Shown piece by piece: positions 1 to 33,034 of a DNA stretch of 33,034 nt. The notes beneath the pieces are model-generated. The model was not told where the DNA came from and did no database searches. It saw nothing but the letters and a program-made list of their open reading frames with translations. The number at the start of each line of letters is the position of its first letter. The first letter of the stretch is position 1. This stretch comes from Flavobacteriales bacterium. Lineage in GTDB: Bacteria > Bacteroidota > Bacteroidia > Flavobacteriales > Flavobacteriaceae. The position numbers and the translations under genes were made by a program. Where the stretch lies: positions 1 through 33,034 of the forward strand of contig JALWLE010000136.1 of the NCBI GenBank assembly GCA_026996605.1, in the 5' to 3' direction.

Positions 1-14
1 GGTTTTTTTAAATA

Positions 15-34
15 ATCCCGACGGTTGTCGGGAT
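15..34. repeat. CCCGAC hairpin, copy 1
   Basis: A perfect 8-bp stem (ATCCCGAC / GTCGGGAT) closes a GGTT tetraloop. The same stem core recurs at 13737, 13801, 22088 and 24056, always between genes, so this is a member of a dispersed palindromic family. There is no downstream T-run on the plus strand, which argues against a simple terminator. Confidence 0.75.
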
Positions 35-64
35 GACATTATTATAATAAAACTATTAAACAAA

Positions 65-175
65 GTCTTTAACCCCGAAGACTGTCGAGGGTATTATTTT
101 TTGAGATATTATATTTATTACCCACCTAGATCGATATAGGGCCAAATAAAAAGTATTTTTTTAAAATAAACTTAT
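65..175. repeat. Degenerate intergenic repeat, copy A
   Basis: This stretch has an imperfect ACCC-CGA / TCGAGGGT hairpin at 72-92, then an AT-rich segment containing CCTAGATCGATATAGG and a T-run. The same order is found at 5257-5408: hairpin with TCGA-GGG, ATTATT, TATTATAT, ACCTA-ATCGATATA, CCAAAT, T-run. The two are clearly related but diverged. Nothing in it looks coding. The rest of 1-414 shows only the terminator at 360-386. A short reverse ORF at 182-373 is not convincing. Confidence 0.6.
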
Positions 176-359
176 CAAGTTTTACGAATTTTGAATACAG
201 GAGATGTTTGGGTACAGTAATTCATCCAAAACTACTATTAGCCAAAACTTATCGTTTGATGAGAATTTATCTTTTAAAAAGCATCGAAATATAATAAAAA
301 ACAGAAAACAGATAGTATGCTGATGCTTAACTAAAAAGAGACGCCTTAAGCTAAATTTA

Positions 360-386
360 TAAAAAAGCCCCACAAAACGCAGGGCT
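360..386 (-). terminator. Rho-independent terminator of the ECF operon
   Basis: Read on the minus strand, AGCCCTGC pairs with GTGGGGCT (8 bp with two wobble pairs) around a GTTTT loop and is followed by TTTTTTAT. It lies about 30 bp after the stop of the last operon gene at 415. Confidence 0.75.
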
Positions 387-414
387 AAGAAATATTTTGA
401 TTAAATAGTGGAAA

Positions 415-984
415 TTAATTATTTGATTGTATGGCTCGCCTTTGGTCGTGTTTTTGTTTATTTTTGACACCTTTGTTTTTGTTTTGCATAATTTTTCTCT
501 TTCTATTCATTTGTTTTTGTTTTTTAAACCGTTTCATCAATTGCCTGTTAAATCGGCGATCTAATTCAAAATATTTTATAACTTTTTCTGATGGCAAAAT
601 GTTAATTAGTTGTTTATTAAAATCAGCATTTAATTCATACAAACGTTTGTCCAACTCTAACTTACGTTGAATTATTTTTTGTTTTTCTTTTTCATTGAGT
701 TCAGAAAGGTTTCCGGCTTTAACTTTATCAATTATATCGGTTTTGTAAGCTTTTTTTATTTCTACTCTTTTTTTAGAATACTGTTTGTAAGCTTCTTCAA
801 ATTTTTTACTCTCATCTTTTGTTAAAATAAGATTTTTCTTAAAGAACTCTAGTTTCTTTTTAAAGATCTTTTCTTGTTTTTCCTTACTAAATCCTTTCTT
901 CATTTTAAAGTCCGGGGATTGTGCAATTGCGGTTGTTGACAGCATAAAGATTGCTATCAAGCTCATAAAAACTGTTTTTTTCAT
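415..984 (-). CDS. Spy/CpxP-like periplasmic protein of an ECF sigma operon
   Basis: The protein has 189 residues. Residues 1-21 form a signal peptide ending in AIA, so it is exported. The mature part is almost all charged helix, with a segment around residues 50-80 (LILTKDESKKFEEAYKQYSK) that resembles the LT-rich motif of Spy/CpxP-like proteins. Residues 145-189 are extremely rich in Lys, Arg, Gln and Asn. In flavobacteria such proteins are commonly annotated 'sensor of ECF-type sigma factor' because they end operons like this one. Here it is the third gene after an ECF sigma factor (1370-1894) and a single-TM protein (1004-1345), with a 19-bp gap. By inference it senses envelope or misfolding stress or acts as a chaperone. 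No ligand can be named. Confidence 0.8.
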   Translation of the reverse strand: MKKTVFMSLIAIFMLSTTAIAQSPDFKMKKGFSKEKQEKIFKKKLEFFKKNLILTKDESKKFEEAYKQYSKKRVEIKKAYKTDIIDKVKAGNLSELNEKEKQKIIQRKLELDKRLYELNADFNKQLINILPSEKVIKYFELDRRFNRQLMKRFKKQKQMNRKRKIMQNKNKGVKNKQKHDQRRAIQSNN

Positions 985-1003
985 ATTTTATCGTTTTTTA
1001 TTA

Positions 1004-1345
1004 TTATTGTAAATCTTGGTCAAATAAATCTTCATCTGCTAAATAATCGATAATTTCTTCATCGGACAAATCACTGAATAGGTCATCGTTTTGCGTTACT
1101 TTATTCGTCGATAACATCTTGTTTACTGTTTTGCTATGAGAAAGGTTAAAAATTTTATAACCAAAACCGATTAATAAAATCAACATAGCTGCTATCAACC
1201 ATAATTTTTTATCGATTAATAACAAATGTTTTTTTATCGGTTGTTTTTTGACAGACAAATTTTCAAAATAATCAACCGGCACTTTATAATGCTTTTTCAA
1301 AGCAGACAATTCTTTTTCTATCTTATCATATTGTTTCATATACAT
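1004..1345 (-). CDS. Small single-TM protein, candidate anti-sigma factor
   Basis: This 113-residue protein has a charged N-terminal cytoplasmic part (1-47), one clear membrane segment at about 48-66 (LWLIAAMLILLIGFGYKIF) and an acidic C-terminal tail with DLSDEEIIDYLADED. The start may be Met1 or Met3. It sits between an ECF sigma gene, 24 bp upstream, and a periplasmic Spy-like gene, 19 bp downstream. This topology and position fit an anti-sigma factor linking a periplasmic signal to a cytoplasmic sigma factor. I see no zinc-binding HxxxCxxC anti-sigma motif, so the role is inferred from context. Confidence 0.7.
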   Translation of the reverse strand: MYMKQYDKIEKELSALKKHYKVPVDYFENLSVKKQPIKKHLLLIDKKLWLIAAMLILLIGFGYKIFNLSHSKTVNKMLSTNKVTQNDDLFSDLSDEEIIDYLADEDLFDQDLQ

Positions 1346-1369
1346 ATGACTGTATTTATTTAAAAAGGT

Positions 1370-1894
1370 TTAATTTTCAATTAAATGCTTTTTTATTTTT
1401 TTAACAGCCAGATGATAACTTGCTTTTAATCCTCCGATTGAAGTCCCTGTTATTTCGGCTATTTCGCTAAACTTCATATTATTAAAATATTTTAATCGGA
1501 AAATTTCTTGTTGTTTTGGAGGCAAAGATAATAATGCTTTCTCTAATTTTAATGCGATATCATCACCATCATAAAAAGGGTCATGTGTTAATAAATTCAA
1601 CAAATAACTATCACTGTCTTCAATGGGTTTTTGTTTTTTTTTACGCAAAAAACTTAATGATTCATTAACTGCAATTCGGTACAACCATGAAAAAAGTGTA
1701 CTATCGTAACGAAATTTCGATATATTCTTATAAATTTTGATAAATGTGTTTTGCAAAACATCATCAGCATTTTCATGTGTTTTTACTATTGGACGAATGA
1801 CCCAGTATAAATCTTTTGTATAGTGTTTGACAATCCAATTCAATTGCTCATCTATCGATAAAGATTTGAAATGTTTAAGGTTTGGCTGTTTCAT
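1370..1894 (-). CDS. ECF-type RNA polymerase sigma factor (sigma-70 family)
   Basis: The 174-residue length is typical for the family. Region 2 spans roughly residues 20-87, with the DVLQNTFIKIYKNISKF helix and FSWLYRIAVNESLSFLRKKK, which correspond to the core-binding and -10 recognition helices. Region 4 spans about 115-170, with LPPKQQEIFRLKYFNNMKF and a helix-turn-helix (FSEIAEITGTSIGGLKASYHLAVKK). It directs RNA polymerase to a small regulon. The next two genes encode a membrane protein and a periplasmic protein, the usual anti-sigma and sensor positions. The target promoters cannot be read here. Many ECF factors activate their own operon, but I found no convincing repeated motif upstream. 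Confidence 0.95.
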   Translation of the reverse strand: MKQPNLKHFKSLSIDEQLNWIVKHYTKDLYWVIRPIVKTHENADDVLQNTFIKIYKNISKFRYDSTLFSWLYRIAVNESLSFLRKKKQKPIEDSDSYLLNLLTHDPFYDGDDIALKLEKALLSLPPKQQEIFRLKYFNNMKFSEIAEITGTSIGGLKASYHLAVKKIKKHLIEN

Positions 1895-1972
1895 CCGAAG
1901 TTGTCTGTTTACTTAATATCTGACTCCAAAACTTGTAGAAAGTTTAATATAAAAACAATGTTTTTCTCAAAA

Positions 1973-2011
1973 AAAAAGTTTAATAAGTACAAATAGCTTA
2001 TTAAACTTTTT
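1973..2011 (-). terminator. Strong terminator after the START-like gene
   Basis: A perfect 15-bp stem, AAAAAGTTTAATAAG with CTTATTAAACTTTTT, encloses a 9-nt loop. On the minus strand it is followed by a run of T. It separates the 2034-2426 gene from the ECF operon that follows on the same strand. Confidence 0.85.
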
Positions 2012-2033
2012 AATATTAACATCAAAAATATTA

Positions 2034-2426
2034 TTAAACTGCTCCGATTATATGCTTCAAATCACCTATTTGATTTTCCCATAACAATCGGGTTTCTTCC
2101 ACTTCATCTTCATCACAAAAATCAGTTACTAAAAGCGATACGTCTTTGGTTAATTCATCTACCATTATTTTGAATTCAATGTATGTTCCGGTTTCCTTAT
2201 CATCATCATCCAGCCATTTATATTTAACCTTTTCATTGTCTTTTTTAGTGGCAATTTTTGCTTTTTCTTCAACACCATCCCATATAAATGTGTAAAATTT
2301 ACCACGCGAATTAACATCATCGGCAAACCAGCCACTTAATCCGGAAGGTGTTGTCAGGTACTGATAAATCATACCAGGGGATGCATGAATGGGAAACTCC
2401 ATATCAATTTTAACTTTTTTACTCAT
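2034..2426 (-). CDS. START-like (AHSA1/SRPBCC fold) domain protein
   Basis: The protein has 130 residues and a single domain. The opening EFPIHASPGMIYQYLTTPSGLSGWFADDV matches the START-like/AHSA1 superfamily pattern, and the end (LLWENQIGDLKHIIGAV) fits the long C-terminal helix that closes the hydrophobic pocket. It is soluble and has no signal peptide. This is a conserved single-copy protein in Bacteroidota with no settled function. It is divergent from prfB with about 88 bp between the starts. The middle is rich in Asp, Glu and Lys (LDDDDKE and CDEDEVEE). Lipid or hydrophobic ligand binding is only inferred from the fold. Confidence 0.85.
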   Translation of the reverse strand: MSKKVKIDMEFPIHASPGMIYQYLTTPSGLSGWFADDVNSRGKFYTFIWDGVEEKAKIATKKDNEKVKYKWLDDDDKETGTYIEFKIMVDELTKDVSLLVTDFCDEDEVEETRLLWENQIGDLKHIIGAV

Positions 2427-2489
2427 AAATTTTATATTTTGAGGCGCACAAATTATAAATAAAAATTTAATAATAAAAATTTATTGTCT

Positions 2490-2497
2490 TATTTTTG
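2490..2497 (+). promoter_or_regulatory. Candidate Bacteroidota -7 element of prfB
   Basis: TATTTTTG matches the Bacteroidota -7 consensus TANNTTTG exactly and lies 17 bp before the prfB ATG, implying a very short leader. I see no good TTTG -33 element at the expected spacing. It directly abuts an inverted TACTTTTG (2499-2506, minus strand), which could serve the divergent START-like gene. Confidence 0.5.
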
Positions 2498-2514
2498 TCA
2501 AAAGTAAAAAAATT

Positions 2515-3622
2515 ATGATCACACAGGAACAACTCAAAGATTTGGAAAAACGTCTAACCGCCTTAAATCACTATCTTTGACATAGATAAGAAACGTATAG
2601 AAATAGAAAATGAAGAAGAAAAAACCGGTAATCCTGATTTTTGGAATGATACAAAAGAGGCTCAAAAAGTGATGAAATCCATTCAATCTAAAAAAAAATG
2701 GATATCTGATTATGAAAAAGCTAAAGAATTTTTAGATGAATTGCAGGTTTTATATGAATTTTATAAAGAAAAAGATGCGACCGAAGAAGATGTCGATACT
2801 CAATTTGAGCAAACAAAAAATTTGATAGAGGATATTGAGTTTAGAAATATGCTGTCAGGTGAAGCTGATCAATTAAATGCAGTATTGCAAATAACAGCCG
2901 GAGCAGGAGGAACGGAAAGCAACGATTGGGCTGAAATGCTCTTACGAATGTATTTGATGTGGGCACAAAAAAACGGTTACAAAACCAAAGAACTCAACTA
3001 CCAAGCCGGTGATGTAGCCGGAGTTAAAACCGTTACTATCGAAATAGACGGAGATTATGCTTACGGTTATCTCAAAGGCGAAAATGGTGTCCATCGTTTG
3101 GTACGTATTTCTCCTTTTGACAGCAATGCCAAGCGGCATACATCTTTTGCATCGGTTTATGTCTATCCGCTTGTTGATGATACCATTGAAATAAACATTA
3201 ATCCTTCAGACATTAAATGGGAAACTATGCGTGCAAGTGGTGCCGGAGGACAAGCTGTTAACAAACTTGAAACGGCTGTACGCCTACGACATGAACCTTC
3301 GGGTATCATTATTGAAAACTCAGAAACCCGATCGCAGCTTGAAAATAAAGAGAAAGCTATGAAATTACTCAAATCACGCTTATACGAAATAGAAATGCAA
3401 AAAAGAATGGAAGAGCGTGATAAAATTGAAGCTAATAAAAAGAAAATAGAATGGGGGTCACAAATTCGTAATTATGTAATGCATCCATATAAATTAGTTA
3501 AAGATGTGAGAACCGGACATGAAACTTCACAAGTTGACAATGTTATGAACGGTGAAATCGATGATTTCTTAAAATCCTATTTGATGATGACAGGACAAAA
3601 AACGAAAGATGAAAATGATTAA
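2515..3622 (+). CDS. prfB: Peptide chain release factor 2, read through a programmed +1 frameshift
   Basis: The coding sequence is join(2515..2577, 2579..3622), giving 368 residues against about 365 in E. coli RF2. The first 21 codons end in TAT CTT followed by an in-frame TGA at 2578-2580. Skipping one base resumes at GAC (2579) with DIDKKRIEIENEEEKTGNPDFW, a typical RF2 N-terminus. The anticodon-mimic tripeptide SPF is at residues 199-201 (RISPFDSNAKRHTSF), and the catalytic GGQ loop is at 244-246 (ASGAGGQAVNK). RF2 ends translation at UGA and UAA, so the internal UGA makes its synthesis depend on its own scarcity. The Ala after GGQ replaces the more common Asn. A shorter unshifted start at 2669 would drop conserved N-terminal sequence and is not preferred. 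Confidence 0.96.
2575..2581 (+). promoter_or_regulatory. prfB: prfB programmed frameshift site CTT TGA C
   Basis: The CTT-TGA-C slippery heptamer is identical to the classical RF2 autoregulatory site, preceded by a conserved TAT (Tyr) codon. The peptidyl-tRNA slips from CUU to UUU when RF2 is limiting. In E. coli a Shine-Dalgarno-like AGGGGG three bases upstream stimulates the shift. Here the upstream bases are AAATCACTAT, with no purine-rich element. Confidence 0.93.
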
Positions 3623-3730
3623 TGAATAACAAAAAATTATATTAAAAATAGTTTTGTTCAGCATATTCATTTTGTAAAATTATACAATATATTGATATTT
3701 AACATTATAAACATTTAACTTTTAATTATT

Positions 3731-5107
3731 ATGAATTTTCCATATGCAGAGCCTTTTAAAATAAAAAGTATTGAAAACATTAAGCGATCGACGATAGAAC
3801 AACGTAAACAATGGATACAAGAAGCCCACTACAACTTATTTAACCTTAAAAGTAATCAGGTCTTTATTGATTTATTGACAGACAGTGGCACCGGTTCTAT
3901 GAGTGATAACCAGTGGGCGGAAATCATGAAAGGTGATGAAGCTTATGCCGGATCACGTTCATTTGAATTGCTTAAAGCCAATGTACAACGCATCACCGGA
4001 TACCAATATTTGATTCCTACTCATCAAGGGCGCGCTGCTGAAAACGTATTATTTTCGGCTCTGATCAATAAAGGAGATATCATTCCGGGAAACTCTCATT
4101 TTGATACGACCAAAGGACATATTGAGTTTCGCAAAGCCAAAGCTATTGATTGTACAATTGATGATGCATCAGACACATCAAAATTTCATCCATTTAAAGG
4201 TAATATTGATCTGAACAAACTTGAAAAAGTTTTTAAAACTTATCCTAAAGAAAAAATACCTATGGTCATAATGACTATAACCTGCAATACTGCAGGGGGA
4301 CAACCCGTTTCAATGAAAAATATCAGAGAAACCGCCGAACTTTGTCGCCGATATGATATTCCTTTATATTTTGATGCAGCTCGGTTTGCCGAAAATGCTT
4401 ATTTTATCAAAAAACGTGAAGATGCCTATAAACATAAAAGCATTAAAGAGATTGTACGTGAAATGTTCAGTTACGGTGACGGTATGACCATGAGTGCCAA
4501 AAAAGACGGTTTGGTTAATATGGGAGGTTTTATTGCAACTAATAATGAGGATGTGTACAACAAAGCCACTGTTTTTGCTATTCTTTTTGAAGGATTTATC
4601 ACTTACGGTGGAATGAGTGGTCGTGATATGGGTGCATTGGCTATTGGGTTGGATGAAGCTACTGAATTTGATTATTTGGAAAGTCGCGTCGAACAAGTAC
4701 AATATCTCGGACGTAAATTAATGGCTGCCAATGTGCCGGTGCAGCAACCTATAGGCGGACATGCTATTTATTTAGACGCCAACAAATTTGTCCCAACCAT
4801 ACCACGAAACCAATACCGTGCTCAAGCGCTGGCAATAGAACTATATATAATAGGCGGCATCAGGGGAGTTGAAATCGGGACTATTCTTGCAGATAGAGAC
4901 CCCGAAACCGGAGAAAATCGTTATCCTGATTTAGAATTGGTTCGATTAGCTATCCCACGTCGAACCTATACCAATAACCATATGGATTATACGGCTGCAG
5001 TTATTGAGCATGTTTACCATACAAGAAACGAAGCACGAACGGGCTATGAAATTATTTATGAAGCGCCGGTGCTTAGACATTTTACAGTAAAATTGCGAAA
5101 AATATAA
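3731..5107 (+). CDS. tnaA: Tryptophanase (tryptophan indole-lyase)
   Basis: This PLP enzyme splits L-tryptophan into indole, pyruvate and ammonia. The 458-residue protein aligns over its full length with the tryptophanase/tyrosine phenol-lyase family, including TDSGTGSMSDNQWAEIM, PTHQGRAAEN, NTAGGQPVS, the PLP-lysine motif MSAKKD (Lys258 by family alignment) and FEGFITYGG. Three residues distinguish the two activities. Tyrosine phenol-lyase has Thr, Arg and Phe, while tryptophanase has Asp, Val and His. This protein has Asp125 (HFDTTKGH), Val380 (GIRGVEIG) and His450 (VLRHFTVKL), so all three favour tryptophanase. No tnaC-like leader or tryptophan permease is adjacent. The 108-bp gap after prfB suggests its own transcript. 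Confidence 0.92.
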   Translation: MNFPYAEPFKIKSIENIKRSTIEQRKQWIQEAHYNLFNLKSNQVFIDLLTDSGTGSMSDNQWAEIMKGDEAYAGSRSFELLKANVQRITGYQYLIPTHQGRAAENVLFSALINKGDIIPGNSHFDTTKGHIEFRKAKAIDCTIDDASDTSKFHPFKGNIDLNKLEKVFKTYPKEKIPMVIMTITCNTAGGQPVSMKNIRETAELCRRYDIPLYFDAARFAENAYFIKKREDAYKHKSIKEIVREMFSYGDGMTMSAKKDGLVNMGGFIATNNEDVYNKATVFAILFEGFITYGGMSGRDMGALAIGLDEATEFDYLESRVEQVQYLGRKLMAANVPVQQPIGGHAIYLDANKFVPTIPRNQYRAQALAIELYIIGGIRGVEIGTILADRDPETGENRYPDLELVRLAIPRRTYTNNHMDYTAAVIEHVYHTRNEARTGYEIIYEAPVLRHFTVKLRKI

Positions 5108-5221
5108 AATATACACTCGATTAATAAAAATTATTCGATATAATTGAAAGGTAGTATGGAACACAATAAAAATGGGTCCATGTTGTTTTGTGTAGAAAAA
5201 AATAGATTAGGCTTAAAAATC

Positions 5222-5242
5222 ATATAATCATGGCGATTATAT
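5222..5242 (+). terminator. AT-rich hairpin after tryptophanase
   Basis: ATATAATC pairs perfectly with GATTATAT around a 5-nt ATGGC loop, followed by TTTTATAT. It lies 115 bp after the tnaA stop. It could end the transcript, but the stem is weak in GC and may be part of the repeat that follows. Confidence 0.4.
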
Positions 5243-5256
5243 TTTTATATAATTTC

Positions 5257-5408
5257 ACCCTACAGGGTTTAACGTCATAAATTTTCTATAAATATATCAC
5301 CCCTTCGGAGTTTATTAAATAAGCTCGAAGGGGTGACATTATTCTTTGATGTATTATATATACCTAACCTAAATCGATATAAATCCCAAATTATTTTTTT
5401 TAAATATA
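5257..5408. repeat. Intergenic palindromic repeat, copy B
   Basis: The unit starts with a short ACCC-TACA-GGGT hairpin (5257-5268). A long hairpin follows at 5297-5336, with TCACCCCTTCG facing CGAAGGGGTGA, one bulge and an AT loop. Then comes an AT-rich tail with ACCTAAATCGATATAAATCCC and a T-run that ends just before the TonB receptor start. The tail matches copy A at 65-175. The whole 5108-5419 gap holds this element and the 5222-5242 hairpin; I see no gene in it. Confidence 0.7.
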
Positions 5409-5419
5409 AGGATAAATAG

Positions 5420-7783
5420 ATGAAATTATCAAGAAACATATTTTTACTATTACTAATTGGATTTTGGTTGCCGTTACAGGCACAAATCACACAAAATGTC
5501 AAAGGCACCGTCATTGATAAGGCATCAGAATTTCCCTTGCCGGGCGCTGAGGTACAAATTATTGCCAATGAAGAAAAATTTGGGACCACTACTGATTTTA
5601 ACGGTGAGTATATAATTTCTAACGTGCCGATTGGTAAAATCAGAATCGAAGTGCGGTATGCAGGATACAATACGCAAAGTAGAGATAATATCGAACTAGA
5701 TGCCGGTAAGGAGTTGGTTATCAACTTTTATATGACCGAGCAGGTTAACAAACTGAAAGATGTCGTCATCAAAGTTAAAAAGAAAAACGAACGCACTGCT
5801 TTTGCAGTTGCTTCTAATTACGAACTCGATGCCAAACAAATCAATATGTATGCCGGTTCGTTAAACGATGTATCACGTATGGCTATGAACTATGCCGGCG
5901 TAGCTTCTAATAATGATAGTCAAAATAGCATTGTGGTTCGGGGAAATAATCCCAATTCGCTGTTATGGATGATGGAAGGCAGCGCAATTCCCAATCCTAA
6001 TCATTATTCAGCAGCCGGTTCGTCCGGCGGACCGGTAAGTATGATTAACACAAATACGCTGGGAAGATCCGATTTCTTGTCAGGTGCTTTTCCTGCCAAT
6101 TTCGGTAATACAACATCAGCCGCTTTTGATCTGCAATTCAGAACCGGTAACAAAGATAAATATGAGTATGTCGGACAAATCGGGTTTGCCGGTGCTGAAT
6201 TAGGTGCCGAAGGTCCTATTAGTCGTAAAAACAAATCATCGTTTTTGGTTAATTACCGCTATTCCACCTTAGAATTGTTTGACAAAATGGGTTTGGACTT
6301 AGGTACTGGTACAGCAGTCCCCAAATATCAAGACGGATCGTTTTTGGTCAACATACCGACTCATAAAGCCGGAAAATTTAGAGTTTGGGGGATCGCGGGA
6401 CAAAGCAAAATTCATTTTCAAACATCTGAAGAAGGCGGCGACAATTTATATTTAGATTACGAAAATTCGGATTTGCGCACTTATAATTTTACGATTATTT
6501 CAGGAGTAAATCACAAATATTTTTTCAATAAAAAGACAAGTGTTTTTACGACAATTTCATTTAGTAGGCTTGACCAACGCGTTACATTTGACACCTTAAA
6601 CATTCAAACCAATCGGTATGATAATTTATATCACGACAAGATCATTACAGATTATACAGGTATAAAATCAGAGTTTAAATATAAGAAAAGTGCCAAAAAT
6701 TTATTCGCTGTAGGTAGTGAGGTGAATTTTATCAATCTGGATATGCTGATGGTAACCAAAACTCAAAGTATAGATTACGAAAACACGGTTAATAACGATG
6801 CCGTACTTTGGGGTAGTTATGCCAACTGGAAACACCGTTTTTCTGACAAATTCAGTATCAACACCGGTTTACGATTACAATATTTTAATGTTAACAAACA
6901 AGCGATTTTGGAGCCGCGTTTCGGCTTAAAATATAAACTGACCGGTAAAACGGAACTAACATTTGCATACGGACTACATAGTAATATTCACTCATTACTA
7001 GCATATTACTCCAAACATGAAATCGATACTAATGACTTTGAATATGCCAATCTCGATTTAAAAGCCACACGTTCGCATCATTTTATTACCGGAGTTCAAA
7101 CACAAATAGCTGACAAATTAAAATTAAAAACAGAAGTTTATTACCAACACTTGTTTGATGTACCTGTCTATCATACAGATGATTCTACTTATTCAATCAT
7201 CAATTCCGGTTATACCGACCCGGGTGGCGCACAATTGTTTTTCGAACGACTCTACAATGACGGTAAAGGCAAAAACTACGGTGTTGATGTAACTTTAGAA
7301 AAAACTTTGGATAAAGGTTTTTATTTTTTATTCACCGGTAGCATATATCAATCACTATATAAAGCTTACGACGGAAAATGGCGCAGTACCGCTTGGAACG
7401 GTGATTTTATGAGTAGTTTATTAACAGGAAAAGAGTTTCGCTTTTCATCAAAAAGCGCATTGCATTTTGATATTAATCTGAATTATTCCGGAGGACGACG
7501 CTTTACCCCTATCGACAAACAGGCATCTATATTAGCCGGTGAAGCTGTTTATGACCAATCGCAAACATTTGCAAAAAAATTGCCGGATTATTTTAGAACG
7601 GATTTAAAAATATCATACAAACTCAGTGGCAAGCATATTACACAAGAGTGGCAATTGGATTTACGCAATTTATTTAATAGGAAAAATACCTTTTCGCAAC
7701 GTTATAACAAGTTTAAAAACGAAATAGAATACACTTACCAAACCGGATTTTTACCGGTGATGCAGTACCGGATTTTATTTTAA
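5420..7783 (+). CDS. TonB-dependent outer-membrane receptor with CarboxypepD_reg-like domain
   Basis: The protein has 787 residues. Residues 1-21 are a signal peptide ending LPLQA. Residues about 26-110 form a carboxypeptidase-regulatory-like beta domain (VKGTVIDKASEFPLPGAEV, then TTDFNGEYIISNVPIGKIRI). The plug follows to about 230 (NSIVVRGNNPNSLLWMMEG), then a beta barrel rich in alternating aromatic segments, ending in Phe (MQYRILF) as outer-membrane barrels do. Such receptors import bulky substrates using TonB energy. No SusD partner lies beside it, so a glycan role is not indicated. The substrate is unknown. The promoter probably lies in or next to the repeat that ends 12 bp upstream. 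Confidence 0.9.
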   Translation: MKLSRNIFLLLLIGFWLPLQAQITQNVKGTVIDKASEFPLPGAEVQIIANEEKFGTTTDFNGEYIISNVPIGKIRIEVRYAGYNTQSRDNIELDAGKELVINFYMTEQVNKLKDVVIKVKKKNERTAFAVASNYELDAKQINMYAGSLNDVSRMAMNYAGVASNNDSQNSIVVRGNNPNSLLWMMEGSAIPNPNHYSAAGSSGGPVSMINTNTLGRSDFLSGAFPANFGNTTSAAFDLQFRTGNKDKYEYVGQIGFAGAELGAEGPISRKNKSSFLVNYRYSTLELFDKMGLDLGTGTAVPKYQDGSFLVNIPTHKAGKFRVWGIAGQSKIHFQTSEEGGDNLYLDYENSDLRTYNFTIISGVNHKYFFNKKTSVFTTISFSRLDQRVTFDTLNIQTNRYDNLYHDKIITDYTGIKSEFKYKKSAKNLFAVGSEVNFINLDMLMVTKTQSIDYENTVNNDAVLWGSYANWKHRFSDKFSINTGLRLQYFNVNKQAILEPRFGLKYKLTGKTELTFAYGLHSNIHSLLAYYSKHEIDTNDFEYANLDLKATRSHHFITGVQTQIADKLKLKTEVYYQHLFDVPVYHTDDSTYSIINSGYTDPGGAQLFFERLYNDGKGKNYGVDVTLEKTLDKGFYFLFTGSIYQSLYKAYDGKWRSTAWNGDFMSSLLTGKEFRFSSKSALHFDINLNYSGGRRFTPIDKQASILAGEAVYDQSQTFAKKLPDYFRTDLKISYKLSGKHITQEWQLDLRNLFNRKNTFSQRYNKFKNEIEYTYQTGFLPVMQYRILF

Positions 7784-7857
7784 TTTTTTTGACTTCATAG
7801 ATAGATAGTTGGTTGAAAACTTTGTCATTTAATTATGAAAATAAATAAAACATTAAA

Positions 7858-7886
7858 AAAAGCCGATGATAAAAACACCGGCTTTT
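7858..7886. terminator. Bidirectional terminator between convergent genes
   Basis: AAAAGCCG pairs with CGGCTTTT around a 13-nt loop. On the minus strand it is followed by seven T. On the plus strand the T-run is only the stem end. It sits between the TonB receptor and the oxidoreductase, whose stop is 13 bp away. Confidence 0.75.
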
Positions 7887-7898
7887 CAGGCATGTTAA

Positions 7899-9323
7899 TT
7901 ATTTGTCTTTCTCCGCTTTCTTTTTTGCGATAATATATTCATACCGAACGGGTTTGTGACTTTCAACCCAAGATTTATAATCTTTATATCCAACCCGATC
8001 TTGATAAGCTTTGCTGACTTCCCAGATATGATCAACAGTAACATCATCAGGGACTTCTTTATCAAAAAGCTGTTTAAATATTTCTGCTATTTTTTCGTCG
8101 GTTTTCTTACGTACTTCTTCGTTATAAGCTTCTAATTCCATATCAAAAGCTTGGGTGTTTTTTTGTAAATAGTTATCTAAAAGTTTTTGGGTTACCATTG
8201 AGCCGTGTTCCTTGGCTGTTTTGATATTACCTTTTCCGGTAACGGCATTTCCAATAGCAAAAACATTGTCATAACCACTTACTCGAGATATCGTATCATC
8301 ACCCTCGGTTTTAATACGATCACCATCATAAGGTATCCCATTTATCGGTTCGGGAATACTTCCTATAGATGAAATTACTTGTTCTGTATAAATGGGAAAG
8401 GTTTCACCTTCAATAGGCTCTAATTTGCCATTGTCTAAAGTACGTAACTTTTGTAAAATTAAACCTTTGAGTTTACCATCTTCTTCAATATAATCAACCG
8501 GTGTAGCTTCAGGGATAAAATGAAAGTGAAATTTCTTTTTATAGTTGTCTAAAATACGTTGCGACACGATTTGGGCTTTTTCTTTGGCTTCTTGCGTGCC
8601 GCCTTGAGGTTGTTTTAACGGCATGTGTTTGGCTTGACGCCGGTAAACCAAAGTAGCACCTTTGATACCTAAATCTTCAAATTTCAGACCGAATTGTTCT
8701 AGGTACTTATCCAAGCCTTTCTTTTCCATTTCAAATTGATCAACGACAATATCATTGCCAAGTTTTGCTTTCAGAGCCTTTTCAACCAATTCCATCATCA
8801 CTATTTTCATCACATCCAATGAAGCCAAACCACCACCAATAACAACCACACCGTCTTTTATGTCATATTGTTTACCTTTATAATCCGGTTCATGATAATG
8901 ATTATACCATTTAAGTAAATCATTTTGATAAATTAAACCCTTATCTCTGAATCTTTCAATTCCTTGAACGGGAAGCGGACGGTCTTTCCAAGCCCCATTG
9001 GCTAAAATGACAGCCGTAAAACCTAAATCAACCAAATCTTTAAAGTTAAAATCCTTTCCAATTTTTAAATTCGGGATAAAACGAATACGGGGTTGATCTA
9101 ATTTTTTATCAATTTCTTGTTCTTGTTTATCTCGTAAATTGTGATGCCATTTTGGCAATCCGTCTTCCAATTTTCCGTAAGGTAAGGCATTTTGGTCAAT
9201 AACTACGACACGCACACCCTTGTCGGCAAGCATAGCAGCTGCTTCCGAACCTGAAACACTACCACCGACAACAGCTACATAATGACTTTTCTTTTGGGAA
9301 TGATCTAAACCTTTTTTCCACAT
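7899..9323 (-). CDS. FAD/NAD(P)-dependent oxidoreductase, GltD/ferredoxin-NADP reductase-like
   Basis: The protein has 474 residues. An FAD-binding dinucleotide fold opens at about 16-42 (VAVVGGSVSGSEAAAMLADKG, then VVVID), with the ATG-like motif AVILANGAW near 105. A second nucleotide-binding fold is near 160 (GVVVIGGGLASLDVMKI). The C-terminal FAD motif reads YDNVFAIGNAVTGKGNIKTA. This layout is that of the glutamate synthase small subunit and FprA-type ferredoxin-NADP reductases. I find no cysteine at all, so there is neither an Fe-S cluster nor a redox disulfide. The last 90 residues (from about 385) are an unusual charged helical extension. It has its own strong promoter (9349-9379) and stands alone. 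The electron acceptor is unknown. Confidence 0.82.
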   Translation of the reverse strand: MWKKGLDHSQKKSHYVAVVGGSVSGSEAAAMLADKGVRVVVIDQNALPYGKLEDGLPKWHHNLRDKQEQEIDKKLDQPRIRFIPNLKIGKDFNFKDLVDLGFTAVILANGAWKDRPLPVQGIERFRDKGLIYQNDLLKWYNHYHEPDYKGKQYDIKDGVVVIGGGLASLDVMKIVMMELVEKALKAKLGNDIVVDQFEMEKKGLDKYLEQFGLKFEDLGIKGATLVYRRQAKHMPLKQPQGGTQEAKEKAQIVSQRILDNYKKKFHFHFIPEATPVDYIEEDGKLKGLILQKLRTLDNGKLEPIEGETFPIYTEQVISSIGSIPEPINGIPYDGDRIKTEGDDTISRVSGYDNVFAIGNAVTGKGNIKTAKEHGSMVTQKLLDNYLQKNTQAFDMELEAYNEEVRKKTDEKIAEIFKQLFDKEVPDDVTVDHIWEVSKAYQDRVGYKDYKSWVESHKPVRYEYIIAKKKAEKDK

Positions 9324-9348
9324 AAGTTATCTGTTTTTCAATTTGTGA

Positions 9349-9379
9349 CAAAGATAAAAAATGCTTCATAAGAAACAAT
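9349..9379 (-). promoter_or_regulatory. Bacteroidota promoter of the FAD oxidoreductase
   Basis: On the minus strand ATTG is separated by exactly 19 bp from TATCTTTG (complement of 9349-9356), a near-perfect -33/-7 pair of the TTTG-N19-TANNTTTG type. It lies 26 bp upstream of the ATG at 9323. Confidence 0.7.
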
Positions 9380-9387
9380 TATTTTTG
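9380..9387 (+). promoter_or_regulatory. Candidate -7 element of the CapA-like gene
   Basis: TATTTTTG matches TANNTTTG and begins one base after the -33 element of the divergent promoter, 23 bp before the ATG at 9411. No clear -33 match is seen at the right distance, so this is weaker than its divergent partner. Confidence 0.4.
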
Positions 9388-9410
9388 TATTTTTAATTTT
9401 TATTTGAACT

Positions 9411-10493
9411 ATGTTTAAAATTTATAATATTCTATTTTTTTTGTTTATTTACAGTCCCATTATAACGGCACAACAATTACCAGTTGACAGTTTGCACATT
9501 ATGTTTGTCGGTGACATTATGAGTCACGGACCGCAATTAAAAGCGGCTTATCATCCTGATAATCAATCTTATGATTATTCTGAAAATTTTAAATATGTTA
9601 GAAATATTTTTCAACAAGCAGATTTTGTTGCCGGTAATTTGGAGACAACCTTAGGCGTCAAACCTTATTCGGGCTATCCCCAATTTAGTGCGCCGCCGGC
9701 TTTGGCAAGAGCTTGCAGAGATGCCGGCATCAATGTTTTGATGACCGCCAACAATCACAGTTGTGACAAAGGACTACGTGGTATTGTTAAAACTTTGGAT
9801 GTTTTGGATTCTTTACAAATATCTCACACCGGTACTTATAGGAATGCTAACGAACGACAAAAACTTAGGGCTTTAATTTTGAAAAAAAACAACATCAAAT
9901 TAGCCTTACTTAATTATTCTTATGGCACCAATGGTATTCCCGTGCCGGCACCGGCTCGTGTTAATTTGATTGATACAACGGCAATCAAACAAGACATACA
10001 AGTTGCACGACTACAACAACCGGATGGTATTATCGTGTTTTTGCATTGGGGTGAGCAGTATCGAAATCATCCGAATCAATCACAAAAAAAATTAGTGGAT
10101 TTTTTACACCGGCAAGGTGTTAATTGGATAATAGGATCTCACCCGCATGTGATACAAGATGTTGAACGTGAACATGATTATGTTAATAAAAATATTCATT
10201 TAACGGCTTATTCTTTAGGTAATTTTATCAGTAATCAACGTAAATTTCCTAGAGATGGCAGTATAATTCTCGGATTGACATTTTCAAAAAATCCAACTAC
10301 CGAGATATTAAAATTATCAGGTTATCAAATCATACCGATTTGGGTATATAAATACTCAAAAAACGGAAAGCGTCATTATGAAATTTTACCGGTTGAAGAC
10401 TTTTTGTTTCGTCCTGATTATTTTGTCAAAAATACCGACTACCAAAAAATGATGCAATATTACAAGCACTATATGGACATTATTCCAGATTGA
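9411..10493 (+). CDS. CapA-family (PGA_cap) metallophosphoesterase-like protein, exported
   Basis: The 360-residue protein has a signal peptide at residues 1-20 (ending IITA). The domain is the CapA/PGA_cap calcineurin-like fold. It contains FVGDIMSHG (metal-binding Asp near 35), NLETTLG, TANNHSCDKG (the NH motif), FLHWGEQY and GSHPHVIQD. These supply the Asp, Asn and His residues that hold two metals in this superfamily. CapA itself is required for poly-gamma-glutamate capsules, but no capB or capC is nearby, and many Bacteroidota carry stand-alone paralogs of unknown substrate. The protein likely acts in the periplasm or on the outer membrane. It starts a same-strand run with the acyltransferase 25 bp later. 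Confidence 0.88.
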   Translation: MFKIYNILFFLFIYSPIITAQQLPVDSLHIMFVGDIMSHGPQLKAAYHPDNQSYDYSENFKYVRNIFQQADFVAGNLETTLGVKPYSGYPQFSAPPALARACRDAGINVLMTANNHSCDKGLRGIVKTLDVLDSLQISHTGTYRNANERQKLRALILKKNNIKLALLNYSYGTNGIPVPAPARVNLIDTTAIKQDIQVARLQQPDGIIVFLHWGEQYRNHPNQSQKKLVDFLHRQGVNWIIGSHPHVIQDVEREHDYVNKNIHLTAYSLGNFISNQRKFPRDGSIILGLTFSKNPTTEILKLSGYQIIPIWVYKYSKNGKRHYEILPVEDFLFRPDYFVKNTDYQKMMQYYKHYMDIIPD

Positions 10494-10518
10494 TTTTTTT
10501 CTTACTTTTGTGAGTGAT

Positions 10519-11265
10519 ATGAAGTGGCTGAAATTTTTTTTTAGATTAATCTGGCGAGGTTGGTTTGTCATCATTGCCGGACTTCCTATTATCATTTTTT
10601 CACCCTTGATTTATATCGCTATTGCTTTTGACATGCAAAAACTTTTTACTTGGCTCAAACACATTTGGGGTTCGTGGGTTTTGTTTTGGATGGGGTTTCG
10701 TGTAAAACTTGACAATCAAGCCAATATTGACCCTAAAAAATCTTATATCATTATAGGGAATCACACATCGGTTATGGATATTATGGTGTTGCTTAAAGTG
10801 ATCTATCTACCTTTTGTATTTGTAGGAAAAATTGAGTTGAGTAAACTACCTATTTTCGGATATTTGTATAAAAAATCCAATATCATGGTCGATAGAAAAT
10901 CGCCCAAAAGTCGAAAGGATGTCTATGAACAAGTGGTTGATTTTATCAAAAAAGGCAATAGTATAGCTATTTATCCGGAAGGTGGTGTACCCGACCCGAA
11001 ATTATTGCTGGCACCTTTTAAAAACGGCGCTTTTCGTATGGCAATAGAGCATCAATTACCGATTATTCCGATGGTATATTTTGATAACAAACGTAAATTT
11101 CCTTATGATTTATTTAAAGGTGGTCCGGGAAGTTTGCGGGTCAAAATTTTACCGGTTATCCAAACTGACCAATTGACTTTGGAAGACGTTGATGCGCTTA
11201 AAGATTTTGCTTACAAGTTGATATACAACGAGTTAATGAATAACCAAATTGCAAAAGAATTTTAA
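10519..11265 (+). CDS. plsC: 1-acyl-sn-glycerol-3-phosphate acyltransferase (PlsC-like)
   Basis: The protein transfers an acyl group to lysophosphatidic acid in phospholipid synthesis at the inner membrane. The catalytic HX4D motif is NHTSVMD (His82, Asp87), and the substrate motif is IYPEGGVPD (153-159), a variant of the usual FPEGTR. Hydrophobic segments at about 15-37 and 45-60 anchor it. I chose ATG 10519 (248 residues). A GTG at 10510 would add three residues, but that GTG overlaps TACTTTTG (10503-10510), a good -7 box. The gene is followed 12 bp later by the rhodanese-dioxygenase gene, so the two are probably cotranscribed. The EGGV variant could indicate a different acyl acceptor, since related acyltransferases modify ornithine or glycine lipids in this phylum. 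Confidence 0.85.
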   Translation: MKWLKFFFRLIWRGWFVIIAGLPIIIFSPLIYIAIAFDMQKLFTWLKHIWGSWVLFWMGFRVKLDNQANIDPKKSYIIIGNHTSVMDIMVLLKVIYLPFVFVGKIELSKLPIFGYLYKKSNIMVDRKSPKSRKDVYEQVVDFIKKGNSIAIYPEGGVPDPKLLLAPFKNGAFRMAIEHQLPIIPMVYFDNKRKFPYDLFKGGPGSLRVKILPVIQTDQLTLEDVDALKDFAYKLIYNELMNNQIAKEF

Positions 11266-11277
11266 TAAAATAAAACT

Positions 11278-12393
11278 ATGGCATTATTTGATACAGATAC
11301 GATTTCTATTGAAAGTCTAAAAAAACTGTTACAAGAAAAAATTCCAGTCAAGATTGTTGATATTCGTTCACAAGAAAATTTTGACCAATGGCATATTCCG
11401 GGCAGTGAACTTTTGCCGGTTAACAGCGCTTTACAAGAAACAGATGACAATATTTTTATTGATATTGGTTTCACATCCGATTTACCTGTGATTGTCGTCT
11501 GTCAAGAAGGTTTTTTAAGTCGTAAAGCAACGGAGCAGTTGCGTGATTTGGATATTGAAGCTTATTCGCTTGAAGGTGGTATTAAACATTGGACCCGGGT
11601 TTGGAATACAGCTGAAATGCAAGTTAATGATACTAAAATTGTTCAAGTTCGTCGTGCCGGAAAAGGTTGTTTGTCTTATCTAATTATCAACAATGGCGAA
11701 GCAGCTGTCATTGATGCTGCGGTAGAACCGCAAACTTTTATCGATTTGGCAAGCGACAATCAAGCGCAAATCAAATATGTATTAGATACACACATTCATG
11801 CCGATCATTTTTCGCGCAGCAAGCAACTTGCCGAACAAACCGGAGCACAATTATTTATACCGGAACAAAATATTTTGAAATACAAATTTAATCCGGTTCG
11901 TGACGGTGACCAAATAACTATTGGTAAGGCAATACTTAAAGCACTTCATACACCCGGACATACCGACGAAAGTTTTTCGTATTTACTCAATAATAAAATA
12001 TTTTTTAGCGGCGATTTACTATTTTTAAATGGCGTCGGGCGTCCCGATTTAAAATCAACCAATGAAGTTACCCGTCAAAAAACGGCTAAATTATACCGGT
12101 CTTTGCAAAAGGTTTTAAACTTACCCGAAGATACATTGGTCTTACCCGGTCATTATCACCAACCTGTGTCATTTAACGGTAACCTAATAGGTGAGACTTT
12201 AAAATATCTTAAAGAACATTTGTCTTTACTCCATTTGGATGAAACAACTTTTATCAATGAAATTTTAACCGATATGCCCGATACACCGCCTAATTATGAA
12301 CAAATTGTGGATTTGAATATTTACGGAGATGTCGGAAACCATGATTTAGTAGATTTAGAAGCCGGAGAAAACCGATGCAACAGTCAGAAATAG
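11278..12393 (+). CDS. Rhodanese / metallo-beta-lactamase fusion, persulfide dioxygenase-like
   Basis: The protein has 371 residues. Residues 1-110 are a rhodanese domain (KIVDIRSQENFDQWHIPGS) with active-site Cys75 in the loop VVCQEGFLSRKA. Residues 118-300 are a metallo-beta-lactamase domain with THIHADH (172, 174, 176, 177), HTPGHTD (His228), SGDLLFLNGVGRPDL (Asp246) and LPGHYH (His292). The GVGRPD segment after the metal Asp is typical of ETHE1/persulfide dioxygenases, which oxidise glutathione or other persulfides to sulfite. A rhodanese partner would convert sulfite and persulfide to thiosulfate. Here the rhodanese domain is N-terminal, unlike CstB, where it follows the hydrolase. About 70 C-terminal residues are unassigned. 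It is likely cytoplasmic. Substrate identity is inferred. Confidence 0.87.
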   Translation: MALFDTDTISIESLKKLLQEKIPVKIVDIRSQENFDQWHIPGSELLPVNSALQETDDNIFIDIGFTSDLPVIVVCQEGFLSRKATEQLRDLDIEAYSLEGGIKHWTRVWNTAEMQVNDTKIVQVRRAGKGCLSYLIINNGEAAVIDAAVEPQTFIDLASDNQAQIKYVLDTHIHADHFSRSKQLAEQTGAQLFIPEQNILKYKFNPVRDGDQITIGKAILKALHTPGHTDESFSYLLNNKIFFSGDLLFLNGVGRPDLKSTNEVTRQKTAKLYRSLQKVLNLPEDTLVLPGHYHQPVSFNGNLIGETLKYLKEHLSLLHLDETTFINEILTDMPDTPPNYEQIVDLNIYGDVGNHDLVDLEAGENRCNSQK

Positions 12394-12417
12394 TGTTCTA
12401 TGAAGTCAACCGAAACA

Positions 12418-12636
12418 TTATAACTTCGAAAAAATATATATTAACAAGTTCAATACCAAGCTGATTATAATCATACTGGTTATTGGTGCATAAAAATAAT
12501 AATTATCACCTTGAATACGGATATCGCCGGGCAATTTTCCAAACCAAGAGAACAAACCGCCAAATACCCAAGTAAATAAGCCCATGATGATGAATAAGAC
12601 GCCTATTGAAATGAGTAATTTTGCTATATTTCCCAT
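12418..12636 (-). CDS. DUF2905 family small membrane protein
   Basis: This 72-residue protein has two membrane segments, about 7-27 and 50-70, joined by the family signature FSWFGKLPGDIRIQGDNYYFYAP. DUF2905 proteins are widespread and have no known function. It lies 6 bp after the radical SAM gene on the same strand, so the two are probably cotranscribed. Confidence 0.88.
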   Translation of the reverse strand: MGNIAKLLISIGVLFIIMGLFTWVFGGLFSWFGKLPGDIRIQGDNYYFYAPITSMIIISLVLNLLIYIFSKL

Positions 12637-12642
12637 AATTAA

Positions 12643-13596
12643 TTAAAAATCTACATCATAATTCAGGTTTTGATCTCGCAACAGATGTTGTAATTGCTTC
12701 TTACTTTTAAAAACGTTGGAGAACAGCTGTTTACCCCACCTGATTTGACGCGTGTATTCTCTAAAACTTTGATGTTTCCAGTTAAAATCTTTTTGCCAAA
12801 AATGCGTTGGAGACACATAAAAATAGGTATAATTAAAAATCAAACTACTATCGCTTTCGCGTTGCACCAAATTATCTTTACTTGCTGGTGCTAAAAGCGT
12901 TGTTTGATAACGGGCAGCTTGTGCTTTAAAATCTTTGATAAAATCATCATAAACCGGAATAATTTTGTCTAAACTGAAATTGTTATAAGCCGTCACTCCA
13001 ATCTTGGAAATGGGTCTGATTTGAACAATATCAATACCGTATTTTCCAAAAACTTTAAAAAAATCTTTCAACTCAGCAAAATTATCTTCATTGAACGTAT
13101 AATTGATTCTTAATAATAAATCCGGATTTGCTTTTTTGATATTGGCAATCAATTCCAAGGCTTGATGAAATTTATGATAATCACCTCTTTGCATCATTTC
13201 TTCATAGGTATTTTGATATACACCGTGCAAGGAAACGGTTATTTCGTTTAGACCGTTTGCTACCCATTTTTGAAGTTTGTCACGTGTTAAAATATTGGCA
13301 TTGGTCGTCATGGAAATATGCGGCACACCATATTGCTTGCCCAGTTCAAAGACTCTGTCCAAATGTTTATATACCGTTGGCTCTGCCCCACAACCGACTT
13401 GCAATTTCAGTGCCTGCGGTAAGCTTTGACGTGCCCAAATATCCAAATCGTCTCGGGTAAAACTGCCTTTTAAAGTTTTGACATAATTTTCATCGGTAAA
13501 ATAGCACATTTTACATCGCAAGTTACAAGCCAAAACCGGATCGAAATTTACGGCAAAATATCGGCGTTTAAAAGTATGCAAAAACCATAATGCCAA
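12643..13596 (-). CDS. Radical SAM protein
   Basis: The cluster motif CNLRCKMC (C24, C28, C31 from the TTG start) binds the [4Fe-4S]-SAM centre. The core runs through LKLQVGCGAEPTVYKHLDRVF, where GCGAEP (68-73) takes the place of the usual GGEP, and ISMTTNANILTRDKL. The C-terminal part (about 200-317) has only scattered residues and no SPASM Cys cluster. The only standard start is TTG at 13594, giving 317 residues. The frame stays open to 13674, however, and encodes a plausible basic N-terminus (PITYYLLKWNAKIKSHRLKF) without ATG, GTG or TTG, so the true start may be ATC at 13666-13668 or a mutated ATG. Such proteins resemble heme-d1/PqqE-like or nucleoside-modifying enzymes. The substrate is unknown. 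Confidence 0.85.
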   Translation of the reverse strand: MALWFLHTFKRRYFAVNFDPVLACNLRCKMCYFTDENYVKTLKGSFTRDDLDIWARQSLPQALKLQVGCGAEPTVYKHLDRVFELGKQYGVPHISMTTNANILTRDKLQKWVANGLNEITVSLHGVYQNTYEEMMQRGDYHKFHQALELIANIKKANPDLLLRINYTFNEDNFAELKDFFKVFGKYGIDIVQIRPISKIGVTAYNNFSLDKIIPVYDDFIKDFKAQAARYQTTLLAPASKDNLVQRESDSSLIFNYTYFYVSPTHFWQKDFNWKHQSFREYTRQIRWGKQLFSNVFKSKKQLQHLLRDQNLNYDVDF

Positions 13597-13736
13597 AAAT
13601 TTAAGCCGGTGGCTTTTGATTTTTGCATTCCATTTAAGTAAATAATATGTGATGGGGCGTGTGGCGATGGTTAGTTATTAGTTTTTGGTTAGTTAGTTAA
13701 TTGATAACCGGTGCTTCGGTGGCTCCGGCACATCCC

Positions 13737-13754
13737 CCCCGACGAAAGTCGGGG
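13737..13754. repeat. CCCGAC hairpin, copy 2 (GAAA tetraloop)
   Basis: CCCCGAC pairs with GTCGGGG, a perfect 7-bp stem closed by a GAAA loop of the stable GNRA class. It lies between the radical SAM gene and cysS and shares its stem core with the copies at 15, 22088 and 24056. Confidence 0.75.
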
Positions 13755-13789
13755 TCGGAATACTCTGCCACCTTTGATTCTGCAAGGTA

Positions 13790-13834
13790 GGTCATTGAGT
13801 ACCCCGATACTAATCGGGGTGTACCGAAATGACC
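13790..13834. repeat. Nested palindrome with CCCGAT hairpin, copy 3
   Basis: The inner stem ACCCCGAT / ATCGGGGT (13801-13820) has 8 perfect pairs and an ACTA loop. An outer GGTCATT / AATGACC arm pair (13790-13796 and 13828-13834) brackets it. The outline GGTCATTGAG...CGAAATGACC resembles a REP-like palindrome I know from other Bacteroidota genomes. The rest of 13597-13882 has another GC-rich GGTGCTTCGG segment and no gene. Confidence 0.7.
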
Positions 13835-13882
13835 GATATCATACTTGACACTAACATTTAGCATTATGAACATTGCCGGCTT

Positions 13883-15376
13883 TTAACTGATAAAACTATA
13901 AGTCGTTCCGTCTTTACCGTCTTTGAGTTGAATGCCGAATTTGGCTAATTCATCGCGTATTTGGTCTGACAACGCCCAGTTTTTTTCGGCTCTTGCCTTG
14001 TTTCTAATCTCTATCAATAATTGAATGGCTTTATCAAATGCTTGGTGATTACCGACTTCTTGCTCGGTTTTGTGCAAACCAAGTACGTCGAAAACAAAAT
14101 TGTTTACAGCCTTGCTTAATTTTCCTTTACTTTCTTTGGTAATACTTTCCTTGCCGTCATTTACCAGATTGATATAACGAACCGCTTCAAACAAATTGGC
14201 TATCAGTACCGGTGTATTGAAATCATCGTCCATAGCATCATAAAAACTTTGGATAAGCTTATCAACATCAAAAGAATCGGCATTTGACACCGGTAAATTT
14301 TGTAGCGTTTTAACGGCATCCATTAATTTTTTGTAACCCTTTTCGGCTGCCTGTAAGGCATCTTCCGACAAGTCTAAAACATTGCGATAATGCGCTTGCA
14401 ACATAAAAAACCGCACGACTGCCGGAGAATAAGCTTTGCTCAACAAGTCGTTTTCACCACTAAAAATCTCATTGGGCAGCAAATGATTCCCTGTTGACTT
14501 ACTCATTTTTTTTCCGTTGAGTGTCAGCATATTAGCATGCATCCAGTACTTAACCGGATCAACACCGTTAGCTGTTTTGCCTTGGGCAATTTCACATTCA
14601 TGATGCGGAAATTTAAGGTCCATACCGCCACCATGAATATCAAATTGGTCACCGAGATATTTGGTGCTCATTACGGTACATTCCATGTGCCAACCCGGAA
14701 AGCCTTCACCCCAAGGCGAGGGCCAACGCATGATATGTTGCGGTTTAGCTTTTTTCCAAAGCGCAAAATCTTGCGGATTGCGTTTTTCGTCTTGTCCTTC
14801 CAATTCTCGGGTATTGGCAATCATTTCTTCAATATTGCGCCCACTTAATTTACCATATTTATCTACTTCTTTGTTATATTTAATAACATCAAAATATATA
14901 GACCCGTTACTTTCGTAAGCATAACCTTTATTTAGAATATCTTTGGTTGTTTCTATTTGTTCTATGATATGTCCGGTTGCAGTCGGTTCAATATCAGGTG
15001 GTAAGTTGTTGACTAAATCGAGAACTTTATGAAAATCAATGGTGTATTGTTGCACAATTTCCATCGGCTCGAGTTTTTCCAAACGGGCTTTTTTAGAGAT
15101 TTTATCTTCTTGGCTGTCATCTTCCAAATGTCCGGCATCGGTGATATTACGGACATATCGTACTTTGTAACCCAAAAATTTAAGATAGCGATAGATTACA
15201 TCAAAAGATATAAAGGTGCGAACATTTCCCAAATGCACATTGCTGTAAACGGTTGGTCCGCAGACATACATGCCCACATGTCCGGGAACTAACGGCTTAA
15301 ACTCTTCTTTTTGACCGGTTAGGGAATTGTATATTTTCATATTTTTTTGAGGAATTGAGGATTTTTTCTGTTTCAT
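13883..15376 (-). CDS. cysS: Cysteine-tRNA ligase
   Basis: This class I aminoacyl-tRNA synthetase charges tRNA-Cys. It has 497 residues. The HIGH motif is HLGN (48-51), preceded by MYVCGPTVY with zinc ligand Cys39. The other zinc ligands are Cys233 ([10 protein letters not shown]), His258 and Glu262 ([10 protein letters not shown]). KMSKS is at 290-294. The C-terminal part carries the DALR-type helical domain, and the end ([22 protein letters not shown]) is the conserved tail. The first 12 residues ([12 protein letters not shown]) are extra compared with most homologs. Met13 at 15340 starts the family-typical [12 protein letters not shown] and may be the true start. No T-box or other leader is visible. 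Confidence 0.96.
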
Positions 15377-15463
15377 AGACTATATACGTTCTGTCAAGTT
15401 TGTTCACTACTTCAAATTTTACTTCTGCTTACAATTTGAGGAGTTAATGATTTTGTTCATCGT

Positions 15464-15483
15464 CGGGACGTCACTTCGTTCCG
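15464..15483. terminator. GC-rich hairpin just after folE
   Basis: CGGGACG pairs with CGTTCCG (one G-T wobble) around TCACTT. It starts 7 bp beyond the folE stop. There is no T-run, so it may be a 3' stabilising hairpin or another mobile palindrome rather than a true terminator. Confidence 0.4.
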
Positions 15484-15490
15484 CTTTCCA

Positions 15491-16159
15491 CTATACTATA
15501 AACTTCGTGTCCGAATTGATATATCTCAAAAACTCTTTACGCACTTCGGGGTCTTTAAATTTTCCGGCATATTCGGCTGTCAGAGTCGATGAAGTAATGT
15601 CTTTAATACCGCGAGAGACCAAACACATATGTTTGGCATCGACAATACAGGCAACATCTTCTGTTTGCAAGGCTTCTTGCATGGCTTTGACAATCTGCAC
15701 GGTCAGTCTTTCCTGAACTTGCGGGCGACGGGCAAAATAATCGACGATCCGGTTGATTTTTGACAAACCCAAAACACGTCCGTTAGAAATATATGCGACA
15801 TGTGCTTTACCAATAATCGGTAAAAGATGATGTTCACAGGTTGAAAACACACTAATGTCTTTTTCAACCAACATCTCACCGTATTTGTACTTATTTTCAA
15901 AAGACGATAGTTTAGGCAAATTATCAGGATTTAGACCTTTAAATATCTCTTTAACAAACATTTTGGCAACCCGTCGTGGGGTACCACTCAAACTGTCATC
16001 TTGCAAATCCAAGCCCAAAATGTCTAAAATATCTGTCATTTTAGCTTGAATTAATTCCATTTTTTTATCATCCGGCATATTATTGGCATCTGATTTTACA
16101 GGTGTTTTGATAGATACAAACAAATGTTCGTGATATTTTTTATCTTGATTATTTGACAT
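15491..16159 (-). CDS. folE: GTP cyclohydrolase I
   Basis: The enzyme converts GTP to 7,8-dihydroneopterin triphosphate, the first step to folate and related pterins. The 222-residue length is normal. The zinc ligands Cys108 and His111 lie in STCEHHLLP, and Cys179 lies in [39 protein letters not shown] is the conserved GTP-binding segment. Residues 1-30 are a variable, family-typical tail. The gene is upstream of cysS on the same strand with a 114-bp gap containing a hairpin, so cotranscription is uncertain. A TAATTTTG box (complement of 16187-16194) lies 27 bp upstream of the ATG and could be its -7 element. Confidence 0.96.
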
Positions 16160-16223
16160 ATAAAAATTCTAATCTTGATGAGGTAACAAAATTACAATAA
16201 TTTTAGAAACAAAAATTATTTGC

Positions 16224-16253
16224 CTTGTATTAAATAATTTTTTCTTACTTTTA
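16224..16253 (+). promoter_or_regulatory. Candidate promoter of ppk2
   Basis: CTTG (16224-16227) and TACTTTTA (16246-16253) are 18 bp apart, close to the Bacteroidota TTTG-N19-TANNTTTG form with one mismatch in each box. They lie 33 bp before the ATG at 16287. Confidence 0.4.
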
Positions 16254-16286
16254 AGGCGTAAACAAAAACACTAAAAAAGTTACCAA

Positions 16287-17168
16287 ATGAAAAAAATCCA
16301 TCCCAAAGATTTTAAAATCAAATCCGGTAAAAAAATTAAAATAGAGAACCTACCGACCAAATATGATTTAAATGCTGAAAAAAAAGAAATTGAAGATGAA
16401 ATCAGAAAAGTGCGTCGTAAAATTGCACAAATTCAAACCAAGATTTATGCTGCCGGCACACCGGCGATTTATATCGGTATACAAGGAATGGATACTGCAG
16501 GTAAGGATAGTTTGATTCGTGAAGTTTTTAAAGATATTAACCCGAGTGGTATTGAAGTTTTTGATTTTAAAAAGCCTACGCCTTTAGAACATGCGCACGA
16601 CTATATTTGGCGACATTACAAAACTTTACCCGAGCGTGGCAAATTCGGTATTCACAACCGCACCCATTATGAAGATGTTTTGATTGCACGGATACATCCG
16701 CAGTTGGTATTAAATCAAAATATTTATGGTATCAAGAAACTGGAAGATATAGACGATAAATTTTGGAAAAAACGTTTTAGACAAATTCGAGATTTTGAAA
16801 AAACGCAGGTAGAGAACGGTATGAAAATGTTTAAATTTTTCTTGCACTTGTCTAAAGACGAACAAAAAAATCGTTTTCTGCGCCGTATTCGTCGGGAAGA
16901 TAAACAATGGAAGTTTAATGCTGCCGATTTAAAAGAACGCAGCTATTGGGATGATTATCAAAAAGCTTATGAAGACGTATTAAATGAAACTTCTACATCT
17001 TACGCTCCTTGGTATGCTATTCCTGCGGATGATAAACCAACAGCACGTTTGATTGTAGCAAAAATCTTACTGGATGAACTCAAAAAGCTAGATGTCAACT
17101 TTCCCAAATTAAGTGATGAAGAAAAGGCTAAATTTGAAAGTTATAAACAAGCTCTTGAAAACGAATAA
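16287..17168 (+). CDS. Polyphosphate:nucleotide phosphotransferase, PPK2 family
   Basis: The 293-residue cytoplasmic kinase uses polyphosphate to phosphorylate nucleoside mono- or diphosphates, or the reverse. The Walker A loop is GMDTAGKDS (67-75). The second motif is FGIHNRTHYEDVLIARIHP (120-138). The lid module with RFLRRIRREDKQWKF follows at about 195, then KERSYWDDYQKAYEDVL and the conserved APWYAIPADDKPTARL. Single-domain length and the NRTHYEDVL form fit the short PPK2 subgroup. Which nucleotide it prefers (AMP, ADP or both) cannot be fixed from motifs alone. It is divergent from folE and probably monocistronic. Confidence 0.93.
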   Translation: MKKIHPKDFKIKSGKKIKIENLPTKYDLNAEKKEIEDEIRKVRRKIAQIQTKIYAAGTPAIYIGIQGMDTAGKDSLIREVFKDINPSGIEVFDFKKPTPLEHAHDYIWRHYKTLPERGKFGIHNRTHYEDVLIARIHPQLVLNQNIYGIKKLEDIDDKFWKKRFRQIRDFEKTQVENGMKMFKFFLHLSKDEQKNRFLRRIRREDKQWKFNAADLKERSYWDDYQKAYEDVLNETSTSYAPWYAIPADDKPTARLIVAKILLDELKKLDVNFPKLSDEEKAKFESYKQALENE

Positions 17169-17312
17169 ATAATTAATAAATTACTATAATAATCTTTAAT
17201 AAATTGATTATTTAACAAATTTTCTATATTAGAAGCTTTTTTAAAAAACATTTTGACTTATGTTAATATATAAAGCTTAGATTTGCTTATAAATTTTATT
17301 AAACATTAAAAT

Positions 17313-19079
17313 ATGAAAAAAATTACTCTTTTAGTACTACTCTTTTTTGTGTGGCATTATACATTTGCACAATTACCTGTTAGTCAAACACCTGAGAACA
17401 AAAATGTAGTTTTGGAAGAATTTACAGGAATTCATTGTGGTTATTGTCCTGATGGTCACAGAAGGGCACAATTAATTCAAGATTCTCATCCTGATGATGT
17501 GGTTCTAATAAATATACATACCGGCGGTTTTGCTAATCCGAGTGCAGGTGAGCCGGATTTTAGAACGCAGTTTGGTGCTGCTTTGGGCAGTCAATCTCAG
17601 TTAGCAGGTTATCCAGCCGGAACTGTTAATCGACATTACTTCGGCTATTCACAAACCGGCTCACCATCAGGCGCAACAGCATTAGGACGAGCGCAATGGA
17701 GTGGTGCGGCAGATGTAATCCTAGCAGAAAGTTCATATTGTAATATAGCTTTAGAAGCTGATGTTGATGTTCAAACCAGAGAAATGACTGTTAGTGTTGA
17801 GGTATATTATACAGCTGATGCGCCTGTAAATAGCAATTTTATTAATATTGCTTTATTACAAGACAATGTAGAAGGCCCTCAGTCCGGAGCCAGCACCAAC
17901 CCGAATCAAGTTTTACCCAATGGTAATTATAACCATATGCATATGTTACGTCATTTAATTACCGGACAATGGGGGGACGAGGTTACAAGCGTTACTCAAG
18001 GAACTTTGATACAAAGACAATACACTTATACACTTCCGGCAGATATCAACGGTGTAGATTTGGATTTGGGAAATATTAGAATTGCCGGTTTTGTAGCTGA
18101 AGGACATCAAGAAATTATCACAGGAAACTATGGAGTTGTTAACTATTCCGGACTTCAGTATAATTTAAATGCCAGTATTTTAGATGTAACTTCAGATGAT
18201 TTTATTTGTAGTAGTAACGAATTAAAACCCAAAGTAATCATAAAAAATACCGGAGCACAAGCTATAACTGCTTTAGAATTTGAATACAATGTAAATAATG
18301 GAACTACACAAACCTATTCTTGGACAGGTAATATCAATACACTTGGTTCAACAATTATCGATTTGCCTGATTTTAGTTTTACAGTTGAACCAACAAACAC
18401 TTTATCAGTCAATATAACTTCGATCAATGGAAACAGTACCGATGATAATACTGCAGATAACAATCAAACTGTTAGTTTTAATAAAACTACAAACGAAGGA
18501 CAAGGCACTGACTACGTAGTTACTATTGTGCAAGACCGTTATGGTTCTGAAACAACTTGGATTATTACAGATGAGTCAGATAATATCATTCAAAGCGGCG
18601 GACCTTATTCAAATTTATCTGCTAACGGTACACAAACCCACACGCATAATGTTACTATTAACACTTCCGGATGTTACAAATTCTATGTGCTGGATTCTTA
18701 CGGTGATGGAATGTGTTGTAGTTATGGTAACGGTTCATACCAAATGGCACAAGCAGATGGAACTATAGTTTTGCAAGGTGATGGTAATTTCGGCTCTCAA
18801 GTTAAACAATCATTTAGTATTGATGCGACTAATACAGTCGATGATGCCTTTTTTCAAAATTTAAGAATCTATCCTAACCCGTCAACCGGAATCTTTAATA
18901 TATCAGGTGCTAAAGATATGGATGTAGCTGTTTTTGATATGTTAGGTAATCAAATTATTAACAAAAGGTTAAATGAAGAAAATACACAATTATCATTAAA
19001 GAACTTGGCTAAAGGTCTTTACTTTGCCAAATTCCAAAAAGATGGTAAGACCGGTATTAAAAAACTAATCATTAAATAA
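17313..19079 (+). CDS. Secreted thioredoxin-like/Omp28-type protein with T9SS sorting domain
   Basis: The protein has 588 residues. A signal peptide covers 1-19 (ending TFA). Residues 30-130 look like a thioredoxin fold with VVLEEFTGIHCGYCPDGHRR, giving a CxxC pair at Cys42 and Cys45, as in Omp28-related outer-membrane proteins. Beta-sandwich regions follow. Near 461 is DSYGDGMCCSYGNGSY, a calcium- or disulfide-like loop often found in secreted flavobacterial proteins. The last 75 residues (LRIYPNPSTGIFNISG ... KGLYFAKFQKDG, ending KKLIIK) are a type A T9SS C-terminal domain, which directs export and surface attachment. It is followed 11 bp later by a second secreted protein. A secreted thiol-disulfide role is inferred. 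Confidence 0.88.
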   Translation: MKKITLLVLLFFVWHYTFAQLPVSQTPENKNVVLEEFTGIHCGYCPDGHRRAQLIQDSHPDDVVLINIHTGGFANPSAGEPDFRTQFGAALGSQSQLAGYPAGTVNRHYFGYSQTGSPSGATALGRAQWSGAADVILAESSYCNIALEADVDVQTREMTVSVEVYYTADAPVNSNFINIALLQDNVEGPQSGASTNPNQVLPNGNYNHMHMLRHLITGQWGDEVTSVTQGTLIQRQYTYTLPADINGVDLDLGNIRIAGFVAEGHQEIITGNYGVVNYSGLQYNLNASILDVTSDDFICSSNELKPKVIIKNTGAQAITALEFEYNVNNGTTQTYSWTGNINTLGSTIIDLPDFSFTVEPTNTLSVNITSINGNSTDDNTADNNQTVSFNKTTNEGQGTDYVVTIVQDRYGSETTWIITDESDNIIQSGGPYSNLSANGTQTHTHNVTINTSGCYKFYVLDSYGDGMCCSYGNGSYQMAQADGTIVLQGDGNFGSQVKQSFSIDATNTVDDAFFQNLRIYPNPSTGIFNISGAKDMDVAVFDMLGNQIINKRLNEENTQLSLKNLAKGLYFAKFQKDGKTGIKKLIIK

Positions 19080-19090
19080 AACAATTTCAC

Positions 19091-19807
19091 ATGAAAAAGT
19101 TATGGTTTATAGGACTGCTTTTGGCTAGTCTGATAACAAATGCTCAAATTTCAGTATTGAACTACGAAACGAATACGGCTATCAATGATAATGATATTAT
19201 TACAGTAGATCAAGATCATTTTACGACACACTTCATTGTGACTAATAATTATTCGTATGATGTCAATCTAAAACTAGAAGTAGTGGATATTATCAATACT
19301 AATGGAAGTGAAATGACTTTATGTTTCGGTGTTCTTGGTAACGGCAGTTGTTATTATCCAATTGATATTGGTGATCAGTTTTATGGAGGAGCTTCATTGC
19401 CGGCAGGAGCTTCAACTTCACAATCTGATATAGACGTACAACATAATGAAAACGGTAATATTTTAACATATCCTAAAGATTATATTTTTAGAATTTCAGC
19501 ACTTAATACATCTGATAATAGTGTCCTGTCAAGCATAACCTTTACTTATCGCTATATAAACACAAATTCTATAAATACTTTTGATAAAAATGATATTGTG
19601 ATCGCAACCGGTTATCATGTTGTTAATATCATAAGTAAATACCATGCAGATGTTACATTTTTTAATTTAACCGGACAAAAAGTTAAAGAAGTTCACTTAA
19701 AACCTGAACAAAATCATGTTTATACCGGTAATATGACAGCAGGTATTTATATAATGCATGTGCTTGCCGGTGATAAAGAACTGTTTAAAAAAATTATCAT
19801 TAAGTAG
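19091..19807 (+). CDS. Small secreted protein with divergent T9SS-like C-terminus
   Basis: The protein has 238 residues. The signal peptide is residues 1-18 (ending TNA). The middle (20-165) is a beta-rich domain resembling a Fn3/Ig-like module. FIVTNNYSYDVNLKLEVVDI suggests this, and CFGVLGNGSCYYP could form a disulfide. I do not recognise the family. Residues about 180-238 (ADVTFFNLTGQKVKEVHL ... TAGIYIMHV, ending KKIIIK) look like a short T9SS sorting domain lacking the PNP motif. The 11-bp gap to the upstream gene and the shared sorting tail indicate one transcript and coordinated secretion. Function is unknown. Confidence 0.8.
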   Translation: MKKLWFIGLLLASLITNAQISVLNYETNTAINDNDIITVDQDHFTTHFIVTNNYSYDVNLKLEVVDIINTNGSEMTLCFGVLGNGSCYYPIDIGDQFYGGASLPAGASTSQSDIDVQHNENGNILTYPKDYIFRISALNTSDNSVLSSITFTYRYINTNSINTFDKNDIVIATGYHVVNIISKYHADVTFFNLTGQKVKEVHLKPEQNHVYTGNMTAGIYIMHVLAGDKELFKKIIIK

Positions 19808-19831
19808 ATCAAGAGATAATAGACAAAAAAG

Positions 19832-19859
19832 AGGCTGTCTCAAAAGGGCAGCCTTTTTT
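19832..19859. terminator. Bidirectional terminator
   Basis: AGGCTGTC pairs with GGCAGCCT (8 bp, one wobble) around TCAAAAG, followed by six T on the plus strand and by CTTTTTTG on the minus strand. It serves both the secreted-protein operon and the convergent DUF3352 gene, whose stop lies at 19863. Confidence 0.88.
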
Positions 19860-19862
19860 ATT

Positions 19863-22058
19863 TTAAAACAAAAATCCGGAATAACGTTTTTTACCAATGA
19901 CTTCTCCTTTTGGGTTGTAAAACAACCATTTGCCTTTTTTCTCTCCTTTACGATATTTACCTTTGGTTTTAAGTTGTCCGGTAGGGAAGTAATATAAAGC
20001 TTCGCCATGTAACTTGCCTTCTTTGTAGTGTAATTTGGCTTTAATAGCACCGGTTTTCCAGTATTCCAGATATTCACCATCCAGTAAATCGTGGTCATAG
20101 TTGGCTTGTACCATGAGTTGACGTGGTTTTTTATCAAAATATTGGTAAAACTCACCGGTTACCTCTCCTTCGTCATAGTTAGCTACGTCTTTTAAATTAC
20201 CGGATGGGTAATATGTACGCCAAATACCATAAGGCAAATTGTCTTTGACTTGTCCTTCGACTTTAAGTGTCGTACCATCGTCATAAAATTGTTTGTATTT
20301 GCCGTCAGCTACTTGTAAACTGTCAGGAAAAGATATTTTAAATTGTAAATCTTCAAAATAGGCATTGTGTACACTTTTATCGACTTTTTTTGCCAATTGC
20401 TCAGCTTGTTCTTTTTGTAAGGCTTTTTCATCATGATCTATAACTAAAAGTGTTTTAAAGTAATCATTTTTACCGGATAATTGCAAGCCAATCCTACTGA
20501 AACTCAGCATTAAATCTTTCTTTTCGTCTAAAGCCTTGCGTCCGGTTGCTGTCAATGATTGCCGCATAATATAATACAATTTCGGCATTTGCAGATACAA
20601 CATTACATTAGATTTATTGCTAAATTCATCTTTAAAATCCATAAAATCTTTGTTATGTGATAAGGTATTGCCGGTCACATAATCATCGATGAAATTTTTA
20701 AGGACTTGTTCCGAATTGCTGAAAACCACATAGTTTTCAATAAAAGTATAATAAGGTTTTTCGATTTTGGCAAACATATTACCAAGTATGGTCTTAAAAA
20801 AAGTTTTTTGATGTAAATAGTTGATTTTAAAATTTTTGTAACGGTAACTTTTAAATTTAAAAGGCGATCGTTTTCTGATTTGTTCCGTGATATGTGTTAA
20901 ACCGTCACGGGCATCGTCCATATCGTCTGCTTGAATGAGTAACAATAAATCAGCCGGACGTTGCGCACTGTTAGAACGAATTTTAACCAAATCAATTTCT
21001 TGTCCGACCCAATCAAACAAATCGGTTTGAAGATCTATCTTTAAAAACTTTTCAAGTTTTTTCAGATTATTCCGGTAGTTTGTCTTTTTAGATTTATTTT
21101 TACCTGTATAGCTATTAAGTAAACTCTGATAAAACAGGTCAAAATTATTAAAACTAAAAGCCGTCAGCATGGCGGTTTCATTACTAATGACATCATATGA
21201 GCCTATTTTCCCCGGTTTGATATCGAGCATCGCATTCAAATAGGATTGTGTGGAATCTATAAGTGTAATGCCTTCCATACTGATACGCTCGTCTTCATGC
21301 GATATATCAAAACCGGTTAAATCCAAACTTTGAATCAGCTTTTGTGTCTCTTGAGACAAACTACTAAAATATATGCGTAAATATTGTGGCAACTGTTTAT
21401 AATTTAAGTAAAGTTGTACAAGTCCGTTGCCTAATTCATCTTCTATTTGTTGAAAATCCGGACGCTTGATCCAATGTTCCATGCTTTTTTCATCCAAAAC
21501 ATGTTTGATCAGTTTATATGAAAAAGAAGCTATCAGCAAATTGTCAAGGCTTGTAAGGTAAACTGTATTTTCCTTGTCTTTTTTATCTATAAGCTTAAAA
21601 ATTTGGGTTTGGTTGTACGACAATTTAACCACCTTGTGAGTACCACTTAATTTTAAAATCCGGTCCAAAATCTTTTTGATATATTCAGACTGTTGCAAAT
21701 CAACGACATAAACAAAGTCATAATCCGTGGCACTCGTCACATAAGCCGCCATAGCCGTAGGACGATTGTTAAAGATTACTTTAGAAGCTTTATTGTCGAG
21801 CAAAGTGTTATTAAGCAAAGTATCTACTGACTGTAAGTATTCAAAGCCTTTGGTTTTGATAAAATGCTGCCAAATGTTGGTTTTTGATACTTCTTTCCAA
21901 GTGTCCGTCAGTTCATTGGTTTTAAGAATATAAACTGCATTTTCTGGTAAAACGCTCAAAACTTGCCGTTTGGTGTCCGGTTGCATGCTCTTATAGCCGA
22001 TAATACCACCTATTAAAATAAAGAGTAGAATTAAGCCAAATAACAATTTCTTTTTCAT
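19863..22058 (-). CDS. DUF3352-like protein with C-terminal MORN-type repeats
   Basis: The protein has 731 residues. Residues 1-24 form a signal anchor or signal peptide (LLFGLILLFILIGGIIGY). Residues about 35-565 match the DUF3352 style: LPENAVYILKTNELTDTWKEV at the front, and repeats of residue patterns such as FSYKLIKHVLDEK and YVVFSNSEQVLKNFIDDY. From about 585 the chain switches to at least five MORN-like/YwqK repeats (DGKYKQFYDDGTTLKVEG, LDGEYLEYWKTGAIKAKL, HGEALYYFPTGQLKTKGKY, KGKWLFYNPKGEV). These usually form a beta-sheet scaffold that meets membranes or partners. The protein most likely faces the periplasm, tethered to the inner membrane. Function is unknown. Confidence 0.85.
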   Translation of the reverse strand: MKKKLLFGLILLFILIGGIIGYKSMQPDTKRQVLSVLPENAVYILKTNELTDTWKEVSKTNIWQHFIKTKGFEYLQSVDTLLNNTLLDNKASKVIFNNRPTAMAAYVTSATDYDFVYVVDLQQSEYIKKILDRILKLSGTHKVVKLSYNQTQIFKLIDKKDKENTVYLTSLDNLLIASFSYKLIKHVLDEKSMEHWIKRPDFQQIEDELGNGLVQLYLNYKQLPQYLRIYFSSLSQETQKLIQSLDLTGFDISHEDERISMEGITLIDSTQSYLNAMLDIKPGKIGSYDVISNETAMLTAFSFNNFDLFYQSLLNSYTGKNKSKKTNYRNNLKKLEKFLKIDLQTDLFDWVGQEIDLVKIRSNSAQRPADLLLLIQADDMDDARDGLTHITEQIRKRSPFKFKSYRYKNFKINYLHQKTFFKTILGNMFAKIEKPYYTFIENYVVFSNSEQVLKNFIDDYVTGNTLSHNKDFMDFKDEFSNKSNVMLYLQMPKLYYIMRQSLTATGRKALDEKKDLMLSFSRIGLQLSGKNDYFKTLLVIDHDEKALQKEQAEQLAKKVDKSVHNAYFEDLQFKISFPDSLQVADGKYKQFYDDGTTLKVEGQVKDNLPYGIWRTYYPSGNLKDVANYDEGEVTGEFYQYFDKKPRQLMVQANYDHDLLDGEYLEYWKTGAIKAKLHYKEGKLHGEALYYFPTGQLKTKGKYRKGEKKGKWLFYNPKGEVIGKKRYSGFLF

Positions 22059-22087
22059 CTGTTTATTTTTTATTTTAACATCAATGT

Positions 22088-22105
22088 TCCCGACTATTGT
22101 CGGGA
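22088..22105. repeat. CCCGAC hairpin, copy 4
   Basis: TCCCGAC pairs with GTCGGGA around TATT. It lies 30 bp upstream of the DUF3352 start codon, in the gap after tyrS. It shares the stem core of the family seen at 15, 13737, 13801 and 24056. Confidence 0.75.
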
Positions 22106-22114
22106 TAACCTTTG

Positions 22115-22163
22115 ATGATTAAAATAATTATTTCTTTGTGTGTTTAATAATTATTTTAATCAT
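22115..22163. repeat. Perfect 18-bp inverted repeat
   Basis: ATGATTAAAATAATTATT (22115-22132) is the exact reverse complement of 22146-22163, with a 13-nt spacer. It is almost wholly AT. It could be a weak terminator, an operator or a mobile-element remnant. It lies between tyrS and the DUF3352 gene. Confidence 0.85.
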
Positions 22164-22177
22164 GTCGGTTTCATATA

Positions 22178-22213
22178 CATAAATTTACGTTCTCAAATTT
22201 ACGTAAATTTATG
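22178..22213. repeat. Nested ACGT palindromes
   Basis: CATAAATTTACGT (22178-22190) is the exact reverse complement of 22201-22213. The second half also forms a 16-bp perfect palindrome, AAATTTACGTAAATTT (22195-22210), and AAATTTACGT is repeated directly at 22181 and 22195. This looks like a tandem dimeric operator or a designed-looking protein-binding site. It lies about 120 bp upstream of the DUF3352 start and downstream of tyrS. Confidence 0.8.
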
Positions 22214-22291
22214 AAAATGAGAATTTGTCAAAAACAATATGATGGCTCAATTAAAGGCAGGACAATTTATTATATTCTGCTAATCAATTTC

Positions 22292-23581
22292 TCAAACTTT
22301 TACCAAAAAATACTTCTTTTTGCCACGTTGTAACAAAATATAAGTATCGTTGATTAAATCATCAGTCGTTAAAGTTTTGTCTGCTGTTACTTTTTCTTTA
22401 TTGACCGAAATAGAATTTTCTTTCAATGCGCGCCGGGCTTCGTTTCCGGATTTTAAAAAGTCGCTTTCGACCAATGCCGTGGCAACGTCTATACCGTTTT
22501 CAATATCTTGGCGTTTTAAACTGCCTTGCGGCACGCCTTCAAAAACATCGAGAAAAGTTTGTTCGTCTAGTGATTTTAAAGCATCAGCCGTAGATTTTCC
22601 AAACAAAATACGACTGGCATCTTGGGCTTTTTGAAGGGCTTCGTCACCATGCACCATACGTGTTACTTCTTCGGCTAACCGCTTTTGCAACACCCGGTAA
22701 TGTGGTGCTTCACGGTGTTCGGCAATTAATGTATCAATCGTATCTTTGTCTAAAAACGTAAAGATTTTGATATATTTTTCGGCATCTTCATCACCGGTGT
22801 TGATCCAAAATTGGTAAAACTTATAAGGCGATGTATATTTGGCACTCAACCAAACATTACCTTGCTCGGTTTTACCGAATTTTCCGCCGTCGGCTTTGGT
22901 AATCAAAGGCACAGTTAAAGCATATGCCTTACCACCTTCCACACGACGAATGAGTTCGGTACCGGTGGTCATATTACCCCATTGGTCACTACCGCCCATC
23001 TGTAGTTGGCAGTCCATAGTGCGGTACAAATGCAAAAAGTCGTAGCCCTGAAACAATTGATATGTAAATTCGGTAAAAGACATACCGGCACTATCATCGT
23101 GTTCGGGATTCAGACGTTTCTTGACCGAATCTTTAGCCATCATATAATTGACGGAAATGTGTTTGCCGATATTGCGGACAAAATCAATCAATTGGATATT
23201 TTTAAACCAATCATAATTGTTAACCAAAACAGCCGGATTGTCTTGGGCATTAAAATCTATAAATTGGGATAATTGTTGCTTAATGGCTTCTACATTGTGA
23301 TTAAGGGTTTCTTCGTCTAACAAATTACGTTCTTTTGATTTTCCCGACGGATCGCCTATCATACCGGTAGCACCACCGACCAAAGCAACGGGCTTGTGTC
23401 CGGCACGTTGAAAATGCATCAAAATAATAATCGGCACCAAACTACCGATATGTAACGAATCGGCAGTCGGGTCAAAACCGATATAACCGGTTACTTGTTT
23501 GCTGTTTAATAAATCATCAGTGCCCGGCATCATATCGTGTAATAAACCGCGCCATTTCAGTTCTGCAACAAAATCCTTCAT
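22292..23581 (-). CDS. tyrS: Tyrosine-tRNA ligase
   Basis: The enzyme charges tRNA-Tyr. It has 429 residues. The class I HIGH motif is HIGS (44-47, in [14 protein letters not shown]). KMSKS is the KFGKT form (234-238), normal for bacterial TyrRS of this type. The tyrosine pocket shows [24 protein letters not shown]. The final 65 residues ([24 protein letters not shown]) form the S4-like RNA-binding domain. No leader element is seen. A TATTTTTG box (complement of 23603-23610) lies 22 bp upstream of the start codon and may be the -7 element. Confidence 0.96.
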
Positions 23582-23654
23582 AATCTTAATTTTTTATGCT
23601 TGCAAAAATAAGAAAACTTTGTCTAAAGACATTGAGTGTATATAAAATTGTTGC

Positions 23655-23687
23655 TGTGAAATCATAAAGACAAAAAAACTATCTTTG
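23655..23687 (+). promoter_or_regulatory. Candidate promoter of the CDGSH gene
   Basis: TATCTTTG at 23680-23687 matches TANNTTTG exactly, and TGTG at 23655-23658 is a poor -33 match 21 bp upstream. The ATG is 17 bp downstream at 23704. It is divergent from the tyrS candidate box. Confidence 0.5.
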
Positions 23688-23703
23688 TAATAAAAATTAC
23701 ATT

Positions 23704-23925
23704 ATGAATAAACCTGTAAAACTCAAACTGGAAGCGGAAAAAAATTATGCTTGGTGTACTTGCGGCTTATCAAGCAAATTACCCTTTTGTGACGGTAAAC
23801 ATTCTGACACCGGCATGCATCCTTTAATCTTTAAAGTTGACGAAACCAAAGACTATTGGCTTTGTACTTGCCAGCTAACGAAAAAACCACCATTTTGTGA
23901 CGGCAGCCATAAACAGATAAAGTAA
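23704..23925 (+). CDS. Dual CDGSH iron-sulfur domain protein
   Basis: This 73-residue protein has two CDGSH zinc-finger-type motifs. The first is CTCGLSSKLPFCDGKH (Cys18, Cys20, Cys29, His33) and the second is CTCQLTKKPPFCDGSH (Cys54, Cys56, Cys65, His69). Each can hold a [2Fe-2S] cluster with 3Cys-1His ligation. It has no membrane anchor, so it is soluble, unlike mitoNEET. Proteins of this type are thought to transfer clusters or electrons. The first motif has the exact CDGKH form and the second CDGSH. It is monocistronic. Confidence 0.94.
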   Translation: MNKPVKLKLEAEKNYAWCTCGLSSKLPFCDGKHSDTGMHPLIFKVDETKDYWLCTCQLTKKPPFCDGSHKQIK

Positions 23926-23934
23926 TCTGAAATA

Positions 23935-24021
23935 GAATTGGTACAATCCTTGATTTTTTTTAAAATGATTTACACTTTGTTTGAAATAATCAAGTATCAA
24001 AAAACGTTTTAATACCAATTC
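23935..24021. repeat. Imperfect 87-bp inverted repeat
   Basis: GAATTGGTA (23935-23943) faces TACCAATTC (24013-24021), and just inside, CTTGATT (23949-23955) faces AATCAAG (23988-23994). The ends recall a small palindromic element. The arms lie after the CDGSH gene. In 23926-24253 the only other thing seen is the hairpin at 24056; no gene. Confidence 0.55.
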
Positions 24022-24055
24022 CAAACATAAAATAATCTAAAAGGATTTGGTGTGT

Positions 24056-24071
24056 TCCCGATTTATCGGGA
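24056..24071. repeat. CCCGAT hairpin, copy 5
   Basis: TCCCGAT pairs with ATCGGGA with a 2-nt TT loop, or as a 6-bp stem with a TTTA loop. The closing pair is T-A, as in the 13801 copy, where copies 15, 13737 and 22088 have C-G. Confidence 0.7.
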
Positions 24072-24253
24072 CAGGGTATGCCGATACTACATGAAAATAG
24101 TCCAATAAATTGAACTATAGTGAATGTGTAATCGGTATTAAATCAGTATTATAGCAGTTTTATGAGACAATTGTTTCATAAGAACAAGCTTGCTATGTCT
24201 AAACATTAGTTGTAAATTGTCGGTTAAAATTGTCTATCAAAAAATGATTTTAT

Positions 24254-27200
24254 ATGTTTCGTAAAATTCTGTTTCCCTTACTGATTTTATGGGCTTGTTC
24301 GAGTCCTAAAAATCAAAACATCCATCAAGAGACACCTCAAAATCCTTCACAAAAGTCAATTGACAGCATGAAGCAAGTACACTATTCGTCTTATCCGGAC
24401 CTTTGGCAAAAAGTCATCAAATATGAAAAAAACGGCTTGACCAAATCTGCCTATAAGTTAGTCAAGGAAATATATACCAAAGCCAAAAAAGAACACAACA
24501 GTCCGCAAATTGTAAAGAGTTTGCTCTACCAATCTAAATATATGATGCAATTGGAAGAAGATAGTCAGCTCAAAATTGTGCATAAATTTGAACAGGAAAT
24601 AGCGTCTAGCCAACCGCCGGTTAAAAACATTTTAGAAAGTTATTTGGCGCAACTCTATTGGCAATATTACCAAGCCAACCGGTGGAAATTCGCCCACCGT
24701 ACCGAAACAGCAAGCGCAGTTGACCCCGAAGATTTCAGAACTTGGGATTTAAACACCCTTTATAAAGCGGTTTATACGCATTTTAACCGTTCGCTGCAAC
24801 AGCCTGAAGTTTTAAAAGTCATTCCGGTCAAAGTTTGGAAAGACATTTTAAACTTGTCAGACAAAGCCAATAAATACCAACCGGTATTGTATGATGTTTT
24901 GGTTCACGAAGCCCTTCGATTTTACGAAAATAAAGAAAATGCTTTAACCGCACCGGCACAAAATTTCTATATTGATAAACCAGAATTTTTATCTGATGTC
25001 GATGAATTTATCAGGTTGAAAATCAACACTAAAGATACGCTATCCAAACAATATCAAGCATTAAAAATATACCAATCTTATTTACAATTTCGCTTGAATG
25101 ACAAACAACACTTTGACGCACTTGCCTATACCGATTTACAGCGTTTGCAATTTGTTTATAACAACGCTGTTTTTCCTAACAAAGAACAGGTATTCCTAAA
25201 AGCCCTTCAAAATTTTACCAAAAAATACGAAAGTTCACAGGTATCCGCTTTGGCTTATTATAAAATGGCGACCGTCTTAAATCAATTAGGCAATAAATAT
25301 ACCCCGAGTCAAGACGATACCTATCGTTGGTCCAAAAAAGAAGCCATTGCTGTTTGCAATACCGCCATTAAAAAATACCCGGGCACACAAGGTGCTGCGA
25401 GTTGCCGCAACTTAATCTCAGAGATACAATCTAAAGAACTAAGAGTCGAAATTGAAAAATATATCCCTGAAAATCAACCGTCGTTAATCAAAATTGATTT
25501 TCGTAATTTGTCAGATGCAGTATTGAAAATTTATCGTTTGTCACACGAGCAAATCCAACAATTAAATAGAATTAATGAAGCTCAAGAAAGACGTGATTTT
25601 ATAGAAAAGTTTACGCCCGTCAAAACTTATGATTATACCTTACCTAACGAACAAGATTACCGAAATCACAGTACGGAACGCATCATAGACGGCTTGCCAA
25701 ACGGGGAATATATTTTATTCTTGACCACAAAGAATCATAAAACTTTCGGTATCACCTCGTTTCAAGTTACCGATGTGCTTTTGCAAACCATGGGGCGTTT
25801 GGGACGTAAAACGGATTTTGTCGTTCTAAATCGTCAAAACGGATTGCCGGTTGCCAATGCGACCATAACCTTAAAAAAACAAGATTATCACGGCAAATGG
25901 AAAACTGTCAAAAACTTAAAAACCGACCGGAAAGGTCAGGTATCATGTTCAAAATTATCATCCGAATATCGAATCATCGTTAAATATGACAACGGTAAAA
26001 CGGCATATTTTACAGAATCTATTCCCTATATTTACCGACCAAGAGCTGAAAAAAAACATCATACGGCATTTATCTTTACCGACCGCAGTATTTACCGCCC
26101 CGGACAAACTGTTTATTTTAAAGCCATTTGTTTGACCAAACTGCCCAACCATTCCAAAGTTTTAAACGGATTGCCGGTTCGTATTCTGTTGTTTGATGTC
26201 AACCGGCAAAAAATAGGTGAAAAAACATTGAGAACCAACGATTTCGGTTCGGTACACGGCGAATTTATCCTACCCGAACAAGGCTTAACCGGCAGTTTTA
26301 GTTTGAAAATTGAATCAACCAAAATTGGACTGTACAACAGTAAACAAATAAGAGTCGAAGCCTATAAACGTCCAAAATTTGAAGTCACCTTAAAAAAACC
26401 TGAAAAAACTTACAAAGTCAATGACGATATTGAAGTTAAAGGACTTGCCGAGAGTTTTGCCGGGAGTAAAATAACCGGTGCCGAAGTTACCTATCGGGTC
26501 AAGCGTGAAGTATCAATGCCGCGTTGGTGGTATTGGTATAGACCTGCTTACCGGTCGCAGCCGCAAGAAATAGCCCACGGCACAACTACTACTGATGACA
26601 AAGGGCAATTTATCATCAAATTTAAAGCACTTCCTGACCGTAGTGTCAAACCCGAAAACGATCCTGTATTCCATTATAAAGTTTATGCCGAAGTAACCGA
26701 CCTAAACGGCGAAACCCATAGCCGCGAATTAACCGTTAATGCAGGTTATAAACAGCTCAAATTGGTGCTGGAAATGCCCGAAAAAATACAAAAAACCCAA
26801 GCTGACACCATTCATATCCAAAGTTTGAATCTCAACGATGTTAAAGTGCCGGCGAGTGTACAATTAAAGATATATAAACTTAAGGCGCCGGACAGAGTCC
26901 TACGCAGCAGACCTTGGACCGTGCCGGATATTCAAAGTATTGACAAACAAGAATTTGTTAAAAAACTACCCCATATAGCTTACGACAAAACGGAAACCGA
27001 AAAGATATATTGGCCGGTAAAAAAACTATATTGGCAACAAAACATATTGACCGGTGAGCAAGAAAAAATTGCTTTTACACCTGAGCAAAATTTTCCAGCC
27101 GGACAGTATCTGGCTATAGCAACCACCAAAGACAAAGACGGGCAAGAAGTTACTGCCAAACATTGGTTTGAAATTAATAAAACCGACCAAAAACAAGTAG

Positions 27201-30200
27201 CGGATAACAAATATTTTGATGTCATCCAAAATAAAGATACTTATCAGCCCGGTGATGAACTCGTACTAAAAACCGGCTCGGCATCTACCGGAAGCAGAAT
27301 GCAAATTTGGGTGGAAAAAAATAGAAAAATCATCTCACAGGAAACTTTTATAAGTGACGGAACTTACAAAACGATTACAGTTCCCATAACCAAAAATGAT
27401 ATGGGTGGCTTTGTCGTACATTATGCTTTTAACGCTTTTAACGATTACAGACTCGGTAGTTTGAATATCAAAGTGCCTTATCCGTCAGACCAATTAGAAA
27501 TAGAAACGATCAGGTTTAGAGACAAACTCAAACCCGGACAACAAGAACAGTGGCGCTTTAAAATCAAAGGGGCACAAAGTCAAAAAGTTACTGCTGAAAT
27601 TTTAGCGTCTATGTACGATGCGTCTTTAGATCAATTTGTAGATCATACGTGGCATTTTAACCCCATTTCTTATAAAACCTATTATCAAGGAAGTATTATC
27701 CGGCAATCGGCTGGTTTTGGTCAAACGACAGCTTCTGTACCTTTGTATTCAAACTATTGGGGCTATAATGGTACTGCTAATTGGCGCAACAACAGTTTAC
27801 AGTGGTTTGGATTGAGATTTGGCAACTCATATAGGTATCATATAAGAAGTTCTCGTTTATATGGAGCTAGAATGGAAAAAGGTGTCTTAGCCGCTGAAAG
27901 TGATATGGCTGTTGAAGAACCTAATCTCGTAAGTTTTGCTATAGTAAAATCACAGCAACCGGAAAAACAAACATCTAAAGATGTCGCACCACCCGTACGA
28001 AGTGATTTTAAAGAAACCGCCTTTTTCTATCCCGAATTATATACGGATAAAGACGGCAATGTCGAATTCAGATTTACCGCCCCCGAAAGTTTGACCAAAT
28101 GGAAACTGCAATTATTGGCACACGACAAACAGTTGAAACATGGCTACAAAGAATTTTTTGCGCAAACCCAAAAAGATTTAATGGTATTTCCCAACGCGCC
28201 GCGTTTTGTCCGGCAAGGCGACACCTTGATGTTTAGCACCAAAATCAGTAATTTATCGGATAAAAAATTATTAGGAAAAGCGGAACTGACTTTGATAGAT
28301 GCCGTACATCAAAAAGATGTTACTAGTCGTATTTCAAAACATATCAAACAAAGTTTTAGTGTCGATGCCGGTGGCAATACGCAAGTTAGTTGGCAATTAA
28401 TCATTCCGGATGATATTGACGCCCTGCAATATGTTGTCAAAGCCAAAGCCGGCAACCAAACCGATGCCGAACAAAACTTTTTGCCGGTCTTGTCTAACCG
28501 GATGTTGGTTACCGAAACTATGCCGATGTGGGTACGCAGCGGGCAACATAAAACCTTTATATTAGACAAATTGGTAAACCCCCAAAGCAGGACTTTAAAA
28601 AATCACCGTTTGACCTTGGAAATTACCAGCAATCCGGCTTGGTATGCCGTACAAGCGTTACCGTATTTAATGGAATATCCCTACGAATGCAGCGAGCAGA
28701 CCTTTAGCCGGTATTATGCCAATACGTTGGCAGCGCATATTGTCCGGCAAAATCCGAAAATTAAAAAAGTATTTGATGTTTGGAAACACCTGAAATCCGA
28801 TGCTTTGTTGTCCAATTTGGAAAAAAATCAAGAACTTAAAAATATTCTGATTGAAGAAACCCCTTGGTTGCGTGATGCACGAAGCGAATCGGAACAAAAG
28901 AAACGCATCGCCTTGCTTTTTGACTTAAACAAAATGAGTTATATGCAGCAAATAAGCTTGCAAAAACTCTATAATTTGCAATTGCCTTCAGGCGGTTTTA
29001 CATGGTTTAAAGGCGGCCGTTATCCTAACCGGTATATCACACAACATATTGTTGCCGATTTTGGACATCTAAAACACTTGGGCATTGTTGAAAATCAACG
29101 AGTTATTTATCCTATGGTTGATAAAGCCATTCAATATTTGGACAAAGAAATCCGAAAAGATTACGAACATTTATTAGAAGTTGCCGCTAAACATCCAAAC
29201 AAACAAGCCTATTTGGATAACTATAAAACCGGTGCTTTCCAACTACACTATTTATATGCCCGTAGTTTTTATCCGGAATTTCCCCTATCAAAAGCCGTAA
29301 CCGAAGCAGTGGATTATTACCGCCGGCAAGCCCAAAAATATTGGTTGGATTACGCTTTGTACGAACAAGGCTTGTTGGCATTGGTGTCACATCGGCATAA
29401 GGATACTGAAATAGCCAAAAAAATCATCCGTTCGTTGGACGAAAACAGTATCAAGAGTGAAGAATTGGGTATGTATTGGAAAAACAACAGCGGCGGTTGG
29501 TTTTGGTATCAAGCGCCTATTGAAACCCAAGCCCTGTTGATAGAAGCCTTTGATGCCATAGACGGCGATGTCAAAAAAATAGACGAAATGCGGATTTGGT
29601 TGCTCAAACACAAGCAAACCAATGCTTGGAAAACCACCAAACAAACCACCGAAGCTATTTATGCCTTGCTTTTAAAAGGTACGGATTTCTTAGCATTGGA
29701 CAATACCGTTTCAGTAAAAATAGGCAATATAAAAATACAACCGGACAAAATGCCTGAAATCAAAACCGAAGCCGGAACAGGCTATATTAAAAAATCGTGG
29801 ACGGCTGACCAAATTACCCCCGATATGGGCAAAGTTAGCATTACCAAAAAAAGTAAAGGTATTGCTTGGGGCGCACTATATTGGCAGTATTTTGAAGATT
29901 TGGATAAAATTACCAATGCTAAAACACCGGTGGCTATTACCAAGGAATTATTCGTTAGAAAATTTACCGATACCGGTGAAGTTTTGCAGAAAATTGATAC
30001 AAAAACCGCTGTCAAGACCGGCTATTTGGTTCGCGTACGCATCGAAATCAAAGTGGATCGCCCTATGGAATATGTACACCTGAAAGATATGCGTGCAGCA
30101 GGATTTGAACCGGTCAATGTGTTGTCACGCTACAAATGGCAGGACGGCTTGGGCTACTACGAAGCCACCGGTGATACGGCTACCAATTTCTTTATCGATT

Positions 30201-30346
30201 TTCTACCCAAAGGTGTATATGTATTTGAATATGATTTGCGTGCCAACAATGCCGGTACTTATTCTAACGGCATCACGCAACTGCAATGTCTGTATGCACC
30301 GGAATTTAGCAGTCATAGCAAGGGGGTACGAATAAAGATCAATTGA
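24254..30346 (+). CDS. Bacterial alpha-2-macroglobulin family lipoprotein
   Basis: The protein has 2030 residues. The lipobox LILWAC puts the lipid Cys at residue 15. The N-terminal 400 residues are a helical, TPR-like Bacteroidota extension. MG-type beta domains follow, including FIFTDRSIYRPGQTVYFKAI (MG2-like) near 615. The central FFYPELYTDKDGNVEFRFTAPESLTKWKL is the family's A2M signature. The thioester site is CSEQ (Cys1479 to Gln1482) in YPYECSEQTFSRYYAN, with both reacting residues kept. The thioester helical domain follows to about 1800, then a C-terminal receptor-like domain. Such proteins trap proteases in the periplasm. No pbpC partner is adjacent, unlike in many Proteobacteria. 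No surface lipoprotein export signal is obvious after Cys15. Confidence 0.93.
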   Translation: MFRKILFPLLILWACSSPKNQNIHQETPQNPSQKSIDSMKQVHYSSYPDLWQKVIKYEKNGLTKSAYKLVKEIYTKAKKEHNSPQIVKSLLYQSKYMMQLEEDSQLKIVHKFEQEIASSQPPVKNILESYLAQLYWQYYQANRWKFAHRTETASAVDPEDFRTWDLNTLYKAVYTHFNRSLQQPEVLKVIPVKVWKDILNLSDKANKYQPVLYDVLVHEALRFYENKENALTAPAQNFYIDKPEFLSDVDEFIRLKINTKDTLSKQYQALKIYQSYLQFRLNDKQHFDALAYTDLQRLQFVYNNAVFPNKEQVFLKALQNFTKKYESSQVSALAYYKMATVLNQLGNKYTPSQDDTYRWSKKEAIAVCNTAIKKYPGTQGAASCRNLISEIQSKELRVEIEKYIPENQPSLIKIDFRNLSDAVLKIYRLSHEQIQQLNRINEAQERRDFIEKFTPVKTYDYTLPNEQDYRNHSTERIIDGLPNGEYILFLTTKNHKTFGITSFQVTDVLLQTMGRLGRKTDFVVLNRQNGLPVANATITLKKQDYHGKWKTVKNLKTDRKGQVSCSKLSSEYRIIVKYDNGKTAYFTESIPYIYRPRAEKKHHTAFIFTDRSIYRPGQTVYFKAICLTKLPNHSKVLNGLPVRILLFDVNRQKIGEKTLRTNDFGSVHGEFILPEQGLTGSFSLKIESTKIGLYNSKQIRVEAYKRPKFEVTLKKPEKTYKVNDDIEVKGLAESFAGSKITGAEVTYRVKREVSMPRWWYWYRPAYRSQPQEIAHGTTTTDDKGQFIIKFKALPDRSVKPENDPVFHYKVYAEVTDLNGETHSRELTVNAGYKQLKLVLEMPEKIQKTQADTIHIQSLNLNDVKVPASVQLKIYKLKAPDRVLRSRPWTVPDIQSIDKQEFVKKLPHIAYDKTETEKIYWPVKKLYWQQNILTGEQEKIAFTPEQNFPAGQYLAIATTKDKDGQEVTAKHWFEINKTDQKQVADNKYFDVIQNKDTYQPGDELVLKTGSASTGSRMQIWVEKNRKIISQETFISDGTYKTITVPITKNDMGGFVVHYAFNAFNDYRLGSLNIKVPYPSDQLEIETIRFRDKLKPGQQEQWRFKIKGAQSQKVTAEILASMYDASLDQFVDHTWHFNPISYKTYYQGSIIRQSAGFGQTTASVPLYSNYWGYNGTANWRNNSLQWFGLRFGNSYRYHIRSSRLYGARMEKGVLAAESDMAVEEPNLVSFAIVKSQQPEKQTSKDVAPPVRSDFKETAFFYPELYTDKDGNVEFRFTAPESLTKWKLQLLAHDKQLKHGYKEFFAQTQKDLMVFPNAPRFVRQGDTLMFSTKISNLSDKKLLGKAELTLIDAVHQKDVTSRISKHIKQSFSVDAGGNTQVSWQLIIPDDIDALQYVVKAKAGNQTDAEQNFLPVLSNRMLVTETMPMWVRSGQHKTFILDKLVNPQSRTLKNHRLTLEITSNPAWYAVQALPYLMEYPYECSEQTFSRYYANTLAAHIVRQNPKIKKVFDVWKHLKSDALLSNLEKNQELKNILIEETPWLRDARSESEQKKRIALLFDLNKMSYMQQISLQKLYNLQLPSGGFTWFKGGRYPNRYITQHIVADFGHLKHLGIVENQRVIYPMVDKAIQYLDKEIRKDYEHLLEVAAKHPNKQAYLDNYKTGAFQLHYLYARSFYPEFPLSKAVTEAVDYYRRQAQKYWLDYALYEQGLLALVSHRHKDTEIAKKIIRSLDENSIKSEELGMYWKNNSGGWFWYQAPIETQALLIEAFDAIDGDVKKIDEMRIWLLKHKQTNAWKTTKQTTEAIYALLLKGTDFLALDNTVSVKIGNIKIQPDKMPEIKTEAGTGYIKKSWTADQITPDMGKVSITKKSKGIAWGALYWQYFEDLDKITNAKTPVAITKELFVRKFTDTGEVLQKIDTKTAVKTGYLVRVRIEIKVDRPMEYVHLKDMRAAGFEPVNVLSRYKWQDGLGYYEATGDTATNFFIDFLPKGVYVFEYDLRANNAGTYSNGITQLQCLYAPEFSSHSKGVRIKIN

Positions 30347-30475
30347 TTAAATGGCTTATTTTTGAAAAAAATTAAAAAATGCATTACTAAAAGCTTGAAA
30401 TAATACCAAAAACATGAGAAAATCAAAGTTAAAATCTCTGTAATTTTCTTATTTTCGGGCGATAAAGCCTAAAAC

Positions 30476-31387
30476 ATGTATCAAGAGATTCTTAATGACA
30501 TTTTTGATGAAATCAATCGGCTAAATCTGCAAGGCAAGCAAGCGGATTATATTCCCGAATTGGCAAAAATTTCACCGGATAAATTTGCCATAAACCTTAC
30601 GGAGCTTTCCGGTAAAGGTTATGGTGTAGGAGATATATCTGACAAATTCAGCTTGCAAAGTATTGCTAAAGTCTTTGCTTTTACTTTGGCATACCGGCTT
30701 AAAGGGAGTGATGTGTTTCAACACGTAGGCGTAGAACCGTCGGGTGATCCCTTTAACTCATTGATACAATTGGAACAAGAACAAGGGATGCCCCGTAACC
30801 CCTTAATCAATGCCGGTGCACTGGCAATCTGCGATGTGCTAATAGACGAATTACCCAATCCGGAACAAAACTTATTTGATTTTATCAAAAAAATTGCTCG
30901 TAACGATGCCATCACTTATAACCCGAAAGTTTACCAATCTGAAAAAGCTACCGGTTATCGCAACCGTGCTTTAATTAATTTGATGAAATCTTTCGGGCGT
31001 ATCCATAACAATACTGAAACCGTTTTAGATTTGTATTTCAAATTGTGTTCGATAGAGATGACCGCACCTGAACTATCTCGCACCTTTCTGCTCTATGCCA
31101 ATCACGGTAAACTAACCGAAAGTCAAGAACAAATACTGACAAGCAGTCAAACCAAACGCTTAAATGCCATTATGCAAACATGCGGTTTCTATGATGAAGC
31201 AGGTGAATTCACCTTTCGGGTAGGGCTTCCCGGAAAAAGTGGCGTTGGTGGAGGTATTGCCGCTATTCACCCCGGCAAATATGCCGTGGCAGTTTGGAGT
31301 CCGCTACTGAATCTCAAAGGTAATTCGATTAAAGGTATGAAAGCGTTGGAATTGTTAACCACTAAATTAGGTTGGAGTATTTTTTGA
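30476..31387 (+). CDS. glsA: Glutaminase (glutaminase A family)
   Basis: The enzyme hydrolyses L-glutamine to glutamate and ammonia. At 303 residues it has normal length. The serine-lactamase-like catalytic motif S-x-x-K is Ser62-Lys65 in FSLQSIAKVF. Other family motifs are VGVEPSGDPFNSL, PRNPLINAGALA, YNPKVYQSEKATGYRNRA and the glycine-rich SGVGGGIAAIHPGKYAVAVWSP. No signal peptide is present, so it acts in the cytoplasm. A 129-bp gap separates it from the A2M gene. TATTTTCG (30450-30457) is a one-mismatch -7 box 18 bp before the start. It may support acid tolerance or nitrogen release, as inferred from the family. Confidence 0.95.
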   Translation: MYQEILNDIFDEINRLNLQGKQADYIPELAKISPDKFAINLTELSGKGYGVGDISDKFSLQSIAKVFAFTLAYRLKGSDVFQHVGVEPSGDPFNSLIQLEQEQGMPRNPLINAGALAICDVLIDELPNPEQNLFDFIKKIARNDAITYNPKVYQSEKATGYRNRALINLMKSFGRIHNNTETVLDLYFKLCSIEMTAPELSRTFLLYANHGKLTESQEQILTSSQTKRLNAIMQTCGFYDEAGEFTFRVGLPGKSGVGGGIAAIHPGKYAVAVWSPLLNLKGNSIKGMKALELLTTKLGWSIF

Positions 31388-31511
31388 AAAATTACTCCTG
31401 TTTTTTTATTAAGTAAAATTGATAAGAACTTTAAAACTACATAAAATCAAATCTTAATACCAACATCAAGCTAAGAATTTATTTTTAATCCGATAACTAT
31501 ATTACGGTAAA

Positions 31512-31730
31512 CTAGTTTTTTTTATACCACAAATAGTACAAATTGACCAATGAAATAAAAGCGTTACTGATAATCACCGGATAAGAATGCAACATAAAAC
31601 CATATATTACAAACAGCAAGCAAGCAATTGTATTGATGATACGTAATTTTTTTATATCCTTCATCAAAAAAGAAATCATTAAGGTTACCATAGCGATGTA
31701 ACCTGTCCATTCTACGATATTTTCATTCAT
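31512..31730 (-). CDS. Small YgjV-like/PQ-loop-type membrane protein
   Basis: This 72-residue protein has three hydrophobic helices, at about 8-24, 30-50 and 52-68, joined by KDIKKLRIINTIACLLFVIYGFMLHSYPVIISN. The pattern of an Asn-containing second helix and a short loop resembles half of a YgjV or SemiSWEET-like three-helix bundle, which acts as a dimer. Substrate is unknown. It follows a C69 peptidase gene but has its own promoter (31752-31781). Confidence 0.75.
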   Translation of the reverse strand: MNENIVEWTGYIAMVTLMISFLMKDIKKLRIINTIACLLFVIYGFMLHSYPVIISNAFISLVNLYYLWYKKN

Positions 31731-31751
31731 AATTGTATTTTTTCAAGCGCA

Positions 31752-31781
31752 CAAAGATACAATGAATTTTACTTATTTCAA
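31752..31781 (-). promoter_or_regulatory. Bacteroidota promoter of the YgjV-like gene
   Basis: On the minus strand TTG (complement of 31779-31781) is separated by exactly 19 bp from TATCTTTG (complement of 31752-31759). Its -33 element lies within the last codons of the upstream C69 peptidase gene. The start codon is 21 bp downstream. Confidence 0.65.
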
Positions 31782-33034
31782 CTGAGAATATATTAAATAA
31801 TCAAAATATTCACTAAGTTTTTCACCTAATACTTTATGATTCATTTTATATATGTCAAATAGTTTTTGTTCAGTATTTTTTTGATTAGCCAATAAAGCTC
31901 TTTCATACTTGTCAATTGTCGATTTACGTTTTTTGATACGAATGGCATATTTTTTATCAACCTTTTCTGCATCTTTAACAAATGTATTATAGAAATGCTT
32001 TTTGTTACGTTTAAATTTATCAAAATGATGTTGTAAGGCTGTTTTATAATCTGTAAAATTATTAAAAACTCCTGAAAAATGATTAATACCATTGTATAGA
32101 GGTATAAATGTATGGGAACAAGGGTGTACAAAAGATATCCAGATAGGATTTAAAGCATTAGGCACATAATTACGCAATTGCGCTACAAAACCATATTGTG
32201 TGCTTTGAGCACAAATAGCACGATGTGTCTTATGAGGTGACCCCAATGTATAATCTTTACTTTTGTCAAAAGGGGTTCCTTCGAAATGCGATCGCAAAAC
32301 ATGAAATAAATCAGGTAGTTTAATCAAATCTTTGGCATAAAATGAAAAAGGTAAAGTATCGGTTATAACATATTTTGTGTCAGACAAACGATTAATAGCA
32401 TCAATATGTCGTTCAGTGTTTACGGGGTGTTTTAAACTTTGTGGGGCGGCATAAGCCAGTCTAAAATTAAAACTCTTATCATCTCCTTCATACCAATGTC
32501 GTTTGCGTGCATAATCAATAAGGTCTTTTGAACCGTAAAAATTCAAAGTATCTTTTAAATCAATCTTACCAATTGTATAGTAGTTTGGGATAATAGCTAC
32601 TTGATCATCCGGAACACGTTGTGCTACCCAATGTTTACCTTTAACCGCCGCTAACATCCACGCTTCGTTTTTATCGGCAATGCTATAAGTGCGACCGGAC
32701 GAAGTATAGCCATATTTTTCAATCAGTTTACCGCCTATTTTTACGGCTTCTCTTGCTGTTTTGGCTTGTAAGACCATAGCTCTACGCAACCAGTATCCGA
32801 TACCGCCATCGCTCAAATCCGGTTGCTCTTCTTTGGAACGACAAGCATCTGAAACAATGGTAACACCATATTCATTCTGATAAGAGTCTGAAAATTCCAT
32901 ACCGGGCATTTCCATCCAAATTGTAGCATATGTTATGGGCGAAAGGCGTAAAGTTCCTCCGTTTTTCATCTTGACTTCAATAGAATCTTTACTTTCCATA
33001 CGTGGTATTTTAAACAAATTGACTGTTTGATTAC
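31773..33034 (-). CDS. C69 family dipeptidase (5' end outside the window)
   Basis: The frame is open to the right edge, reading NQTVNLFKIPRMESKDSIEV at its visible start, so the true start lies beyond 33034. A TTG at 33015 is unlikely to be the real one. About 419 residues remain of a protein that in Bacteroidota is usually about 540-560. Family features seen are WMEMPGMEFSDSYQNEYGVTI, VSDACRSKE, IGYWLRRAMVLQAKTAREAVKIG, YSIADKNEAWMLAAVKGKHWVAQRVPDD and HRAICAQSTQYGFVAQLRNYVP. The missing part should hold the signal peptide and the catalytic N-terminal nucleophile Cys. C69 enzymes cleave dipeptides or short peptides. In this family they are usually secreted or periplasmic. Confidence 0.87.
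   Translation of the reverse strand, partial: NQTVNLFKIPRMESKDSIEVKMKNGGTLRLSPITYATIWMEMPGMEFSDSYQNEYGVTIVSDACRSKEEQPDLSDGGIGYWLRRAMVLQAKTAREAVKIGGKLIEKYGYTSSGRTYSIADKNEAWMLAAVKGKHWVAQRVPDDQVAIIPNYYTIGKIDLKDTLNFYGSKDLIDYARKRHWYEGDDKSFNFRLAYAAPQSLKHPVNTERHIDAINRLSDTKYVITDTLPFSFYAKDLIKLPDLFHVLRSHFEGTPFDKSKDYTLGSPHKTHRAICAQSTQYGFVAQLRNYVPNALNPIWISFVHPCSHTFIPLYNGINHFSGVFNNFTDYKTALQHHFDKFKRNKKHFYNTFVKDAEKVDKKYAIRIKKRKSTIDKYERALLANQKNTEQKLFDIYKMNHKVLGEKLSEYFDYLIYSQLK

Follow-up and report, generated by a model that had tools for sequence, protein, structure and literature searches.

A prfB frameshift site in a marine Flavobacteriaceae bacterium that lacks the Shine-Dalgarno-like stimulator

How is a prfB frameshift maintained when the Shine-Dalgarno (SD)-like element that characteristically stimulates it is missing? 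The question is raised by a 33,034-nucleotide stretch of DNA (hereafter the window), which comes from a marine member of the Flavobacteriaceae (contig 136 in a draft assembly of 2.38 Mb and 149 contigs). The anti-Shine-Dalgarno (ASD) is reported to be hidden by bS21, bS18 and bS6 (PMC9976891). The puzzle of an SD in ASD-hiding ribosomes has already been published, and the prfB of F. johnsoniae has AGGAGG (PMC8710568). The original prediction for the window was that its prfB retains an intact CTT TGA C and the preceding TAT with no AGG/GGA-type element upstream, and that the site may rely on a different stimulator or accept lower efficiency. The relevant features are given below, with negative positions counted back from the CTT (2571 being −4).

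2490–2497, + strand: TATTTTTG, which fits TAnnTTTG, upstream of prfB
2515–2580, + strand: prfB ORF0, 21 sense codons and then an in-frame TGA (sequence; coding-type variation)
2552–2569, + strand: place of the hairpin of many relatives (−23 to −19 with −10 to −6); the window has a disrupted register and no structure here
2566–2571, + strand: AATCAC replacing AGGAGG, the SD-like element being missing (sequence, duplex energy); 2571 is C in 16/16 clade sequences
2572–2574, + strand: E-site spacer codon TAT (TAT in 16/16 clade sequences)
2575–2581, + strand: slippery CTT, stop UGA and next base C (sequence; 13/13 genus genomes)
2579–3622, + strand: +1-frame body of prfB, RF2, with TAA at 3620–3622 (NCBIfam TIGR00020)

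Direct reading places the prfB start ATG at 2515–2517 and, after 20 codons, CTT at 2575–2577, TGA at 2578–2580 and C at 2581. The ORF0 peptide is MITQEQLKDLEKRLTALNHYL, and the +1 frame goes on as DIDKKRIEIENEEEK.... The +1 ORF matches TIGR00020 (NCBIfam prfB) with 462.8 bits, against a cut-off of 370, over 2669–3622; the prfB match within the window's own genome begins at 2573. Across 15 sequences of the window's clade, ORF0 has 7, 4 and 14 variable bases at the first, second and third codon positions, and the other frames show no coding pattern. RF2 is thus spread over two frames, joined at a CUU that is followed by an in-frame UGA and then C and preceded by the weak E-site spacer TAT; the role of spacer weakness, typically UAU or UCU, is described in PMC13245932. 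In each of three sequences inspected, the open +1 frame reaches just four codons upstream of the shift and contains no start codon. Because ORF0 varies as a coding sequence only in its own frame and the +1 frame offers no start before the site, the frameshift is needed and has been kept by selection. The heptamer CTTTGAC alone is not rare (8 occurrences in the window, where 3.5 would be expected by chance), so what speaks for it is where it lies in prfB and that it is conserved.

CTTTGAC is kept in all 13 genus genomes, none of which has an AGG within the 23 bases upstream of it, and the sister genus g253 (G268 and G660) likewise keeps the heptamer and has no SD-like element. An assembly error, a decayed gene or an internal start giving a shorter RF2 would make a frameshift unnecessary, and the ORF caller does list a GTG start at 2669. 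However, the same site is present in 13/13 genus genomes and ORF0 is under protein-level constraint, and we find an explanation of this kind hardly credible.

A TAnnTTTG box, which we take to be the −7 box consensus of Bacteroidota promoters, lies 25–32 bases upstream of the prfB ATG in 9/9 clade members inspected. The frameshift site itself (2572–2579) holds TATCTTTG, which fits the same pattern. Directly downstream of prfB is the tryptophanase gene tnaA (NF053783, 801.8 bits) at 3731–5107.

The bases preceding the spacer TAT, AAATCAC, have no capacity to pair with the ASD (positions −9 to −1, at 2566–2574, read AATCACTAT). The best duplex between −20 to −4 and the standard Bacteroidota 16S tail has an energy of +1.9 kcal/mol (+1.5 with a longer tail); the mean for AGGAGGTAT sites is −10.6 kcal/mol (n = 77). 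The SD-like element 3 nt before CUU, which we treat as a characteristic stimulator rather than a defining part of the site, is absent from the window. This confirms, as had been predicted, that the window holds a genuine prfB +1 frameshift site lacking its SD-like booster. Across the 16 distinct clade sequences the TAT, CTT and GAC codons are invariant, and the codon at −9 to −7 of the former SD drifts between AAC, AAT, AAA, CAC and CAT. The site leucine is CTT in all 16. The clade gene has 21 conserved leucine columns, of which only two have an invariant codon: the site CTT and the TTA at −12 to −10. Outside the core, this TTA, CGT at −24 to −22 and C at −4 are also fixed.

How widespread such sites are was assessed with a family pattern search, which demands CTTTGAC and flanking bases and so misses other site types. 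It matched 252 of 299 genomes; 150 rows were listed, of which 138 were judged to be prfB sites. Among these matches listed, 80/138 have AGGAGG or AGGGGG and 84/138 reach a duplex energy of −8 kcal/mol. Of the 58 without either hexamer among the matches listed, one is from the window's clade and 57 have a weaker SD or none. A search for non-G at −4 matched 134 of 397 genomes, some of the rows not being prfB. A draw across the phylum covered 257 genomes, of which 88 matched; in it, the recognised prfB sites outside the family keep, judged by eye, at least GGAG, GAGG or GGCGG. Since these sites keep at least a partial SD, full SD loss is concentrated in the Flavobacteriaceae. The spacer is TAT in 63, CAT in 8, TAC in 2 and TTT in 1 of 74 frameshifted genes, and the same codon is TAT in 23 and TAC in 19 of 48 non-frameshifted homologues. 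This near-fixation of TAT is only suggestive, because many of the non-frameshifted homologues belong to other families.

In the strong-SD family sites, Ala at −15 to −13 is encoded by GCG in 78/80 of those among the matches listed, though the third base is free. Arg at −24 to −22 is likewise invariantly CGC in the 23/23 strong-SD genes aligned, again with a free third base. A CGC/GCG mini-stem ahead of the SD is possible in such sites.

An RF2 tree built by a quick method without the site put the fully SD-less sites in four places. In an rpoB tree (gene present in 29/30 genomes), the window's clade is separate (100/100) and G034, G208/G622 and G088/G307 fall in a single group together with SD-bearing genomes; forcing all the SD-less rows together on rpoB was not rejected (p-AU 0.15). 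The two trees suggest that at least two SD losses are likely.

The original prediction had also assumed that ribosomes of this phylum make little use of SD pairing. Consistent with this, 18/408 leaders in G000 (the window's own genome), G001 and G268 reach −6 kcal/mol or below, compared with 30/408 in a mock region, so there is no SD excess at starts. An earlier count at the same threshold gave 6/163 for G001, with 1 when shuffled, and 1 of 85 for G000, also with 1 when shuffled; a few SD-like leaders in these two genomes are possible. Little SD use is nevertheless insufficient alone as a reason for the loss, because the 80 family sites counted above among the matches listed, and the AGGAGG of F. 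johnsoniae, have been kept.

Many of the relatives appear to have something in place of the SD. In sites without AGGAGG or AGGGGG outside the window's clade, −23 to −19 can pair with −10 to −6 (GCCUU/AAGGC and variants); of these 124 sites, 67 form all five pairs, 35 form four and 22 fewer. In the hairpin clade of a FastTree tree (63 rows), 288/315 cells are paired; sliding the partner by 1 to 3 bases leaves between 19 and 152 of them paired, and none of 2000 arm shuffles reached the observed pairing. The pair −22:−7, in which both positions are third codon bases, is C-G in 52, U-A in 7 and U-G in 4 rows and never C-A. Its association has a log-odds of 5.16, equalled by independent random placement of changes on the tree in 151 of 15 837 trials; among 61 control columns from within prfB the highest value is 2.06, and GC drift was rejected on this ground as the source of the covariation. 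In G017 the stem is kept as GCUUA/UAAGC despite a lost SD. Two results count against a long stem: the pair −19:−10 is formed in just 40/63, and RNAalifold on 68 hairpin-class sequences gives a 3-pair consensus (−2.13).

Mean upstream folding z-scores, which come from mononucleotide shuffles and are weaker than dinucleotide ones, are −3.24 for the hairpin class (n = 68), −0.15 for strong-SD sites (n = 23), −0.87 for Aequorivita-type sites (n = 11), +0.23 for the window's clade (n = 16) and +0.53 for the other SD-less or near-SD-less sites (n = 6). The three hairpin-class genomes with a known 16S tail (G018, G026 and G029) keep CCUCC. It is plausible, from the covariation, that an upstream hairpin of 4–5 bp substitutes for the SD in many weakened-SD relatives. 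Covarying hairpin loci in this large Flavobacteriaceae clade include L261, L262, L217 and L134. A limited literature search over titles and openings of abstracts, Naeem et al. 2024 lying outside it, found no published upstream hairpin at a Bacteroidota prfB.

Could such a hairpin stand in for the SD duplex at the window site itself? Its likely role in many relatives, with their compensatory changes and low z-scores, and a precedent in E. coli 70S ribosomes (PMC6321510) would favour this. In the window's clade, however, the hairpin register pairs poorly, with −22:−7 paired in 1/11 distinct sequences, and no stable hairpin by the E site was found among its 16 sequences; the stretch upstream of the site is rich in A, C and U and unstructured. 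We consider a hairpin at the window site very improbable. Conserved downstream structure was also rejected, as mean downstream z-scores range only from −0.57 to +0.32 across five classes and RNAalifold on 15 clade sequences gave a weak consensus of long-range pairs only (−6.35). A conserved upstream hairpin, as a candidate for the predicted different stimulator, thus occurs in many weakened-SD relatives but not in the window's clade, where the site would either accept lower efficiency or use a stimulator of a subtler kind.

We also considered the ribosomal side of the duplex. Extended rpsU SDs are known in Flavobacteriales (PMC9976891). Among the 16 genomes whose tail is known, 12 have an rpsU leader that mirrors their own 16S tail, with 10 to 13 consecutive bases paired (G-U allowed); in G040 and G053, the tail AACATCTCATTTT is mirrored over 12 bp. 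The pairing is shorter in G049 (7 bp) and G038 (5 bp), and there is no SD in G047 or in the G026 copy examined. The rpsU leader of the window's clade is AAAGAGGTGT in all 11 genus leaders read and in G268 (loci L135–L145 and L334); a bS21 match was not found in 2 of the 13 genus genomes. Ten clade leaders pair with the standard tail over 7 consecutive bases (−11.7 kcal/mol) and with ACACCUCUUUU over 11 (−15.5 to −15.7 kcal/mol). Since the leader mirrors the 16S tail in relatives, an altered ASD is predicted for the window's clade, one that has probably changed to the CCUCU type, as judged from this one leader sequence. A 16S tail of ACACCUCUUU in the genus would be consistent with the prediction and ACACCUCCUUU inconsistent. 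No 16S was found by Rfam in the 13 genus genomes, the window's own included, by pattern scan in 20 contig stretches of G268, or for G088 by patterns on 24 contig stretches and Rfam on 10 of them. A tail-pattern search of 60 relatives matched 16, none of them of the genus; this pattern would miss the G208 tail (AATACC), and its negatives are weaker than those of Rfam.

That the window site pairs with this predicted ASD was rejected, as the duplex showed no gain. Moreover, G208 has an SD-less prfB site yet an intact CCUCC core in its 16S, and an ASD change therefore does not explain the loss of the SD in general. The other SD-less lineages G088/G307 and G208/G622 (L347, L348, L351 and L352) have rpsU without an SD too. 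The window's own genome has a second, partial bS21 match at the end of a contig (G000:C77:8–73, L146).

With neither SD nor hairpin, the sites of the window's clade look minimal. We think it probable that the window prfB is a selected RF2 +1 frameshift site reduced to its core and working by intrinsic slippage. The P site would hold CUU, the E site the weak codon UAU and the A site the slow stop UGAC; when RF2 is scarce, the peptidyl-tRNA(Leu) would slip from CUU to UUU with neither SD–ASD pairing nor a local hairpin. Low efficiency may be enough, given that UGA, the stop specific to RF2, is used only modestly. TGA accounts for 15 of 85 ORF stops in G000 and for 19 of the 163 in G001 (12–18%); as this exceeds the 7% given for F. 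johnsoniae (PMC12421855), low demand for RF2 is only a partial excuse. More weakly, we infer that the hiding of the ASD in these ribosomes could have left the SD free to decay, the clade's own ASD having probably changed as well.

The RF2 protein of the clade also differs from that of its relatives. The loop reads GGQAVN (window 3245–3256), with Ala after the catalytic GGQ, in 16/16 clade sequences, and the same residue in 133 other frameshifted RF2 proteins is N in 129, H in 2, S in 2 and Ala in none. An RF2 with this loop might release more slowly at UGA, lengthening the pause in trans so that the SD would not be needed. The correlation, however, lies within one clade and Ala is absent from the other SD-less lineages, which makes a slow RF2 an improbable cause.

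A bare minimal site would have no need of the fixed CGT at −24 to −22, TTA at −12 to −10 and C at −4, and these count against it. They raise the alternative of a sequence-specific stimulator at −12 to −1, either the C at −4 or a nascent peptide R-x-T-A-L-N-H/Q-Y-L in the tunnel. Only 2 of 42 NAY codon columns in the clade are all C, namely TGA-C and the codon at −6 to −4, and the latter swaps between His and Tyr while the C is kept. Among 139 collected sites without AGGAGG or AGGGGG, His at −6 to −4 is CAC in 82 and CAT in 0, and near-identical peptide and bases occur in the other fully SD-less lineages (G034, G088/G307 and G208/G622). CAC makes up about a quarter of His codons in G000 and G001 and is rarer before Tyr (17/104), so codon-pair bias was rejected as the origin of the C. 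On the other side, the SD-less sequences are related, and as a single clade was not rejected on rpoB, convergence of peptide or bases is not shown; A or G stands at −4 in other SD-less sites; the CAC codon of the hairpin class has its first base in a hairpin arm; and a third all-C NAY column (+11) in the AGGCAC group means that such columns also arise away from the site. A stimulator of this kind seems to us rather unlikely, and intrinsic slippage at a minimal core remains the preferred reading of the window site.

Tentatively, a wider history can be outlined, which we regard as possible but doubtful. The Flavobacteriaceae may have given up the prfB SD–ASD duplex repeatedly, one large clade moving to a hairpin whose 3′ arm is made from part of the SD, and the window's deep-branching clade to nothing in cis, together with changes in the ASD (CCUCU) and the RF2 catalytic loop. 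If this were true, RF2 autoregulation would have survived the exchange of its ribosomal stimulator.

The window site resembles the prfB sites of E. coli and F. johnsoniae in being an RF2 gene with an early in-frame UGA, a CUU slip, a UAU spacer and a C after the stop (PMC8710568, PMC12421855), and differs from both in having no AGGGGG or AGGAGG 3 nt before CUU. Frameshifting of prfB is given for 523/726 Bacteroidia and as absent in Weeksellaceae (PMC8710568). Like the Weeksellaceae (ASD UCUCA, mirrored by rpsU in G040 and G053), the window's clade is predicted to have an ASD change, though another one; unlike them, it keeps the frameshift. In E. coli 70S ribosomes, an upstream hairpin next to the E site can act at CUUUGA as a mimic of the SD duplex (Huang, Cho and Chang 2018, PMC6321510), and the relatives described here offer natural candidates for such an E-site duplex without SD pairing. 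The hairpin of that paper has a GC-rich 12-bp stem and an E-site codon CGC and is active only without RF2, whereas the natural stems are of 4–5 bp and the window has none.

For F. johnsoniae, PMC12421855 and PMC13245932 cite Naeem et al. 2024 (RNA 30:136). As far as we have searched, the new elements are the hairpin of the relatives, a clade with neither SD nor hairpin, the CCUCU-type ASD predicted from rpsU and the Ala after GGQ. Naeem et al. 2024 are said to have found that SD-less Flavobacteriales prfB sites work without SD–ASD pairing, and that in F. johnsoniae an SD-less Flavobacteriales site matches the native one in frameshifting. Sites of prfB without an SD have thus reportedly been published for Flavobacteriales already, and the window site adds a variant. 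It is like the site of Winogradskyella psychrotolerans, reportedly a frameshift without an SD in that same work; the latter may belong to the hairpin class, and the window site does not.

A survey states that nearly all bacteria share one prfB mechanism (PMC12421855), which is hard to square with the Flavobacteriaceae sites. One family, the marine bacterium of the window included, holds natural sites with a strong SD, with a weak SD and a hairpin, or with neither. With three natural site types in one family, ready-made variants are at hand for testing in F. johnsoniae how much each stimulator contributes.
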